A stretch of DNA of 64,000 bases, from positions 186,001 through 250,000 of the forward strand of contig NZ_JAUQSW010000001.1 in assembly GCF_030581075.1 (NCBI RefSeq). The letters are read 5' to 3'. Made by a program: the position numbers and the translations under genes. This document shows, in pieces, positions 1 to 64,000 of this stretch (position 1 is its first letter; each line of letters begins with the position of its first letter). The notes under the pieces were generated by a model, which worked only from the letters and a program-made list of their open reading frames with translations, made no database searches and was not told the origin of the DNA. The DNA is from Hymenobacter cheonanensis (lineage in GTDB: Bacteria; Bacteroidota; Bacteroidia; Cytophagales; Hymenobacteraceae).

Positions 1-534
1 GAGCATCCCCTCGCGCCCGCTTTCCTGCGAAATAGGGAAATGCCAGCTGAAAGCCAGGCGCACCGAGTCGTGGGGCATCAGCGGCCGGGGCAGTGCAATG
101 GTTTGGGCAGTGGCGCTACCGCGGGCAGCGTAGGGCCGCGCCTGCCCGCCCACGGCAAACGAGTCGATTGATACGCCTTCGGTCAGGTACCCGGGGCGGG
201 CATCGCCTTCGCGCGACACGCCGGGCTTGTGAATATTCTGGATAAGCCGGATAACGAGGCTTTTGAGCGTGTCGGGGCTGTTGTTGAAGTACGTGATGGT
301 TTCGCGGCCCCGGATGTCGCGCGCCGGCGGGGCGGCCTGCACCGTAATGTCGTAGCGGGCCGTGTTTTGCCAATAGTTGGGGCCGGGGCGGCCGTCGGCG
401 GCGCGGGTGCCCTTGGCGTAGGCCCGCTTGATGTCGCGGGGCTGGTAGAGGGCAGTTTGAGCCTGGGCAGCGTGGGCGAGGCTAGCCAGCGCCAGGGCAA
501 CACCAAAAGCCAATTGCTGAGATAAGATTTTCAT
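1..534 (-). CDS. M1-family metallopeptidase-like protein, N-terminal fragment
   Basis: This is the first 178 codons of a gene that runs off the left edge. The ATG at 532-534 begins a signal peptide (MKILSQQLAFGVALALASLA), so the product is exported. The mature start, with YWQNTARYDITVQ and a following RETITYFNNSPDTL segment, resembles the N-terminal beta-domain of M1 aminopeptidases of Bacteroidota, which comes before the zinc domain. The catalytic HExxH region lies outside the window, so activity cannot be judged. The family call rests on this N-terminal region only. It is convergent with nothing here and is separated from sppA by a long hairpin repeat. Confidence 0.6.
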   Translation of the reverse strand, partial: MKILSQQLAFGVALALASLAHAAQAQTALYQPRDIKRAYAKGTRAADGRPGPNYWQNTARYDITVQAAPPARDIRGRETITYFNNSPDTLKSLVIRLIQNIHKPGVSREGDARPGYLTEGVSIDSFAVGGQARPYAARGSATAQTIALPRPLMPHDSVRLAFSWHFPISQESGREGML

Positions 535-563
535 ATCAGGGTAAGGGATGAGCTATAAAAGAA

Positions 564-657
564 TGTCATGCTGAACTTGCCGAAGCAGCTTGGTCGCATC
601 GTCGGGTTAATGACCCTAGCGGTGCGACCAAGCTGCTTCGGCAAGCTCAGCATGACA
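564..657. repeat. REP-like long inverted repeat
   Basis: Arms at 564-598 and 623-657 are 35 nt each with a single mismatch, separated by a 24-nt loop. The outer end is TGTCATGCTGA and the arm contains GAAGCAGCTTGG. The same outer motif (TCATGCTGA, then GAAGCATCT) recurs at 29095, 34601, 41062 and 55888, so this is one family of intergenic palindromes. It could fold in RNA and act as a terminator or mRNA stabiliser, or be a REP/REPIN-type mobile sequence. Confidence 0.85.
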
Positions 658-688
658 GACGACTTACACCGTCTTATTTTTTATTTTT

Positions 689-2467
689 CTACTTGATTTC
701 CAGCTCGTAAGGCAGGCGCGCCTGCACGCCGCGCATCTGCATCAGCTGCTGGTACTGGCGCACGGCGGGGTAGAGCGGGCCTAGCTTGGCTTGCAGCAGG
801 CGGGCCTCGGCGGCGGCCTGGTCGTCGTCGTCGCCGCCGGTGAAGCGGCCGAAAAACTTCTCCACCGCCGATTTCTGGCGGGGCAGGCGCTGCACCTGGT
901 AGTCGCCCTCCTTGAGGTGGGCGCGGGCGCCGGCTATTTTCAGGGCGTCTTCATACGAGCCCAGCACATCGACGAGGCCAATGCGCTTGCCTTCGGTGCC
1001 GCTCCACACGCGGCCCGAGGCAATGCGGCGCAGGCGCTCGACGGGCATGTGGCGGCCTAGCGCGGCCTTGGTGGTGAAATCGGCATAAATCTCATTTACC
1101 TCTAATTGCAGCTGTTGTTTCTCGTAAGAGGTGAGGGCGCGGGTAATGGTGGGCAGGTCGGAAAACTTGCCCGTCGTAACGCGGTCCACGGTAATGCCGA
1201 GCTTATCGGCCAGCAGCGGCTGGATGTTGGGCAGCACGCCAAACACCCCGATGGAGCCCGTAATACTGTTGGGGTGGGCCACAATGGTATCGCAGGCCAT
1301 GGCAATGTAGTAGCCGCCGCTGGCCGCCACGTCGCTCATGCTGGCAATAATGGGCTTTACCTTTTTGGTCAGCAGCACCTCGCGGTAGATGATATCGGAA
1401 GCCAGCGACGAGCCGCCGGGCGAGTTGATGCGCAGCACCACGGCCTTCACCTTGTCGTCGAGGCGCGCCTTGCGGATGGCCTCCGCAAACTTATCGCTGC
1501 CGATATTGTCGTCCGAGCCTTTGCCGGTCACGATGTCGCCCTCGGCGTAGATAACGGCAATGCGGTTGCCGCTGGTGGCGCCTTCCTTCTCATTGCTCTT
1601 GTCGTTGCCCTGGTAGTCGCTGAGGCTCACCACGCTAGGCTTCTTATCGGCCTTCACCCCCAGCTTGCCCCGCAGGTAGTCCTGCACTTCGTCGAAGTAG
1701 CCGAGCCTGGTCACGAGCTTCAGCCGCAGGGCATCTTTGGCGTTGTGCACCAGCATGGAATCGGAAATGACCTTGAGGCGCGGGGCCGGAATTTTCCGGC
1801 TCTCGGCCACCTGGCCCAGCATGTGGTCGTTGAGCGAGTTGAGGTACGACACCGTCTGGTAGCGGGCCGAATCGGAGAAGTTCTCGCGGAAAAACGGCTC
1901 CACGGCACTCTTAAACGAGCCCACCCGGAAGATGTAGGGCTCGATGCCGGCCTTGTTGAAGAGCCGCTTGTAAAACATGACCTCCGAGCTGAGGCCGTTG
2001 AATTCCAGCGTGCCCTGCGGGTGCAGGTAAATCTGGTCGGCCACCGAGGAGAGATAATAGCTTTTCTCAGAGGCTATCTCGTGGTAGGCCACGATAAACT
2101 TGCCGCTGCGCTTGAAGTCGAGCAAGGCGTCGCGCACTTCCTCAAGCGAGGCCATGCCGCCCTGCACTAGCTCCAGGTTGAGCAGAATACCCTTGATGTC
2201 ATCGTCGGTTTTGGCCTGCCGAATGGCATCCTTCAGGCCTACCAGCCCAATGGTAGCGCCGCTGTTGCCGAGCAGGTCGGCGCTCTGCCGGCGCTCCGAA
2301 ATGGGCTTATCGAGCTTCAGCTCCAGCACCGAGTTGCTGGCCACCGCCTTGTCGGCGCTGCTGCTGCCCAGGGCCGCTAGCAGGCCCGCCAGCAGCACAA
2401 AGCCCACTACCGAAAACACTACCAGCCCCACTACCGTGGCTAGCACAAACTTAAAAAATTGACGCAC
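689..2467 (-). CDS. sppA: Signal peptide peptidase SppA, 67K type
   Basis: Membrane-anchored serine protease that degrades signal peptides and membrane protein remnants. The 592-residue length fits the long (67K, E. coli-like) form with two tandem SppA domains. An N-terminal hydrophobic anchor covers about residues 9-33. The C-terminal domain shows NSPGGSSLASD near residue 347 and the catalytic-serine segment SDVAASGGYYIA near 380. The lysine of the Ser-Lys dyad is expected in the N-terminal domain, where SEKSYYLSS near residue 135 fits. The gene stands alone on the minus strand, with rarA upstream in the same orientation but about 280 bp away. Confidence 0.93.
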   Translation of the reverse strand: MRQFFKFVLATVVGLVVFSVVGFVLLAGLLAALGSSSADKAVASNSVLELKLDKPISERRQSADLLGNSGATIGLVGLKDAIRQAKTDDDIKGILLNLELVQGGMASLEEVRDALLDFKRSGKFIVAYHEIASEKSYYLSSVADQIYLHPQGTLEFNGLSSEVMFYKRLFNKAGIEPYIFRVGSFKSAVEPFFRENFSDSARYQTVSYLNSLNDHMLGQVAESRKIPAPRLKVISDSMLVHNAKDALRLKLVTRLGYFDEVQDYLRGKLGVKADKKPSVVSLSDYQGNDKSNEKEGATSGNRIAVIYAEGDIVTGKGSDDNIGSDKFAEAIRKARLDDKVKAVVLRINSPGGSSLASDIIYREVLLTKKVKPIIASMSDVAASGGYYIAMACDTIVAHPNSITGSIGVFGVLPNIQPLLADKLGITVDRVTTGKFSDLPTITRALTSYEKQQLQLEVNEIYADFTTKAALGRHMPVERLRRIASGRVWSGTEGKRIGLVDVLGSYEDALKIAGARAHLKEGDYQVQRLPRQKSAVEKFFGRFTGGDDDDQAAAEARLLQAKLGPLYPAVRQYQQLMQMRGVQARLPYELEIK

Positions 2468-2751
2468 AGGACCGCAGATTTAACGGATTTAATAAATTTC
2501 GCAGATACGCCCGCTGCGCGGGCTGACTAGGAAAGCGCAGCTGCTTGCTGGCTGGGCGGCAAGATACAGCCACTACTTACCTACTAAGTTTATCGCGGGC
2601 CAGGCTTTTGCGTTACAGCTACTATCCGCCCAAAACAGGGCACAGGATAGCAGCCATTAACTAGCCTTACCTAGCGCGAGTTACGCTGCGCTAAACTCGC
2701 GCCAGCATTACTAGTATTAGCTAATACTATTGGTTTACACATTGTTAAGCG
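2468..2751. other. Intergenic spacer with two hairpins
   Basis: No gene is visible between rarA and sppA. A short perfect hairpin, GCCCGC-TGC-GCGGGC, lies at 2509-2523 after a stretch of related AT-rich words (GCAGATTTAACGGATTT). This resembles degenerate intergenic repeats. A second inverted repeat (GCGCGAGTT at 2674-2682, AACTCGCGC at 2694-2702) lies just downstream of the rarA stop. It could end rarA transcription, but it lacks a good U run. Confidence 0.35.
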
Positions 2752-4044
2752 TTAATACCCGTATTTTTCCTGCCACCAGCCGCGCAGGCGCTCTCGTATT
2801 TTGGCCTCGGCGGGGTTGTCGCCGGGGTCGTAGTAGCGGGTGCCGCTCAGGGCCTCGGGCATAAATTCCTGATAAGCAAAGTTGCCCTCGCCGTTGTGCG
2901 AATATTGGTAAGCCTGACCGTAGCCCAATTCCTTAAGCAGCTTGGTGGGCGCGTTGCGCAGCGGCACCGGCACCGGGTGCACGCCCTGCTGCCGCACCTG
3001 GGCCTGCGCCGCCCGAATGGCCGTGTAAGCCGCGTTGCTCTTGGGCGACGTGGCAAGGTAGATAACCGTTTGGCTCAGAATCAAATCTGACTCGGGCAGC
3101 CCGATAACGGTGCAGGCCTGAAAGCAGCTCTGGGCCAGCAGCAGCGCATTAGGATTAGCGTTGCCGATGTCTTCGGAGGAAAGAATGAGCAGGCGGCGGG
3201 CGATGAACTTGACGTCTTCGCCGCCCTCCAGCATCACGGCCAGGTAGTAGAGCGCGGCGTTGGGGTCCGAGCCCCGGATGCTTTTGATGAAGGCCGAAAT
3301 CACGTCGTAGTGCATCTCGCCGCCCTTGTCGTAGCGGGCCAGCGGGCGCTGGGCCGTGAGCTGCACGGCCGCGTCGGTGAGCTGCACCCGGCCGCTAGGG
3401 CTGGGGGGCGTGCTTTGCACCACCAGCTCCAGCAGGCCGAGCAGCTTGCGGGCATCGCCCCCGCTGAGGGCTAGCAGGGCGTGGTCTTCCACCACATCGG
3501 TGGGTATTGTGCTGAGCACCTCATCTTCAGCCAGCGCGCGGCGTACTATTTCGCGCAGCGTGTCGGCGCTCAGCGCCTCCAGCGTGTACACCTGGCAGCG
3601 CGAAAGCAGGGCCGGAATGACCTCGAACGATGGGTTTTCGGTGGTGGCCCCGATGAGCGTGACGGTGCCATTCTCCACCGCGCCCAGCAGCGCATCCTGC
3701 TGCGCCTTGCTGAAGCGGTGAATCTCATCAATAAACAGAATGGTGCCGGCCTGCTTTTTGGCCCGGTCGATGATTTCGCGCACGTCCTTCACGCCCGCGT
3801 TGATGGCCGAGAGCATGGCGAAGGGTCGTTTCAGCTCTTCGGCCAGCAGCAGGGCTAGCGTGGTTTTGCCCACGCCCGGCGGCCCCCACAAAATGAGGGA
3901 GGGTAGCCGGCCGGCGGCCAGGTAGCGGCGCAGCACGCCCTGCTCGCCCAGCAGGTGGGTTTGGCCGGCGTAGTCGGCCAGGCGGCGCGGGCGGCGGCGC
4001 TCGGCCAGCGGGGCCGTATTGGGGGTATCGAAGAGGGAAGCCAT
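2752..4044 (-). CDS. rarA: Replication-associated recombination protein A (RarA/MgsA)
   Basis: AAA+ ATPase acting at stalled replication forks, related to clamp-loader subunits and RuvB. Walker A is GPPGVGKT at residues 54-61 and Walker B is [10 protein letters not shown] at about 102-111. The C-terminal MgsA helical domain is recognisable ([24 protein letters not shown], split as seen). Its 430 residues match the family. The ATG at 4042-4044 begins MASLFDTPN, which fits homologues. The gene is divergent from the EamA permease across a 25-bp inverted repeat. Confidence 0.95.
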
Positions 4045-4051
4045 TGAACAG

Positions 4052-4146
4052 AGTAGCGCGAACTTTGTAGTTCGCGTTGCCGCGCCGGCCGCAAGTAGAA
4101 ACCCCTACTGCTGCTACCGGACGCGAACTACAAAGTTCGCGCTACT
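4052..4146. repeat. Perfect 25-bp inverted repeat
   Basis: Arms at 4052-4076 and 4122-4146 are exactly complementary, with a 45-nt loop; the arm includes CGCGAACTTTGTAGTTCGCG. It sits between the divergent rarA and permease genes. The sequence is unrelated to the TCATGCTGA palindromes, so it belongs to a second hairpin family. Each arm is itself partly palindromic. Confidence 0.8.
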
Positions 4147-4170
4147 TCCGCGCTCCCCGCGCCCTCTTTT

Positions 4171-5094
4171 ATGTTCGCTAAAATTCGCCTGCACACGGCT
4201 CTGTTCCTGGTTTCGCTCATCTACGCCGGCACGTATAGCCTGGCCAAGGATATTATGCCGCACTACATGCAGCCGCTGGGCATTGTGACGCTGCGCATTG
4301 CCGGGGCGGCGCTGTTTTTTGGACTCATCAAACTCCTGGTAGCGCCCGGCGAGCGCATTATCGGCCGGGCCGACAATATGCGGGCCATTGCCTGCGGCGT
4401 GCTGGGCATTGGCCTGAATCAACTTTCATTTTTTGCGGGCCTCAACCTCACCACCCCCATCAACGCTTCGCTGCTGCAAACCATCTCGCCCATTGTGGTG
4501 GTGCTGGCTTCGGCGGTGCTGCTCAAGGATAAGATTACGGTACCCAAGCTGGTAGGCATTGGGCTAGGGGCGGTAGGCGCGGCGGCCCTCATCCTGAGCC
4601 GGCCCAGCAACGGCGCCGAGGCCAAGGATGCGCTGGCCGGCAACCTGTTTCTGCTGCTTAATGCCACCGTGTTTGGGCTGTACCTGGTGCTGGTGGCGCC
4701 GCTCATGAAGAAATACCACGCCTTCACGGTGCTGGCGCGCATCTTTCTGGTGGGGGGCGTCATTGCCATTCCGGTGGGGCTGCCGCAAGCCATCGCGGCC
4801 GACTACGGCAGCTTTCCGCTCTACATCTGGGCCGAAATCGGGTACATGGTTTTCTTCCTTACCATTCTAGCTTACCTGCTGAACAACTGGGCCTTGAAGT
4901 ACGCCACCCCAGCGCTGCTAGGGGTCTACATCTACCTGCAGCCGGTGCTGGCGGTGCTTATTGCGGTGGCCACGGGCAAAGACCGGTTTACCCTGGATAA
5001 AGCCTGGCAGGCGGCGCTCATCTTCGTGGGCGTGTGGCTGGTGAGCCGCAAAAAAGCGCCCGCCGAGCCCACCCCGGCCCCCGCGCTGGACTAG
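4171..5094 (+). CDS. EamA/DMT-family permease
   Basis: Inner-membrane transporter of the drug/metabolite superfamily with about ten hydrophobic segments in two EamA repeats. The first starts at LHTALFLVSLIYAGTYSLAK, the second near LFLLLNATVFGLYLVLVAPL. The 307-residue length is normal. The substrate is unknown; members export amino acids, nucleobases or other small metabolites. It precedes the SDR-photolyase operon by 120 bp on the same strand and could share transcription, but nothing shows a functional link. Confidence 0.85.
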   Translation: MFAKIRLHTALFLVSLIYAGTYSLAKDIMPHYMQPLGIVTLRIAGAALFFGLIKLLVAPGERIIGRADNMRAIACGVLGIGLNQLSFFAGLNLTTPINASLLQTISPIVVVLASAVLLKDKITVPKLVGIGLGAVGAAALILSRPSNGAEAKDALAGNLFLLLNATVFGLYLVLVAPLMKKYHAFTVLARIFLVGGVIAIPVGLPQAIAADYGSFPLYIWAEIGYMVFFLTILAYLLNNWALKYATPALLGVYIYLQPVLAVLIAVATGKDRFTLDKAWQAALIFVGVWLVSRKKAPAEPTPAPALD

Positions 5095-5214
5095 CGCGCC
5101 AGCTCGGGGTGGTGGCCCACCGGGCTATTCGCCGCCAGCCTTCGTTCGTCGCAAAACCTTGCTTCCGGCCCGGCCGTTTGCAAAGCTCCTCCTTTGCTTC
5201 CGCCCCCGCTCCGC

Positions 5215-5931
5215 ATGAATTTTACTGGTAAGAATATTCTCCTCATCGGTGCCTCGTCGGGCATTGGGCTAGCCACCGCGCAGCTGCTGCACGCCGCCGG
5301 CGCCACCTTATTTACCGCCTCGCGCCACCAGTCGGCCGAGCTGGCGGCGCTGGGCACCACCCACTTTGCCTACGATGCCACCCACCCCTTGGGCACCACC
5401 TTCGACGCGCTGCCCGAGGTGTTGCACGGCCTCGTGTACTGCCCCGGCTCCATCAAGCTGCGGCCCTTCGAGCGGGTGCCGGCCGATGACTTTCGGGCTG
5501 ATTTTGAGCTAAATGTACTTGGAGCCGTGCAGGCGCTGCAAGCCACCATCAAGCGCCTCAAAAAGGCCGAGGGTGAGGCTAGCGTGGTGCTATTCAGCAC
5601 CGTGGCGGCCGCCGTGGGCATGAGCTTTCACACCAGCATTGCCACCGCCAAGGCCGCCGTGGAGGGCCTCACCCGCGCCCTGGCCGCCGAGTACGCGGCC
5701 AGTGGCCTGCGCGTCAACTGCCTGGCGCCCAGCCTCACCGATACCCCGCTGGCCGCCGCCCTGCTCAACACGCCTGAGAAAGCCGAGGCCGGCGCCAAGC
5801 GCCACCCCTTGCAGCGCGTGGGCCGGGCCGGCGACCTGGCCGGCATGGCCGCCTTTCTACTTTCCGACCAGGCCACGTTCATCACCGGCCAGGTGCTGGC
5901 CGTGGATGGCGGCATGGGCAAGCTGAAGTAA
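5215..5931 (+). CDS. Short-chain dehydrogenase-like protein, catalytic Tyr missing
   Basis: Rossmann-fold SDR protein of 238 residues. The cofactor loop GASSGIG is intact near the start, and the C-terminal FITGQVLAVDGG is typical. At the active site the expected YxxxK reads IATAK, so the catalytic tyrosine is replaced by isoleucine while the lysine stays. The usual NNAG reads CPGS. I chose the ATG at 5215 (MNFTGKNILL) over the upstream in-frame start because homologues begin there. It is first in a tight cluster with photolyase (15-nt gap), TetR and ABC1 kinase. It may bind a nucleotide without normal dehydrogenase chemistry. Confidence 0.85.
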   Translation: MNFTGKNILLIGASSGIGLATAQLLHAAGATLFTASRHQSAELAALGTTHFAYDATHPLGTTFDALPEVLHGLVYCPGSIKLRPFERVPADDFRADFELNVLGAVQALQATIKRLKKAEGEASVVLFSTVAAAVGMSFHTSIATAKAAVEGLTRALAAEYAASGLRVNCLAPSLTDTPLAAALLNTPEKAEAGAKRHPLQRVGRAGDLAGMAAFLLSDQATFITGQVLAVDGGMGKLK

Positions 5932-5946
5932 ACAATCGCTTTTTGC

Positions 5947-7266
5947 ATGAAAATCACCCTTTTCTGGCACCGGCGCGACTTGCGCTTTTCGGACAATGCG
6001 GGGCTAGCTGCGGCGCTGCAAAGCGGCCACCCCGTGCTGCCGCTGTTTATTTACGACCAGACTATTCTGGAGAAGCTGCCGAAAGACGACGCGCGCCTCA
6101 CCTTCATTTTTGACCAGGTAGAGCGGCTGGCCCACGAGGCGCACGCCGCCGGTGGCGGCCTGGTAGCTCGCTACGGCCGCACGCCGGCCGTGTTCAAGCA
6201 ATTGCTCAAGGACTACGACGTGGCTGCCGTGTACACCAACGAGGATTACGAGCCCTACGCCACCGAGCGCGATGCCGTCATAGCCAAGCTGCTGACCGAG
6301 CATGATGTTGATTTCAAGCTTTTTAAAGACCAGGTAATTTTTGCCAAAGACGAGGTACTGACCAAAAACGGCAAGCCGTCCAAGGTATTCGGGGCGTATT
6401 CGAAAGCCTGGCAGGCCAAAGTAACGCCCGACGATTTTAAGCCGCACCCGTCGGCCAGGCTCTTTAAAAAGGAAAACCTGGCTAGCCCCAAGGCCGGCGA
6501 CACCAAGCGCCCCCCCCTATCGGACCTGGGCTTTGAGCGCCACGAGCAGCCCACCCCGCCGGCCCGGCTGCCCGATGCCAACGTGGTGAAGCACTACGAC
6601 AAAACCCGCGACACGCCGGCCGATAACCACGGCACCACCCACCGCTCGGTGCACCTGCGCTTCGGCACCATCAGCATCCGGCAGCTTATGCACCAGGCCC
6701 AGGAGCTGAACAACAAGCTGCTGAACGAGATGATTTGGCGCGACTTCTTCATGATGCTGCTCTGGCACTTCCCCAACACCGCCACCGAAGCCTACGACCC
6801 CAAGATGCGCCACCTCCCCTACCGCGACGATGAGGCGCAGTACCGGGCGTGGTGCGAGGGCCGCACCGGCTACCCACTCGTGGATGCCGGCATGCGCCAG
6901 CTCAACCAAACGGGCTACATGCACAACCGCGCCCGCATTGCGGCGGCCGGCTTTCTGGTGAAGCAGCTGTTTATGGACTGGAAGCTCGGTGAGCACTATT
7001 TCTCCGAAAAGCTTATCGACTACGACATGAGCAACAACGTGGGCAACTGGCAGTGGATGGCCGGCACCGGCGCCGTGGCCGCGCCCTGGTTTCGGGTGTA
7101 CAGCCCCGAGAGCCAGCAGAAGCAGTACGACCCTGATTTCAAGTATGTAAAGCAGTGGGTACCCGAGTTTGGCACTCCCCAATACCCCGCTCCGATTGTG
7201 GACCACAAGGAAGGCCGCGAGCGGGCCATCGACCTCATCCGCAAGGGGCGAAATAAGGCGGGCTAG
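5947..7266 (+). CDS. phr: Deoxyribodipyrimidine photolyase, class I
   Basis: Light-driven repair of cyclobutane pyrimidine dimers using FAD. The N-terminal alpha/beta antenna domain starts with ITLFWHRRDLRFSDN. The FAD domain has the class I signature WCEGRTGYPLVDAGMRQL, then GYMHNRARI and NNVGNWQWMAGTG, with the conserved tryptophan-rich electron-transfer region. Its 439 residues are normal. A cryptochrome role cannot be excluded from sequence. It lies between an SDR-like gene and a TetR regulator, a light/photoprotection-type neighbourhood found in other Bacteroidota. Confidence 0.95.
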   Translation: MKITLFWHRRDLRFSDNAGLAAALQSGHPVLPLFIYDQTILEKLPKDDARLTFIFDQVERLAHEAHAAGGGLVARYGRTPAVFKQLLKDYDVAAVYTNEDYEPYATERDAVIAKLLTEHDVDFKLFKDQVIFAKDEVLTKNGKPSKVFGAYSKAWQAKVTPDDFKPHPSARLFKKENLASPKAGDTKRPPLSDLGFERHEQPTPPARLPDANVVKHYDKTRDTPADNHGTTHRSVHLRFGTISIRQLMHQAQELNNKLLNEMIWRDFFMMLLWHFPNTATEAYDPKMRHLPYRDDEAQYRAWCEGRTGYPLVDAGMRQLNQTGYMHNRARIAAAGFLVKQLFMDWKLGEHYFSEKLIDYDMSNNVGNWQWMAGTGAVAAPWFRVYSPESQQKQYDPDFKYVKQWVPEFGTPQYPAPIVDHKEGRERAIDLIRKGRNKAG

Positions 7267-7302
7267 CCCGAACTGCCGGGCCACCCTGGCGGTTATATCC
7301 GC

Positions 7303-7938
7303 ATGGAGCCAACCTTGCTGAAGCCCGCTTACCTCGACTACCTGCGCCGCCACGGCCGCGCCCCCAAAACCGTGTTTGCCTTTGCCGATGCGCAGGGCAT
7401 TACGGAGGGTGAATTCTACCGCCACTACGCTTCCTTCGCCGTTATTGACCGCGAGGCCTGGGTAGATTTTGGCCGCGAAGCCCGCACCCAGGCCGCCGAG
7501 GAGCCCGCCTGGCAAGGCTACGGCGCCCGCGAAAAGCTGCTGGCGTTTTACTACACGCTGCTCGAAATTCTGAAGAACAACCGCAGCTTTGTGCTGCTCA
7601 CGCTAGGCCGCTCGCAAAAGCGCCAGCCCGCCCTGATACCCAAAGTATTGGGCAAGTTTGAAGACGAGTTTAAGGAGTTTGTGCAAGAGATTTTGCAGGA
7701 GGGCCGCGCCACCGGCGAGGTGGCTAGCCGGCCATTTTTGCAGGATGGCTACGGGCGCATTTTCCTGCGCCAGCTGCAGTTTATCCTGCTCTATTTCGTG
7801 CGCGACGAGTCGGCCAATTTTGAGCGCACCGATGCCGCCGTGGAAAAAGCCGTGACGCTGAGCTTCGACCTGGTGGGCCGCAATACGTTTGACTCGGCCC
7901 TGGACTTTGGCCGGTTTTTGCTGCAAAAGCGCGCCTAG
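7303..7938 (+). CDS. TetR/AcrR-family regulator-like protein
   Basis: All-helical protein of 211 residues. The N-terminal 50 residues (KTVFAFADAQGITEGEFYRHYASF) fit the TetR helix-turn-helix. The rest matches a TetR ligand-binding domain rich in helices. It overlaps functionally with the ABC1 kinase gene, whose ATG begins 2 nt after this stop, and follows the photolyase by 36 nt. It is probably a local regulator or a degenerate TetR-fold partner of the kinase. The ligand is unknown. Confidence 0.7.
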   Translation: MEPTLLKPAYLDYLRRHGRAPKTVFAFADAQGITEGEFYRHYASFAVIDREAWVDFGREARTQAAEEPAWQGYGAREKLLAFYYTLLEILKNNRSFVLLTLGRSQKRQPALIPKVLGKFEDEFKEFVQEILQEGRATGEVASRPFLQDGYGRIFLRQLQFILLYFVRDESANFERTDAAVEKAVTLSFDLVGRNTFDSALDFGRFLLQKRA

Positions 7939-7940
7939 CC

Positions 7941-9251
7941 ATGTCCGACCAACCCCAGGAATCGCTGCCCACTTCTAAGGTGGCCCGCGCCGCGCGCTTT
8001 GCCAAAACCGGCTTTAAGGTAGGCGCCAACTACGTGCAGCACTACGCCAAAAAAGCCGTGGGCGCCGACTCGCCCACCGCCGACCTGCACCAGGCCAACG
8101 CCGCCGAGCTCTACGGTACCCTGAGCGAAATGAAGGGCTCGGTGCTGAAGGTAGCGCAAATGCTGGCAATGGAGAAAAACCTGCTGCCACCCGCCTACGC
8201 CGCGCAGTTCAAGCAGGCGCAGTACCAGACGCCGCCGCTTTCGGGTCCCTTGGTAGTCAAGGCGTTCCGGGACGCCTTCGGGCATTCGCCCAGCCAGATT
8301 TTTGATGAGTTTGAGCCTGAAGCCCGGCAGGCGGCCAGCATTGGGCAGGTGCACTTTGCCCGCAAAATGGGCAAAGACCTGGCCGTGAAGGTGCAATACC
8401 CCGGCGTGGGGGCTAGCATCCAATCCGATATTGCGATGGTGAAGCCGGTGGCCCTGCGCATCATGGGCCTCAAGGAAGAAACCCTGCGCCCCTACATTGC
8501 CGAAGTAGAGGCGCGCCTGCTCGAAGAGACTGATTATAAGCTTGAACTGAGCCGGGGCCAGGCCGTGGCGGCCAAGTGTGGCCACTTGCCGCACCTGCAA
8601 TTTCCGACGTATTACCCGGCGCTGTCGGGCGCCCGCATTCTTACGATGGACTGGCTGCCCGGCCAGCACCTAGTGGAGTTTCTGGCCGAGAATCCCAGCC
8701 AGGCAGTGCGCAACCAGCTAGGCCAGACGCTCTGGGATTTTTACCAGTACCAGTTGCGCGAGCTGCGCCAGCTGCACGCCGACCCGCACCCCGGTAACTT
8801 CCTATTCAGCCTTACCGATGGCGGCACCGTGGGCGTGCTCGATTTTGGCTGCGTAAAAGACGTGCCGCCCCTGGAGCAGCAGCAGTTTCTGGCCCTGCTA
8901 GACCCCGCCACCCTAGCCGACCCGGCGCGCCTCGAAACGTTGCTGACAGCAGCGGGCGTGCTGCGCCCAGCCGACTCACCGGCCCTGCGCGCTATGTATT
9001 TGCGCACCCTCACGCAGTCGCTGGAGCTGGTGGGCCGGCCCTTTCGCCAGGAGACGTTTGACTTCGGCGACCCCACTTACCTGCAAAGCCTCTACGCGCT
9101 GGGCGATGACCTCCTGCAAGACCAGGACCTGCGCCAGCAGCGCGAGCCCCGCGGCTCGGCCCACTTCGTGTACCTGAACCGGACCTACGTGGGGCTCTTC
9201 TCGTTGCTCACCGAGCTAGGGGCCGTGGTGCGCACGCAGTATGCGGGCTAG
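7941..9251 (+). CDS. ABC1/UbiB-family atypical kinase
   Basis: Atypical protein-kinase-like ATPase of the AarF/ABC1/UbiB family, which supports quinone or other lipid metabolism. Visible features are LKVAQMLAME (a variant of the KxGQ motif), the nucleotide lysine in AVKVQYPGV, LHADPHPGNFLF (catalytic Asp and Asn) and the metal-binding GVLDFGC. The 436-residue length fits soluble members. It is translated right after the TetR-like gene, and a terminator at 9301 ends the operon. The link with photolyase is by position only. Confidence 0.9.
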   Translation: MSDQPQESLPTSKVARAARFAKTGFKVGANYVQHYAKKAVGADSPTADLHQANAAELYGTLSEMKGSVLKVAQMLAMEKNLLPPAYAAQFKQAQYQTPPLSGPLVVKAFRDAFGHSPSQIFDEFEPEARQAASIGQVHFARKMGKDLAVKVQYPGVGASIQSDIAMVKPVALRIMGLKEETLRPYIAEVEARLLEETDYKLELSRGQAVAAKCGHLPHLQFPTYYPALSGARILTMDWLPGQHLVEFLAENPSQAVRNQLGQTLWDFYQYQLRELRQLHADPHPGNFLFSLTDGGTVGVLDFGCVKDVPPLEQQQFLALLDPATLADPARLETLLTAAGVLRPADSPALRAMYLRTLTQSLELVGRPFRQETFDFGDPTYLQSLYALGDDLLQDQDLRQQREPRGSAHFVYLNRTYVGLFSLLTELGAVVRTQYAG

Positions 9252-9300
9252 CCCCTGGCCTGCGTGGCGCGTGTAGCGGGCTGTTTCTAAAACCTCTGCG

Positions 9301-9344
9301 GAATGGTCCGGTTAGGCTAGCCTACACCGGACCATTCTTTTTTT
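9301..9344 (+). terminator. Intrinsic terminator after the photolyase operon
   Basis: Arms GAATGGTCCGG (9301-9311) and CCGGACCATTC (9327-9337) are perfectly complementary and are followed by seven T. It ends transcription from the ABC1 gene. It finishes only 6 nt before the start codon of the next gene, which leaves no room for a promoter between them. Confidence 0.85.
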
Positions 9345-9350
9345 ACTCCC

Positions 9351-10214
9351 ATGAAAAAACTATTCCTTTTGCTGGCCGCCGCCTTCAGCCTCGGCAGCGC
9401 CAGTGCTCAAACTACCGCCACAGTACTCAGCTGCTGCGCCCGCCCAACTGGCCCCAATGCCACCGAAGCCTTTGCCATGCTAGCTACCGACAAAGACTTC
9501 TCGGGCGGCCACGATGCGCCCCTGCCCTACTCGTATGCAGGCGAAGGCCAGATGATTACCTTTAAAACGACCGATGGCCAGACCGGCCACGCCTTCGAAA
9601 TCAAGAGCGCCAAGCCCAGCAACAAGTACCTGTTCGTCATCCACGAGTGGTGGGGCCTGAATGATTATATTAAGAAAGAGGCCGCCATGTACGCCCAGGA
9701 AATGCCCGGCGTAAACGTGCTGGCCCTCGACCTCTACGACGGCCAGGTAGCCACCACGCCCGAAGAAGCCGGCAAATACATGCAAGGCGTGAAGACCGAG
9801 CGCGCCGCCGCCATCATCAAGGGGGCGCAGCTGTATGCCGGCCCCAAGGCGCAGTTTGCCTCGGTGGGCTGGTGCTTTGGCGGCGGCTGGAGCCTGCAGG
9901 CCGCGCTGCTCGGCGGCAAGCAAACGGTGGGGTGCGTGATGTACTACGGCATGCCCGAAAAAGACGTCGCCAAGCTCAAAACCCTCAACTCCGATGTGCT
10001 AGGCCTCTTTGCCGAGCAAGACAAATGGATTAACCCCGAAGTGGTGAAGCAGTTTGAAAAGGACATGGCCGCTGCCGGCAAGAAAGTTACCGTAAAAGAA
10101 TACCCCGCCGACCACGCCTTTGCCAATCCTTCCAACCCCAAGTACAACAAGGAGCTAGCCACCGATGCGCACCAAAAAGCGCTGGCTTATTTGAAAGCCC
10201 GCCTCAAGGCGTAG
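9351..10214 (+). CDS. Secreted dienelactone hydrolase-family protein
   Basis: Alpha/beta hydrolase of 287 residues with an N-terminal signal peptide (MKKLFLLLAAAFSLGSASAQ). The nucleophile elbow GWCFGGG carries a cysteine near residue 174, as in dienelactone hydrolase. The acid is likely in FAEQDKWI and the histidine in YPADHAFANP, so the Cys-Asp-His triad looks complete. The substrate is not known. The start lies directly behind a terminator, so expression needs readthrough or a promoter inside the upstream gene. A second terminator follows. Confidence 0.9.
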   Translation: MKKLFLLLAAAFSLGSASAQTTATVLSCCARPTGPNATEAFAMLATDKDFSGGHDAPLPYSYAGEGQMITFKTTDGQTGHAFEIKSAKPSNKYLFVIHEWWGLNDYIKKEAAMYAQEMPGVNVLALDLYDGQVATTPEEAGKYMQGVKTERAAAIIKGAQLYAGPKAQFASVGWCFGGGWSLQAALLGGKQTVGCVMYYGMPEKDVAKLKTLNSDVLGLFAEQDKWINPEVVKQFEKDMAAAGKKVTVKEYPADHAFANPSNPKYNKELATDAHQKALAYLKARLKA

Positions 10215-10237
10215 CATCCCGGTTTGTTTTCGCCTGC

Positions 10238-10279
10238 TAAAAAAGTCCCTGCTTCGCACGAAGCAGGGACTTTTTTAGT
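10238..10279. terminator. Bidirectional intrinsic terminator
   Basis: Near-perfect hairpin with A/T-rich flanks: CTAAAAAAGTCCCTGCTTCG pairs with its complement ending at 10279. It lies between the convergent dienelactone hydrolase (+) and hydroxylase-like (-) genes and can serve both strands. Confidence 0.9.
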
Positions 10280-10303
10280 AAGGTGGGGCTAGCAACGGGC
10301 TGG

Positions 10304-11164
10304 CTAGTCCTGCTGGCGCATTCCCGGAATGCGCGCCGCAAAGGCATGGCCGCGCCCATTGAGCGTGGCCGGAGCCGCGGCAAAGGGCAATGGCCGGCCA
10401 GCCAGCGACTGGCGCTGCACTTTCACCAACTGCTGGCGCAGCTGCTGCAGGGCAGCGGCCAGGTCAACCCAGCTTTCGGCCACGTAGTACACCGGCGGGC
10501 CAACCGCCGTGAGGTCGGCTTCGGCCGCAGTGGGCTGGCTTAGCTGCGGCACGGCACTGGCTAGCGGCGCATACGTAGCGGCATCGGCCGCGGCGGCTGC
10601 GTGCAGGTGGCGCGCCGAGGTGAGCAGCGCCACTCCGTAAAATTGCGGCCGCCCGCCCGGGTTAGCCAACAGGCCCCGCTCGAAGGTGGCGCGGGTAAAA
10701 CGCCGTAGCAGCACTGTAGCTGCCGGGGTGGTAGCCAGCTCCCAGGCCTGACCCAGCGCTTGCAGCGCCTGCGCATAGCCCGGCTCCAGCAGCAGCGGCA
10801 CCCGGCCAAACAGGTCAGCAAACAAGTCGGGGCCGCCCGGCGGCTGGTCAAACTCACTGAAGCTGCGCAACCTCGTCACCACCGGCAGCTCGCGCCGGGC
10901 CAGCGCTGCATAGTAAGTAGCCTCGCTCAGGGGCTGACCGGTGGGCAGCAGCGTCCAGCCGGTGCGCTGGCGCACCACCTGGGCTACCTGGGCCAGGTTG
11001 GGCAAGGCATCGCGGCGCAAGCCCAATTCGACCAGGGCGCGGCCGAAGGCAGGGCTAGCCCAGCGGTGCAGCAGCGCCTGCTGGCGGTCGAACAACATCT
11101 TCCAGACCATGCCCGAGGCGGGCGCGGCGGGGTGGTGAGGGCGGGCGAGCAAGTGCAGTGACAT
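10304..11164 (-). CDS. Phenylalanine hydroxylase-like protein lacking iron-binding histidines
   Basis: The 286-residue protein aligns with bacterial biopterin-dependent aromatic amino acid hydroxylases along its whole length: the N-terminal WKMLFDRQQALL, then RTGWTLLPTGQPLSEATYY, then PDLFADLFGRVPLL, then FYGVALLTSARH and VYYVAESW. In active enzymes the iron site reads FHxxFGH. Here residues 115-121 read FADLFGR, so both histidines are replaced (by Ala116 and Arg121). The third ligand, Glu162 in TFERGL, seems retained. The protein should therefore not bind iron normally, and is either a pseudoenzyme or has a new function. The reading frame is intact. A leader with a small ORF and a terminator precedes it. 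Confidence 0.8.
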   Translation of the reverse strand: MSLHLLARPHHPAAPASGMVWKMLFDRQQALLHRWASPAFGRALVELGLRRDALPNLAQVAQVVRQRTGWTLLPTGQPLSEATYYAALARRELPVVTRLRSFSEFDQPPGGPDLFADLFGRVPLLLEPGYAQALQALGQAWELATTPAATVLLRRFTRATFERGLLANPGGRPQFYGVALLTSARHLHAAAAADAATYAPLASAVPQLSQPTAAEADLTAVGPPVYYVAESWVDLAAALQQLRQQLVKVQRQSLAGRPLPFAAAPATLNGRGHAFAARIPGMRQQD

Positions 11165-11188
11165 GGCGGTAATGAAAAGGAAACAATC

Positions 11189-11226
11189 AAAAAAAAAGCC
11201 CGATTCCAGAAGTCTGGAATCGGGCT
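11189..11226 (-). terminator. Leader terminator (possible attenuator)
   Basis: On the minus strand AGCCCGATTCCAGA and TCTGGAATCGGGCT form a 12-14 bp stem followed by nine T. It ends about 25 nt before the ATG of the hydroxylase-like gene. A leader segment at 11300-11306 (GGAATCG on this strand) repeats part of the 3' arm and could pair with the 5' arm, CGATTCC, as an antiterminator. It could also simply end transcripts coming from the esterase gene. Confidence 0.75.
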
Positions 11227-11261
11227 GTGAAGCTTAGCTGAACGAGAAGAGCGGTCGCATA

Positions 11262-11363
11262 TTAGTTGCTGAGTGCTCGGGCCAGCTGGCCATGACGCGC
11301 GATTCCGGGGCCCGGTTTGGGTCGGCAATACATCGCGATAATGACTAGGTGCTGGCGGTTCAT
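11262..11363 (-). CDS. Small leader ORF upstream of the hydroxylase-like gene
   Basis: ATG at 11363 opens a 33-codon ORF (MNRQHLVIIAMYCRPKPGPG, then IARHGQLARALSN) ending with TAA at 11262. It begins about 7 nt after a good Bacteroidota promoter and ends before the leader terminator. That position suggests a leader peptide. It has no run of Phe or Tyr codons, so classic aromatic amino acid attenuation is not obvious. It may also be chance. Confidence 0.4.
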   Translation of the reverse strand: MNRQHLVIIAMYCRPKPGPGIARHGQLARALSN

Positions 11364-11370
11364 GTGGTGG

Positions 11371-11400
11371 CAAATATAAGGCCCGGCCTCACATCCACAA
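11371..11400 (-). promoter_or_regulatory. Bacteroidota-type promoter for the leader transcript
   Basis: Minus-strand TTG (11398-11400), 19 nt spacer and TATATTTG (11371-11378) match the group consensus TTTG-N19-21-TAnnTTTG. The transcript would start very near the leader ORF. Confidence 0.7.
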
Positions 11401-11443
11401 GTTTAGAACTGATTTTTGCGGAGATTATGCCCCCCTTGCCCGG

Positions 11444-12664
11444 CTACTTAGCCAGCAGCCAGCGGTAGGCGGGGCCAAACTCGCGCCGCCAGAACCACTC
11501 GGCGTGCCGGCCATCGGCGGGCGCTTTGAAGGCGATGTGGCTAGGGGCCACACCTTTAGCCAGCAGGCCCTGGCGTACTTCGTTCATCAGGGGCACCATG
11601 GTTTCGCTTTCGGCCGGGCCGGCCACGAAGTAAAAGCGGCTGGCTAGCGGCGCGGGCCGGCGCTGCTCGTAGCGCAAAAGCGAGTCCTTGGCAAACCAGA
11701 TGGCGGGCGAGAACACCCCAATCCGCCCAAAAACCTGCGGGTACTTCAGCCCCGCATAAAAGGCGATGAGCCCCCCCATGCTGGAGCCCGCAACGGCCGT
11801 GTGCGCCGCATCGGGCCGGGTGCGGTAGTGTGCATCAATGTAGGGCTTGAGGGTGAGGGCCAGAAAATCAGTGTATTGGTCGCCCTCGCCGCCTTTTTTG
11901 TACTCGGCATTAACCCAGGGCGAATACTCGTCGAGCCGGCGTGCGCCCCCGTTGTCGATGGCCACCACAAGGCAGCCCGTCGGGTCCTGCCCCTCCCTGG
12001 CCAGTCGGTTGAGCGTTTCATCAACGCCCCACTCGCCGGCAAAAGCGGTAGCCTCGTCAAAAATATTCTGGCCATCCTGCAGATACAGCACCGGGTAGCG
12101 CCTGTGCGGGCTGGCCCCGTAGCCGGGCGGCAGGTACAGCCACACGCGGCGGGCGCGCCCCCCTAGCTGCGGCAGCCGGAAAGAGTCGGCCAGTACCCGC
12201 ACATTGGGCGCCCGGGTGTGGGCCTTGGGGCCGGGCGCCGGGGTGCCACCCGGGCGCTGGTCTTGCCAGGCCGCCACCTGAAAGGTAAGCGTAGTAGGCT
12301 CGCCGCTAAACGTAGCCTGCCGGTTGGCCACCGGCTGGTACTGCGCGGTAGCCTCGGCGGCAGCCCACGAGCCCCGCGTAAACTTGAACTCCTGGGGGCC
12401 GCGCACGCTGGCGGGTAGCGTAAGCTGGTAGCTGCCATCGGGTTGGCGGGCCAGCACGCCGCTGGGGTCAGCGGGCTGCCAGCTGTTGAAAGAGCCGGCT
12501 ACGTAGAGCGCCTGGCCCGCTGGGGTGGTGGCCGGCACGGCCGTTATGCGGAGCGTGGTTTGGGCCGAGGCAGCCGGCCCGGCCAGGGCTAGCCCCAGCC
12601 ACAGCCCGCACCAGCGCACTGGCTTCCTGGCGGGGGCGGCATTAGTATCTACCGAGTTGCTCAC
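11444..12664 (-). CDS. Secreted esterase with N-terminal carbohydrate-binding-like domain
   Basis: Predicted periplasmic or secreted alpha/beta hydrolase of the putative-esterase (Fes/EstD) family, about 406 residues. A signal peptide is followed by an Ig-like, CBM20/48-type segment (ALYVAGSFNSWQPADPSGVL). The C-terminal esterase domain has YLPPGYG, YLQDGQNIFDE and the nucleophile elbow GSSMGG. The start is GTG at 12664 and overlaps the stop of the upstream gene by 4 nt (GTGA), so the two are translationally coupled. Its substrate is unknown; the starch-type Sus operon next door makes a sugar ester possible but unproven. Confidence 0.85.
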   Translation of the reverse strand: MSNSVDTNAAPARKPVRWCGLWLGLALAGPAASAQTTLRITAVPATTPAGQALYVAGSFNSWQPADPSGVLARQPDGSYQLTLPASVRGPQEFKFTRGSWAAAEATAQYQPVANRQATFSGEPTTLTFQVAAWQDQRPGGTPAPGPKAHTRAPNVRVLADSFRLPQLGGRARRVWLYLPPGYGASPHRRYPVLYLQDGQNIFDEATAFAGEWGVDETLNRLAREGQDPTGCLVVAIDNGGARRLDEYSPWVNAEYKKGGEGDQYTDFLALTLKPYIDAHYRTRPDAAHTAVAGSSMGGLIAFYAGLKYPQVFGRIGVFSPAIWFAKDSLLRYEQRRPAPLASRFYFVAGPAESETMVPLMNEVRQGLLAKGVAPSHIAFKAPADGRHAEWFWRREFGPAYRWLLAK

Positions 12665-13374
12665 CGAATAACGTCGCCCCCGTTTCCCCGCTCCGATGCG
12701 TCAATCTTACGCAGTGTGTACACGGCCCGCACCGAATCGACCCCGGGCAACGCATTGACGCTAAAGTCAATGCGCGAGCCTTTTTTTTGCGGGCCGCTCA
12801 CAAAATGCCGGTATTCCTCCGCCGACTCGCGCACCACATATAGGTCGCCGGGGCTAGGCACCTTCAGGCGGGCGTAGGTGCTGTGGCCGTCGGGGGCAGT
12901 TTTGCGCTTTTCGCTGTTAGCCAGAATGCTTACGCCGGTGAGGCGGAATTTCTGAGCATCGTTAGTGCCCTTGGGCGGGTCGTAGTTGCCCAGGCCATCA
13001 ATGAATACTTCGCGGCGGGCCACCAGGTCTTCCAGCGACGTGGTTTTGAGCAGCTCCAAGCTTTTCTCGTCCATCAACAGCTGCTGCACGGCGTTGGGAG
13101 GGCCGGTTTGCTGATAAAAAACCAGGACCGGGTCCTTGAGCTTTATGCGGCTGATAACGAGCGGCGGCTTGTCCTCGTCGGCCGCCGCCTCAACCCGCTT
13201 AGCCTCTTCCATGGGAGCGGGCGGGGCGGCTACTTTGGCTCCTGGCCGGCCTTTGGGCGTATTTTTGCCGGGCGCGGGCTTGCCAGGAGTTGGCCGGCGC
13301 GTTTGCGCAGTGGCACTTACAGCTACCACGAGCAGCCACAGACTGAAGGCTAGAGCGTATGGAAATGGCTTCAT
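12661..13374 (-). CDS. Secreted protein of unknown function
   Basis: 237 residues: a signal peptide (MKPFPYALAFSLWLLVVAVS), a Lys/Pro/Gly-rich linker to about residue 55, then a mixed folded region that I do not recognise (ISRIKLKDPVLVFYQQTGPP onward). It is coupled by a 4-nt overlap to the esterase gene, so the two probably work together in the envelope. Confidence 0.75.
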   Translation of the reverse strand: MKPFPYALAFSLWLLVVAVSATAQTRRPTPGKPAPGKNTPKGRPGAKVAAPPAPMEEAKRVEAAADEDKPPLVISRIKLKDPVLVFYQQTGPPNAVQQLLMDEKSLELLKTTSLEDLVARREVFIDGLGNYDPPKGTNDAQKFRLTGVSILANSEKRKTAPDGHSTYARLKVPSPGDLYVVRESAEEYRHFVSGPQKKGSRIDFSVNALPGVDSVRAVYTLRKIDASERGNGGDVIR

Positions 13375-13886
13375 GAAAGGGGGACGAAATCGTTCAAAAG
13401 TACGGAGGGCGTTTGGTAGCTGGCAAGCACCCGGCCTTTTAAGGAGTTACCAACTTATAAACAGGGCGTTTCGGCACCGTTTCAAAATGCGAAAGCTAGC
13501 CTCGGTGGCATCCGTACCTTTGCCTCCCCGGCTTCGAGAAGCGCTTTGCGGTTAGCTACCCGCAATTGCAGCCCGCAAGCGACTTTTTTTTGGCTGATTT
13601 CTCGCGGCTCATGGCCGCTGGCACCAGGTGTGGCTTCGTGCAGGCCGGGTGGCTTCCGCAACCTGCTGGCTGCGCCCATCTTTCATTCAGCAGCAGCCAC
13701 CTTTATCAAATTGTTAAGTATCAATTTTTTGCAAATAGTCCTTCAAGCAGCAGCAAAGCATGAATGCACATTCATAAGCATTGCTATTCTCTGCCTTATC
13801 ATTCCACTTAGGTGAGCGCTACGCCCTGGCGCGGCCTGCTGCGATAGAAATCGGTTTGTGCACACGGATTTCCCAGGCTTGCGAAG
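13375..13886. other. Gene-free region, possible small transcript
   Basis: No convincing protein gene. A TACCTTTG element at 13515-13522 (the promoter -7 form) is followed by a hairpin (CGCTTTGCGG with CCCGCAAGCG, 13542-13581) and eight T at 13584-13591. Together these could define a short RNA of about 65 nt, but no -33 TTG is visible. The rest up to the Sus promoter shows nothing else I can name. Confidence 0.25.
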
Positions 13887-13918
13887 TTGGTTTCTGCCCG
13901 GTAGCTGGCTTATCTTGG
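13887..13918 (+). promoter_or_regulatory. Probable promoter of the Sus operon
   Basis: TTG at 13887-13889, 21-nt spacer, then TATCTTGG at 13911-13918. This is close to TAnnTTTG at the right spacing. Transcription would start near 13925, just upstream of the palindromic operator. Confidence 0.5.
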
Positions 13919-13960
13919 TGTAGATTCTACCCGTTTTTTTAACATTTTCCCTTCCCCTGT

Positions 13961-13976
13961 CTGCAATCGATTGCAG
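13961..13976. promoter_or_regulatory. LacI-type operator
   Basis: Perfect 16-bp palindrome CTGCAATCGATTGCAG with a central CG, the classic form of LacI-family operators of sugar operons. It lies downstream of the predicted start of transcription and 131 bp before susC, consistent with roadblock repression. No LacI-family gene is in the window. Confidence 0.65.
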
Positions 13977-14107
13977 ATGTTTTGCGAAGCTCTTGGCTCT
14001 TTTTACAGGCTGGGCAGCTACTTAAATCAGGAGTCTTTTTTGCTTTAGCTACTCCTTCCACAACTAATTATTTCTATTTCACTTTTCCCCACCCCAGTTT
14101 CAAGTTT

Positions 14108-17100
14108 ATGAAACACCCTTACCTGGTGAAACTACGGTTTCTCCTTTTTGTATTACTCGGCCTCACTGCCTCGCTAGGGGCTTGGGCTCAAGCAGGTACC
14201 GGGACCGTTAACGGACGCGTGACGGACGCGAAGAACGAAGGCATTCCGGGCGTAACGGTACTCATTGATGGCACCTCGGTAGGCGGCTCTACCAACGCCG
14301 ATGGTACGTACACCATTTCGGGGGTGCCGGCTGGTGCCCGCACGCTGGTTATCTCGTTTGTGGGCTACTCTACGGTGCGCCAGCCCGTGACGGTGGTAGC
14401 CGGCCAAACGGCTACCGTACCGGCCCAGCGCCTCAGTGAGAATGCTACGGCCCTCGGCGAGGCGGTGGTAGTAGGCTACGGCACCCAGCGCCGCCAGGAC
14501 GTAACCGGCTCGGTAACAACGGTATCTGACAAGGATTTCGTAAAAGGCCAGGTTACCAACCCCGAGCAGCTGGTGCAGGGCAAAGTAGCCGGCGTGCAGA
14601 TTACGGACGGCGGCGGGGCCCCGGGCTCTACCACTACGGTTCGTATCCGCGGCGGCTCGTCGCTGAACGCCAACAACGACCCGCTGATTGTTATCGACGG
14701 GGTGCCCGTTGACAACAGCCAGGGCAATGGCGTAACCGGGGCTTCCAACCCGCTAGCCCTTATCAACCCCAATGATATCGAGACTTTTACGGTATTGAAG
14801 GACGCCTCGGCTACGGCCATCTACGGCTCGCGCGCTTCCAACGGCGTTATCCTTATTACTACCAAAAAGGGCCTGGCCGGCGAAGCCGTAACGGTGAATG
14901 TAAGCTCGCAAACGTCGCTCTCGCGCCGCTATAACGCACTGCCCGTGCTGTCGGCCGATGAGTTTCGGGCGGCGGTAGCGCAGATTGCGCCCACCAAAGC
15001 CAACCTGCTCGGCACGGCCAGCACCAACTGGCAGGATGAGATTTTCCGCACGGCCATGACCTACGACAACAACCTGAGCCTGACGGGCTCGATTGGCAAG
15101 TCGGTACCGTTCCGCGTGTCGTATGGCAACCTCAACCAGCAGGGTATTCTGATTACCAACCGCCTGATTCGTAACTCGGGCTCTATCAGCCTGACGCCGG
15201 TTTTGCTGGATGACCACCTGCGCATCAACCTGAACGTGAAGGGCTCGGTAACGGACAACAACTTTGCTGATAACGGCACCATTGGTGGGGCAGCGGCATT
15301 CAACCCCACGCTGCCCGTGTACTCGGGCAACTCGGCCTACGGCGGCTACTTCGAGTACCTGCAGAACCCGAGCAACCCCAACAGCCCGCCCCAGCAGAAC
15401 GTACCCTCGAACCCGGTGGCCCAGCTCATGCTGACCCGCGACCGCAGCACGGTACTGCGCAGCATCGGCAACGTTCAGCTCGACTATAAGCTGCACTTCC
15501 TGCCCGACCTGCACGCCAACCTGAACCTGGGCTACGACGTGACGCGCAGCAACGGGGCTAAAAACCAGAGCACCCAACTGGCCAGCACCTATTTTAACAC
15601 GCCTTTCGCGCCCACGGCGGCTACGGCCAACGCCCGCGGCGGCTCGTACACCTTGTATGAGCAGAACCGCCAGAACAAGCTGCTCGAGTTTTACCTCAAC
15701 TACAGCAAGCAGCTGGGCGACCACCGCATCGAATTGCTGGCTGGCTACTCCTACCAGGATTTCCTGACCACTTCGCCGGCTTTTGCTGGCTACCTGGGCC
15801 AGGATGGCAACTACGATGCCAGCGGCCAGCCGCAGCTCATTATCCGCACGCAGGCGCCGGTTAACCCGACCCGCACGCAGTACACCATCCTCTCGTTCTA
15901 CGGCCGCGCCAACTACAACTTCAAGGACCGCTACCTGCTGACCGCTACGCTGCGTAACGACGCTTCGTCGCGCTTCAACCCGGATAACCGCAATGCCTTG
16001 TTCCCGGCCGCCTCTATTGCCTGGCGCATCAAGGGTGAGGACTTCCTGAAGGACAACACCACGTTCTCGGAACTGAAGCTGCGCCTGGGCTACGGCCGCA
16101 CCGGCCAGCAGGACGTGTTCGGCATTGCCGGCGACTACCCGACCATCCCGCGCTATACCCGCAACACCCTGAACGCCCAGTACCTGTTTGGCGGCGTGGC
16201 CTACGACCCCTACTCGCCGCTAGGCTACAACAGCAACCTGAAGTGGGAAACCACCACTACCTACAACGCAGGTATGGATTTCGGTTTCCTCGATGGCCGC
16301 ATCACGGCCTCGGTTGATGCGTACTACCGCAAAACGACCGACCTGCTGAACGGCATTTACCTGGCCGGCGGCACCAACTTCACCAACTACTACGTGTTCA
16401 ACGTGGGCTCGCTGGAAAACCGCGGGGTTGAAGTGAACCTGAACATCAACCCGGTGCGCACCACGGACTTCCGCTGGGACATTAACCTGAACGGCACCTA
16501 TAATAAGAACAAGATTCTGTCGCTCGGGCCGCAGCAGCCCGGCTTTCCGGGCATCGAAACGCAGGGTATCTCGGGCGGCACTGGTACCAACATCGGCATC
16601 TTCTCCGTGGGCCAGCCCTCCTCCACATTCTACGTATCGAAGCAGGTATACGATGCCAACGGCAAGCCCCTCGACGGCGTGTATGTTGACCTCAACGGTG
16701 ATGGCAAAGTAGACAGCAACGACCGCTACTACTACAAGCAGTCGGCCCCCCCAGTTATCCTGGGCTTCAGCTCGAACATGACCTATAAGAAGCTGAACCT
16801 GGCCTTCACGCTGCGTAGCAACATCGGCAACTACGTGTACAACAACATTCAGGCGGGCCAGGGCAACTACTACGGCATCACGGGCTCAAGCTCGTTCCTG
16901 GGCAACGTAACCACCGACGCCCTGTTCACGCAGTTTCCGAACGCCAACGCCACGAACCACTATTCGTCGGACTACTACATCCAGAACGCCTCGTTCCTGC
17001 GTATGCAGAACGCTACGCTCGGCTACAACGTGGGCAAAGTCTTCGGCGACCGCGGGAATCTAAACCTCTCGTTTGCAGTTCAAAATATCTTCGTAATCAC

Positions 17101-17200
17101 GAAATACACGGGCCTCGACCCCGAGATTGCAAATGGGGTTGACAACAACACGTACCCCCGCCCGCGCACCTATACCTTTGGCTTGAACCTGAACATCTAA
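14108..17200 (+). CDS. susC: SusC-type TonB-dependent outer-membrane transporter
   Basis: Outer-membrane porter of 1030 residues for oligosaccharide uptake driven by TonB. After the signal peptide (ends GAWAQ) comes a carboxypeptidase-regulatory-like domain (GRVTDAKNEGIPGVTVLIDG), the TonB box region EAVVVGYGTQ, the plug with VIDGVPVDNSQ, then the barrel ending in a Tyr-rich strand (YTFGLNLNI). I chose the ATG at 14108 because the signal peptide begins there. It is followed after 18 nt by susD. Family resemblance and the SusE partner suggest a starch-like glucan, but specificity cannot be read from sequence. Confidence 0.93.
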   Translation: MKHPYLVKLRFLLFVLLGLTASLGAWAQAGTGTVNGRVTDAKNEGIPGVTVLIDGTSVGGSTNADGTYTISGVPAGARTLVISFVGYSTVRQPVTVVAGQTATVPAQRLSENATALGEAVVVGYGTQRRQDVTGSVTTVSDKDFVKGQVTNPEQLVQGKVAGVQITDGGGAPGSTTTVRIRGGSSLNANNDPLIVIDGVPVDNSQGNGVTGASNPLALINPNDIETFTVLKDASATAIYGSRASNGVILITTKKGLAGEAVTVNVSSQTSLSRRYNALPVLSADEFRAAVAQIAPTKANLLGTASTNWQDEIFRTAMTYDNNLSLTGSIGKSVPFRVSYGNLNQQGILITNRLIRNSGSISLTPVLLDDHLRINLNVKGSVTDNNFADNGTIGGAAAFNPTLPVYSGNSAYGGYFEYLQNPSNPNSPPQQNVPSNPVAQLMLTRDRSTVLRSIGNVQLDYKLHFLPDLHANLNLGYDVTRSNGAKNQSTQLASTYFNTPFAPTAATANARGGSYTLYEQNRQNKLLEFYLNYSKQLGDHRIELLAGYSYQDFLTTSPAFAGYLGQDGNYDASGQPQLIIRTQAPVNPTRTQYTILSFYGRANYNFKDRYLLTATLRNDASSRFNPDNRNALFPAASIAWRIKGEDFLKDNTTFSELKLRLGYGRTGQQDVFGIAGDYPTIPRYTRNTLNAQYLFGGVAYDPYSPLGYNSNLKWETTTTYNAGMDFGFLDGRITASVDAYYRKTTDLLNGIYLAGGTNFTNYYVFNVGSLENRGVEVNLNINPVRTTDFRWDINLNGTYNKNKILSLGPQQPGFPGIETQGISGGTGTNIGIFSVGQPSSTFYVSKQVYDANGKPLDGVYVDLNGDGKVDSNDRYYYKQSAPPVILGFSSNMTYKKLNLAFTLRSNIGNYVYNNIQAGQGNYYGITGSSSFLGNVTTDALFTQFPNANATNHYSSDYYIQNASFLRMQNATLGYNVGKVFGDRGNLNLSFAVQNIFVITKYTGLDPEIANGVDNNTYPRPRTYTFGLNLNI

Positions 17201-17218
17201 GTCATCTCCCACCCAGTC

Positions 17219-18922
17219 ATGAAAAAATCATTTATTCGTAGTGCTCAGGTCTTCTCGCTAGCCGCCTCGGTGCTGCTGGTGGCTCCTTCGTGCACCAAGG
17301 ACCTTGACCGCACGCCGACCTACGACCTGAGCGCGGATGTGGTGTACAAGGATGCTGCTGGCTACAAAAACCAGCTGGCCAAAGTATACTCCGGCTTTGC
17401 CGTAACCGGGCCCGGCGGGCCTGATGCGTCGAGCGGCGACATCCAAGGGATTGACCAGGGCACGTCGGACTACATCCGCCAGTACTGGAGCGCCCAGACC
17501 CTGACGACCGACGAGGGCGTTATTGCCTGGGGTGACCCGGGCGTGCAGGACTGGCACAACTTCAACTGGACCCCTAGCGGGGTGCTGGTGCGGGGCCTGT
17601 ACAGCCGCCTGCTGTACACGATTACGATTTGCAACAGCTACCTGCAAGAGTCGACCGATGCCAAGCTGGCTTCGCGCGGCATTGCCAGTGCTGATGCGGC
17701 CAACGTAGCGAACTACCGGGCCGAGGTGCGTTTCCTGCGGGCAATGGCCTATTATCACCTCATGGACCTGTACGGCAACCCGCCGTTCATCGATGAGAGC
17801 AATCAGATTGGTACTTCGACGCTGCCTAAGCAGATTACCCGGGCGGCCCTCTACACCTTCATCGAAACGGAGCTGAAGGCCATCGACAGCTCGCTGAAGG
17901 ACGCCCGCACCAACGAGTATGGCCGCGCCGACAAAGCTGCCGCCTACGCCCTACTGGCCAAAATGTACCTGAACGGGGTAACTTACGCTGGTAGCGCCGC
18001 TGCCCCCGCGTGCTACACCAACGCCGCTACCTATGCCAAGAAAGTAATCGACGCCGGCTACAGCCTGATGGCTAACGGCACGAGCGGCAGCCGCCTGGCC
18101 CGCAATGGCTACGCCAAGCTGTTTTTGGCCGACAATGACAAGAGCAACACGGAAGTTATTTTCCCGGTGGTGTTCGATGGCAAGCTGAGCCAGTCGTATG
18201 GCGGCACTACCTTCCTGACCCACGCTGCCGTGTATGGCACGGCCAACTCGGACTGGAGCCCGGTGCCCTACGGCATTGGCGGCGGCTGGGGCGGCAACCG
18301 CACCACCCCTAGCCTCTTCAAGCAATTCCCGGATACGGCGGCCGACCAGCGGGGTAACTTCCACACGGCGGGCCAGACCCTGGACGTAACGTCGCAGACG
18401 GACTTCAAATACGGCTACGTGCCGGTGAAGTACCGCAACATCAACGTGGCCGGCGTAGCTGGCTCGGACGCGACGTTCGTAGACACCGACTACCCCATGT
18501 TCCGCCTCTCCGATATGTACCTGACCTATGCCGAAGCTGTATCGCGCGGCGGTACGGGTGATGCCAGCCTGGCGTTGCAGTACGTGAACATCGTGCGCAA
18601 CCGTGCCTTTAAAGGACAGCCCGGCGGTACTGCCGGTGCCGTAACGGCTGCTACACTTACGGCCAACGGCTTCCAGTTCTTCCTCGATGAGCGCTCGCGT
18701 GAGCTGTACTGGGAGGCTACCCGCCGCACCGACCTTATTCGCTTCGGGCAGTACACCAAGAACTACAAGAACCCGGCTAACAACTACCAGGTGTCGCCCT
18801 GGCAGTGGAAGGGTGGCGCCTCCATCAACGGCAACGATGTGGACGACCACTTCCAGCTTTTCCCGCTGCCTTCTTCGGAGCTTAGCATCAACACCAACCT
18901 GGTGCAAAACCCCGGCTACTAA
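17219..18922 (+). CDS. susD: SusD-type surface glycan-binding lipoprotein
   Basis: Surface lipoprotein of 567 residues that lids the SusC barrel and binds the glycan. The signal ends in a lipobox-like LLVAPSC. The TPR-like helical SusD fold is marked by RAMAYYHLMDLYGNPPF, KAAAYALLAKMYLNG and the C-terminal FFLDERSRELYWEATRRTDLIRFG. It is in an operon with susC and a SusE-like gene. Confidence 0.93.
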   Translation: MKKSFIRSAQVFSLAASVLLVAPSCTKDLDRTPTYDLSADVVYKDAAGYKNQLAKVYSGFAVTGPGGPDASSGDIQGIDQGTSDYIRQYWSAQTLTTDEGVIAWGDPGVQDWHNFNWTPSGVLVRGLYSRLLYTITICNSYLQESTDAKLASRGIASADAANVANYRAEVRFLRAMAYYHLMDLYGNPPFIDESNQIGTSTLPKQITRAALYTFIETELKAIDSSLKDARTNEYGRADKAAAYALLAKMYLNGVTYAGSAAAPACYTNAATYAKKVIDAGYSLMANGTSGSRLARNGYAKLFLADNDKSNTEVIFPVVFDGKLSQSYGGTTFLTHAAVYGTANSDWSPVPYGIGGGWGGNRTTPSLFKQFPDTAADQRGNFHTAGQTLDVTSQTDFKYGYVPVKYRNINVAGVAGSDATFVDTDYPMFRLSDMYLTYAEAVSRGGTGDASLALQYVNIVRNRAFKGQPGGTAGAVTAATLTANGFQFFLDERSRELYWEATRRTDLIRFGQYTKNYKNPANNYQVSPWQWKGGASINGNDVDDHFQLFPLPSSELSINTNLVQNPGY

Positions 18923-18936
18923 CCTCGGCTGATAAC

Positions 18937-18989
18937 TTTCTTAGGCGCTGGAATTATTTCACTTTGTGAAGCATTCAGCGCCTAAGAAA
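18937..18989. repeat. Intercistronic inverted repeat, susD-susE
   Basis: TTTCTTAGGCGCTG (18937-18950) and CAGCGCCTAAGAAA (18976-18989) are perfectly complementary with a 25-nt loop. It lacks a terminal U run, so it may be an RNA processing or stabilising hairpin that sets the susCD:susE ratio rather than a full terminator. Confidence 0.7.
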
Positions 18990-19028
18990 GCTTACCACCA
19001 CTTCCTCCACCCACCAGTCATTATTCCC

Positions 19029-19808
19029 ATGCAATCTTGGATTACTAAATTTGCGCTTGGGGCCGTTGCGCTCGCTTCGCTGAGCTTTTCGGCCTGTAAG
19101 AAGGACGAAGTTCGGGCTACCCTGACGCCGAGCAACTCGCCTACGCTTACCTCGACCACCAACACCGTGGTGCTAGCGCAGGCCAATGCCACGCAAACGG
19201 CCGCTACCTATACCTGGACGCCCGTATCGTCCCTGGTGTGGGCTAACGCGGACAATACGTACAAGCCCGCCATCACGTATTATATCCAGGTAGATACGAA
19301 GGGCCACAACTTTGGCGCCCCGGTTTCTTTGCCGGCCGGCAATGGCCCGAACACGGCCCTGACCGTGAGCGACCTGAACACGGCCCTCACTACGCTGGGC
19401 GTGACGCCCGGCACGGCTACCGATGTGGAAGTACGCCTGAACGCTAGCTACGCCACCAACTCGACCACCGTTTCCAACGTGCTGCCCCTGAAAGTGACGA
19501 CGTATAAGGTGTGCGTGCCCCCGGCTGGCTCGTCTACCTGGAGCATCATCGGCCCGGCGGGCGTAGACTGGAGCACGGACGTGCCCCTGACTTACAACTG
19601 CGACACGAAGACGTTTGACATCACCCGCACCCTGAACGCTGGCGACTTCAAGTTCCGGGCCAACGGTGCCTGGGATGTAAACTACGGCAGCAACAGCGCC
19701 ACGGGTGGCGCCATTGTAGCCAATGGCTCTAACATCACCGTGGCCACGGCTGGTACCTACACTATCAAGCTGGACCTCAACAATAAGGTTTACTCGATTA
19801 CCAAGTAG
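19029..19808 (+). CDS. susE: SusE/SusF-like surface lipoprotein
   Basis: Lipoprotein of 259 residues (signal ending LSFSACKKDE; Cys near residue 20). The N-terminal domain (LTSTTNTVVLAQANATQTAA, then YTWTPVSS) is the SusE Ig-like domain. The C-terminal part (WSIIGPAGVDWSTDVPLTYN, DFKFRANGAWDVNYG) is a single starch-binding-like beta-sandwich, so it is shorter than classical SusE/F. It supports outer-membrane glycan capture with SusC/D. The ATG at 19029 is preferred over an upstream frame start because the lipoprotein signal begins there. Confidence 0.88.
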   Translation: MQSWITKFALGAVALASLSFSACKKDEVRATLTPSNSPTLTSTTNTVVLAQANATQTAATYTWTPVSSLVWANADNTYKPAITYYIQVDTKGHNFGAPVSLPAGNGPNTALTVSDLNTALTTLGVTPGTATDVEVRLNASYATNSTTVSNVLPLKVTTYKVCVPPAGSSTWSIIGPAGVDWSTDVPLTYNCDTKTFDITRTLNAGDFKFRANGAWDVNYGSNSATGGAIVANGSNITVATAGTYTIKLDLNNKVYSITK

Positions 19809-19824
19809 CCTTTCCGCCTTGCAC

Positions 19825-19858
19825 AAAAAAAAGCCGCTGGTAGCCAGCGGCTTTTTTT
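19825..19858 (+). terminator. Intrinsic terminator of the Sus operon
   Basis: AAGCCGCTGG-TAG-CCAGCGGCTT with seven T following. It closes the susCDE unit; no amylase or regulator gene follows. Confidence 0.93.
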
Positions 19859-19961
19859 ATGCGCGTAATTTTCGGCACTGAAATGGCAAAGAAACCTTTT
19901 AACCTTGCCGGCGAGTTAAACTGCGCCTAGCCAACTGCTGTGCCGCTCTCCTTCCGTTATC

Positions 19962-20405
19962 ATGCTCAAATTTTCGCTATCCTTTCTTAGTGCCTGTGCT
20001 TTGCTAGGGGCTGTTCCGAAGGCTGCCCAGGCCCAGGCTCCGGCGGCCCGCCCGGCGGCGCAAGCTGCTACCAGCGCCAGCGCCCGTGCCGAGGCTCTCA
20101 CGGCCAACATGACCCAGGCGCTGGGCCTGACGCCCGCCCAAACCGAAAAAGTGCGGGTTATCAACACTGCTTCGGTGCGCAACGTCGAAACGGCCCGCCA
20201 GCGCTACGGCCAGGAACCCGCCAAGCTGCGGGGCTACATTGATGACATCAGCCTGGCCCGCCTCGACCAGCTTAAGGATGTGCTCACGCCCGCGCAGTTT
20301 GCCCGCTACCAGCAAAAGCGGGAGGAAAAAATGGGCATCCCTACCATCCGGGGCAACCAGGGCACCCCGCCGCCCGGCCTGCGCGAGGGGCGCGGCGAAA
20401 ACTAA
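19962..20405 (+). CDS. Small secreted helical protein with LTPAQ motifs
   Basis: 147 residues with a signal peptide (ends PKAAQAQA). The mature part carries LGLTPAQTEKVRVIN and LKDVLTPAQFARYQQKREEK, the LTxxQ-type motifs of Spy/CpxP-like periplasmic chaperones and sensors. The tail is Gly/Pro-rich. A role as an envelope-stress chaperone is an inference from these motifs. It stands alone. Confidence 0.65.
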   Translation: MLKFSLSFLSACALLGAVPKAAQAQAPAARPAAQAATSASARAEALTANMTQALGLTPAQTEKVRVINTASVRNVETARQRYGQEPAKLRGYIDDISLARLDQLKDVLTPAQFARYQQKREEKMGIPTIRGNQGTPPPGLREGRGEN

Positions 20406-20440
20406 GGCTAGCCCGGTTGCCACGCCCCATACGCGGGCTG

Positions 20441-21718
20441 CTACATTTTCAGGGCGCGCAGGCGCGTGAGGGCCTCTTCGGTTTTCAGGCGCTTGTCCTT
20501 TTCCTTTTCTTCCTCATCTATCGGCGCGCTGCCGGCGTTGGAGAAGAAGGTGAGAATATTCTGGCGCATGGGCACCGACAGGTCCTTGAAGTTATTTTTG
20601 TCGAGTTCGCGCACCCACTCGCCATAGGTGCGGTCGGCTAGCTTATACTCGCCGAGCCTGGTGGGGTGGCCGGTGTCAAAATCGGTGTTTTCCAGCTCGG
20701 GCGGCGCCTGGGTGGTGGCCATCTGCTCGTTGGTGAAGGCGCACAGCGTCACCATCGTTTGGCGAAAGCTCGCCCGAAACAGCGCCTGTGCCTCGGGCGA
20801 GGGCGCAATAAACTTCAGGCTCTTGAGCTTGCCCACCTTCGGCAAAACCTGAATGATGCCGGCCACGATGCGCGCCCCAAACCCGGGCCGCTCGTAGCTG
20901 GTACCAAACTCCTGCTCGTACTCTTCCTTGCTTTGCTTATACACGTAATCGCGGCGGCGAATACGCTTATTCACCTTGCGCAACTCGTGCCGATTGGCCC
21001 GCCAGGCCGCCCGGCTGGCCAGCGGAATAAGATTGCGCACCGCAAAGCGGTACGAGCCCAGAGCCAGGTCCACGTTGAAAATAATCTGCTTCAGCTCCAG
21101 GCCGTAGGTGCGGGCAAAGGCGCGCTCCAGCGCCTCTTTGCTCACCTTAAAGCCGATAAAGCCGTGGTACTCGGCCGAGCGGTATTTGCCGGCGGCCAGC
21201 TGCGTTACATCGAAGGCAAACTCGGTGCGGCCGTGGGCGATTGGGTCCTGCTCGTAGGTAACTACCGGGCCGTATTCGGCCTTGAGCTTGGGAAAAAGCA
21301 GCGGCACCGATTTATTGATGCCCAGCTCGTGGCCGTAGATGTCGGCCGCATAGTGGGCCAGGGCCCCGAGCGCAAAGGCATATTCGTTGCGGTCTTTGGC
21401 TTCTTTCAGCAAGTTCTCGACAAAATCGCCCGAGCGCACATAGTGCGTTAGGTTGGTGAACAGCGCCGAGCCAAACGGATAATAGCCCATGTCCTGGATG
21501 ATGGAGCCGCCGTAGGCATAGGCTTTGGCTTCGCGCAGCTCATCGGGAGTGCCGCCCGGAAAACGACGCTCGATGGCCGGCCGCAGGCACGGCAGCCAGC
21601 AGGAGTCGATATTGGCCTGGTGGCTGAGCACTGAGTAGGCCCGCGCTGGCTGCTGCACCACCAACAATAGCCCTAGCAGCAGCGCCCCAAGCAGGCGCGA
21701 CGCAAATGCAGAATTCAT
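20441..21718 (-). CDS. Zinc-dependent phospholipase C-family protein
   Basis: Secreted protein of 425 residues, signal peptide to about residue 28. The region YSVLSHQANIDSCW, then YAYGGSIIQDMGYYPFGS and LGALAHYAADIYGHELGINK matches the His/Asp metal sites of the bacterial zinc-dependent phospholipase C/S1-P1-like fold. The rest is helical and Lys/Glu-rich. The substrate is unproven. It is the last of three minus-strand genes but has its own spacing. Confidence 0.8.
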   Translation of the reverse strand: MNSAFASRLLGALLLGLLLVVQQPARAYSVLSHQANIDSCWLPCLRPAIERRFPGGTPDELREAKAYAYGGSIIQDMGYYPFGSALFTNLTHYVRSGDFVENLLKEAKDRNEYAFALGALAHYAADIYGHELGINKSVPLLFPKLKAEYGPVVTYEQDPIAHGRTEFAFDVTQLAAGKYRSAEYHGFIGFKVSKEALERAFARTYGLELKQIIFNVDLALGSYRFAVRNLIPLASRAAWRANRHELRKVNKRIRRRDYVYKQSKEEYEQEFGTSYERPGFGARIVAGIIQVLPKVGKLKSLKFIAPSPEAQALFRASFRQTMVTLCAFTNEQMATTQAPPELENTDFDTGHPTRLGEYKLADRTYGEWVRELDKNNFKDLSVPMRQNILTFFSNAGSAPIDEEEKEKDKRLKTEEALTRLRALKM

Positions 21719-21797
21719 GGAAAGAGAGTAAGAACTGGCTCAACGGCAAAGTACGCTCCGGCGTTGCACGGCCGAGCTTACCCCGCCCCCGCCACCC

Positions 21798-22919
21798 CTA
21801 GCCGGCCAGGGGCGGCGGCTCGGTGAGGTGCGTGGCCAGCGGCCAGGTGCTGCTGCGGAAAGCCACCGTGCGCAGCCCCTGGTACGGAAACTGCCCGCCC
21901 GGGGCGGGCAGCAGCATACCCTGGGCCGAGTCGTGCGCTAGGGCCTCGCCTACCGAGCGCACGGCCCCGGCCGGCACCCCTAGCCGCGCCAGCTCGTGCA
22001 GCAGCGCCGTGCCGTTGAGTTCGGCAATGCGCACAAGCAGTAGCTCTTCGAGGGCCGCACGGTGGCGCACCCGCGCCGGATTGGTGGCAAAACGGGGCTC
22101 CTGGGCCCAGCGCGGGCGCATCAGCACCAGGCACAGCTGCCGAAACTGGGCATCGGTGCCCACGGCCAGCACGAGGCGCTGGCCATCGGCGGCGCGGTAC
22201 ACGGTGCCGTAGGGCACAATGCCGGGGTGGCCCGAGCCTAGCGGCACGGGGTCGCGGCCGGTCACGAGCCAGGTTGCCCCCTGGTTGGCCAGCGAGGCTA
22301 GCGCGCTGTCGAGCAGGCTCACGGCCAGCAAAGCCCCCCGGCCGGTTTTCTCGCGCTGATACAGCGCCGTCAGAATGCCTTCCTTAAGCTGGTGCGCAGC
22401 CAGCAGGTCGATGAGGGCCACCGGCATCTTCTGGGGCGGGTCGGCGGGGCTGGCGGCATTGAGGTGCATGAAGCCGGTTTCGGCCTGTAGCACGGCATCG
22501 TAGCCCACGCGCGGGCTAGCCGGGCCGTAGCCCGTGAGGTGGGCGTAGATGAGGCGCGGGTTGGCCGCCGCCAGCGCGGCGTAGCCAACGCCAAATTTCT
22601 CGGCATCGCCGGGCTTATAGCTGGCAATCAGCACATCGGCCTGGGCGGCCAGCTGCTGCAGCTCGGCCTGGGCAGCGGGCTCTGTCAGGTCGAGCGGCAC
22701 GGAGGTTTTGCCCCAGTTAGACGCCGCAAAGTAGGCCGATACGGAGCTATCGGGGTCGTCGCCGGGGGTGCGCCAGGTGCGCGTCACGTCGCCGGCCGGC
22801 GGCTCCACTTTCAGCACCGCTGCGCCCAGCTCGGCAAAAAACTGGCCCACCTGCGGGCCGGCCAGCACGGTAGCCAGCTCCAGCACGCGCAGGCCGGCAA
22901 AGGGAAGATTGGGAGTCAT
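21798..22919 (-). CDS. CaiB/BaiF-type (class III) CoA-transferase
   Basis: 373 residues. The N-terminal RVLELATVLAGPQVGQFFAE, then LGAAVLKVEPPAGDVTR, and YAHLTGYGP plus YDAVLQAETGFM carry the class III CoA-transferase signature; the Asp in YDAVLQA is the expected catalytic residue. It transfers CoA between carboxylic acids or racemises branched acyl-CoAs; the acid is unknown. It is preceded on the same strand by a methyltransferase gene. Confidence 0.9.
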   Translation of the reverse strand: MTPNLPFAGLRVLELATVLAGPQVGQFFAELGAAVLKVEPPAGDVTRTWRTPGDDPDSSVSAYFAASNWGKTSVPLDLTEPAAQAELQQLAAQADVLIASYKPGDAEKFGVGYAALAAANPRLIYAHLTGYGPASPRVGYDAVLQAETGFMHLNAASPADPPQKMPVALIDLLAAHQLKEGILTALYQREKTGRGALLAVSLLDSALASLANQGATWLVTGRDPVPLGSGHPGIVPYGTVYRAADGQRLVLAVGTDAQFRQLCLVLMRPRWAQEPRFATNPARVRHRAALEELLLVRIAELNGTALLHELARLGVPAGAVRSVGEALAHDSAQGMLLPAPGGQFPYQGLRTVAFRSSTWPLATHLTEPPPLAG

Positions 22920-22991
22920 CGTTTCACGAGAAAGAAGCCAGACCAGCTACATCGCTCGAAGGGCAGCTTTATTACAGCGCAGCCCTAGCGG

Positions 22992-23732
22992 CTACACCAC
23001 GCCGGCCCGCGCAAAAATGGGCACCGCAATTGCACGCTCGCCCGCGCCCCACAGCTGCGTCAGCTTATCGGCCACGAGGGCCACCATATCGGCCCCGTCG
23101 TGTTGCCGGGCGTAGTTGGCCGTGGCCGACCAGCTGCGCAAGTAGCCCAGCATATCCTCTATTTTCCAGTACCTTACCACCGAAAAGTGCGCCCGCCGCA
23201 CCCTGGCAAACGGAAACGGAATGCGGGCATATTCCTCCGTAATATGCTGCCGGTTGGTATCCCAGTACGGCGCGGAAGTCTGGTCGTGAAACTCATCGAG
23301 CACCTGGTTCAGCGCGTCGCTGTCGAGGCGGCACAGGCCGTAGCCCCACTCGGCCAGCACGGTGCCGGGGCCGGCCACGCGCCGCACCTCCCGGTGGTAA
23401 GCCTCGATGTCGAACCAATGCACGGCCTGGCCCACCGTAATGAGGTCGAAGTAGTCGTCGGGGAAAGGCGTGTGCTCGGCAGTTGCCACCTGGTAATGCA
23501 CGTTGGGCAAGCCGGGCGCCAAGGCCAGCTGGCTGGCGCTGAGGTCGGTAGCCTCCACCTCGCGAAAGTATTGGGCCAGCACGGCCGCCACCTGGCCGTT
23601 GCCGGTGGCGCAGTCCCAGGCGCGCAGGCGGTTAGGCACCTGGGGCAAAAGCCAGGCGTATAGTTCGGGCGGATAATCAATTCGATAGCGCGCGTAGTGC
23701 GCAGCCTGGGCGGAAAAGCGGTCGAGGGCCAT
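22992..23732 (-). CDS. Class I SAM-dependent methyltransferase
   Basis: 246 residues from the ATG at 23732 (MALDRFSAQAAHYARYRIDY). Motif I is reduced to WDCATGNGQ near residue 45, then VEATDLSASQL and the post-motif DLITVGQAVHWFD, as in UbiE/trans-aconitate-type methyltransferases. The upstream 20 codons in frame lie in a hairpin repeat, so I exclude them. Substrate unknown. Confidence 0.88.
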   Translation of the reverse strand: MALDRFSAQAAHYARYRIDYPPELYAWLLPQVPNRLRAWDCATGNGQVAAVLAQYFREVEATDLSASQLALAPGLPNVHYQVATAEHTPFPDDYFDLITVGQAVHWFDIEAYHREVRRVAGPGTVLAEWGYGLCRLDSDALNQVLDEFHDQTSAPYWDTNRQHITEEYARIPFPFARVRRAHFSVVRYWKIEDMLGYLRSWSATANYARQHDGADMVALVADKLTQLWGAGERAIAVPIFARAGVV

Positions 23733-23740
23733 AAGAGCAG

Positions 23741-23809
23741 GTAGGGGCAGCTTTGGTTTGCCGCTCAGCAAGGATAAGCGATAAAGCGGCAAGCGAAAGC
23801 TACCCCTAC
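23741..23809. repeat. Imperfect 25-bp inverted repeat between divergent genes
   Basis: Arms 23741-23765 and 23785-23809 (outer GTAGGGG and CCCCTAC) differ at three positions, with a 19-nt loop. It lies between the methyltransferase and helicase genes. A TACCTTTG element follows close by (near 23843), possibly the helicase promoter. Confidence 0.6.
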
Positions 23810-23921
23810 GTAGCAGCCCGCAAGCGGGGCACTTATCCGGCTTACCTTTGTTCTAAATCAAGCGGTTTGCTGGCCCGGGAATACAAGGTCAGCCCCTATT
23901 TCTCACTTCATTAGCTGAACC

Positions 23922-25616
23922 TTGACTTTCCACGATTTCAACCTCCACGACGACCTGCTGGCCGGCGTGGACGCCATGAACTACCTCAACGCCACGCCCA
24001 TTCAGGAGCAGGCGATTCCGAAAATTCTGGCCGGCAAAGACCTCATTGCCTGCGCCCAGACCGGCACCGGCAAAACGGCCGCCTACCTCGTGCCGCTGCT
24101 CGACAAGATTTCGCACGCCAAGCACGGCACTACTTCCACCCTGGTACTGGTGCCTACCCGCGAGCTAGCCACCCAGATTGATGAGCAGGTGACGGGCTTC
24201 GGCTACTTTGTAGAAGCCTCATCCATTGCCATTTACGGTGGCGGCAAAAGCGAAAACTGGGAGCAGCAGAAGCGCGCCCTCACCTCGGGCGCCGACATTA
24301 TTATTGCCACGCCGGGCCGCCTCATTGCCCACATGCAGCTAGGGTACGTCAAGTTCGACGACCTCAAGTATCTGGTGCTTGATGAGGCCGATAAGATGAT
24401 GGACATGGGCTTTGCCGATGACATTCTGAACATTGTGCGCCAGCTGCCCAAAACGCGCCAGACGCTCTTATTCTCGGCCACCATGCCGAGCAAAATCCGC
24501 GACTTCTCGCAGCAGATTCTGCACGAGCCCGACGAGGTGCGCCTGGCCGTGAGCAAGCCGGCGGCGGGCATCAACCAGCAGTTTTACATGACCTTCGACC
24601 ACCAGAAGCTGCCGGTACTGGAGCACCTCATAAAGGCCCAGGACGTGCAGAGCATGGTGCTCTTCACCAGCAAGAAGGCGGCCGTGGCGGGCATTGTGCG
24701 CTCGCTCAACAAGCTGGGCTACCCGGCCCAGGGCATCAGCTCCGACCGCACCCAGGAGGAGCGCGAAGCCACCATGCGCGCGTTCAAGAACAAGCAATTT
24801 CCCATCCTCGTGGCCACCGACGTGGTGAGCCGGGGCATTGATATCGACTCGCTGAGCCACGTGGTGAACTTCGACGTGCCCCGCGCCGCTGAGGATTATG
24901 TGCACCGCATTGGCCGCACGGCCAGGGCGGCTACGACAGGCACGGCCATCACCTTCATCGCCGACCAGGACCAGGACCGCATCGTCAAAATTGAGAAGCT
25001 TATCGAGCGCGAGATTGAGAAGCAGGCCATTACCGAAGGCCTGGGCTACGGCCCCGCCCCCGAGTTCGACCCCAAGCGCTTTAGTGGCCTGCGCGGCAAA
25101 ACCGGCCCGCGCGAAGGGGGCCGGGGCGGCAGCCGTGACCGCGGCCCCCGCCCCGAAGGTGACCGTGGCCCGCGCCCGCCCCGCGCCGAAGGCGACCGCC
25201 AGAGTAGCCGCGACCGCGGTCCCCGCCGCGACGGCAACGCCAAAAACGACCCACAGCGCGCCGAGCGCCTGGCCCAGGCTGCTGCCCGCCTGGCCGCCAT
25301 TGATGCCGGCCAAACGCCCGTAGCTGCCTACGTAGCCCCGCCCCGCGAAGCCCGCCCCCCCCGCGAGCCGCGTCCCGAAGGCGGGCTAAAAGATGGCGCC
25401 AGCCACTCTCCCCGCCCCCCGCGCCCGCCCCGTGAGCCGCGCCCCGAAGGCACCGAAAACACGGCCCCGCGCGAGCCCCGCGCCGAGGGCGACAAGCCCG
25501 ACGGCCAGCGCCGCCGTAAGCGCGGCGGCCGCAACCGGGGCAAAGGCCCCCGCCCGGCCGATGGCACCACGCCTTCGGCCACCGCAGAAGCGCCGGCTGC
25601 TCCTAGCGCCGAGTAG
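23922..25616 (+). CDS. DEAD-box RNA helicase with long basic tail
   Basis: ATP-dependent RNA helicase of 564 residues. Motifs: Q-motif ATPIQEQAIP, I AQTGTGKT, Ia PTRELA, II DEAD in VLDEADKMMD, III SAT, V/VI TDVVSRGIDID and HRIGRTARA. From about residue 385 the tail is disordered, with repeated PR(E/P)PRPEG and RG/RGG units and a basic RRRKRGGRNRG segment; such tails bind RNA and favour condensates. Start is TTG at 23922, giving MTFHDFNL. It resembles RhlE/DeaD-type helicases used in ribosome assembly or cold growth. Confidence 0.95.
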   Translation: MTFHDFNLHDDLLAGVDAMNYLNATPIQEQAIPKILAGKDLIACAQTGTGKTAAYLVPLLDKISHAKHGTTSTLVLVPTRELATQIDEQVTGFGYFVEASSIAIYGGGKSENWEQQKRALTSGADIIIATPGRLIAHMQLGYVKFDDLKYLVLDEADKMMDMGFADDILNIVRQLPKTRQTLLFSATMPSKIRDFSQQILHEPDEVRLAVSKPAAGINQQFYMTFDHQKLPVLEHLIKAQDVQSMVLFTSKKAAVAGIVRSLNKLGYPAQGISSDRTQEEREATMRAFKNKQFPILVATDVVSRGIDIDSLSHVVNFDVPRAAEDYVHRIGRTARAATTGTAITFIADQDQDRIVKIEKLIEREIEKQAITEGLGYGPAPEFDPKRFSGLRGKTGPREGGRGGSRDRGPRPEGDRGPRPPRAEGDRQSSRDRGPRRDGNAKNDPQRAERLAQAAARLAAIDAGQTPVAAYVAPPREARPPREPRPEGGLKDGASHSPRPPRPPREPRPEGTENTAPREPRAEGDKPDGQRRRKRGGRNRGKGPRPADGTTPSATAEAPAAPSAE

Positions 25617-25642
25617 CTTTTGCCCAGGAAAACCCGACGTAT

Positions 25643-25683
25643 AGCCAAAGCCCGGCCAACCAGCAGTTGGCCGGGCTTTGGCT
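25643..25683. terminator. Stem-loop downstream of the helicase
   Basis: AGCCAAAGCCCGGCCAAC pairs perfectly with GTTGGCCGGGCTTTGGCT around a CAGCA loop. There is no U run, but the strong 18-bp stem directly after the stop suggests a terminator or mRNA-end stabiliser. The rest of the spacer up to 25973 shows nothing I can name. Confidence 0.7.
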
Positions 25684-25973
25684 TGGGTGGCCAGGCTACC
25701 CCAGGGCCGGCCGGCTGGGCAAGGGCTGCCGGCACGGGGTTGTTCGGGCTTGGCCAGGGGCTAAAAGGCCGACTGCCGCCGCCAGCCAGCATGTACTGCG
25801 AATGCAAAAAATAAGTGCGGACCAGTAGTTCTCCTGCCCGGTATTAGTGCGCGAAGCTGCGTAGCGATTTTGCGCAAACGCATGTATTTTAAGCAACTAC
25901 CCGCCTGGGTGCAACTGCGCAAGGTAACCCTGCGGAATTGATTTTTTTGTTTTTTATTCCCCGCACGAACTTC

Positions 25974-25981
25974 TACCTTTG
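25974..25981 (+). promoter_or_regulatory. Promoter -7 element TACCTTTG
   Basis: A full match to TAnnTTTG just upstream of the M16 protease gene. It overlaps a possible TTG start at 25979, which argues that the real start is the GTG at 26021, downstream of the transcription start. A -33 TTG is ambiguous in the T-rich tract upstream. Confidence 0.5.
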
Positions 25982-26020
25982 TGCCCCTGTAAACTCCCCC
26001 GCGCTCTGACTAGTAAGTTT

Positions 26021-29000
26021 GTGAATAGACCGTTGTTGCTCCTGCTGCCAGCTTTGGCAGCGCTGGGCCTGACTACTCAGTGCCAATCGAGCAAGCCTGC
26101 CGCTACGGCTGCCACGGTTGCTCCGGCTACTGGGCCAGTTACCCCGAAGGAGTACCGCTACGAAACCGCGCCCAACGACCCACTCGGCGTGCGCGTGTAC
26201 AAGCTGGCTAACGGCCTGACTGTCTACCTATCAGACTACAAAAACGCGCCGCGCATCCAAACCTACGTGGCCGTGCGGGCAGGTTCTAAGAATGACCCGG
26301 CCACCGCCACCGGGCTAGCCCACTACCTGGAGCACATGGTGTTTAAGGGCACCTCGAAGCTCGGCACCAAGGACTGGAGCAAGGAAAAGCCGGAACTGGA
26401 CAAGATTGAGGCGCTGTACGAAACCTACCGCGGCGAGCGTAACGACCCGGTGGCCCGCAAGCGCACCTACCACCAGATTGACTCCATCTCGGGGGTGGCC
26501 GCGCGCTATGCCGTGCCCAACGAGTACGACAAGCTGATGGGCAGCATCGGGGCCAAGGGCTCGAACGCGCACACCTCCAACGAGGAAACGGTGTACGAGG
26601 AAAACATCCCGAGCAACCAGCTCGAAAAGTGGGCCGCCGTGCAAAGCGAGCGCTTTCAGGAGATGGTGCCGCGCCTGTTTCACACCGAGTTGGAGGCGGT
26701 GTATGAGGAAAAAAATACGGGCTTAGATTCAGATTTCCGCAAGGAGTTTGAGGCACTGAATGCCAGCCTCTTCCCCACTCACCCGTATGGCACGCAGACG
26801 ACCATCGGCACGATTGAGCACCTGCAAAACCCGTCGATAACGGAAATTAAAAAGTACTTCGGCGAGTACTACGTGCCCGGCAACATGGCGCTTTGCCTGA
26901 GCGGCGACCTGGACTACGACCAGACCATCCGGCTGATTGACAAGTACTTTGGTGGGCTAGCCAGCAAGCCGGTGCCGACGTTTAGCGCGCCGGTAGAAAA
27001 GCCGCTGACCGCGCCCATCGTAAAAGAGGTTCTGGGACCGCAGTCGGAGAACGTGATGCTAGGCTACCGCTTGCCTGGCAAGGCTACCCGCGACGCCCTG
27101 CGCCTGCGGATGCTGGATAAAATCCTGTCCAACGGCCAGGCCGGCCTCTTCGACCTCGACCTGAACCAGCAGCAGAAGGTATTGCAGGCGCAGAGCCTCA
27201 CCGACCTCAACGACGACTACTCCTCGCACGTGCTCTACGGCACCCCACGCCAGGGCCAGAAGCTGGAAGATGTGCAGGCGCTGATGCTGGCCGAAATAGC
27301 CAAAGTGAAGCGCGGCGACTTCCCCGACTGGCTCATCCCGGCCATCGTGAACAACGAGAAACTGAGCCGCACCAAGAGCTACGAAAGCAACGAGGCGCGG
27401 GCCAGCGCCATGTACGAGGCGTTTATCGAGCGCGTGAGCTGGGCCGACTACGTGCAGCAGAACGAAGATTTTGCCACCATCACCAAGGCCGAAATCATCA
27501 AGTTTGCTAACGACAACTACGGCCAGAACTACGTGGCCGTGTTCAAGCGCACCGGCGAGGACCCAAACAAGGTGAAGGTGGTGAAGCCGGCCATAACGCC
27601 GGTGCCCGCCAACCGCGACGCGGCCTCGGCTTACTACAAGGAAGTGTCGGCGCTGCCGAGCACCGAGCTGAAGCCGGTTTTTATCGACTACAAGAAGGAC
27701 ATTCAGACGGCCGAAATCAAGCCCGGCCTGCCGCTCTACTACACCAGAAATACGGAGAACGAGTTATTCAGCCTGTTCTACGTCATCGACCTGGGCACCA
27801 ATAACAATCCGCTGCTCGACGTAGCCACGGACTATTTGCAGTACCTGGGCACCGGCCAGTACTCGGCGGCACAGCTACAGCAGGAGTTCTACAAGCTAGG
27901 GTGCTCATTTGCCGTTAGCAGCAGCCCGGACCGCGTGCTCATCAGCCTCAGCGGGCTCGATAGCAACCTGGAGCCAGCCATGCAGCTGTTTGAGCAGGTG
28001 CTCAACAACCCGCGCCCCGACGCGACGGCCCTTAAAAACCAGGTGGCCGGCATTTTGAAGCAGCGCCAGGATGCCAAGCTCAACAAGAGCGTGATTCTGA
28101 ACCAGGCCATGCTGAACTACGCCAAGTACGGCCCGCGCAATCCGTTTACGGATATCGTGCCCGAGGCGCAGCTGAAAGCGCTGAAGCCGGAGCAACTGAC
28201 GAGCCTGCTAAAAAGCTTATTAACTTATCAATATCGCGTGCTGTATTATGGGCCGCGCGGAGTATGGGACCATGGTGAAGTTACTGTTGGTGGTCTTGAT
28301 TCGAAAGGGAAATTTGTTTCTAATAGGAATCCTCAACCCGCGCCAGATGGCATAGCCGATATTTTTCGCAGAACCCATCAATCACCAACTCCCCTCAAGC
28401 CGACTCCGCCCGCGAAGGATTTTGCTGAGCAGCCGCTGAAAGACAAGAAAGTCTACTGGGTTGACTACAAGATGGTGCAGGCCGAAATCCTGTTCCTGAC
28501 CAAGGGCGACGTGTACGACCGCCTGATGGCGCCCACCGTGGCGCTCTACAACGAGTATTTCGGCGGCGGCATGGGTAGCATCGTATTTCAGGACCTGCGC
28601 GAGAGTAAGGCGTTAGCCTATTCGGCCATGTCGCGCTACGCGAACGCCGACAAGACGGGCCGCTCGAACTACATCCTCAGCTACATCGGCACGCAGAGCG
28701 ACAAGCTGCCCGAGGCCATGGCCGGTATGGAAGGCCTGCTCACCGACATGCCCCTGGCCGATGCCAACCTGGCCATTGCCAAGCAGAGCATCCGCAACAG
28801 CATCGCCACCGACCGTATCACCCATGAGGGCGTGCTGCTCAGCTACGAGCGGGCCCGCCGGCTAGGCCTCGACTACGACGTGCGCCGCGATGTGTATGAC
28901 CAAACCCAGAATATGACGTTTGCCGAATTGCAGAAATTTCAGCAGGCCAAGATTCGGGGCCAGAACCAGGTTATCCTGGTTATCGGCTCCAAGGACCGGC

Positions 29001-29071
29001 TGAATTTCAAGGAGCTGGCCAAGTACGGTGCCGTGCAGCAACTGACCCTGAAAGAGATTTTCGGGTATTGA
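26021..29071 (+). CDS. M16-family zinc metalloprotease (two-domain)
   Basis: Exported peptidase of 1016 residues from the GTG at 26021; the start MNRPLLLLLPALAALGLTTQ forms a signal sequence. The N-terminal M16 domain has the inverted zinc motif HYLEH in GLAHYLEHMVFKGT and the third ligand in ELEAVYEEKN. The second half is an inactive M16 repeat (IVFQDLRESKALAYS region). Length and order resemble pitrilysin/PqqL-type proteases. An AT-rich patch with unusual codons lies at about 28205-28400 in the second half. It is followed by a REP-like hairpin and then icd. Confidence 0.9.
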   Translation: MNRPLLLLLPALAALGLTTQCQSSKPAATAATVAPATGPVTPKEYRYETAPNDPLGVRVYKLANGLTVYLSDYKNAPRIQTYVAVRAGSKNDPATATGLAHYLEHMVFKGTSKLGTKDWSKEKPELDKIEALYETYRGERNDPVARKRTYHQIDSISGVAARYAVPNEYDKLMGSIGAKGSNAHTSNEETVYEENIPSNQLEKWAAVQSERFQEMVPRLFHTELEAVYEEKNTGLDSDFRKEFEALNASLFPTHPYGTQTTIGTIEHLQNPSITEIKKYFGEYYVPGNMALCLSGDLDYDQTIRLIDKYFGGLASKPVPTFSAPVEKPLTAPIVKEVLGPQSENVMLGYRLPGKATRDALRLRMLDKILSNGQAGLFDLDLNQQQKVLQAQSLTDLNDDYSSHVLYGTPRQGQKLEDVQALMLAEIAKVKRGDFPDWLIPAIVNNEKLSRTKSYESNEARASAMYEAFIERVSWADYVQQNEDFATITKAEIIKFANDNYGQNYVAVFKRTGEDPNKVKVVKPAITPVPANRDAASAYYKEVSALPSTELKPVFIDYKKDIQTAEIKPGLPLYYTRNTENELFSLFYVIDLGTNNNPLLDVATDYLQYLGTGQYSAAQLQQEFYKLGCSFAVSSSPDRVLISLSGLDSNLEPAMQLFEQVLNNPRPDATALKNQVAGILKQRQDAKLNKSVILNQAMLNYAKYGPRNPFTDIVPEAQLKALKPEQLTSLLKSLLTYQYRVLYYGPRGVWDHGEVTVGGLDSKGKFVSNRNPQPAPDGIADIFRRTHQSPTPLKPTPPAKDFAEQPLKDKKVYWVDYKMVQAEILFLTKGDVYDRLMAPTVALYNEYFGGGMGSIVFQDLRESKALAYSAMSRYANADKTGRSNYILSYIGTQSDKLPEAMAGMEGLLTDMPLADANLAIAKQSIRNSIATDRITHEGVLLSYERARRLGLDYDVRRDVYDQTQNMTFAELQKFQQAKIRGQNQVILVIGSKDRLNFKELAKYGAVQQLTLKEIFGY

Positions 29072-29094
29072 CCACCCACGATTACCCTCACGTC

Positions 29095-29178
29095 TGTCAT
29101 GCTGACGAAGGAAGCATCTCGCCAGGGCACGCAACCCTGACGCTATCCTGGCGAGATGCTTCCTTCGTCAGCATGACA
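29095..29178. repeat. REP-like long inverted repeat
   Basis: Arms 29095-29126 and 29147-29178 are perfectly complementary over 32 nt, loop 20 nt, outer TGTCATGCTGA, inner GAAGCATCTCGCC. It is a member of the family described at 564. It lies between the protease gene and icd. Confidence 0.88.
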
Positions 29179-29241
29179 AAGACGAAGAAACGACTGACTT
29201 CCCACCTGAACTGACAACGAATACTAGACAATCTTTTCCTC

Positions 29242-30507
<1,266 letters not shown>

Positions 30508-30524
30508 TATTTTTTTATTCTAAC

Positions 30525-30556
30525 AAATGCGGGAGCAGTAAAGCTCCCGCATTTTT
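30525..30556 (+). terminator. Intrinsic terminator of icd
   Basis: AAATGCGGGAGC pairs with GCTCCCGCATTT (30543-30554), followed by more T. It ends 13 nt before the start codon of the AT-rich ATPase gene. Confidence 0.9.
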
Positions 30557-30568
30557 AGTGTTATTACC

Positions 30569-32059
30569 ATGACTGTTTCTGAAAAAACCATTGTCCTTAA
30601 TCGACTTGATATAGGTTCAGTAATAGCTGAACAAGATGAATTACTTACCCAGTGCTTCGTTTCTCACCATGCACTTGATGAGTTGCTCAATGATAGAAAA
30701 GACCTGATACTGGGTAGTAAAGGAGCAGGTAAGTCCGCTTTATGGAAAGAAATTAAAGAGAAAAGAGGCACTTATTCTCAACTTGATGACACAGAGTTAG
30801 TATTAGCGACTAATCATACTGGTGACCCTGATTTTAGAGAAGTTTTCAAAAGCATATCTTCCACAGATTTTCCTAACGCTGACCAATTGCGAACTGCTTG
30901 GAAAATATATCTACTGGCATTATTTTTCAAACAGATTAAAGAACGTATAGAAGAAGACAAAGAATTAAAATCTTTTGAAAAAGAGTTAAAAAGTTATAAT
31001 ATATTATATACTCAACCTCATAATTTAAAGAAACTCCTCAATTTTGCGATTGATAAAGCTCGTTCAATAAGCAAAGCAGACATAAAAGTTGATGAAGTAG
31101 AGATAGGGGCAGAATTCAAGTCGCATAACTCAAAAAATCACACGAATGAGTTAATTATAATTCCGTTCAATGACCTTTATAAGAAATTAAGTGAAATTGC
31201 AAGCAAATATCAATTTCGGGTTTGGATTATATTAGACCGCTTAGACGAGATTGTGTTAGGTGATGAGGATAAAGAGAATATTATCCTGAAAGGATTACTT
31301 CTGGCTTACCGCGATATTTCTGATTATAAAACATTGCGCGCAAAAATTTTCTTACGCGATGATGTATATCTACGGGTTGGAGACACGGGTCATTTTCCTG
31401 CATTGACCCATATTAATAGTAGGGCTACTAGCCCTATTTCTTGGGAACTAAATGATTTGTTAGAGCTAGTAGTAAAACGGCTTTTAACTAATAAAGACAT
31501 TGCTAAGCTTACAAGCACCAAGAGTAATGTGCAAATGAATTCAGTTGATAGAGAAAAGGTTTTTTATAGCCTATTTCCTAAAAAAATCGACCAAGGTCGT
31601 GCAGCTGATGGATTTAAATGGATATGCGACCGATTATCAGATGGCAATGGCATTGTAACACCGAGAGACCTTTTATCTGTAATTGAGAAAGCAAAGTCTT
31701 TCCAAATTAGACAAAATCAGAGGGATAATGTAGAACTACCAGAAAGCTTGCTATTCACTACTGACTCTATCAGAAAAGCTGTAAAATCAATTTCCAATTC
31801 AAACCTTGAAACAAGAATTTATCCTGAATACCCTGACTTAAAATCAAAAATAAAACTTTTTGAACGCGGTAAGGCAGACCATAATGACTTAGCTCTGGAA
31901 GAATTACTAGGCCAAGATTGGTTATATATTGCAAAAAGGCTAGAGCGTATAGGATTTCTTTATAAAAGACGTAAGAGTGGAGTCGACATTTGGACAATAC
32001 CTTTCTTTTACAGCTTCGCGCTTGAGATAACAAGAGGCTCAAATTTCAAATATAAATAA
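30569..32059 (+). CDS. P-loop ATPase, probably Sll1717-like, AT-rich and likely imported
   Basis: 496 residues. Walker A is GSKGAGKS at 49-56 and Walker B WIILDRLDE at 219-227. The following segment AKIFLRDDVYLRVG and a later ISWELNDLLELVVKRL fit P-loop ATPases of the Sll1717 type, which resemble STAND/ORC-like NTPases. The C-terminal part (LAKRLERIGFLYKRRKSG, split) looks like a winged helix. No effector domain is visible. Base and codon use are strikingly AT-rich compared with both neighbours (icd and a DinB gene), which suggests recent transfer. It is a single gene with no partner, and a defence or conflict role is only a guess. Confidence 0.75.
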   Translation: MTVSEKTIVLNRLDIGSVIAEQDELLTQCFVSHHALDELLNDRKDLILGSKGAGKSALWKEIKEKRGTYSQLDDTELVLATNHTGDPDFREVFKSISSTDFPNADQLRTAWKIYLLALFFKQIKERIEEDKELKSFEKELKSYNILYTQPHNLKKLLNFAIDKARSISKADIKVDEVEIGAEFKSHNSKNHTNELIIIPFNDLYKKLSEIASKYQFRVWIILDRLDEIVLGDEDKENIILKGLLLAYRDISDYKTLRAKIFLRDDVYLRVGDTGHFPALTHINSRATSPISWELNDLLELVVKRLLTNKDIAKLTSTKSNVQMNSVDREKVFYSLFPKKIDQGRAADGFKWICDRLSDGNGIVTPRDLLSVIEKAKSFQIRQNQRDNVELPESLLFTTDSIRKAVKSISNSNLETRIYPEYPDLKSKIKLFERGKADHNDLALEELLGQDWLYIAKRLERIGFLYKRRKSGVDIWTIPFFYSFALEITRGSNFKYK

Positions 32060-32168
32060 TTATTTAATAGGAAGTCACTATTTTCAACTAGTGCGAGTCA
32101 TACTGTACTAAACCCGCACCAGTTGCTAAGCCCCACCTGCTACCTTCGAGGCCTAGCAATTCCCCGCC

Positions 32169-32708
32169 ATGCCCTCCCCCACTCTTCCCGACGACCACCT
32201 GCGCTTTCCCATTGGCCGGCCGCAGTTGCCTGTCGCGCCCCTCTCGCCAGCCGAGCGTGCTGTATATCTGCAGCAGCTGGCCGAGTTTCCGGCGCTGCTG
32301 AAGGCAGCCGTGGAGCGGGCCGGGCCAGCGCGGATGGAGCTGCCCTACCGCCCCGGCGGGTGGACGGGCCGCCAGGTAGTGCATCACCTGGCCGATACGC
32401 ACCCGAATTTGTACAGCCGCTTTCGGCTGGCGCTCACGGAGGACAACCCCACCGTGCGGCCCTTCGATGAGCAGACCTGGGCCGCGCTGCCCGACGTGGC
32501 TGTGACGCCCCTGGCCGTGTCGCTGGAGCTGCTGGCTAGCCTGCATGTGCGCTGGGTAACGCTGCTGGGGCAGTTGAGCGAAGCGCAGTGGCAGCGCACC
32601 TTTTACCACCCGCGCTACCAGACTACCAGCACGCTGGAGCAAGCCTTGGTGCAGTATGCCTGGCACGGGCGGCACCATTTGGCGCACCTGGGGCTGCTGA
32701 GCGGCTAG
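32169..32708 (+). CDS. DinB/YfiT-family putative metal-dependent transferase
   Basis: Four-helix DinB-fold protein of 179 residues, close to YfiT/BstA thiol-transferase-like members. Metal ligands are likely in VVHHLADTH near residue 75 and WHGRHHLAHL near the C-terminus. It follows the AT-rich ATPase, but its composition is back to the GC-rich norm. Confidence 0.88.
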   Translation: MPSPTLPDDHLRFPIGRPQLPVAPLSPAERAVYLQQLAEFPALLKAAVERAGPARMELPYRPGGWTGRQVVHHLADTHPNLYSRFRLALTEDNPTVRPFDEQTWAALPDVAVTPLAVSLELLASLHVRWVTLLGQLSEAQWQRTFYHPRYQTTSTLEQALVQYAWHGRHHLAHLGLLSG

Positions 32709-32759
32709 CCTCAACCCGAGAGCCGAAACACCGGATGCCGTTTAGCTTCTGGGTTGGGG

Positions 32760-33212
32760 CTAGAACTTCGAGATAAGGATGACGCCAAGCACCAACAGCG
32801 CGCAGCCAGCCATGCGGCCAGGCGTGAGGTTGTGCACCTCCGCCCCGAACCAGCCGTACTTGTCGATTATCACCGACATGAGTAGGTTGGCTGAGATGGT
32901 GAGGCCCGCGAAGGCGCCCGCGCCCACTTTGTTTACAAACATGAGGCCCGCTACCACGGCGCCCGCCCCGGCCAGGCCGCCCAGCGGCGCCCACCAGGGC
33001 ATGGTTTGAATGCCTTCCAGCGTCGGCAGCGGCTTGGGGCTGCAAATAAACAGGCAGAACAGCAGTGCGATAATGGGCATGAATGACAGCAGGCTAGCCA
33101 GCCAGGGGTTGACCAGCGACTTCTGCAAAGCGCCATTCATGGGTGGGCCCCAGGCCTGCAGCAAGCCGGCGGCGAGGATGAGGGGGTAGAGGAAGGCCGG
33201 ATTAATCTGCAT
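32760..33212 (-). CDS. YdcZ-type (DUF606) DMT-family membrane protein
   Basis: 150 residues with five hydrophobic helices (MQINPAFLYPLILAAGLLQA, WWAPLGGLAGAGAVVAGLMF). The N-terminal 'one-repeat' DMT form of about 150 residues is typical of YdcZ. Function unknown; transport is presumed. It is followed on the same strand by an ArsB-like gene upstream in transcription order. Confidence 0.82.
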   Translation of the reverse strand: MQINPAFLYPLILAAGLLQAWGPPMNGALQKSLVNPWLASLLSFMPIIALLFCLFICSPKPLPTLEGIQTMPWWAPLGGLAGAGAVVAGLMFVNKVGAGAFAGLTISANLLMSVIIDKYGWFGAEVHNLTPGRMAGCALLVLGVILISKF

Positions 33213-33254
33213 AAAGAGGAGCTGAAAGAGTGGAAAAGCCGTCGTGCCGGGCGG

Positions 33255-34499
33255 CTACAGCAACAGCGAGGCAATAGCCAGCACCAGCGGCACAGTCATG
33301 ACCAGCGCGCCGAGCTTGAGAAACTGCCAGGCGCTGACATCGATATTTTCGCGGCGCAGGGCCACCAGCCACAGCAGCGTGGCCAGCGAGCCGGTGATGG
33401 AAAGATTGGGGCCGAGGTCGATGCCAATGAGCACCGCGCCCTTAACGGTTTCGGGCACGTGGGCGGTTTGCAGCACATTGCCGGCGATGAGGCCGGCGGG
33501 CAGGTTGTTCATGACGTTGCACATAAGCGCTACGCCAACCCCGCTAGCCCAGGTAGTAGCCGCCGCCGACTGCCCGGCCCCGCGCGTGAGCAGCGCCGCC
33601 AGCCACTGCGTAACGCCCGTTTTGCCCAGCGCCTCAACCAGCACAAACAGCCCTGCCACCAGTGGCAGCACCGCCCACGATACATTTTTGACGATGGAAA
33701 ACGGGTTTTTGCGGGCCACCAGCAGTCCCACGGCCGCCGTGAGCGTGCCCGTGATGGCGGTGGGCAACCCTAGCGGCTTGTCGAAGGCCGACGCCAGCAG
33801 CAGCGTGACGGCCGTGACGCCGATGCCGGCCAGTGCCACCTGCCCGCCGCGCTCCAGGGCAGGCAGCTCAATATCGGTAGCGATGGGCTGGCTGAGTACG
33901 GCGCGCTGCGTGTAGCGCAGCATGGCGTAGGTGGCGCCGATGGCCACGGCCGCCGGCAGCAGGTAGCGCGGCAGCCAAACCAGCAGCGGCGGCATGTGCG
34001 CGCCGTAAATCACCAGGTTGGCCGGGTTGGAAATGGGCAGCACAAACGAGGCCGCGTTGGCGATGAAGGCGCAGATGAACAGGTAAGGCAACGGGTTTTT
34101 CACCTTGGCGGCCCGCACGGCGCTGGCCACGGCCGGCGTGAGCACCACGGCCGTAGCATCGTTGGAAAGCAGGGCCGTCACAACTACCCCCACCAAATAG
34201 ATAAGCAAAAACAGCCGCTGGGCCGAGCCCTTGGCCAGCTTGGTGGCGTGGGCGGCCAGCCAGTCGAACAGCTTCTCTTCGCGGGCTATTTCGGCCAGCA
34301 GCATCATGCCCGTCAGAAACAGGTACACATCCAGCCCCTTGGCCACGCCGGCCAGGCCTTCGGCCGGGGTAAGCAGCCTAGCCAGCAGCAGCAGCACGGC
34401 CCCACCCACGGCCCACACATACTCGGGAATTTTGAACGGCCGGGTAATAACCAAGGCAATGGACAGCACCGAGATAACCCAGATAAAAACTATTGACAT
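33255..34499 (-). CDS. ArsB/NhaD-type anion or metalloid permease
   Basis: 414 residues from the ATG at 34499 (MSIVFIWVISVLSIALVITR), about eleven membrane segments. LLSNDATAVVLTPAV and a second CNVMNNLPAGLIAGNVL correspond to the two inverted-repeat ion-transporter signatures of the ArsB family, and NAASFVLPISNPANLVIYG fits arsenite permeases. No arsR or arsC is nearby, so arsenite export is plausible but other anions are possible. Codons upstream of 34499 come from spacer DNA and are excluded. Confidence 0.83.
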   Translation of the reverse strand: MSIVFIWVISVLSIALVITRPFKIPEYVWAVGGAVLLLLARLLTPAEGLAGVAKGLDVYLFLTGMMLLAEIAREEKLFDWLAAHATKLAKGSAQRLFLLIYLVGVVVTALLSNDATAVVLTPAVASAVRAAKVKNPLPYLFICAFIANAASFVLPISNPANLVIYGAHMPPLLVWLPRYLLPAAVAIGATYAMLRYTQRAVLSQPIATDIELPALERGGQVALAGIGVTAVTLLLASAFDKPLGLPTAITGTLTAAVGLLVARKNPFSIVKNVSWAVLPLVAGLFVLVEALGKTGVTQWLAALLTRGAGQSAAATTWASGVGVALMCNVMNNLPAGLIAGNVLQTAHVPETVKGAVLIGIDLGPNLSITGSLATLLWLVALRRENIDVSAWQFLKLGALVMTVPLVLAIASLLL

Positions 34500-34600
34500 G
34501 AAATGGAAACGCGAGGAAATAGTAGTAGAAAACTGCGTAGTCGGCAAGTTGCCGGAGTAGGAATCGTAGCTAGCTTTTGCTGAGAACATCTTTAGAACAT

Positions 34601-34692
34601 CCGTCATGCTGAGCTTGCCGAAGCATCTCTACCGGGTAGTTGAGCCGCTCAGGCAAAGCGGCAGAGATGCTTCAACAAGCTCAGCCTGACGG
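34601..34692. repeat. REP-like long inverted repeat
   Basis: Arms 34601-34630 and 34663-34692 with three mismatches; outer TCATGCTGAGC, inner GAAGCATCTCT. Same family as at 564 and 29095. It lies between the metallophosphoesterase and the permease gene. Confidence 0.8.
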
Positions 34693-34764
34693 ACGCTCTA
34701 AATTATTAGATTCATTTTAATTGTTTTATTTACAATTAGTTAATTCATTTTACTCAACTTGAGG

Positions 34765-35910
34765 CTAGCTGCTGGGGTGCAATGGCTTGGCATTGCGGTT
34801 GGGGCCTAGCTGGGTGCCCAGAATGCCATTGTCTTCCCAGGCGCCGAGGCGGGCGGCGTCGCTGCCCGCGCCCGGCCGGGGCGGCGGCTGGTAGGGCGCC
34901 GGGGCCAGCTGCACCTGGTGGCGGCCGGGCCGGCCGGTAGCATCGCGGGCCTCTACGATAAGGGATAGCGGCAGCGTGGCCCCGGCCGGGCAGGCGGCTG
35001 CGGCCTGCCACACGCCGGCGGCATCGCGCTGCATGGGTTGCCAGGAGCCGCCAGCCAGTTGGTACTGCACGCTCGCTACCGCATTGGCACCCAGCACAAT
35101 GGCCCGGATGGTGAACTGCCGCCCCACGGCCTGGCTGGCGTGGCGCAGCAGCCGGTAATCGGCCGGGGCGGTGATGAGCACGAAGGGAAAGGCGGCATCG
35201 AGCGGCTTAAAGCGCCAGCTCACAATGCCCTGGTCGAGGCTGGTGAGCGAGTAGCCGACCGGCCCTTCCTCAAGCTGACCCGTAGAGCGGGTGGCCGCGT
35301 AGATAGTGGTGCCATCGTTGGCCAGCTCGTTGTAGTGGGTGTGGCCCATGTCGAACAGCGCCACGCGGTGCTGGGCCAGCAGGCTCATAAGCTGCTCGCG
35401 CTCAGCGGCGTCGCGTAAGTCGGCCGGGTAGGTATGCATGAACAGCGCTACTTCGGTGCCGGCCGGCACTTGGCTTAGCTGCTCGCGCAGCCAGGCCAGC
35501 TGCGCGGCGCCCAGCCGAAAATCGGGGCCGCCCGTGCCGGGGCCGCACACATCCAGAAACAGGCACCGCACGCCCTGCACCGTCAGGGCCTTGGGCAGGG
35601 GCGCGGCGGCGGGCACGGCGTAAAAACTGGCGAGGCTGCCCGGCTCCCTATCGTGGTCGCCAGTGATGAGGTGCACCGGCACGCTAGCCAGCCGCAGCGC
35701 CGCCGTTACCAGGCGGTACTGCGCCGGCTGGCCATTGTCGGCCACGTCGCCCGGCAGGTAAATAAAATCGAGCTGGCCGGCGCCTTCTACCTCCAGCTGG
35801 GCCAGGATGGCTAGCAAATCCAGGTAGTTGCGGGCTTTGGCATCGGTGATGTGCAGGTCGCCGAGGTGAGCATACACCAGGGGCCGGGGGCTAGCGGTAC
35901 TCTCAACCAT
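34765..35910 (-). CDS. Metallophosphoesterase (Icc/CpdA-like)
   Basis: Calcineurin-fold phosphoesterase of 381 residues from the ATG at 35910. Metal motifs: GDLHIT, PGDVADNG, TGDHDREPG, FMHTYP and GHTHYN, all present in order. A C-terminal beta-rich domain (FTIRAIVLGANAVASVQYQL) follows residue 270 and may bind the substrate. Homologues act on cyclic nucleotides or other phosphodiesters. It stands alone. Confidence 0.9.
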   Translation of the reverse strand: MVESTASPRPLVYAHLGDLHITDAKARNYLDLLAILAQLEVEGAGQLDFIYLPGDVADNGQPAQYRLVTAALRLASVPVHLITGDHDREPGSLASFYAVPAAAPLPKALTVQGVRCLFLDVCGPGTGGPDFRLGAAQLAWLREQLSQVPAGTEVALFMHTYPADLRDAAEREQLMSLLAQHRVALFDMGHTHYNELANDGTTIYAATRSTGQLEEGPVGYSLTSLDQGIVSWRFKPLDAAFPFVLITAPADYRLLRHASQAVGRQFTIRAIVLGANAVASVQYQLAGGSWQPMQRDAAGVWQAAAACPAGATLPLSLIVEARDATGRPGRHQVQLAPAPYQPPPRPGAGSDAARLGAWEDNGILGTQLGPNRNAKPLHPSS

Positions 35911-36188
35911 AGGCAGGCACCAGCAGCATGTAGAGGCCTGGCAACGCCCCGGAACCGCCGGGCTGGTAAGCGTCAGCATACGCTCGCGCAACGCTTAGGT
36001 TCCAATCAGTTATCGCTAGGCATTCCGCCCCAACCTATCGGCTACGTTTTCTTCACGAAGCCTTCATGAGCGGCCGGGGCACGCGGCAGCGGGTAGCGGG
36101 CGGCGCCGGTTTCGGGACGGGGCTGGCGCCCAACGACTACGGGCGGGTGGCTAGCCGGAAGTTGCGGGCGCCGGTGTAAATTTCGGCG

Positions 36189-37610
36189 ATGCTATTCCCA
36201 CTCCGTTTTTCTGCCCGCTCTGCTACCAGCGGCCTGCTGGTTTGGCTGCTGCTGACCCTTTGCTTTGCTGGCCAGGCTCAGAATGCGCCGCCCGAAAAGC
36301 CGAAAGTCACGCGCATCCTCTTCCTGCTCGATGCCTCGGGCTCGATGATGGCGCCCTGGGAGGGCACCCCGCGCTGGGAGGTAGCCAAGCACCTGCTGGC
36401 CAAGATGGCCGACTCGCTCAACGCCTACCCCAACCTGGAGCTGGGCCTGCGCGTGTACGGCCACCAGCACGCCAACGCCGAGCAAAACTGCGAAGACTCG
36501 CGCCTTGAAGTGCCCTTCGCCCCCAAGAATGCCGCCGCCATTAAGGCGCGCCTCAAAACGCTGAAAGCGCAGGGCAATACGCCTATCACGTACTCGCTGG
36601 AACAGTCGGCCAAGGACTTCCCCCTGGATAAAACGTCGCGCAACGTGCTGCTGCTCATCACCGACGGCGTAGAGTCGTGCAAGGGCGACCCCTGCGCGGC
36701 CTCGCTAGCATTGCAGCGCAAGCGCGTTTTTCTGAAACCCTTTGTCATTGGCATCGGGGCCGAAAAGGACTTTGGGCAGGCGCTGGCCTGCCTGGGCAAG
36801 TACTATAACGCGGCCGAGGTCAAGACCTTCCAGACGGTGCTCAACGACGTAATTGCCCAGACCCTGGCCAAAACCACGGTGGCCGTGAACCTCACCGACG
36901 AGGCCGGCCGGCCGGTAGAGTCGAACGTGAACATGACGTTTGTGAACAACGTGACCGGGCAGCCCGAGTACAACTACGTGCACTACCGCGACGCCCAGGG
37001 CAAGGCCGACGTGCTCGACATCGACGCCTTGCAGAGCTACGACCTGGTGATAAACACCGTGCCGGCCGTGCGGCAGGCCAATATTGTTATCCGGGGTGGC
37101 AAAGCCAACGTTCTGAATTTCAAGACGCCGCAGGGCACGCTGGTGCTTCAGCCGGCCAACATTACACCCAACCCTTACGGCGGCGCGGTGCAGGCCGTGG
37201 TGCGAGCGCAGGGCAGCGCGGCCACCGGGCTAGCCCTGCCCTTTGGCAGCAAGCAGAAAATGCTGGCCGGCAACTACGAAGTGGAAGTGCTGACGCTGCC
37301 GCGCACCACCCAGCGCGTGAGCATCCGCCAGGGCCAGGCCACTACCGTGACCTACGCCGTGCCGGGCACGCTCAACATCACCTCTGACCTCAAAGGGTTT
37401 GGCAGCCTTTACAAGCTTAACGACGACGAGTCGCAGACCTGGATTTATAACCTGCCCGAGGCCAGCAGCAAGGTAAACCTGGCCATGCAGCCGGGCGCCT
37501 ACCGGCTGGTTTTCCGCACCGCCACCAGCACCGGCAGCAAGTTTACGGATGTGCGCAACTTTACTATTCGCTCGGCGCAGACGACTTCGTTGAGCATTTT
37601 TGGGCGGTAG
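36189..37610 (+). CDS. Secreted VWA-domain protein
   Basis: 473 residues, signal peptide to about residue 30. The von Willebrand A domain starts at RILFLLDASGSM (MIDAS DxSxS near residue 48) and ends near residue 230. The C-terminal half is repeated beta-structure (VAVNLTDEAGRPVESNVNMT, TLVLQPANITPNPYGGAVQA). It resembles Ca-activated-chloride-channel-like proteins that bind ligands in the periplasm. A membrane protein gene follows after 3 nt, so the two are co-transcribed. Confidence 0.88.
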   Translation: MLFPLRFSARSATSGLLVWLLLTLCFAGQAQNAPPEKPKVTRILFLLDASGSMMAPWEGTPRWEVAKHLLAKMADSLNAYPNLELGLRVYGHQHANAEQNCEDSRLEVPFAPKNAAAIKARLKTLKAQGNTPITYSLEQSAKDFPLDKTSRNVLLLITDGVESCKGDPCAASLALQRKRVFLKPFVIGIGAEKDFGQALACLGKYYNAAEVKTFQTVLNDVIAQTLAKTTVAVNLTDEAGRPVESNVNMTFVNNVTGQPEYNYVHYRDAQGKADVLDIDALQSYDLVINTVPAVRQANIVIRGGKANVLNFKTPQGTLVLQPANITPNPYGGAVQAVVRAQGSAATGLALPFGSKQKMLAGNYEVEVLTLPRTTQRVSIRQGQATTVTYAVPGTLNITSDLKGFGSLYKLNDDESQTWIYNLPEASSKVNLAMQPGAYRLVFRTATSTGSKFTDVRNFTIRSAQTTSLSIFGR

Positions 37611-37613
37611 GAA

Positions 37614-38204
37614 ATGGCGGAGGTACGCAAGAATTTCCTCTACAATGAAGTGCTGCCACGCACCGAGCGCCTACATTGGCTCGTGGCGGCCACAGGGCTA
37701 GGGTTTCGCTACTCCTTGCTGCGCAGCGGCAGCATCTTACTCATGGTAGGCCTTAGCGGACTGTCAGTTATCTATTTCCTGCGTGCCTTCGAGCCAGTAA
37801 TAGAAGATGTTGGCCCCGAGTTTTCCACGGCATACTCACCGGTGACAGAGTCGCCCGAGTTACTGCGCCAGTTTCAGTACATCGCTAGCGCGCTTACTTT
37901 GCTAGGCATTCTTTTTAAGCTGCTGCTGTGGCAGGGCCAAGCAGAACTCCTGCTGGTGAGTGTATCAACGCTGCTGATAACAATTTCTTTAAAATGGGCT
38001 ACTAGCCAGCAAGCCTGTTCCATCTTGCTGATTGGTAGCTTGGGCTTGCTCATCTGGCTGGTTCCGACCGAAACCTTGGTGCGCACATTCTACCGCGACG
38101 ACCCGGCTTTAGTAGAGAAAATGCTTTTTCAGCACCAGCATCCCGGCGACAAAGCGGCCACGGCCGAAGTGCTGCGCTTGCTGAACGCCCGGCGCAACCG
38201 CTAG
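37614..38204 (+). CDS. Membrane protein of unknown function
   Basis: 196 residues with four or five hydrophobic segments (YSLLRSGSILLMVGLSGLSV, ISLKWATSQQACSILLIGSL). No family is recognised. It is coupled to the VWA gene. The following ECF operon begins 64 nt downstream. Confidence 0.75.
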   Translation: MAEVRKNFLYNEVLPRTERLHWLVAATGLGFRYSLLRSGSILLMVGLSGLSVIYFLRAFEPVIEDVGPEFSTAYSPVTESPELLRQFQYIASALTLLGILFKLLLWQGQAELLLVSVSTLLITISLKWATSQQACSILLIGSLGLLIWLVPTETLVRTFYRDDPALVEKMLFQHQHPGDKAATAEVLRLLNARRNR

Positions 38205-38268
38205 GCCCACGCATTAAACCCTGGCCCCTGCCCGTCGTCCAACCCGCACAATCGCCCCCGCCCCGCGT

Positions 38269-38841
38269 TTGGAAGACCCCGAAATCCTCCGCAAGTTTCA
38301 AGACCCGGCCAGCCGCAATCTGGCCTTTAACCAACTGGTGCGCAAGTACCAGCAGAAGGTGTATTGGCACGTGCGCAAGATGGTAGTGGACCACGACGAC
38401 GCCGACGACCTCACGCAGGACGTGTTTGTGAAGGTGTGGAAAAATTTAGAAACTTTTCGGCAGGATGCCCAGCTCTTCACCTGGATTTACCGCATCGCCA
38501 CCAACGAGTGCCTGAGCTTTTTACAAAGCAAGCGGCGCAGGTTTTTTCTGCCCCTCAACGATGTAGGCGCCGAGCTGGCGGCCAAGCTCGAAGCCGACCC
38601 GGCCGTGGCCGGCGATGAGATTGAGCTGAAGCTGCAGCGCGCCATTCTGCGCCTGCCCGACAAGCAGCGCCTCGTATTCAACCTGCGCTACTACGACGAG
38701 ATGCCCTACGAGCAGATGGCCGAGGTCACCGGTACCAGCGTGGGCGCCCTCAAGGCCAGCTACCACCACGCCGCCCGCAAGATTGAGGAATACGTGACGA
38801 AAGCCGACGACCCCTTGTTATCTCCCGACGAAGCCGATTAA
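38269..38841 (+). CDS. ECF-type RNA polymerase sigma factor
   Basis: 190 residues. Region 2 shows LVRKYQQKVYWHVRKMV and DADDLTQDVFVKVWKNL; region 4 has RLPDKQRLVFNLRYYDEMPY, MAEVTGTSVGALKASYHHAA. The start is TTG at 38269 because the region 2 match begins right after it and no ATG fits. It forms an operon with a membrane anti-sigma-like protein and an LTxxQ periplasmic protein, the pattern of envelope-stress sensing. Confidence 0.92.
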   Translation: MEDPEILRKFQDPASRNLAFNQLVRKYQQKVYWHVRKMVVDHDDADDLTQDVFVKVWKNLETFRQDAQLFTWIYRIATNECLSFLQSKRRRFFLPLNDVGAELAAKLEADPAVAGDEIELKLQRAILRLPDKQRLVFNLRYYDEMPYEQMAEVTGTSVGALKASYHHAARKIEEYVTKADDPLLSPDEAD

Positions 38842-38871
38842 ACCCTGGCTCCGCTTTGCCATCCAACGTTC

Positions 38872-39321
38872 ATGAAAACGCCTTTCCGCCTCGACGAGCA
38901 CCCGCGCCGCGGGCCCCAGCCGCTGAGCAGCCCCCCGGCCGGCTACTTCGAGCAGCTGCCCACCCGCATTATGGCGCAGGTGGTAGCGCCGGCCCGCCAG
39001 CCGGGCCTGGCCTGGTGGCGGCTAGCCCCGGCGTACCTGCGCACGGGCCTGGCCTCAACGCTGCTGCTGGGCACGTTTGCCGCCTCGCTGTGGCTGGGCG
39101 GCGGTGCCCGGCTGGCCCCTACTGCCGCTAGCCTCGACGCCGTGCCCCAGGCCCAGCTCGTGGAGTACCTCACCAGCGGCGAAACCCACGTAGATATGCT
39201 CGACCTGGCCGAGCTGCCGACCCGCCGCCTGGGCCTCACTGCCCAGTATTTGCAGCCATCTTCTACCGAGCTTACCGAGGCGCTCGATGCGCAGCCCGCC
39301 GATGAGGCCGGGCTTCTCTAA
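38872..39321 (+). CDS. Anti-sigma-like single-span membrane protein
   Basis: 149 residues with one transmembrane segment (LRTGLASTLLLGTFAASLWL). A cytoplasmic N-terminal part (PPAGYFEQLPTRIMAQVV) resembles short anti-sigma partners found after ECF genes in Bacteroidota. The C-terminal part is acidic and outside. It lies 30 nt after the sigma gene. No known domain is certain. Confidence 0.65.
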   Translation: MKTPFRLDEHPRRGPQPLSSPPAGYFEQLPTRIMAQVVAPARQPGLAWWRLAPAYLRTGLASTLLLGTFAASLWLGGGARLAPTAASLDAVPQAQLVEYLTSGETHVDMLDLAELPTRRLGLTAQYLQPSSTELTEALDAQPADEAGLL

Positions 39322-39337
39322 GCCTAGCTACTTACTC

Positions 39338-39829
39338 ATGAACCTTTTACGCTTCTTTTTCTTTGGTCTGTTTTGCTTGGCGCTGGCCGCCAGCCAGCCG
39401 GCGCAGGCCCAGCTACGGGGCCGGCTGGGGCAGCCGGGCGCGCGCATCAGCCAGCTCGATAATGCCAAGATTGCCTTTATCACGTCGCGCCTGACGCTGA
39501 CCCAGGACCAGGCCCAGCGCTTCTGGCCGCTCTATAATGACTTTATTGGTAAGCGCCGCGAACTCAACCGCTCGGCCCGCTTGCTGCGCCGCGACGCCGC
39601 TAGCCTCTCTTTAAACGATGCGCAGCTGCGCGACAACTTCAACCAGGATTTTGCCATCCGGCAGCAGCAGCTTAATCTGGAAAAAGACTATTTTGACAAG
39701 GTTCAGAAAGTGTTGAGCCTGCGGCAAGTGGCCCAATTGTACCAGGCCGAGCGCGATTTTACCAAGGAAGTACTCAAGCGGGTGGCGGGTAATGGCCCGG
39801 CTGCCGGCTCGCCGGCCGACGACCAGTAG
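39338..39829 (+). CDS. Periplasmic LTxxQ (Spy/CpxP-like) protein
   Basis: 163 residues from the ATG at 39338, signal peptide ending PAQAQ. The helical mature part has TSRLTLTQDQAQRFWPLYND and LSLRQVAQLYQAERDF, fitting Spy/ZraP-like stress sensors. The ATG, not the upstream frame start, gives the signal peptide. Third gene of the ECF operon; likely the periplasmic sensor or chaperone. Confidence 0.75.
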   Translation: MNLLRFFFFGLFCLALAASQPAQAQLRGRLGQPGARISQLDNAKIAFITSRLTLTQDQAQRFWPLYNDFIGKRRELNRSARLLRRDAASLSLNDAQLRDNFNQDFAIRQQQLNLEKDYFDKVQKVLSLRQVAQLYQAERDFTKEVLKRVAGNGPAAGSPADDQ

Positions 39830-39868
39830 CCCCGCCCCGGCCCTAGCGGCGGTACCTTTGCGGGCGCT

Positions 39869-41056
39869 ATGCTTACCCCCCGCCAGCTTTTTCTGCGCCA
39901 CCAGGCCCAAACCTCGGAGTTTCCGCTTTTGCTGGAAATTGAGCGGGCCGAAGGCGTGTACATGTACACCCCCGAAGGCCGCCCGATTCTGGATTTGATT
40001 TCCGGCATCGGCGTCAGCAACGTGGGACACCGCCACCCGCGCGTGCTCCAAGCCATTCACGACCAATTAGATAAGTACCTACACCTGATGGTGTATGGCG
40101 AGCTGGTGCAGGCCCCGCCCGCCCGGCTAGCCCACGCGCTGGCCGCCACCCTGCCCGCCCCACTCGACACGGTGTATTTCACCAACTCGGGGGCCGAGGC
40201 CATCGAGGGCGCCCTGAAGCTAGCCAAGCGCCACACCGGCCGCACGGGCCTGGTATCGGCCTACAACTCCTACCACGGCTCCACGCACGGCGCGCTGTCC
40301 ATCACGGGCTCCGAGGGCTTCAAAAACAGCTACCGGCCGCTGCTGCCCGACGTAACGCACCTGCGCTACAACGAGCTGGCCGACCTGGCCCTCATCACCG
40401 AAAACACCGCCGCCGTGGTGCTCGAAACCGTGCAGGGCGAAGCCGGCGTGCGCCTGCCGCGGCCCGGCTACCTGCCCGCCGTGCGCCAGCGCTGCACCGA
40501 AGTGGGCGCGCTGCTCGTTCTCGACGAGATTCAGTGCGGCTTCGGGCGCACGGGCACGCAGTGGGCCTTCGAGCAGTTTGGCGTGGTACCCGATATTCTG
40601 GTGTGCGCCAAGGGCATGGGCGGCGGCATGCCGATTGGGGCATTCATCTCGTCGCCCGAAATCATGGTGGGCTTCCAGACCAACCCTATTCTGGGGCACT
40701 GCACCACCTTTGGCGGGCACCCGGTGAGCTGCGCGGCCTCGCTAGCCACCTTGCAGGTTATTCAGGAAGAGAACCTGCTGGCCGGCGTGGCGGCTAAGGC
40801 CCAGCGCCTACGGGCGCAACTGATGCACCCCGCCATTCGGGAGGTGCGCAATTGCGGGTTGCTGATGGCTGTGGAATTCGATTCTTTCGAAGTGCTCAAG
40901 CCCATCATCGACCGGGCACTAGCCGGGGAAGGTATTCTTACCGACTGGTTTTTGTTCTGCGATAACTCGCTGCGCATCGCGCCGCCGCTCACGATTACGG
41001 AGGCGGAGATTGACGCGGCCGTGGCGGGCTTGCTGCGGGCTATTAGCCCTCATTAA
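39869..41056 (+). CDS. Class III PLP-dependent aminotransferase
   Basis: 395 residues, fold type I. Motifs: FTNSGAEAIEGALKLAK, YHGSTHGALSITG, the aspartate in LLVLDEIQCGFGRTG, and the PLP lysine in CAKGMGGGMPIGAF. It resembles acetylornithine/ornithine-type aminotransferases, but no arginine genes are nearby, so the amino donor is uncertain. A TACCTTTG promoter element lies 9 nt before the start (39853-39860). Confidence 0.88.
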   Translation: MLTPRQLFLRHQAQTSEFPLLLEIERAEGVYMYTPEGRPILDLISGIGVSNVGHRHPRVLQAIHDQLDKYLHLMVYGELVQAPPARLAHALAATLPAPLDTVYFTNSGAEAIEGALKLAKRHTGRTGLVSAYNSYHGSTHGALSITGSEGFKNSYRPLLPDVTHLRYNELADLALITENTAAVVLETVQGEAGVRLPRPGYLPAVRQRCTEVGALLVLDEIQCGFGRTGTQWAFEQFGVVPDILVCAKGMGGGMPIGAFISSPEIMVGFQTNPILGHCTTFGGHPVSCAASLATLQVIQEENLLAGVAAKAQRLRAQLMHPAIREVRNCGLLMAVEFDSFEVLKPIIDRALAGEGILTDWFLFCDNSLRIAPPLTITEAEIDAAVAGLLRAISPH

Positions 41057-41061
41057 AATCC

Positions 41062-41150
41062 TCATGCTGAACGTAGTGAAGCATCTCGCCCGCACCCGTA
41101 GGACATTAACCTAACGGTGCGGGCGAGATGCTTCACGGCGTGCGGCCTGA
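41062..41150. repeat. REP-like long inverted repeat
   Basis: Arms 41062-41096 and 41116-41150 pair over about 35 nt with several mismatches; outer TCATGCTGA, inner GAAGCATCTCGCCCGCACC. Member of the TCATGCTGA/GAAGCATCT family. It lies between the convergent aminotransferase and TerB-like genes and could end both. Confidence 0.82.
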
Positions 41151-41173
41151 CGTAACGGGCGCGAGGCTTTTGC

Positions 41174-41620
41174 CTAGCGCACCGGCAAGTCGTTGTAATT
41201 CAAGAAGGAAAGGCTTTCCTCTTTGATGCGCTCGCGGGGCACGGCGTCTTTCACGCCCTGCGAAATCTTGCGCACGAGCACGCCCACGATGGCGTGGCGG
41301 AAGCCCAGCTTCTCGGCCATCATGATGCAGAAATCCATCTCGGTTTCGTCCACAATACCGTCGGCCAGCATCATATCCACGAGGTCAAAAATCTGGTCGA
41401 AGCGCTCGGAATCGGTGCCGGGCAGGTCGGCCAGGCAGTTGGTTTGGCCGGCTACTAGCTTGCGCACCTCGGTAGCCGACACGCCGTTTTTTTTGCCTAC
41501 GGTGATGATAAAATTCATCTCCCGGTCGTCCACGTGGCCATCGGCTTTGGCCAGGGCGGCGAGGTTGCAGAGGTGGCCTTTTATTTTTTTAGCCTGCTCG
41601 TTTTCGAAAAAACCAAACAT
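41174..41620 (-). CDS. TerB-like (tellurite-resistance-type) protein
   Basis: 148 residues, all helical. Two repeats with acidic loops (LAALAKADGHVDDREMNFII and VDMMLADGIVDETEMDFCIM) are the TerB-fold metal-binding helical pairs. No other ter genes are present, so this is a stand-alone TerB-domain protein. Function is unknown; a membrane-stress or metal-sensing role is known for the family. Confidence 0.78.
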   Translation of the reverse strand: MFGFFENEQAKKIKGHLCNLAALAKADGHVDDREMNFIITVGKKNGVSATEVRKLVAGQTNCLADLPGTDSERFDQIFDLVDMMLADGIVDETEMDFCIMMAEKLGFRHAIVGVLVRKISQGVKDAVPRERIKEESLSFLNYNDLPVR

Positions 41621-41842
41621 AGGAGTGCGGGTTAGAGGTGGGCGGTGAGATAGCGAAAAGTAGGCAAGAAACGCCTAATTACCAAGAGTCTGCTTCGCGC
41701 TTTTTTGTACTTCTACGTAATGGCGGCAAAAATGTCGGGGTTAAATTTCTGCGTCCGTTTCGGCAAGTGCCCCCGGCTGCCGACCTTTGCGGGCTTACGG
41801 CCAACCCTGCCTGGGCAGTGGGCGCTTTAGCGGACTTTTACC

Positions 41843-42814
41843 ATGAAGAGAATTGGAGTTTTTACCAGTGGCGGCGATGCGCCGGGCATGAATGCCTGCC
41901 TGCGGGCAGTGGTGCGGGCGGGCGTGTACCACGGCATTGAGGTCTATGGCATTATGCGGGGCTACAGCGGCATGATTAAGGGCGAATTTGTGCGCATGGA
42001 CTCGGCCTCGGTGTCGAATACGGTGCAGCGCGGCGGCACGATTCTGAAATCGGCCCGCTCGCAGAAATTCATGACCAAGGAGGGCCGCCAGGAGGCCTTC
42101 GACCAGCTTACCAACCACGGCATTGAAGGGCTAGTGGCCATTGGTGGCAACGGCACTTTCACGGGTGCCACCATCTTTGAGAAGGAGTTTGGCATCCCGA
42201 CGGTGGGCGCGCCGGGCACCATCGACAACGACCTCTACGGCACCGACTACACCATTGGCTACGACACGGCCGTGAACACGGCCCTGGAGGCCATCGACAA
42301 GATTCGCGACACGGCCGACTCGCACGACCGCTGCTTTTTTGTGGAGGTAATGGGCCGTGACTCGGGCTACATCGCCATTCCGTGCGCCATCGGCGGCGGG
42401 GCCGAAATTGTGATGGTGCCCGAAACGGCCATGAGCGTGGAGGCCGTCATCGAATCGCTGCAAAGCAGCTATGCGCGCCACAAAACCTCGTTTATCGTGA
42501 TTGTGGCCGAGGGCGAGGAAGAAGGCAACGTGCACAAAGTAGCCAAGCGCGTGAAGGAAGCCATTCCGCAGCTCGACACCCGCGTAACCATCGTGGGCCA
42601 TATTCAGCGCGGCGGCTCGCCCACGGCCTCCGACCGCCTGCTAGCCTCGCAGCTCGGCATCGCAGCCGTTGAAGGCCTGCTAAACGGCATGAAAAACGTG
42701 ATGGCCGGCATCGTCGACCGCAAGCTCATGTACACCCCGTTTGATGACACTATCAACAAGCGTAAGGTCATCAACCAGAGCTTTATGCGGATGGTGGAGA
42801 TACTCTCCGTTTAA
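41843..42814 (+). CDS. pfkA: ATP-dependent 6-phosphofructokinase
   Basis: Glycolytic enzyme of 323 residues. Active-site features: FTSGGDAPGMNACLRA, GTIDNDLYGTDYTIGYDTAV, MGRDSGYIA and IQRGGSPTASDR. This matches bacterial PfkA in length and order. It lies on its own between a TerB-like gene and an AT-rich repeat. Confidence 0.96.
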   Translation: MKRIGVFTSGGDAPGMNACLRAVVRAGVYHGIEVYGIMRGYSGMIKGEFVRMDSASVSNTVQRGGTILKSARSQKFMTKEGRQEAFDQLTNHGIEGLVAIGGNGTFTGATIFEKEFGIPTVGAPGTIDNDLYGTDYTIGYDTAVNTALEAIDKIRDTADSHDRCFFVEVMGRDSGYIAIPCAIGGGAEIVMVPETAMSVEAVIESLQSSYARHKTSFIVIVAEGEEEGNVHKVAKRVKEAIPQLDTRVTIVGHIQRGGSPTASDRLLASQLGIAAVEGLLNGMKNVMAGIVDRKLMYTPFDDTINKRKVINQSFMRMVEILSV

Positions 42815-42816
42815 TT

Positions 42817-42892
42817 AATTATGAGTTATGAGTTAAAAGTTATGAGTTGATAATCGACCCAACTCATAACTTCTAATTCATAATTCATAACT
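42817..42892. repeat. AT-rich palindromic repeat, type AATTATGA
   Basis: Arms 42817-42849 and 42860-42892 are complementary with few mismatches, built from AATTATGAGTTATGAGTT-like words. A related element is at 49120-49209. The repeat reaches into the 3' end of miaA and supplies its last codons and stop. Confidence 0.8.
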
Positions 42893-43813
42893 CAAATCGA
42901 CCCACTCGTAGCCCGCGTCGCGGCGCAGCCAGGTGAACTGGTGCTTGGCGTAGTGGCGGGTATTGCGCTGCAACAGGCGCACGGCCTCGGCATAGTCATA
43001 CGCCCCGTCGAGGTAGCCGAAGATTTCCTGGTAGCCCACGGTTTGCAAGGCATTGTGCGCCCGGTAGGGCACCAACTGTTCCACTTCGGCCACTAGGCCC
43101 AGGTCGAGCATTTGCAGCACCCGCTGGTCGATGCGATGGTACAGCTCTTCGCGGTCGCGGGCCAAGGCCACTTTCACCACCCGAAAGGGCCTGGCCGCCG
43201 CCTTGGCCGCCACGGCCGCCGGCCCCAGGTGAAAGCTCGAAAACGGCTGCCCCGTGCCGCGCGTAATTTCGAGGGCCCGCAGCACCCGCTGGTGGTTTTG
43301 GAGGTCGAGGCGGCTGTGCGCGAGCGGGTCGGTAGCGGCCAGCTCGGCTACCAACGGGGCTAGCCCCTGCGTGGCCAACTCGTGTTGCAGCTGCTGGCGC
43401 ACGGCGGCCGGCACGGCGGGCAGCTCATCGAGGCCATCGGTGAGCGCCTGCAAATACAGCCCCGAGCCACCAGTAGCAATAACCACGGCGTGGCGCCGAA
43501 ACAGCTCGACCAGCCGCGCCTCGGCCTCGGCGGCAAATCGGCCGGCGCTGTAGTCTTCCGTAATGCTATGCGAATCAACGAAATGGTGCGGCACGCCCTG
43601 CATTTCATCGGGCGTGGGCTTGGCCGTGCCGATGCTCATCTCGCGGAAGAACTGGCGCGAGTCGGCCGAGATAATCTCGGTGCCTAGCTGCCGGGCCAGG
43701 GCCACGGTGAGGGCCGTTTTGCCCACGGCAGTGGGGCCGGCCACGGTGAGGAGCACGGGGCGCGGGTCGGCGGCGGTGGGGGCTAGCCGGGCCAGGAGAT
43801 TGGGGGGCAACAT
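42878..43813 (-). CDS. miaA: tRNA dimethylallyltransferase MiaA
   Basis: Adds an isoprenyl group to A37 of tRNAs reading U-starting codons. 311 residues from the ATG at 43813 (MLPPNLLARL). P-loop GPTAVGKTAL, then SADSRQFFREMSIGTAKP, TGGSGLYLQAL and the tRNA-contact RNTRHYAKHQFTWLRR. The last five codons (LSYEL) and the stop are formed by the AT-rich repeat at 42817-42892. It follows a glycosyltransferase gene by 8 nt. Confidence 0.95.
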   Translation of the reverse strand: MLPPNLLARLAPTAADPRPVLLTVAGPTAVGKTALTVALARQLGTEIISADSRQFFREMSIGTAKPTPDEMQGVPHHFVDSHSITEDYSAGRFAAEAEARLVELFRRHAVVIATGGSGLYLQALTDGLDELPAVPAAVRQQLQHELATQGLAPLVAELAATDPLAHSRLDLQNHQRVLRALEITRGTGQPFSSFHLGPAAVAAKAAARPFRVVKVALARDREELYHRIDQRVLQMLDLGLVAEVEQLVPYRAHNALQTVGYQEIFGYLDGAYDYAEAVRLLQRNTRHYAKHQFTWLRRDAGYEWVDLSYEL

Positions 43814-43821
43814 GCGTAAAC

Positions 43822-44955
43822 TTACCTGCCTAGCAGGGTGTGGTAAAGACGGAGTAACACTTTTTCTTCCTGCTGCCAGTTCCACTCGGCGCGGGCTGTG
43901 CGGCAGTTGGCCGCCAGCTGCTGGTAGCGGGCGCCGGGCTGGCCGCCGGGCAGCAGCCGCGCCAGGGCTGCCGCCAGGGTGGCGGGGGCCAGGTCGGGCA
44001 CCAGTTCGGCTACCTCGTGCCGGGCGTTCAGGGCGCGGTATTCGGGAAAGGCGATGCAGAGCTGCGGGATGCCGGCCTGCACGTAATCGAAAAACTTATT
44101 AGCCAGGGAATAATAGTAGCTGAGCCCCGTGTTTTCGAGCAGCATAATACCCACCGTGGCCTGGGCCGTGAGGTGGCGCAGCTCATCAGGCAGCACGTAG
44201 CCCGTAAACTCGACCTGCCCCGAGGCCAGCAGCCCTAGCTGCGCCGCCTGCTGGCGCAAAGCCGCCGAGCAATCGCCCTCGCCGCAAATGACAAGCCGCG
44301 CCGACACCTGCGGCATGGCCGCCAGCAGCTCGGCCAGGCCCCGGCCCACATTGAGCGCGCCCTGGTAAAGCAGCACCGGGCCGCCGGGCAGCGGCCCGAG
44401 TGGAGCTGCCGCCGGCGCGGCCCCACTCGGCACGTTGCGCACCACGCCAAACGGGCAGCCGGGGTGCTTGGCCTCAAACAGGCCGGCCAGGGCCGGGCCC
44501 ACCGTGTAGCGCAGCCGGGCGCGGGGCACAATAAAATTCTCTACCCACTGCCAGAGGCGCTGCACGCGGGGCCGGGCCACTACTTCGGGCACCTCCGTAA
44601 ACAGCTCGTGGGCATCGTACACGAAGGGCTGGCCCCCTAGCCGGGCGCGCAGCCAGGTGGGCAGCGCGGCATCAAGGTCGGCGCAAGCCCAGGCGGCGGC
44701 GCGCTGGCGCAGCAGGTACAGCAGCAGCCGCAGGTTATACTCGAGGTAAAAAAGCTTACCCCGCTGAAACCACCCGCGCAGCCGGTGCTGTTCATACGGC
44801 TGTGGCCCCAGCGGCACCGAAGCGGGGCGCTGCCAGCCCACGAGCAGCACCTCATAGCCGGCCCGCGCCAGGCTGCCGCAAATGCGCTGCATCCGCTGGT
44901 CGTAGCTCAGGTCGGTGGTAACGGCGAAAACCAGGCGGGGGGCTGAAATGGACAC
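43822..44955 (-). CDS. Glycosyltransferase, GT4-like
   Basis: 377 residues, GT-B fold. N-terminal SYDQRMQRICGSLARAGYEV; C-terminal donor domain LLYQGALNVGRGLAELLAAM, ARLVICGEGD and the sugar-nucleotide Glu region SLANKFFDYVQAGIPQLC. The donor and acceptor are unknown. It is the first gene of a two-gene operon with miaA (8-nt gap), a link probably of convenience. Confidence 0.88.
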   Translation of the reverse strand: MSISAPRLVFAVTTDLSYDQRMQRICGSLARAGYEVLLVGWQRPASVPLGPQPYEQHRLRGWFQRGKLFYLEYNLRLLLYLLRQRAAAWACADLDAALPTWLRARLGGQPFVYDAHELFTEVPEVVARPRVQRLWQWVENFIVPRARLRYTVGPALAGLFEAKHPGCPFGVVRNVPSGAAPAAAPLGPLPGGPVLLYQGALNVGRGLAELLAAMPQVSARLVICGEGDCSAALRQQAAQLGLLASGQVEFTGYVLPDELRHLTAQATVGIMLLENTGLSYYYSLANKFFDYVQAGIPQLCIAFPEYRALNARHEVAELVPDLAPATLAAALARLLPGGQPGARYQQLAANCRTARAEWNWQQEEKVLLRLYHTLLGR

Positions 44956-45057
44956 GAACTAGGTAAAACGGCGCAGCCGCCGTAAATTCCGGCCAAAACT
45001 ACTTCTGCCGCGCCGCCAGCCGCAACCTCAGCCCCGGCAACCCGTTTGTCGCACTCT

Positions 45058-48633
<3,576 letters not shown>

Positions 48634-48644
48634 CCCTAGTGGTA

Positions 48645-48685
48645 GCCGGGGCCGCTTGTCAGCGGCTCCGGCCTGCCTTTTTTTT
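48645..48685 (+). terminator. Intrinsic terminator after the kinase gene
   Basis: GCCGGGGCCGCT pairs with AGCGGCTCCGGC (one G-T pair) around TGTC, followed by eight T. It separates the kinase from the receiver gene, so the latter must have readthrough or its own promoter. Confidence 0.88.
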
Positions 48686-48726
48686 ACTTTCATTTTTAGC
48701 TGCATTTTTTCATCCATCTCTTCCAC

Positions 48727-49113
48727 ATGACTCCCACCGCTACCCCCAAAACCATCCTTATTGCCGAGGATAGCTCAGTCATTCTTAGCCTGACCCGTAA
48801 GATTCTGGAACAGCAAAAATACCGCATTGTGCTGGCCAAAAACGGCGGTGAAGTTATCAAGCAGCTTGAGAGCCAGCCTGTTGATGGGGTACTGATGGAC
48901 ATTAATATTCCCGTGCGCAACGGCATTGAGTGCACCCGCGACATAAGGGCCCACGCCGACCCGCGCATCAACCAGCTGCCCGTTATCGCCATTACCGGCA
49001 ACGCCAACAACTACTCGATGGAGCAGTTTCGGGAGGCTGGCATTACGGATTACCTGCCCAAGCCCCTGGATTTTGACGCCCTGGTGCGCGTGGTGCGCCA
49101 ATACGTGGGGTAA
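48727..49113 (+). CDS. Stand-alone response-regulator receiver
   Basis: 128 residues, one REC domain and no output domain. Acidic pocket AEDSS, phospho-Asp in GVLMDINIPVRNG, Thr in AITGNAN and Lys in YLPKPLDF. Likely the phosphorelay partner of the hybrid kinase upstream, signalling by protein contact. Confidence 0.9.
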   Translation: MTPTATPKTILIAEDSSVILSLTRKILEQQKYRIVLAKNGGEVIKQLESQPVDGVLMDINIPVRNGIECTRDIRAHADPRINQLPVIAITGNANNYSMEQFREAGITDYLPKPLDFDALVRVVRQYVG

Positions 49114-49119
49114 ACTTTT

Positions 49120-49209
49120 AATTATGGATTAGAAATTATGAATTATGAATTTTCTTTCGGGCACGGCGCCCCAAACCGCCCGCTAATTCATAATTTCTAA
49201 TTCATAATT
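49120..49209. repeat. AT-rich palindromic repeat, type AATTATGA
   Basis: Arms 49120-49145 and 49184-49209 are complementary over 26 nt with one mismatch (AATTAGAAATTATGAATT core), with a GC-rich loop. Related in sequence to 42817-42892, so this is a small repeat family. Confidence 0.8.
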
Positions 49210-49223
49210 GATAAGTAAATTTT

Positions 49224-49991
49224 ATGAAGCTGACTTTTCTGGGTACGGGCACTTCGTCGGGGGTGCCGATGATAGGCTGCACCTGCCCGGTATGCCGCTC
49301 GCTCGACCACCGCGACCAGCGCTTGCGCGTATCGGTGCACCTGGCCGTGGAGGGGCGCAGCCTGGTGGTGGATACCGGCCCCGATTTTCGGCAGCAGATG
49401 CTGCGGGCGCATATCAGCCGGCTCGACGGCATCCTGTTTACGCACGAGCACAAGGACCACACCGCCGGCCTCGACGATGTGCGTGCTTTCAACTTCCGGC
49501 AGCAGCAGGAAATGCCGGTTTTTGCCGAGTCCCGGGTTATCGAGCAGCTCAAGCGCGAGTACGCCTACGTGTTTGCCGAGCACAAATACCCCGGCGTGCC
49601 GCAGGTGGGCCTGCACCCGATACTGGACGACCAGCAGCCCTTCGACGTGCTGGGCCTGGCCGTGCAGCCCTTGCGGGCCCTGCACCACAGGCTGCCCGTG
49701 CTGGGCTTCCGCCTGGGCGGGCTAGCTTATCTGACCGACGCTAACTTCTTGCCCGATAGCACGCTAGCCCAGCTGCAAGGCTGCGACACCATTGTACTCA
49801 ACGCCCTGCGGCACGAGCCTCACCTCTCCCACTTCACGCTGGGCGAGGCCGTGGCCATTCTGGAGGAACTAAAGCCGCGCCGGGCTTACCTCACCCACAT
49901 CAGCCACCAGCTAGGCCGCCACCGCGAGGTAGAGGCTACCCTGCCGCCCTGGCTGCGGCTGGCTTATGATGGCTTGGTGGTAGAGATATAA
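49224..49991 (+). CDS. Metallo-beta-lactamase-fold hydrolase, PhnP-like
   Basis: 255 residues. FLGTGTSSGVPMIGC with two Cys, then CTCPVC, is typical of the zinc-containing PhnP branch; the metal motif FTHEHKDH is near residue 75, with LTDANF and LTHISHQLGRH further on. PhnP acts on ribosyl cyclic phosphates, but many Bacteroidota members act on other substrates. It stands alone. Confidence 0.88.
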   Translation: MKLTFLGTGTSSGVPMIGCTCPVCRSLDHRDQRLRVSVHLAVEGRSLVVDTGPDFRQQMLRAHISRLDGILFTHEHKDHTAGLDDVRAFNFRQQQEMPVFAESRVIEQLKREYAYVFAEHKYPGVPQVGLHPILDDQQPFDVLGLAVQPLRALHHRLPVLGFRLGGLAYLTDANFLPDSTLAQLQGCDTIVLNALRHEPHLSHFTLGEAVAILEELKPRRAYLTHISHQLGRHREVEATLPPWLRLAYDGLVVEI

Positions 49992-50022
49992 GGTTGTGCC
50001 TTGAAGGCCAGTCGCTTATAAT

Positions 50023-50517
50023 ATGCACCTAGTGGTTTACCTACGGCGGCAGTATAGCTCCCCGCTGCCCCCCACGGCGCTGGTGCGGCGGCTCGAGCAC
50101 ACGGTGCTGCCGCGCCCGGCGGGCCTGCTCTGGTGGCTGGGCATTCGCCGCTTGCCTTGCTGGGGCGAGGTGCAGCTGGCTGCGCACACCTTCCGAGCCC
50201 GGATGCCCCGGGGCCGGTCGAACGGGCCGGTCATTTACGGCCATTGGCGGGCGGCAAGCGAGGCGGCCTTGCCCCTAGCTGGCACTTGCGTGCAGCTCAT
50301 TATCCGCCCGTCGCTACCTGGGCTGCTAGGCGGCTTTTTTGTACTGAGCTTCTTGTTGATGGTGAGCTTGGTAATTTCTCCACCGCCTGTATCACACGTC
50401 GTACTTGGCATTGCCAGCTTGTTTGGGCTACTTTTTTTAACGGACGCTTGGTTGAGCATTCGCCGCGCCGAGCGCCATTTCCAAACTGCGCTCGCCTTAA
50501 AAAAGCTGGGGAACTAA
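50023..50517 (+). CDS. Small membrane protein of unknown function
   Basis: 164 residues. A basic N-terminal half without a known domain and two C-terminal hydrophobic segments (LLGGFFVLSFLLMVSLVISP and VVLGIASLFGLLFLTDAWLS). 28 nt before the NFACT gene. Not recognised. Confidence 0.65.
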   Translation: MHLVVYLRRQYSSPLPPTALVRRLEHTVLPRPAGLLWWLGIRRLPCWGEVQLAAHTFRARMPRGRSNGPVIYGHWRAASEAALPLAGTCVQLIIRPSLPGLLGGFFVLSFLLMVSLVISPPPVSHVVLGIASLFGLLFLTDAWLSIRRAERHFQTALALKKLGN

Positions 50518-50544
50518 CCCGGTATACTTGCTGGAGCTATTTTT

Positions 50545-52116
50545 ATGCATACCAATTATTATTTCCTGCGCCAGCTGGCCCCGGCCCTCGCCGCGCAGCT
50601 GCGCGGCTACCGCGTAGCGAGCTGCTTCTCGCAGGAAAAAGACGAGCTAGTCGTTGGCTTGCTGAGTGAAACGGGCGCCGAGTTTTGGCTGAAAGCGCAG
50701 CTGGGCGCCGCTTTTCCGGCGCTGGCTTTGCCCGAAACCTTCCACCGCGCCCGCCAAAATTCGGTCGACCTACTGCCCGAGCTGCTAGGCCGCACGGTGG
50801 CTGGTGTAGAAGTCTGGCCGCAGGACAGAGTACTGCAAATCAATTTTATAGAAGCCGCGGCCAGCCTCACCTTCAAGCTCTACGGCCCGCGGCCGAATGC
50901 CATTTTTCGACCCGCGCCGGGCGCGGCGGCCCAGCTCTTTCACCAGCGCTACACGGCCGATGCCGACCTGGCACCTCTGCCGGCCGATGCGCCGGCGCCG
51001 GCCATTGGCCCCACTGGCAAGCTGTCCCCGGCCCTGGCCGACCTGCCGGCCCGCTACCTGCGCGAACACCGCGGCTACGACCCCGCCCCGGCCGAGGCAA
51101 AGCAGCGGCTAGCCCACGAGTTGCAAGCCGAGCTGGAAAACCCCGCGTACTACTACGTCATCTACCTCGATGGCCGCACCCGCCTGAGCCTGGTGCCGCT
51201 GGGCGAAATTCTCGAAACGCTGCCTGGCACCGACCCGATTGGCGCGTTGCGGCGCTTTGTGCCGCTGGCGCTGGCCCGCCGCGCCCTCGAAACCGAGCGC
51301 CGCCAGCTGCGGCAGCTGCTCACGCGCCGGGCCGACGAGGCCGGCACCAGCGCCCACCTGGCTAGCCAGCGCCTGCACGCGCTGGCCCACGAAGCGGGCT
51401 ACCGCCACCGCGCCGACCTTATTATGGCTAACCTACACGCCATTGCGCCGGGTGCAGCGCAGCTCGAAGTTGTTGATTTCTACACTAATGAGCCGGTCGT
51501 TCTCAAGCTGAAGCCGCTCGAAAAGCCCCAGCGCACGGCCGAAAACCTATACCGCAAAGCCAAGAATCAGCAAATAGAAGAGCGGCAGCTGCAGGCGCGC
51601 ATTGCCGCGCGCGAGGCCGAAGCCCTGCAAGCGCTGGAGCTGCTGGAGGAGCTGGATGCCGCACCAGCCCTGGCCGAGCTGCGCGGCCTGCGCACCTGGC
51701 GCAAGCTGCACGCCCTCGACCCCAACCCCGAGTCGGCCAAAGCTGCCAGCGAGTTGCCATTCAAGGTATTTGAGGACCACGGCTTTACCATTCTGGTGGG
51801 GCGCAATGCCCAGAACAACGACCTGCTGACGCAGAAATATGCCCATAAGGACGACCTCTGGCTGCACGCCAAGGATGTGAGCGGCTCGCACGTCGTTATT
51901 CGGCACCGGGCCGGGCAGGTGGTGCCCGAGCCTGTGGTGGAGCACGCCGCCCAGCTGGCCGGCTGGTACTCGCGCCGCCAGCACGACTCGCTGTGCCCGG
52001 TTACGGTGACGCCCAAAAAGTTTGTGCGCAAGCCCAAAGGTGCCCTGCCCGGCCAGGTAATAGTGGAGCGCGAGCGGGTGGTGCTGGTAGTGCCGGGCAA
52101 CCCATTTGAGAAATAA
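50545..52116 (+). CDS. rqcH: NFACT-family protein, RqcH-like
   Basis: 523 residues: N-terminal NFACT-N with helix-hairpin-helix parts, a coiled coil (RKAKNQQIEERQLQARIAAR, about 335-370) and a C-terminal NFACT-R domain (DLWLHAKDVSGSHVVIRHRA and QHDSLCPVTVTPKKFVRKPK). RqcH proteins bind split 50S subunits and add alanine tails to stalled nascent chains in ribosome-associated quality control. The symbol is by homology only. A terminator follows. Confidence 0.85.
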   Translation: MHTNYYFLRQLAPALAAQLRGYRVASCFSQEKDELVVGLLSETGAEFWLKAQLGAAFPALALPETFHRARQNSVDLLPELLGRTVAGVEVWPQDRVLQINFIEAAASLTFKLYGPRPNAIFRPAPGAAAQLFHQRYTADADLAPLPADAPAPAIGPTGKLSPALADLPARYLREHRGYDPAPAEAKQRLAHELQAELENPAYYYVIYLDGRTRLSLVPLGEILETLPGTDPIGALRRFVPLALARRALETERRQLRQLLTRRADEAGTSAHLASQRLHALAHEAGYRHRADLIMANLHAIAPGAAQLEVVDFYTNEPVVLKLKPLEKPQRTAENLYRKAKNQQIEERQLQARIAAREAEALQALELLEELDAAPALAELRGLRTWRKLHALDPNPESAKAASELPFKVFEDHGFTILVGRNAQNNDLLTQKYAHKDDLWLHAKDVSGSHVVIRHRAGQVVPEPVVEHAAQLAGWYSRRQHDSLCPVTVTPKKFVRKPKGALPGQVIVERERVVLVVPGNPFEK

Positions 52117-52140
52117 GCCAGGTATTCGCCAACTGGCATA

Positions 52141-52170
52141 AAAAAAGCCCGCTGCATAGCGGGCTTTTTT
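52141..52170. terminator. Intrinsic terminator (both strands)
   Basis: AAAAAAGCCCGCT-GCAT-AGCGGGCTTTTTT, a compact hairpin with A and T tails. It serves the NFACT gene (+) and the tRNA-Leu gene (-), whose 3' end lies next to it. Confidence 0.93.
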
Positions 52171-52179
52171 CTTTCAGCG

Positions 52180-52261
52180 TGCGCGCGGGGAGATTCGAAC
52201 TCCCACACCCGAAGGCACCACCCCCTCAAGATGGCGTGTCTACCAGTTTCACCACGTGCGC
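52180..52261 (-). tRNA. tRNA-Leu (anticodon GAG)
   Basis: Normal tRNA order: acceptor GCGCACG, D arm region TGGTGAAACTGGTAGACA, anticodon stem CCATC with loop TTGAGGG (anticodon GAG), a long variable arm and T arm GGGAG-TTCGAAT-CTCCC. The acceptor has one A-C mismatch (A5-C68). CCA is not encoded. The spacer on to 52470 shows nothing else. Confidence 0.9.
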
Positions 52262-52470
52262 AGAAAGGCAATCGGCAGCTTGGAGCGGCCCGGGGGCCGG
52301 CTTCGCTGAGGGGCGAAGCGGGTGCAAATGTACTACGCCGCGCCATTTTTTCAAATCCTGCGCAGCGTTTCACGTAAAAAATCCGGGGCTTCAGTACGCG
52401 TACACGCGCTACCTGCTTACTTGGCAAGATATTAGCCGTTGGGCTAGCTCTGTTTTTTTCTGTTTTTTTT

Positions 52471-52941
52471 ATGTCTGCTTCATCTCAGCCTGCTGATAAG
52501 GCCTCCTTCTTTGGCCGCTTTGCCGAAAAAACCACGAAGTACTCGGGCACTACCACCGTATTTGTGGGGGCGGTGGGCATTGTGCTGCTGTGGGCCATCA
52601 CGGGGCCGCTTTTTCACTATTCCGAAACCTGGCAGCTGGTCATTAATACGGGCACCACTATCATCACTTTCCTGATGGTTTTCCTTATTCAGCGCGCCCA
52701 GAATAAAGACTCACTAGTGCTGCACCTCAAGCTTAATGAGCTGATTGCGGCCACCAAGGGCGCCAGCAACCGCCTCATCAACGCCCAGGATTTTTCGGAG
52801 GAAGAAATCCGGCTTATCCACCAGTTTTACTGCCTGCTGGCCGATAAGGCGCGGGCCGACAACGACTTGGGCGAAACCCACTCGGTGGAAGAAGCCGAAG
52901 ACAACCACCACGAAAAGCTGGCGGCCCACCGCAACGACTAG
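52471..52941 (+). CDS. Low-affinity iron permease-family protein
   Basis: 156 residues with two close hydrophobic segments (VFVGAVGIVLLWAITGPLFH and NTGTTIITFLMVFLIQRAQN) and an acidic C-terminus. NTGTTIITFLMVFLIQ is characteristic of the family related to yeast Fet4. Function in bacteria is poorly defined. Confidence 0.82.
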   Translation: MSASSQPADKASFFGRFAEKTTKYSGTTTVFVGAVGIVLLWAITGPLFHYSETWQLVINTGTTIITFLMVFLIQRAQNKDSLVLHLKLNELIAATKGASNRLINAQDFSEEEIRLIHQFYCLLADKARADNDLGETHSVEEAEDNHHEKLAAHRND

Positions 52942-53000
52942 CCTTGGCTGGCTGGCCTTGGGGCAGCGGCTACCTTTGCCCTCCCCTAGCGCCGCGCCCC

Positions 53001-53465
53001 ATGAACCAAGCCCACTGGCACCTGCTTTTCAACCACGTACCCATTTTCGGAGCCCTGGCCGGGGCTTTGCTGCTGGCGGCGGGCCTGCTAGGGCGGCAAG
53101 ATGCGGTGCTGCGCGCGGGCCTGTGGGCGCTTGTGCTGGCCGTGGTGCTGGGGCTACCGGCTCAGCTCACCGGCCCCGGCGCGGCGCGGGTAGTGAAGGA
53201 CATGCCGCGCGTGAGCCAGGCGCTTATTCACAACCACGCGCAGGCGGCGCGGCTGGGCTACTGGGTGCTAGCCGCCACGGCCACGCTGGCGCTGCTGTGC
53301 GTGGTGCAGCTGAGCCAGGGCCACGCCTGGGCGCGGCGCCTGGCGTGGGGCACGCTGCTAGGGGCCGTGCTGAGCTTTGGGCTGCTGGCGCGCGCCGGCA
53401 ACTTGGGCGGCCAGATTAGCCACCCCGAAATCCGCGAAGGCTTCGGCACGCCCGACGAACTGTGA
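53001..53465 (+). CDS. Four-helix membrane protein of unknown function
   Basis: 154 residues from the ATG at 53001 (MNQAHWHLLFNHVPIFGALA). Four hydrophobic helices, with His residues near membrane edges (HWHLLFNHVP, NHAQAARLGY) that could bind heme or metal; similar small proteins are found in Bacteroidota. A TACCTTTG element is upstream near 52971. Function unknown. Confidence 0.7.
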   Translation: MNQAHWHLLFNHVPIFGALAGALLLAAGLLGRQDAVLRAGLWALVLAVVLGLPAQLTGPGAARVVKDMPRVSQALIHNHAQAARLGYWVLAATATLALLCVVQLSQGHAWARRLAWGTLLGAVLSFGLLARAGNLGGQISHPEIREGFGTPDEL

Positions 53466-53563
53466 AAAATATGCGCGTAGAAATGTGGCCCCGCCAGGCA
53501 GCCAACTCTTGACTTGGTTACATTTCTACTCAGCTTTCTTCCTCAACTTCTAAATTGCCCGGT

Positions 53564-54142
53564 ATGGCTTTTCCTTTTTTTGGCGATGATAAATCGACGG
53601 TGGCCCGGCTGCTGGCTACCCTACCCCAGGAAGGCCGCCTGGAGTGGATAGGCCTGCGCCCGCTGCGCCGGGCGGCCCTGGAGGCAGTGCCCGAGGCCGA
53701 GGTAATTACCGACCGGCACCTGGCCGGCGACCATGCTAGCCCCAAGCCGGGCGGCAAGCGCCAGCTTACGCTTATCCAGCACGAGCACCTGGGAGCGGTG
53801 GCGGGCTTTCTGGGCTTGCCCGAGCCGGTGGCGCCGGACCGCCTGCGGCGCAACCTGGTGGTGAGTGGCCTCAACTTATTGGCCCTCAAAGGCCGCCAGA
53901 TTCAAATCGGCGAGGAAGTCATTTTGGATATTACCGGCGAGTGCCACCCCTGCTCGCGCATGGAGGAAGAGCTGGGCCCCGGCGGCTACAACGCCATGCG
54001 CGGTCACGGCGGCCTCACGGCGCACATTGCCCAGGGCGGCCGCCTGCGGGTGGGCGATGTGGTGCGGGTGCTGCCGGGTCCGCCAGCTGCCGATATTCCG
54101 GAAAATAAAAAACCCGCAGCCAAAGGCAACGGGCTTTCCTGA
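53564..54142 (+). CDS. MOSC-domain protein
   Basis: 192 residues from the ATG at 53564. MOSC core: AEVITDRHLAGDHASPKPGG, RRNLVVSGLNLLALKG and the conserved cysteine region GECHPCSRMEEELG, then GGYNAMRGHGGLTAHI. Related to the MOSC domain of molybdenum cofactor sulfurases and YiiM-type enzymes. Likely cofactor or sulfur chemistry. Confidence 0.85.
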   Translation: MAFPFFGDDKSTVARLLATLPQEGRLEWIGLRPLRRAALEAVPEAEVITDRHLAGDHASPKPGGKRQLTLIQHEHLGAVAGFLGLPEPVAPDRLRRNLVVSGLNLLALKGRQIQIGEEVILDITGECHPCSRMEEELGPGGYNAMRGHGGLTAHIAQGGRLRVGDVVRVLPGPPAADIPENKKPAAKGNGLS

Positions 54143-54222
54143 GCTATGAAAACACGGCTCTGACGAGCCTGCCTACTTTACGTAGTTGTTAAGCTCAGCG
54201 GATTTAGAGAATGGAACTTTTT

Positions 54223-55623
54223 TTAGGCGCCGTCCATCCGCACTATTTTGGGCGTGAAAGAGCCTAGCACATCCACTAGCTCGCGTTGGCTGGCCATCAC
54301 GGTGTGGATGTCTTTATAAGCCATCGGCGCCTCGTCGAGGCCCCCACCAATCAGCTCCACGCCGTAGTCGGCGAGGTGGCGGCGCACTTCGGCTTCGCCT
54401 AGCTCGGCCTTGGCGCGGGTGCGCGACATAAGCCGGCCCGCCCCGTGCGAGGCCGAGGCCAACGACGCCGGCACGCCGCGACCCCGCACGATAAAGCCGG
54501 GGGCCGTCATAGAGCCGGGGATGATGCCGAGCACGCCCGCGCCGGCCGGCGTGGCGCCCTTGCGGTGCGTGATGACCTCGCGGCCATCGGCCAGGCGCTC
54601 CTTCCAGGCGAAGTTGTGGTGGTTTTCGACTTTGGCCAGGGGTTTTTCGCCCAGCGCTTTGGCTAGGCGGCGGTGTATCTGCTCGTGGCAGGCCGAGGCG
54701 TAGTCGCCGGCCAGGGTCATGGCGGCCCAGTACTCCTGGCCGGCTTCGGTGTCGAGGCCTAGCCAGGCGAGGTAGGCGGCTTCGGCGGGCAGCTTGCACA
54801 CGTCGCGGGCAAGGCCGGTGTAGTGCTGCGCCACGCTGGCGCCCAGACCCCGCGAGCCCGAGTGCGAGAGCACGCCCACGTACTGACCCAGCGGCAGGCC
54901 CAGCTCGTTGGCCGGGTCAGTGATTTCAACCAGCCCGAATTCCACGAAGTGGTTGCCTGAGCCCGACGTACCGATTTGCTCGTAGGCCGCGGCGTGCTTG
55001 TTTTTGAGAAACGGGACCGCCGTGAACTCGTCGCGCTCCAGCACCTCGTGGGCCAGGCGCTGCCCGCGCTCCCAGCCCCGGCCGCTGCCGAAGCGGGTGT
55101 TGGCGAGCAGCACAGTGCGCAGCTCCTGGGTGCGCTGCCCCAGGTACTTGGCCGGCAGGTCGAACACTGACAGGGCCATGCGGCAGCCAATGTCCACGCC
55201 CACGGCGTAGGGAATCACCGCGTTATCGGTGGCTAGCACCCCGCCGATGGGCAGGCCGTAGCCGTGGTGGGCATCGGGCATGAGGGCGCCGGCCACCGTC
55301 ACGGGCAACTTCATGGCCACTTCCATCTGGTGGATGGCGCCCGGCTCAATGTACTCGGCCCCGAACGTGGCGTATTCCTTGCGCGGCACCAGCGCCACGT
55401 GCCGCGACGGGGGCGGCAGCAGCGCGGCGGCGGTGTGGCTCCAGGCCAGGTCGGTGAGGTAGTCTTGGGGGTTGGTCAGGATGGTTTTGAGCAGGGCAAG
55501 CTGCTCGGTTTGGGGCAGGCGCTTGTGTTCTTTGCGCTGCAATTGCGCCAGCGCCAGCCCGATAGCGCGGCCCTCGGGAAAGCCGAGCTGCCGCAAGTCG
55601 TTGCCTCGTAAAATAGAAGCCAT
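54223..55623 (-). CDS. rtcB: RNA-splicing ligase RtcB
   Basis: GTP- and Mn-dependent ligase joining 2',3'-cyclic phosphate (3'-phosphate) and 5'-OH RNA ends; 466 residues. Motifs: DAHHGYGLPIGG, VGVDIGCRM, TSGSGNHFVEFG, LSHSGSRGLG, ENHHNFAW, RKGATPAGAG and the guanylylated His in SHGAGRLMSRTRA (near residue 393). The metal ligands look complete. It is the last gene of a co-directional locus with Ro60, Y-RNA-like RNAs, a PARG and a PcfJ protein. RtcA and archease are not in the window. RtcB with Rsr/Ro60 and Yrl RNAs is a known operon pattern in other bacteria. Confidence 0.96.
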   Translation of the reverse strand: MASILRGNDLRQLGFPEGRAIGLALAQLQRKEHKRLPQTEQLALLKTILTNPQDYLTDLAWSHTAAALLPPPSRHVALVPRKEYATFGAEYIEPGAIHQMEVAMKLPVTVAGALMPDAHHGYGLPIGGVLATDNAVIPYAVGVDIGCRMALSVFDLPAKYLGQRTQELRTVLLANTRFGSGRGWERGQRLAHEVLERDEFTAVPFLKNKHAAAYEQIGTSGSGNHFVEFGLVEITDPANELGLPLGQYVGVLSHSGSRGLGASVAQHYTGLARDVCKLPAEAAYLAWLGLDTEAGQEYWAAMTLAGDYASACHEQIHRRLAKALGEKPLAKVENHHNFAWKERLADGREVITHRKGATPAGAGVLGIIPGSMTAPGFIVRGRGVPASLASASHGAGRLMSRTRAKAELGEAEVRRHLADYGVELIGGGLDEAPMAYKDIHTVMASQRELVDVLGSFTPKIVRMDGA

Positions 55624-55691
55624 TGGGTTTGGTGAGTAAGATGTTGATTATCAAGGGATACTACCTGCTGGCAACAGCTGGAGCACCCATT

Positions 55692-55782
55692 AAAAAAGAA
55701 GCTGCCGGAGCAATGGACGAGCGGCGCACGGTGGCAACGTGACAGGTCGAAGTAGCGCCGCCCTACGGCATCCGGCAGCTTC
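55692..55782 (-). ncRNA. Y-RNA-like RNA Y10 (no tRNA-like domain)
   Basis: GAAGCTGCCGGA and TCCGGCAGCTTC close the RNA as a perfect 12-bp end helix, followed directly by six U. Inside the helix stands the module GATGCCGTAG-GGCGGCG-CTACTTCG and a 3' box ATTGCTCC. About 90 nt long. Ends paired to each other and a U tail are Y-RNA hallmarks. It lies 69 nt before rtcB in transcription order. Confidence 0.85.
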
Positions 55783-55786
55783 GGGC

Positions 55787-55862
55787 AAAGCGGGCGATAA
55801 GCGCGCGGGCCAGGGTTGGTTCGGGTTTCAGACGAAGTAAGCCCGCGCTACGGCACCGCTTT
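55787..55862 (-). ncRNA. Y-RNA-like RNA Y9 (no tRNA-like domain)
   Basis: End helix AAAGCGG with CCGCTTT (perfect), module GGTGCCGTAG-CGCGGGC-TTACTTCG, 3' box ATCGCC. About 76 nt, immediately before Y10 (5-nt gap), so Y9 and Y10 are tandem. No T-arm motif inside. Confidence 0.8.
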
Positions 55863-55887
55863 ATGCTTGAATTTCACCATTATTTCG

Positions 55888-55978
55888 TCATGCTGAGCGT
55901 AGTGAAGCATCTTGCGTGGCGCAGTAATCAAGGCTCTGGCAACGGGGCGAGCGAGATGCTTCACTACGCTCAGCATGA
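55888..55978. repeat. REP-like long inverted repeat
   Basis: Perfect 25-bp arms 55888-55912 and 55954-55978, outer TCATGCTGAGC, inner GTAGTGAAGCATCT. Same family as at 564, 29095, 34601 and 41062. Lies between the PcfJ gene and the Y9/Y10 RNAs. Confidence 0.85.
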
Positions 55979-56023
55979 CAGCATGTGAGTTGGCGCGTTC
56001 AATGTTTAATTGCAAAAGAGGCC

Positions 56024-57322
56024 TCAGTTTTCCCAGGCGTAGGCCGACACCGTGAGACGGGCTTCGGCTAGCCACTGCTGCACCCAGCGCTGCTCCTCGG
56101 GCGAGGCCCGGCGGTTGTAGCGGCCGCGCACCTGCACCAGCTGGCGGGCGGGCGTTAGCTGCAGTGTAAGCATGCGGGCGCCGTTGAAGGTGAGCGAGAA
56201 AATGCCCCCGCGGCCCCGCTGGCACATATACACGTAGCTAGCCACGCAGTGGTGCATGCGCTGGCCTTCTTCGAGCAGCGCGGGGTAATCGCGCAGCTGC
56301 CGCACCTGCACCCAGCCGCCCTCGCCGCCCGCAAAGTCGGGCACCGGCAGGCCGGGCCAGGTGCTTTCGAGCAGCTTCATATACTGCGGGTTGCGGCTGA
56401 TTTTGCCCAGCGTGCGGTGCCAGCGGGCCGTGTGCGCCAGCAAGGAAGCCAGGCTGCGGCCCCGTAGCGAAAAGCCCGGCTGGGCCGGCTCGGCGGGACT
56501 GCCCACGCGCCGCCGAAAATGAATCCAGTCGCACACAGGGCCAAACTGCCAGGGGTCTACATCGGGCTCGGCCCGGAAGAGGTCGAGCACCGCCAGCCAC
56601 AGCCCGTCGTCGGGGCCGATGGCCTCGCGACCCAGGCGCGAGTCGAGGACCACGCCCAGCCACTCGGTGGCGTCGCGCTCGGCCAGCTGGGCGTAGCGGT
56701 AGGCCTCCTGAAAGGTGCAGCCCGCCGGCGCCTGCCGCAACGCGTGCTCTTGGCGCTTGGTGAGAGCCACCGGCCACCCGTCGAAGCGGCGTATGGCCTG
56801 GCCCCGGCCGAGGTGCAGGGCTAGCCGCGTGAGGTCGAGGCCCGCGTGGCGGTCGGGGTCGCTGCCCCAGCCGCCCAGCACCCAGGCCGGCACGTCGCCG
56901 TACTGGTCAAACAAGTGCCGCAGCAGGCTGGCAAGCTGGTAAAACGCATTTTTGGAGGGCGGCTGCCAGGCATTCAGCTCGCGCACCCGGCTGGCGAAGT
57001 GCAGGCCGATGTGCGCCAACGCCGGCACCAGCTCGGGCCGGTGCAGCAACGCCGTGCGGCAGGGCGCCAACTGGCTCAGAAAGTGGCGAATGCGCCACTG
57101 CTCGTTGGTAGAGCGGGTGGCTACGCAGTGCCGATGCAGCGCGGCCAGTACCGAGTGGGGCTCGGTGCGGGTGGCAATATCGGTGGCCGCATCGGCCGAA
57201 AAAAGGTAGGCTAGCTGGCGGGCCGTGGGCCATTTTTGCCAGTTTAGGTGCCGCGCTAAGGCGGCGTCGGCCAGCTGCGCGGTGCGCACCTGGGCCGGCA
57301 GGGGTTTGTTGCGATTGGCCAT
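56024..57322 (-). CDS. PcfJ-domain protein
   Basis: 432 residues from the ATG at 57322 (MANRNKPLPAQV). The C-terminal part matches the PcfJ-like domain: EEGQRMHHCVASYVYMC near residue 353, IFSLTFNGARMLTLQL, then VQVRGRYNRRASPEEQRWVQ. The N-terminal part is helical and Arg/His-rich and not recognised. PcfJ-like proteins occur on plasmids and in other contexts; no biochemical role is secure. It sits between the tRNA-like RNA array and the Y9/Y10 RNAs on the same strand, so a role in binding or processing these RNAs is a reasonable inference. Confidence 0.78.
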   Translation of the reverse strand: MANRNKPLPAQVRTAQLADAALARHLNWQKWPTARQLAYLFSADAATDIATRTEPHSVLAALHRHCVATRSTNEQWRIRHFLSQLAPCRTALLHRPELVPALAHIGLHFASRVRELNAWQPPSKNAFYQLASLLRHLFDQYGDVPAWVLGGWGSDPDRHAGLDLTRLALHLGRGQAIRRFDGWPVALTKRQEHALRQAPAGCTFQEAYRYAQLAERDATEWLGVVLDSRLGREAIGPDDGLWLAVLDLFRAEPDVDPWQFGPVCDWIHFRRRVGSPAEPAQPGFSLRGRSLASLLAHTARWHRTLGKISRNPQYMKLLESTWPGLPVPDFAGGEGGWVQVRQLRDYPALLEEGQRMHHCVASYVYMCQRGRGGIFSLTFNGARMLTLQLTPARQLVQVRGRYNRRASPEEQRWVQQWLAEARLTVSAYAWEN

Positions 57323-57443
57323 ACACAACCGGCGCGGCCACGGGGGCCCGCCGAGCTAGGGGGTGAAATACTCATGTCTGCGAAGGGAGGGGCGATGATA
57401 TCTTTTTGCATGGTGATGCGTGTTGAAGTGAGGAAATAGACCG

Positions 57444-57611
57444 GGCAAACCGGGGTAACAGGCAAGGGGCGGTCCGGTACGGAATCGTGCTTTCGGCCAC
57501 TCAGCCACCGCGCCGCCTGGCGGCGGGCGCGGGCAGGATTCGAACCCGCGGTAGCAGTTGAGTTGCTACAAGATTTAAGAAGTAACGCCCCTCTACGACA
57601 CCCAATTGGCC
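57444..57611 (-). ncRNA. YrlA-like RNA P8, Ser/Leu-like tRNA mimic
   Basis: End helix GGC-C-AATTGGGT with ACCCCGGTT-T-GCC (two wobbles, one bulge each side). Module GGTGTCGTAG-AGGGGCG-TTACTTC and 3' box GTTACC; the GTC/TTA changes keep a pair that others form as U-G. The tRNA-like part is permuted: long variable arm GTAGCA...TGCTAC, T arm GCGGG-TTCGAAT-CCTGC, acceptor CCGCGCC closed by a loop onto GGCGCGG (7/7), then a D arm (GCT...AGC around GAGTGGCC). Anticodon-stem halves CGATT and AATC flank the module side. Confidence 0.82.
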
Positions 57612-57612
57612 T

Positions 57613-57775
57613 TTAACCTAAGCCGGGCAACAGGCGCGGCGCCCGCCAATACGTGCTTTGCCATGTTAAGCTACCGCTGGAAGTAGTTGGTAATCAGTCC
57701 AGCGAGCGGGATTCGAACCCGCAATCCCGTCGTCCCAAACGAAGTAAGGCGCAGCTACGGCACCAGCTTGGTTAA
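57613..57775 (-). ncRNA. YrlA-like RNA P7, permuted tRNA mimic
   Basis: End helix TTAACC-AAGCTGG with CCGGCTT-A-GGTTAA (13 bp with one bulge). Module GGTGCCGTAG-CTGCGCC-TTACTTCG; 3' box CTGTTGCCC. T arm GCGGG-TTCGAAT-CCCGC, then acceptor TCGCTGG, an 18-nt loop containing ACCA, and acceptor CCAGCGG (7/7 with a G-U), then a proper D arm GCTT-AACATGGCA-AAGC. This unit shows the permuted order most clearly. TTTGGGA near the module resembles a Pro(UGG) anticodon loop. Confidence 0.87.
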
Positions 57776-57794
57776 TAGGCAATTCTAATAATTC

Positions 57795-57919
57795 AACCCG
57801 GGCAACAGGCGGTCGGCGCAGCGCCAAAGCCGAGGCGTTGGCACGGGGAGTCGAACCCCAACTCTGATTAACAGTCAGATTTCACCAGACGAAGGAGCGC
57901 CTTCCTACGGCACCGGGTT
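57795..57919 (-). ncRNA. YrlA-like RNA P6, Asn-like tRNA mimic
   Basis: End helix AACCCGG with CCGGGTT (perfect 7 bp). Module GGTGCCGTAG-GAAGGCG-CTCCTTCG; 3' box CTGTTGCCC. Contains a full anticodon arm TCTGA-CTGTTAA-TCAGA (GTT, as in tRNA-Asn) and T arm TGGGG-TTCGACT-CCCCG. Acceptor TGCCAAC folds onto TTTGGCG through an 8-nt loop (6/7). No clear D arm follows, so this copy is reduced. Confidence 0.82.
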
Positions 57920-57929
57920 TTCAAGCATA

Positions 57930-58073
57930 GCTTGGGGCAACAAACGCCCGGCCTTCTATATCCTGCTCTATCAGACTGAGCTACAGCGGCTGCCGAAGCA
58001 GTTGCTGGCAGGATTCAAACCTGCGACCTGGGCGTTAAAAGCGCGAAGTATGGCCGGGCTACGGCACCCAAAC
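57930..58073 (-). ncRNA. YrlA-like RNA P5, Lys-like tRNA mimic
   Basis: End helix GTTTGGG with CCCAAGC (7 bp, one wobble). Module GGTGCCGTAG-CCCGGCC-ATACTTCG; 3' box TTGTTGCCC. Loop CTTTTAA resembles the Lys(UUU) anticodon loop. T arm GCAGG-TTTGAAT-CCTGC; acceptor CAGCAAC continues as CTGC-TTCG-GCAG and folds onto GCCGCTG (two A-C mismatches). A canonical D arm GCTC-AGTCTGATA-GAGC follows. Confidence 0.83.
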
Positions 58074-58082
58074 ACGTAACAG

Positions 58083-58230
58083 CAACGAGGCAACGGGCGG
58101 CGGGCCTTTTAAAATTGTGCGTCTACCAGTTTCGCCACCGGCCCGGGCAAACCCGGGCGCGGGCAGGATTCGAACCTGCACGCCTATGCGGCGCAACTTC
58201 CGAAGTATGACCCACCTACGGCACTCGTTG
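58083..58230 (-). ncRNA. YrlA-like RNA P4, Leu-like tRNA mimic
   Basis: End helix CAACGAG with CTCGTTG (perfect). Module GAGTGCCGTAG-GTGGGTC-ATACTTCG; 3' box CCGTTGCC. T arm GCAGG-TTCGAAT-CCTGC, long variable arm GCGCC-GCATA-GGCGT, acceptor hairpin closing through GCCCGGG-TTTG-CCCGGGC, then a Leu-type D region (GGCGAAACTGGTAGACGC). Anticodon stem CAATT (5' half) can pair with AGTTG (3' half) across the module. Confidence 0.85.
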
Positions 58231-58263
58231 TATGGCAGTAAAAGTGAAGGGCTAGCAGCTGCA

Positions 58264-58422
58264 AATCAATTCTATCGGGGCAACAGACGCATCGCCAGCG
58301 AACCGGCTTCATCCACGTTGCAGCGCGGCTGCCGTTGTGGGCAGCCACTTCGGGAGTTGCACCCGCCACCGGCCCCCAGGGGTGCGAAGTATGGCGGCGC
58401 TACGGCACCCGACGAGTTGATT
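58264..58422 (-). ncRNA. YrlA-like RNA P3, divergent tRNA mimic
   Basis: End helix AATCAA...TCGGG with CCCGA...TTGATT, interrupted by a small internal loop. Module GGTGCCGTAG-CGCCGCC-ATACTTCG; 3' box CTGTTGCCC. T-arm-like hairpin GCGGG-TGCAACT-CCCG (U54 and A58 kept), and an acceptor-like hairpin GGCTGCC-CACAAC-GGCAGCC (perfect). The D arm is weak. The tRNA likeness is lower than in its neighbours. Confidence 0.75.
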
Positions 58423-58490
58423 GTCAATGCTTAGCGTAAAGAAGTTGTTTTCATGTCAGAAAGGTTTTTTGGCGGGCTCCCTCCTCAGGC

Positions 58491-58618
58491 TGCCGGGGCA
58501 ATACGTCACTGGCTACTGCTGCGCTACCGTTGAGCTAGGCTCCTATTGTGGTACTGGTGTCGGGGCGATAAGAATCGAACTCACAACCCGAAGTAACGCC
58601 TAGTTACGACACCCGGCA
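58491..58618 (-). ncRNA. YrlA-like RNA P2, permuted tRNA mimic
   Basis: End helix TGCCGGG with CCCGGCA (perfect). Module GGTGTCGTAA-CTAGGCG-TTACTTCG: the inner stem GTAA/TTAC differs from GTAG/CTAC but still pairs, a compensatory change. 3' box GTATTGCCC. T arm GTGAG-TTCGATT-CTTAT, a linker containing ACCA twice, then a D arm GCTC-AACGGTA-GCGC. The acceptor pairing is imperfect. Confidence 0.8.
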
Positions 58619-58624
58619 ATACCT

Positions 58625-58763
58625 AAAAAACAGGGCAACGAGCGGCTGGCGCAATGTTTTCGTCCGGTGGCCGCAGCCCCCGGCGGGGCTCGAACCCGCA
58701 CGACGTGCCCGAAGCCACGCCCGAAAACTTACCCACGAAGTAGCGCCGGCCTACGGCACCTGC
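58625..58763 (-). ncRNA. Yrl-like RNA P1, first array member
   Basis: End helix GCAGG with CCTGT, then six U: a short helix and U tail. Module GGTGCCGTAG-GCCGGCG-CTACTTCG; 3' box TCGTTGCCC. T arm GCGGG-TTCGAGC-CCCGC, acceptor CGGGGGC folded by TGCG onto GCCACCG (6/7). D arm not evident. CTTCGGG upstream of the T arm resembles an Arg(UCG) anticodon loop. Confidence 0.78.
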
Positions 58764-58788
58764 AAGCGGAAGGGGCTAGCCCAGGTTT

Positions 58789-58833
58789 GGAACGGGCCGC
58801 CGAAGCACTGTCGCCCCGGCGGTAGTCCGTTCC
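58789..58833 (-). other. Strong hairpin ahead of the RNA array
   Basis: GGAACGG pairs with CCGTTCC and CCGCCG with CGGCGG inside, around a 14-nt loop. It lacks the Y module. It lies between the PARG stop and the first array RNA and may be an mRNA end, a processing site or a degenerate RNA unit. Confidence 0.45.
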
Positions 58834-58911
58834 GGCCAGCGGCTGCCATTAAGGGGTCAGCCGTTTGCCTAAGAGATGCGGCATAAAATGCGCGTTAAAA
58901 GGGTGGTACAA

Positions 58912-59760
58912 TTATGTTGCCAGTTCTTTGGTACCCAGTGCCCGCTCGAAGGCTTGCAGCACCGCGTGCGGCGGCTTAGGGTCAAAAATGGCGAAGTCGA
59001 TGCGCCGGAAGCGCCCCCGAATGGCCGGCTCGGCCAGCGCCTCGGCAAAGAGCTGGGCTATTTGCCCCGGGTCGTTGGCAAACACGCCGCAGCCCCAGGC
59101 CCCTAGCACCAGCGCCTCGGCGCCGTGGCGGGCGGCGGCGGCCAGCACCAGCCGCAGCCGCTGGCGCATGGTGGGCACCAGTTGCGGCAGCAGGTGGGGC
59201 GCATTACGCGCTAGCGCCCCGGCATTCACGGCCGGGGCCGTGAGGATGTCGAGCAGCAGCGGCCGGGCTAGCCACTGGCCGTTATCGTGCCGCAGTACGG
59301 GCACGCCAGGCGAGTAAATGAGGTAATCGCTGTAGAGCGCCGTGCTCGTGGGCTGGCTGTTGGCCGCATACATCTCCGCGAATTGCGTGAGGCACGGGTA
59401 CAGCCCCGAGGAACGGGCCAGGCTTTCTTCCTGCGCCTGGCTGCCCCCCAGAAAGCCCCCGCCGGGGTGGCGGGCCGAGGCAAAATTCAGCACCCCTACC
59501 CTGCCGTATTCCGCCGCCAGCTGCGCGGCGGCTTCCAGGGTGGTGGCCCCGTACACGCGCACCTCGGCCAGCGGGCCGGCCGGCCAGGTAAGCTCGCGCA
59601 GGAGGTCGGCGGCATCGGCCGGGCGGTAAAGGTGGCTGCCGGCTTCGGCGGCGCGCTGGGCTTTGGCAAAATTGACGGGGCCGCCAGGGCCTTCGTAGCT
59701 GCCGCGCGCCAGGGCGGCCAGGGTATCGCGGGCCAGTTGCTGGCGGTAGTCGCGGTTCAT
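58912..59760 (-). CDS. Microbial PARG-type ADP-ribose hydrolase (TIGR02452-like)
   Basis: 282 residues. The catalytic signature GGG-x6-8-QEE is present as GGGFLGGSQAQEESLARSS (near residues 100-118), preceded by GVLNFASARHP and followed by VLGAWGCGVFANDP, the macrodomain core of bacterial poly(ADP-ribose) glycohydrolases. It removes ADP-ribose from protein or nucleic acid. It lies between two Y-RNA-like genes in the Ro60-RtcB locus, so its substrate may be modified RNA or a locus protein; that is inference. Confidence 0.88.
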   Translation of the reverse strand: MNRDYRQQLARDTLAALARGSYEGPGGPVNFAKAQRAAEAGSHLYRPADAADLLRELTWPAGPLAEVRVYGATTLEAAAQLAAEYGRVGVLNFASARHPGGGFLGGSQAQEESLARSSGLYPCLTQFAEMYAANSQPTSTALYSDYLIYSPGVPVLRHDNGQWLARPLLLDILTAPAVNAGALARNAPHLLPQLVPTMRQRLRLVLAAAARHGAEALVLGAWGCGVFANDPGQIAQLFAEALAEPAIRGRFRRIDFAIFDPKPPHAVLQAFERALGTKELAT

Positions 59761-59802
59761 GAGAATTATTTCTTTGTAATGAATTAGCTGCCAACCCTTT
59801 AT

Positions 59803-59889
59803 TCATACTGCGCGGAGCGTCTTGCTCGCTTCGTTGCTAGCGCAAGAAATTGCTGCGCCACGCGCAATGCTTCGCTTTGCGCAACATGA
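59803..59889. repeat. Degenerate REP-like palindrome
   Basis: TCATACTGCGC at 59803 and GCGCAACATGA at 59879-59889 are imperfect complements flanking further GC-rich pairing. It resembles a decayed member of the TCATG-type palindromes. Located between the PARG gene and RNA Y1. Confidence 0.4.
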
Positions 59890-59913
59890 TGAAAGGGAGG
59901 ATTCAACCTCTGT

Positions 59914-60026
59914 AAAAAATCGGGCGACAAGCGCTAGGGCTACCGACCTTTCGGCCGTTTTCCGACGGGGCACTTATCCCCAGTCGGCCCTTGAAACGAA
60001 GTAGGCCCTAGCCACGGCACCGATTT
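59914..60026 (-). ncRNA. Y-RNA-like RNA Y1, next to Ro60
   Basis: End helix AAATCGG with CCGATTT (perfect), running into six U. Module GGTGCCGTGG-CTAGGGC-CTACTTCG: inner stem GTGG/CTAC still pairs through G-U. 3' box TTGTCGCCC. The body has a long hairpin (CCGAC-T-GGGG with CCCC-GTCGG) but no T arm. It starts 58 nt after the TROVE stop, the position expected of a Ro60-bound Y RNA. Confidence 0.85.
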
Positions 60027-60084
60027 CTTGAGCAAACTGTAATGGCCGGGGGTTCCGCTTGATTGCCCGGCCGGGCAGCTTGGG

Positions 60085-61614
60085 TTACAGCTCGATTTTC
60101 TGAATTTCGGTGAGGGCGCTGCCGCCATTTTCGAGGGCCGCCAGCACGTCGAATACCTTATCGGACCAGCCTGCGATGAGGGCCACGCCGTGCTCGGCGC
60201 GCACGTCGAGCGGGGTGGTGCCGTGGCCGGCCAGGTCGAAGAGATACAGGCGGGCCTGCGGAGCCACGTTGGCGCGGTAGGCAGCCCATTCCTGGGCTAG
60301 GGTGCGGTCGCGGCCGGTGCCGTCCCAGAGCTGGCAGTCGGTGAAAATCATCACTTTATCGACGACTTCCCCACGCTGGCGCAGGTCCTGGATAACGAGG
60401 TGGCCGTTGGTGGCGTAGCCCACCTCACCCTCGCGGCGGTACAGCTCCTGCACGTTGCGCAGCACCTGGCCCTGGGGCAAGGGCACCCGCTTCCAGGTGT
60501 TGCCAAACATGCCGGTTACCACGTGCTGGCAGCGGCTTTGCAGCAACATGCCCAGCACCAGGCCCACGTCGTAGAGCAGCACTTTGCTGCGCGGCGAGAT
60601 GGGTTGCTGCATCGAGCCCGACACGTCGCACGCCACCACCACGCGGGTGTTGCCATCGAACCCGCGCAGGTTGCGCACGCTGGCCGAAATGGCCGTTTCG
60701 AGCGCCGCCAGCACCGGCGCCCCCGCCCCTGCGTTCAAAGCCAGCACCTCGCGGTAGGCAGCCAGAAAGCGGAAGGGCAGCTGCTTGGCGCGGGCCACCT
60801 GGCCGGGGTCGGCCAGGGTGGCGCAGGCGTGGGCTAGCACGTCGGCACTCACGCTGGCTTCCAGCAAGTTGCGCAGGTTGCGCAGCAAGGCCATGTAGCC
60901 CAGGCGGCCGCTCAGCACCAGGGTTTCCCAGGTGCGGGCCACGGCCGCCTGGCGCTCGGCGGCCGTGGCGTAGGCCACCTGCCCGGCGGCCGACAACTCG
61001 GTTTCCCAGGTGTAGGGCGTGGGCAGGGTGCCGGCCACCAATTGGTCGAATACGGCCTGCTGGCCCTCATCGCGCGGCTTGGGGTGCACCAGGAATAAGG
61101 CATCGCGCAGGCGCACGGCCCCCTCGCGGTTGTACTTAGCCAGCTGATAAGCGTCGAACTTATTGAAGGCCAAGGCCAAGCCGTGCTGCATTTGCTTGGA
61201 AAGCCGGCCCAGGGTTTTAATCCCGCTGCGGCCGTTGGCCTGGGCGTAGAAGGCCAGCAACTCCGGAATTTCATCGGCCCTCTGCACCACCCGCGCCACC
61301 AGGCGGCTCACCAGGCTATCGCCGCGGTGGATGCGCGCCAGCTCCACGGCCAGCACCAGCGGCACCGAGCGCAGGTAAAGCTGCTCGCGGGCATACACGG
61401 CCAGCCGGGCCACGAAGGCCGGCTCGTTCTTGGCCACCAGCTCGCGCAGGCGGGCTAGCCGGGTGTCGGCCTTTTCGTAGAACTGGTCGCTGAGGGCCGC
61501 CGTAGCTACGGCCGCGTACAGCTCCAGGGCCGGGGTGAGCACGTAGGCCGGCGCCCCTTCGTGGTTGCGAACCGGCGCAGGCGGCGCTTTGCGAAAATTG
61601 AAATTGAAGCGCAT
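60085..61614 (-). CDS. rsr: TROVE-domain protein (bacterial Ro60/Rsr)
   Basis: 509 residues. The N-terminal TROVE HEAT-like ring is clear: DTRLARLRELVAKNEPAFVA, YAREQLYLRSVPLVLAVELA, QHGLALAFNKFDAYQLAKYN. The C-terminal VWA-like domain has its MIDAS in VACDVSGSM near residue 328. Ro60/Rsr rings bind Y RNAs on the outside and misfolded RNA ends in the hole, and guide nucleases. The gene leads the locus of Y-RNA-like RNAs, PARG, PcfJ and RtcB and has a long leader with two terminators. The symbol follows the bacterial usage for Ro60. Confidence 0.93.
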   Translation of the reverse strand: MRFNFNFRKAPPAPVRNHEGAPAYVLTPALELYAAVATAALSDQFYEKADTRLARLRELVAKNEPAFVARLAVYAREQLYLRSVPLVLAVELARIHRGDSLVSRLVARVVQRADEIPELLAFYAQANGRSGIKTLGRLSKQMQHGLALAFNKFDAYQLAKYNREGAVRLRDALFLVHPKPRDEGQQAVFDQLVAGTLPTPYTWETELSAAGQVAYATAAERQAAVARTWETLVLSGRLGYMALLRNLRNLLEASVSADVLAHACATLADPGQVARAKQLPFRFLAAYREVLALNAGAGAPVLAALETAISASVRNLRGFDGNTRVVVACDVSGSMQQPISPRSKVLLYDVGLVLGMLLQSRCQHVVTGMFGNTWKRVPLPQGQVLRNVQELYRREGEVGYATNGHLVIQDLRQRGEVVDKVMIFTDCQLWDGTGRDRTLAQEWAAYRANVAPQARLYLFDLAGHGTTPLDVRAEHGVALIAGWSDKVFDVLAALENGGSALTEIQKIEL

Positions 61615-61700
61615 GGCGGGTGGGAGTAAAGATGGTGAATAGGCAAAAAATTAATTCCGCGAACAATTAGTTTTGAATTGCAAAGGCAATGCTTTTCCGG

Positions 61701-61723
61701 CGAATAAAAATTATTTTTATTCG
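61701..61723. promoter_or_regulatory. AT-rich 23-nt palindrome upstream of the Ro60 gene
   Basis: CGAATAAAAAT-T-ATTTTTATTCG, perfect 11-nt arms. It lies about 90 bp before the TROVE start and could be an operator or a promoter-proximal element. Confidence 0.45.
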
Positions 61724-61737
61724 ATTGCTAATTGCAC

Positions 61738-61770
61738 AAAAAAGCCCGGCTTGTAGGGGCCAGGCTTTTT
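61738..61770 (-). terminator. Second leader terminator of the Ro60 transcript
   Basis: On the minus strand AAAGCC-T-GGC and GCC-G-GGCTTT form a stem with one mismatch, followed by U residues. It stands between small ORF b and the TROVE start, so it could halt transcription before the gene. Confidence 0.7.
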
Positions 61771-61792
61771 CAGTGCGCGTTGCAGCCGGTAC

Positions 61793-61903
61793 TTACTGGC
61801 GCATTGCTTGCAAAGAAAAAGGGTGGCCGTGCCGCTTACCCCAACCGCTAATGGGCTGGCTCAGGAGCTGCTGCAACGAGTAACTGGGGCGGATAAAGGG
61901 CAT
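61793..61903 (-). CDS. Small leader ORF b (36 codons)
   Basis: ATG at 61903 to TAA at 61793 encodes MPFIRPSYSLQQLLSQPISG then WGKRHGHPFSLQAMRQ. It lies between the two leader terminators and ends 20 nt before the second. It could be a leader peptide whose translation controls the next terminator. Coding is unproven. Confidence 0.35.
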   Translation of the reverse strand: MPFIRPSYSLQQLLSQPISGWGKRHGHPFSLQAMRQ

Positions 61904-61943
61904 CGGGCGAGAAGGCTAAACGGCTGACAAACCGGCTAAACAC

Positions 61944-61970
61944 AAAAAAACCCGAGCTTGAGGGCTCGGG
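61944..61970 (-). terminator. First leader terminator of the Ro60 transcript
   Basis: CCCGAGC-CCTCAA-GCTCGGG on the minus strand, followed by seven U. It comes 22 nt after small ORF a. A well-formed intrinsic terminator inside the leader. Confidence 0.85.
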
Positions 61971-61991
61971 CAGCGACAACTCTAGCCAGGG

Positions 61992-62078
61992 CTAGAAGCA
62001 GGCACATATACCGAGCAGCGGCAGCCTTTCTGGCTGCATCTTATCCGAATTCCGGCGGCTGAGTGTTAGGTGATACAT
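61992..62078 (-). CDS. Small leader ORF a (28 codons)
   Basis: ATG at 62078 to TAG at 61992 encodes MYHLTLSRRNSDKMQPERLP then LLGICACF. It begins about 20 nt after a good promoter and is followed by a terminator, the same layout as the leader at 11262. Coding is unproven. Confidence 0.4.
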   Translation of the reverse strand: MYHLTLSRRNSDKMQPERLPLLGICACF

Positions 62079-62099
62079 GGCTGTGGTGGTTTAGTGTGA

Positions 62100-62130
62100 C
62101 AAAGGTGGGAAGTTTATTTTACTTACGCAA
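62100..62130 (-). promoter_or_regulatory. Promoter of the Ro60-Y RNA-RtcB locus
   Basis: Minus strand TTG (62128-62130), 20-nt spacer, CACCTTTG (62100-62107): one change from TAnnTTTG. The AT-rich DNA beyond it has a direct repeat TAATTGCTCA at 62132 and 62204, a possible regulator site in the divergent region. Confidence 0.6.
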
Positions 62131-62225
62131 CTAATTGCTCAATTATTTTTAAAATATTTTTTAGCAATGCGAAATCAATTAAAAAGCAATACTTTAAAAA
62201 GGGTAATTGCTCACTGATTATTACT

Positions 62226-63290
62226 GTGCCATTAGCTATAAGCACCGGACTAGCGCATTTAAGATATGCCTTATTTTTACCGGCTGTGACTATCCCTTCC
62301 GCTTTACCCCAACGCCAGGCGCTGCCCGAGCGCGTGGCTAGCCAGCCGGCTTCGCCCGCCCAGCTAGCCTATCGGCAGGCCATGCAGGCCGTAGATGATT
62401 TGCGCGAACAGATGCACCGCTTGCGGGCGAGCCAGGCCGCCACCCGCCAGGCCTACTGGCAGCAGGTAGGTCCCGTAGCGGCGGCGGCCGTGGCCGCGCG
62501 CCGCGCCCTGTACGAGCCGCTGGAAATTGCCCTAACCGATGGCTACCTCAGCCGCGCCGAAGAAACCCAGGTAACGGAGCTGCTGGTGCACAACGCCCGC
62601 AGCCTGCAAGAGCGGTTTGGTGAAGATGAAGCGGCGATACTGGCTCGCTACGCGCCGCCCCTGCCGCCGCTTGAGGAAGAAGAAACTTTGCCCGTGGCAG
62701 TTGCCAGCCCCTCGCCACCGCCCCACGAGCAGGCAGCGGCCGCTGCCCGGGCCCGCCGCCTGCAACAGCGCCAGCAGGCCCGGGCCGGGCAGGCGCAGGC
62801 CGCGGCCACCGAAAACCAAGCGCTGCTTCAAAATACCAAGGCGGCCTACCGCCAGCTAGCCCGCCTGCACCACCCCGACCGCGCGGCCCAGGCCGATGCA
62901 GCAGCCCAGCAAGCCCAAACTGCCCTGATGCAGCGCATAACGGCCGCCTACGCAGCCGGCGACCTGGCTGCCCTCTTATCTCTGCTAGCCACTACCGATG
63001 GTCCAACGCCCCCCAGCGCCGAAGCCGAGGCCCTGCTGCTGCGCTACACCGAAGCGCTGGCGCAGCAGCAGCAGCAACTGACCGAGCAATTGGCAACGGC
63101 CCGCCAGCCCGATGCCCAAGCGCCCTGGAGCGGCACCGAGAAGCAGCAGCGCACCCGCCTGCGCGAGATAAAGCGCAGCCTGCGGGCCGAAACCGATTAT
63201 CTCCATCAGTTGGCGCGGCAGCTGCGGGAGCCGGCCAGCCTGCGCCAGGTGTTGCGCGAGTTGGCGGCGATTGGCGCAGCCGGGATATAG
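62226..63290 (+). CDS. J-domain-like coiled-coil protein
   Basis: 354 residues, rich in Ala, Gln and Arg with long coiled coils (RLQQRQQARAGQAQAAATEN and ALAQQQQQLTEQLATARQPD). Near residue 215 AAYRQLARLHHPDRAAQ contains the HPD tripeptide of J domains in the right helical setting, so it may stimulate an Hsp70. The GTG at 62226 is uncertain; another GTG at 62284 is possible. It diverges from the Ro60 locus across a shared AT-rich control region. Confidence 0.65.
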   Translation: MPLAISTGLAHLRYALFLPAVTIPSALPQRQALPERVASQPASPAQLAYRQAMQAVDDLREQMHRLRASQAATRQAYWQQVGPVAAAAVAARRALYEPLEIALTDGYLSRAEETQVTELLVHNARSLQERFGEDEAAILARYAPPLPPLEEEETLPVAVASPSPPPHEQAAAAARARRLQQRQQARAGQAQAAATENQALLQNTKAAYRQLARLHHPDRAAQADAAAQQAQTALMQRITAAYAAGDLAALLSLLATTDGPTPPSAEAEALLLRYTEALAQQQQQLTEQLATARQPDAQAPWSGTEKQQRTRLREIKRSLRAETDYLHQLARQLREPASLRQVLRELAAIGAAGI

Positions 63291-63307
63291 CCAACTGCTA
63301 GGGCCTA

Positions 63308-63378
63308 CAAGTATTAAAGAGCGTCGGGGCCAGGTTGCGCGTATAGCGCTGCCTGGCCCCGACGCTCTTTAATACTTG
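63308..63378. terminator. Perfect 27-bp inverted repeat between convergent genes
   Basis: Arms 63308-63334 and 63352-63378 are exactly complementary (core GAGCGTCGGGGCCAGG) with a 17-nt loop. It probably ends both the J-domain-like gene (+) and the nuclease gene (-). Not related to the REP family above. Confidence 0.7.
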
Positions 63379-63422
63379 CTGCTGCTACTTGCCGCCCGTA
63401 AGCCCTAGCTCCGTAATCAATT

Positions 63423-64000
63423 CTACAGCCCTAGCGCCGCTACGGCGGCTTGCACGGCCTCAGCCCGGTAGGCGGGCGCGGTGGCCGGGGCCCGCAATAG
63501 CCGCAGCAGGTGCAGGTATTTGCGGCGGCCCTCGGCCAGCATATCGGTGGGTACTTCGAGCGGGAACACGCCGAAGGGTTCGACTTTTTGCACCCCTACC
63601 AGTAGAAAGCGCTCGGCGCGCAGCGCATCGGTGTAGAAGGCAGCCTGACGGTCGTAGTCGTAGGCCGAGCACTGCCAGCGAAAGTGCTCGGCATCGCGGG
63701 CCATGGTCGTTTTAAAGTCAATAACGGTATAGGGCTGGCCGGGCTGGTCGAGCACGAGGTCGGCGCGCAGCTTGCAGAGCGTATCGGTAACGGGCTCGGT
63801 AAAGAGCGCGCTACGCTCGGCAACACCGTTTTCGAGCAGGCGGCTTAGCTCCTTATTCAGCTTGACGCCCTCCACCAGCCACCACACCAAGGTATCGTTG
63901 AGACCCGGCTGCCCGGGCTGGTAATCGCCGGGCTCCAGCAGGGCCGTGTGAAATGCAGTACCAAAGCTGAGTGCGCCCGAGCCCGAATCGAGGCGGGGTG
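63423..64000 (-). CDS. PD-(D/E)XK nuclease-like protein, C-terminal fragment
   Basis: The gene enters from the right edge; about 192 codons are visible and open throughout. CKLRADLVLDQPGQPYTVID followed by FKTTMARD gives the D...(D/E)xK core (D in RADLV, IDFKT), and SAYDYDRQAAFYTDAL is the following helix, as in DUF3799/RecE-type exonucleases of prophages and other DNA-processing systems. The N-terminus and true length are unknown. Confidence 0.72.
   Translation of the reverse strand, partial: PRLDSGSGALSFGTAFHTALLEPGDYQPGQPGLNDTLVWWLVEGVKLNKELSRLLENGVAERSALFTEPVTDTLCKLRADLVLDQPGQPYTVIDFKTTMARDAEHFRWQCSAYDYDRQAAFYTDALRAERFLLVGVQKVEPFGVFPLEVPTDMLAEGRRKYLHLLRLLRAPATAPAYRAEAVQAAVAALGL

Follow-up and report, generated by a model that had tools for sequence, protein, structure and literature searches.

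Eleven Y-type RNAs predicted beside Ro60 in Hymenobacter cheonanensis, with host tRNA anticodon loops in some copies

A 64,000-nucleotide stretch of Hymenobacter cheonanensis DNA (the window) holds eleven related predicted small-RNA genes, R1 to R11, in one row with the Ro60 and RtcB genes adjoining. Judged by sequence and setting, these are Y-type RNAs that go with Ro60. An earlier note on this DNA had claimed eleven copies of one module and likened them to bacterial Y RNAs; all eleven are present, between positions 55703 and 60026 and every one on the minus strand, and the Y RNA identification holds, the array lying directly downstream of the TROVE/Ro60 gene. As in bacterial Y RNAs broadly defined, Ro60 adjoins, and the paired ends form a basal stem bearing a conserved motif.

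The minus-strand order is Ro60, R1, a PARG-type macro protein, R2 to R9, a PcfJ-like protein, R10 and R11, and RtcB (Table 1). The alignment of the Ro60 protein matches five PDB sequences, all of them TROVE/Ro60/Rsr chains. A PADLOC search with the four proteins of the run matched no known defence family in its library, which consists of proteins and does not cover RNAs.

Table 1. Protein genes, predicted RNAs and anticodon hairpins of the array (window positions; CM E, E value with the covariance model; loops in square brackets)
Feature	Position	Strand	Remarks
Ro60/Rsr gene (TROVE + vWA), first in run	60085..61614	-	Pfam TROVE 1.5e-27, vWA_Ro60 9.4e-8
R1, Y RNA, helices I and II, two hairpins	59917..60026	-	z -2.59; CM E 1e-12
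Microbial PARG-type macro-domain gene	58912..59760	-	TIGR02452
R2, Y RNA, variable arm and T arm	58628..58765	-	CM E 1e-13
R3, Y RNA, T arm immediately after UUCG, D-like motif	58491..58618	-	CM E 2.1e-9
R4, Y RNA, T-like arm (4/5 pairs)	58273..58414	-	CM E 2.2e-15
R5, Y RNA, class-II (Leu-like) tRNA domain	58083..58230	-	z -2.55; CM E 7e-22
R6, Y RNA, permuted tRNA domain, Lys-UUU anticodon loop	57930..58073	-	z -2.14
R6 anticodon hairpin GCG[CUUUUAA]CGC	58032..58044	-	Host tRNA-Lys(UUU) loop; in unconstrained MFE
R7, Y RNA, Asn anticodon arm followed by T arm and then capped acceptor	57795..57919	-	z -2.37
R7 anticodon hairpin UCUGA[CUGUUAA]UCAGA	57863..57879	-	Within 19-nt exact match to host tRNA-Asn(GUU)
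R8, Y RNA, Pro anticodon loop, T arm, acceptor stem, D-like motif	57620..57769	-	CM E 2.9e-27
R8 anticodon hairpin UCG[UUUGGGA]CGA	57730..57742	-	Host tRNA-Pro(UGG) loop
R9, Y RNA, class-II (Ser-like) domain, long variable arm, T arm	57448..57607	-	CM E 2.7e-17
PcfJ-like gene	56024..57328	-	C-terminal GNAT-like fold predicted, weak
R10, short Y RNA, Phe-like loop	55787..55862	-	z -2.68
R11, short Y RNA, anticodon arm only	55703..55777	-	z -1.96
R11 anticodon hairpin CGAC[CUGUCAC]GUUG	55735..55749	-	Host tRNA-Asp(GUC) loop; unconstrained MFE
RtcB RNA ligase gene, last in run	54223..55623	-	Pfam RtcB 3.4e-81

The modules share helix I, helix II, a bulged U and a 3′ box. Trained on 21 sequences of a single type, with R6 the sole window member, a covariance model recovered all eleven in the 64-kb window at E values of 2.1e-9 or lower, and the next match had an E value of 0.007. 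Two sequence motifs that had been ascribed to every copy are common to most of them: GGUGCC is exact in 7/11 (R3 and R9 have GGUGUC, R5 AGUGCC and R11 GAUGCC), and UUCG is found in ten, R9 having UUCU.

Helix I, the private end helix thought to pair in every case, pairs fully (7/7) in nine copies, with 6/7 pairs in R4 and 5/7 in R2. Over the eleven copies this amounts to 74 of 77 pairs, against a shuffled mean of 50.2 and a maximum of 66 in 1000 shuffles; in R11 the helix extends to 55698-55782. The seven nucleotides taken by the earlier note for the loop of an inner hairpin are paired instead, forming helix II with a strand ending 10 nt short of the 3′ arm. Helix II has 69/77 pairs in the eleven copies (shuffled 44.7, maximum 59), although it is weak in R3 (4/7), and 2507/2954 over 422 RNAs (shuffled 1572). 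Extension by the last G of GUAG gave 151 pairs in the 159 RNAs kept from 168 hits of a strict finder (shuffled 140.5, maximum 146), a finder that uses helices I and II as part of its selection, gives counts resting on related sequences and still misses some modules (2 in L078, where four had scored with a looser version).

By contrast, a GUAG/YUAC hairpin as the main fold was rejected, its pairing being at the shuffled level and showing no covariation. That Y RNAs of this family are built on a GUAG-N7-YUAC hairpin is very improbable, even though GUA and UAC hardly vary. Only 7/11 copies form all four pairs; R4, R5 and R6 have GUAG/AUAC, and R7 has CUCC. Pair counts were 40/44 in the eleven copies (shuffled 39.6), 543/636 in 159 RNAs (shuffled 543.4) and 1437/1688 in 422 RNAs (shuffled 1437.9), and a search of alignment A1 for two-sided changes in these pairs found none. 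Because the finder motif keeps three of the four pairs near constant, only the fourth is free to vary, and it showed no covariation (112/159 paired, shuffled 112.35). With the 7-nt loop fully paired elsewhere, the hairpin would form part of a pseudoknot, which is possible.

Helices I and II both covary with homologues, as expected of the real RNA family that had been proposed. In alignment A1, 94.8% of cells were paired compared to 81.8 after shuffling, the structure being mostly A1's own consensus; covariation was 0.427 versus 0.177, and two-sided changes were seen in 19 pairs. In 11/11 window copies, the end of the 3′ box pairs with the two bases that follow the bulged U. Since the finder required these pairs, their information lies in the mix of pair types alone: the second is C-G in nine window copies, U-A in one and U-G in one, and among the 159 RNAs C-G in 127, U-A in 24, U-G in 7 and G-C in 1. 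A paired-end stem with a bulge beside an internal loop is the Ro60 site of Deinococcus and animal Y RNAs, and the array RNAs have the same arrangement.

The association with Ro60 extends to other genomes, as had been predicted for TROVE genes elsewhere. Named Bacteroidota Ro60 loci were taken as the best 80 of 554, and all 80 had modules downstream of Ro60 on its strand, with at least one module in 80/80 and at least two in 79/80. In these best 80 of 554 loci, 425 modules lay on the Ro60 strand, all 425 downstream of Ro60, versus 1 on the opposite strand. Among 59 genomes (our own and 58 relatives), two or more pattern hits within 2 kb occurred in 25/27 Ro60-positive and 0/32 Ro60-negative genomes. 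Arrays found by pattern were downstream of Ro60 in 10/10 cases, and 4/4 array-less stretches were without Ro60; in 33 chosen loci outside Hymenobacter, 91/91 covariance-model hits were on the Ro60 strand. RtcB was present in 29/37 array loci, including each of the 23 in the first Hymenobacter set, and was not found within the examined stretch in the other 8. Counts from the two Hymenobacter sets are not independent, since the sets overlap through contigs of identical length and content, and the same holds for orthologues within each set. Some predicted viral contigs with Ro60 also carry modules; one of them (L230) has six, including one with an exact Thr-UGU loop.

Most copies also have parts of a tRNA. 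In the window, a T arm is found in R2 to R9 (8/11 copies) and a D-arm motif in 5/11; R1, R10 and R11 have neither. Among 130 RNAs with a long middle, the T arm is found in 118 (shuffled 10, maximum 18) and the D-arm motif in 96 (shuffled 35.5, maximum 49). For the R6 type, RNAalifold returned unprompted helices I and II, the T arm, a 10-bp capped acceptor and the D arm, and this permuted domain of T arm, capped acceptor and D arm is a feature of YrlA too. The tRNA domain of R5 has a variable arm, a T arm, a capped acceptor and a Leu-type D arm, and its unconstrained MFE contains helices I and II and the V, T and acceptor stems; that of R8 departs from the proposed fold (z -0.53). The predicted folds present R6 and R8 as tRNAs circularly permuted and opened between nucleotides 26 and 27, and R7 as one opened nearer 7/8. 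On the 5′ side of R7 a D-like hairpin was proposed by eye only.

Plain or degenerate tRNA genes were rejected as an explanation of the array, as its copies match host tRNAs only in pieces. ARAGORN called tRNA-Leu at 52179-52261 as the only tRNA and none of the array RNAs, and R6 scored 25.1 bits against the Rfam tRNA model, below the cut-off of 29.

Four copies contain exact anticodon loops of host tRNAs: Lys-UUU in R6, Asn-GUU in R7, Pro-UGG in R8 and Asp-GUC in R11. Three of the four are predicted to sit within a tRNA-like fold. For the short Asp type, the RNAalifold consensus of 14 same-type RNAs shows the anticodon arm. No exact host loop was found in R1, R2, R3, R5 or R9. R4 has none left, the Trp-CCA loop CUCCAAA of its apparent counterparts elsewhere being absent from it, and the R10 loop CUGAAAC is one base off host CUGAAAA and lacks a stable closing stem. 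More widely, a 7-nt loop with U33 closed on the UUCG strand occurs in 143/422 distinct RNAs (shuffled 14.1, maximum 24), and by our rule the anticodon hairpin is absent in the other 279. Matched against 37 loops from the window's genome, which served for relatives too, 59/422 distinct RNAs had an exact loop, representing 10 isoacceptors (shuffled 0.04, maximum 1); reverse complements of host loops were found in 0/159 RNAs. A34, which is rare in bacterial tRNAs, occurs in 19/143 loops. Animal Y RNAs, unlike those of the array, are not known to mimic anticodons.

To compare loops at one orthologous position, we used the Lys slot (55 RNAs, 48 loci), for which U33 was not a search requirement. The slot holds 18 triplets while U33 and A37 stay, with A37 in 51/55 RNAs. 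Entropy was 0.26 at position 33 and 0.45 at 37, compared to 1.51, 1.38 and 1.19 at 34-36; positions 32 and 38 vary too (1.05 and 1.21). Host anticodons made up 12/18 triplets against 58% of all triplets, no enrichment over chance with a host list that lacks Ile and some others. That copies differ in their anticodon loop, and that close species have different triplets while retaining U33 and A37, points to partners that read anticodons.

We give a nearly even chance to a reading in which the array RNAs would be Ro60-held tRNA decoys that trap enzymes cutting at the anticodon or signal their presence, the cuts likely being resealed by RtcB. Ro60 would hold them as Y-type RNAs, because the module goes with Ro60 and has the YrlA layout. 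Their anticodon loops would face anticodon-specific nucleases, because the capped acceptor would not be chargeable and, inside the loop, the triplet varies while tRNA hallmarks stay. Repair of cut decoys by RtcB is suggested by the gene order and by the enzyme's known end chemistry. A competitive-inhibitor role was earlier suggested for YrlA; against a decoy role, YrlA is reportedly not cut by the Salmonella nuclease (both in PMC7790460). In a wider form of the decoy proposal, which we put forward more tentatively, Bacteroidota and some phages would keep an anticodon library: arrays of Ro60-bound, non-chargeable permuted tRNAs whose swappable loops are specificity parts, each decoying a different anticodon nuclease and resealable by RtcB, an RNA immunity repertoire directed at toxins that cut tRNAs and evolving by loop exchange.

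PNPase is a double-ring RNA degradation machine, and in ordinary YrlA-type Y RNAs the tRNA-like domain would do no more than dock an effector such as PNPase and gate Ro60, with the loops as by-products of tRNA ancestry. We consider it unlikely that this describes the array RNAs. A Y RNA role with Rsr and PNPase is known (PMC8394870 and PMC7790460), the T arm, acceptor and D arm are conserved, and the 279 RNAs without an anticodon hairpin by our rule fit such a role. It leaves unexplained the up to eleven copies, the two short types that retain only an anticodon arm or loop, and the 18 triplets at 34-36 in a single slot that retains U33 and A37.

Two further readings centre on enzymes that act on tRNA. 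The mimics might tether RtcB or other repair enzymes to Ro60 and help align cut tRNA halves for ligation, their loops matching the repaired tRNAs; the presence of RtcB in 29/37 array loci agrees with this, but RtcB was not found near the remaining 8 and a ligase platform has no need of anticodon variety, and we regard it as distinctly unlikely. Still less probable is a role in tuning the modification of real tRNAs, with the array RNAs acting as substrates of, or sponges for, tRNA-modifying enzymes that recognise the anticodon loop. DusA and TruB modify YrlA (PMC8394870), T loops and D arms are kept, and so is A37 in nearly all Lys-slot RNAs, yet the link to RtcB and the triplet changes between close species would be unexplained. 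Returning to decoys, each array would predict the tRNA cutters met by its owner. What the tRNA-like domain of bacterial Y RNAs is for, and why RNA-repair operons include Ro60, is posed as an open question in PMC7790460; arrays such as this one bring it within direct test.

The array RNAs resemble YrlA (RF02553) in having genes next to Rsr/Ro60, a setting that for YrlA includes RtcB in some bacteria (PMC7790460, PMC8394870). They share its basal helix, internal loop, 7-bp helix and a CUUGUCGCC-like 3′ strand, and its T arm, acceptor and D arm in permuted order (Rfam alignment; structure 6CU1, PMC11472068), whereas their 5′ motif strand differs from the YrlA consensus. Against the Rfam YrlA model, R6 scored 38.7 bits and R8 30.4 (tRNA part), both below the cut-off of 69, and the other nine copies had no match up to an E value of 5. 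As in Salmonella rsr-yrlBA-rtcBA, Ro60, Y RNAs and RtcB form one run, but with eleven RNA copies versus two (PMC7790460) and with Ro60, PARG-type, PcfJ-like and RtcB proteins, none of them RtcA or RtcR. The array also adds an anticodon stem-loop, whereas the Rfam YrlA consensus shows no such hairpin and YrlA mimicry as described in a review comprises D, T and acceptor only (PMC8394870). We recognised no description of anticodon loops in Y RNAs in the open literature, a scope outside which key Y RNA papers lie. Within the literature covered, a stock of swappable fake anticodons would be new for Y RNAs.

Eleven modules sharing one structure had been claimed for the window, and motif and helix searching located them all. 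Read 5' to 3', the Ro module starts with helix I, a private end helix of at least 7 bp, followed by a bulged U and two pairs that are mostly GC/GC. Next, an internal loop (CGUA on its 5' side, about GYYUGUY on its 3' side) leads to the inner helix II, whose 7 bp are lengthened by the final G of GUAG; YUAC-UUCG and a variable domain follow. As the earlier note had it, the end helices pair despite their differing sequences (74 of 77 pairs in the window; shuffled 50.2, maximum 66). Helix II formed 69 of 77 pairs from 11 different 7-mers (shuffled 44.7, maximum 59). The GUAG-N7-YUAC hairpin that the same note had counted as covarying did not hold up, with zero covariation in all three tests.

Across 159 RNAs from 27 loci (168 finder hits minus nine that were off-strand or low-scoring), helix I formed 1049 and helix II 921 of 1113 pairs (shuffled 687 and 612, the latter at most 652), and for the 80 named loci, with 422 distinct RNAs, the totals were 2792 and 2507 of 2954 (shuffled 1738 and 1572); these totals are inflated, and alignments of finder hits partly affected, by the finder's requirement for some pairing in both helices. 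Less exposed to this bias are the eleven window copies, first listed in the earlier note, the covariance model, which reached types outside its training set, and the folds of R1, R2, R5, R6, R10 and R11, which were identical with and without constraints.

Order of the protein genes and predicted Y-type RNA genes (R1-R11), window coordinates
Feature	Position	Strand	Place in the run
Ro60 gene	60085-61614	-	first
R1		-	between Ro60 and PARG-type genes
PARG-type macro gene	58912-59760	-	between R1 and R2-R9
R2-R9		-	between PARG-type macro gene and PcfJ-like gene
PcfJ-like gene	56024-57328	-	between R2-R9 and R10
R10, R11		-	between PcfJ-like gene and RtcB
RtcB gene	54223-55623	-	end, after R11

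The genome is of Hymenobacter type, the nearest named relatives of the PcfJ-like protein and of Ro60 in sequence searches being from Hymenobacter. When the window's proteins were compared by tblastn with the fetched stretches of 37 array loci (the window, L059-L084 and ten of L127-L140), 29 of the loci had RtcB and eight had PARG; the PcfJ-like gene turned up in 15, once as a fragment. A long inverted repeat (GTCATGCTGAGCGTAGTGAAGCATCT...) lies at 55887-55979, between R10 and the PcfJ-like gene, and matches Rfam AaHKsRNA41 on both strands below the cut-off; a second palindrome-like stretch was spotted by eye near R1, at about 59800-59890. Both are probably dispersed repeats.

Ro60 was found in 27 of 59 genomes (the window's own and 58 relatives), and 25 of these 27 showed the exact motif clustered, at two hits within 2 kb, as did none of the 32 without Ro60. 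In a phylum sample the motif occurred in 48 of 395 genomes, many as single scattered matches; of 14 stretches from 13 motif-positive genomes, ten held arrays of 3-6 RNAs, each lying on the Ro60 strand and downstream of that gene, and four held neither array nor Ro60. A Ro60 alignment of 11 sequences was also used to scan a genome collection. The top 80 of its 554 loci, from Hymenobacter, Pontibacter, Rufibacter, Flavobacterium, Chitinophaga, Cesiribacter, Saprospiraceae and others, bore out the expectation of modules near TROVE genes elsewhere, with at least one in 80 and at least two in 79. Here 425 modules shared the strand of Ro60 and one did not; all 425 lay downstream, and the median distance to the first was 189 bases. 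The covariance model matched all 33 loci chosen, each finder-positive beforehand (25 of 27 cellular loci outside the Hymenobacter group and 8 of 40 viral), and all 91 matches were on the strand of Ro60, though three are partial and possibly ordinary tRNAs. In the window's own genome, where only 150 of 5431 candidates were scored, the model recovered nine of the eleven at E < 0.001, R1 and R7 not being among the matches listed; four further, weaker matches (E 7.9e-6 to 5.1e-4) overlapped tRNA genes. We regard as established that this Y-type RNA family is tied to Ro60.

In-frame stops interrupt the Ro60 gene of two relatives, and another relative has it split (L047, L052, L053/L058). Solved "TROVE domain-containing protein" chains (PDB 9l5y, 9kop) match this Ro60 family at E 3.3e-38, far better than Deinococcus Rsr (E 1e-6) or animal Ro60 (E 6.5e-14); a literature search listed no paper on them.

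The variable domain often resembles tRNA. In an alignment of 21 R6-type RNAs, T and D arms emerged together with a capped acceptor stack of 10 bp; once the anticodon hairpin is added, the modelled order ASL-V-T-acceptor-cap-D would be a circular permutation, as PMC11472068 describes for the bacterial Y RNA YrlA. Among the 130 RNAs whose middle exceeds 50 nt, 118 had the T arm (shuffled 10) and 96 the D motif (shuffled 35.5). Within the window, the motif search found the T arm in R2-R9 (R4 with 4/5 pairs), the D motif in R3, R5, R6, R8 and R9, and neither in R1, R10 and R11. R5 and R9 have class-II features, a long variable arm and a Leu/Ser-type D arm; the R10 and R11 types are short, with little left beyond the anticodon loop or arm. 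We count permuted tRNA domains, as predicted folds, among the established features of this family. One R3-type RNA (L080, 11688-11936) carries an insertion of ~120 nt, palindromic in parts, between T and D arms.

Often the conserved UUCG supplies the 5' side of a hairpin whose loop has 7 nt. Loops (in brackets) identical to those of host tRNAs occur in R6, GCG[CUUUUAA]CGC, R8, UCG[UUUGGGA]CGA, and R11, CGAC[CUGUCAC]GUUG, and, deeper in the middle, in R7, UCUGA[CUGUUAA]UCAGA, which has the tRNA-Asn loop and 19 nt identical to host tRNA-Asn; the R10 loop, CUGAAAC, is one base off Phe. Exact-loop hairpins anywhere were found in 29 of the 159 RNAs, three probably by chance (shuffled 1.0, maximum 6), and reverse complements of host loops in none. 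On the UUCG strand, 143 of the 422 distinct RNAs had a hairpin with U33 (shuffled 14.1, maximum 24), and 59 had exact host loops from 10 isoacceptors (shuffled 0.04, maximum 1). By this hairpin rule, an anticodon hairpin in about a third of family RNAs is established.

At the orthologous R6-type position, or Lys slot, represented by 55 RNAs in 48 of the 53 loci from Hymenobacter and its kin, stems co-vary (GCA/UGC 38, CGA/UCG 9, GCG/CGC 6, GCA/CGC 2), at least two Watson-Crick pairs having been required; around the Asp loop of locus L130, AAC/GUU replaces CGAC/GUCG with the loop unchanged. U33 (53/55) and A37 (51/55), neither required, flank 18 different triplets, and positions 32 and 38 vary too (entropies for 32-38: 1.05, 0.26, 1.51, 1.38, 1.19, 0.45, 1.21). 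Loops are steadier in short R10-type RNAs (CUGAAAA in 16/27) and R11-type RNAs (CUGUCAC in 16/32).

Ro60 relatives are also encoded on 40 putative viral IMG/VR contigs. A slightly looser motif matched on the Ro60 strand in 17 and the opposite strand in two. Some matches are doubtful, one sits within the Ro60 gene itself, and the pairs L223/L224 and L233/L234 are duplicates. One contig, L230, has six modules, and both it and L223 carry UUCGA[CUUGUAA]UCGA, the Thr-UGU loop. Ordinary tRNA gene runs lie close to the Ro60 relative on L237, L240 and L231.

These anticodon loops would face enzymes that read anticodons. The strongest candidates are nucleases, because RtcB ligates the end types produced by metal-independent cleavage and because some putative viral contigs seem to carry such RNAs too. 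Further reasons, from PMC7790460, are that tRNA fragments switch on the Salmonella operon and that YrlA has already been proposed as a competitive inhibitor; against nucleases, the same paper reports that YrlA itself was uncut. Also against them, in most copies no loop can be recognised, 19 of 143 loops have A34, and the Lys-slot triplets show no enrichment for host anticodons (12/18).

These loci hold more Y-type RNAs than Salmonella's two. Y RNA, tRNA mimic and repair operon are of a kind already known. As far as the literature shows in the parts consulted, the array would be new, as would the anticodon arms and their turnover.
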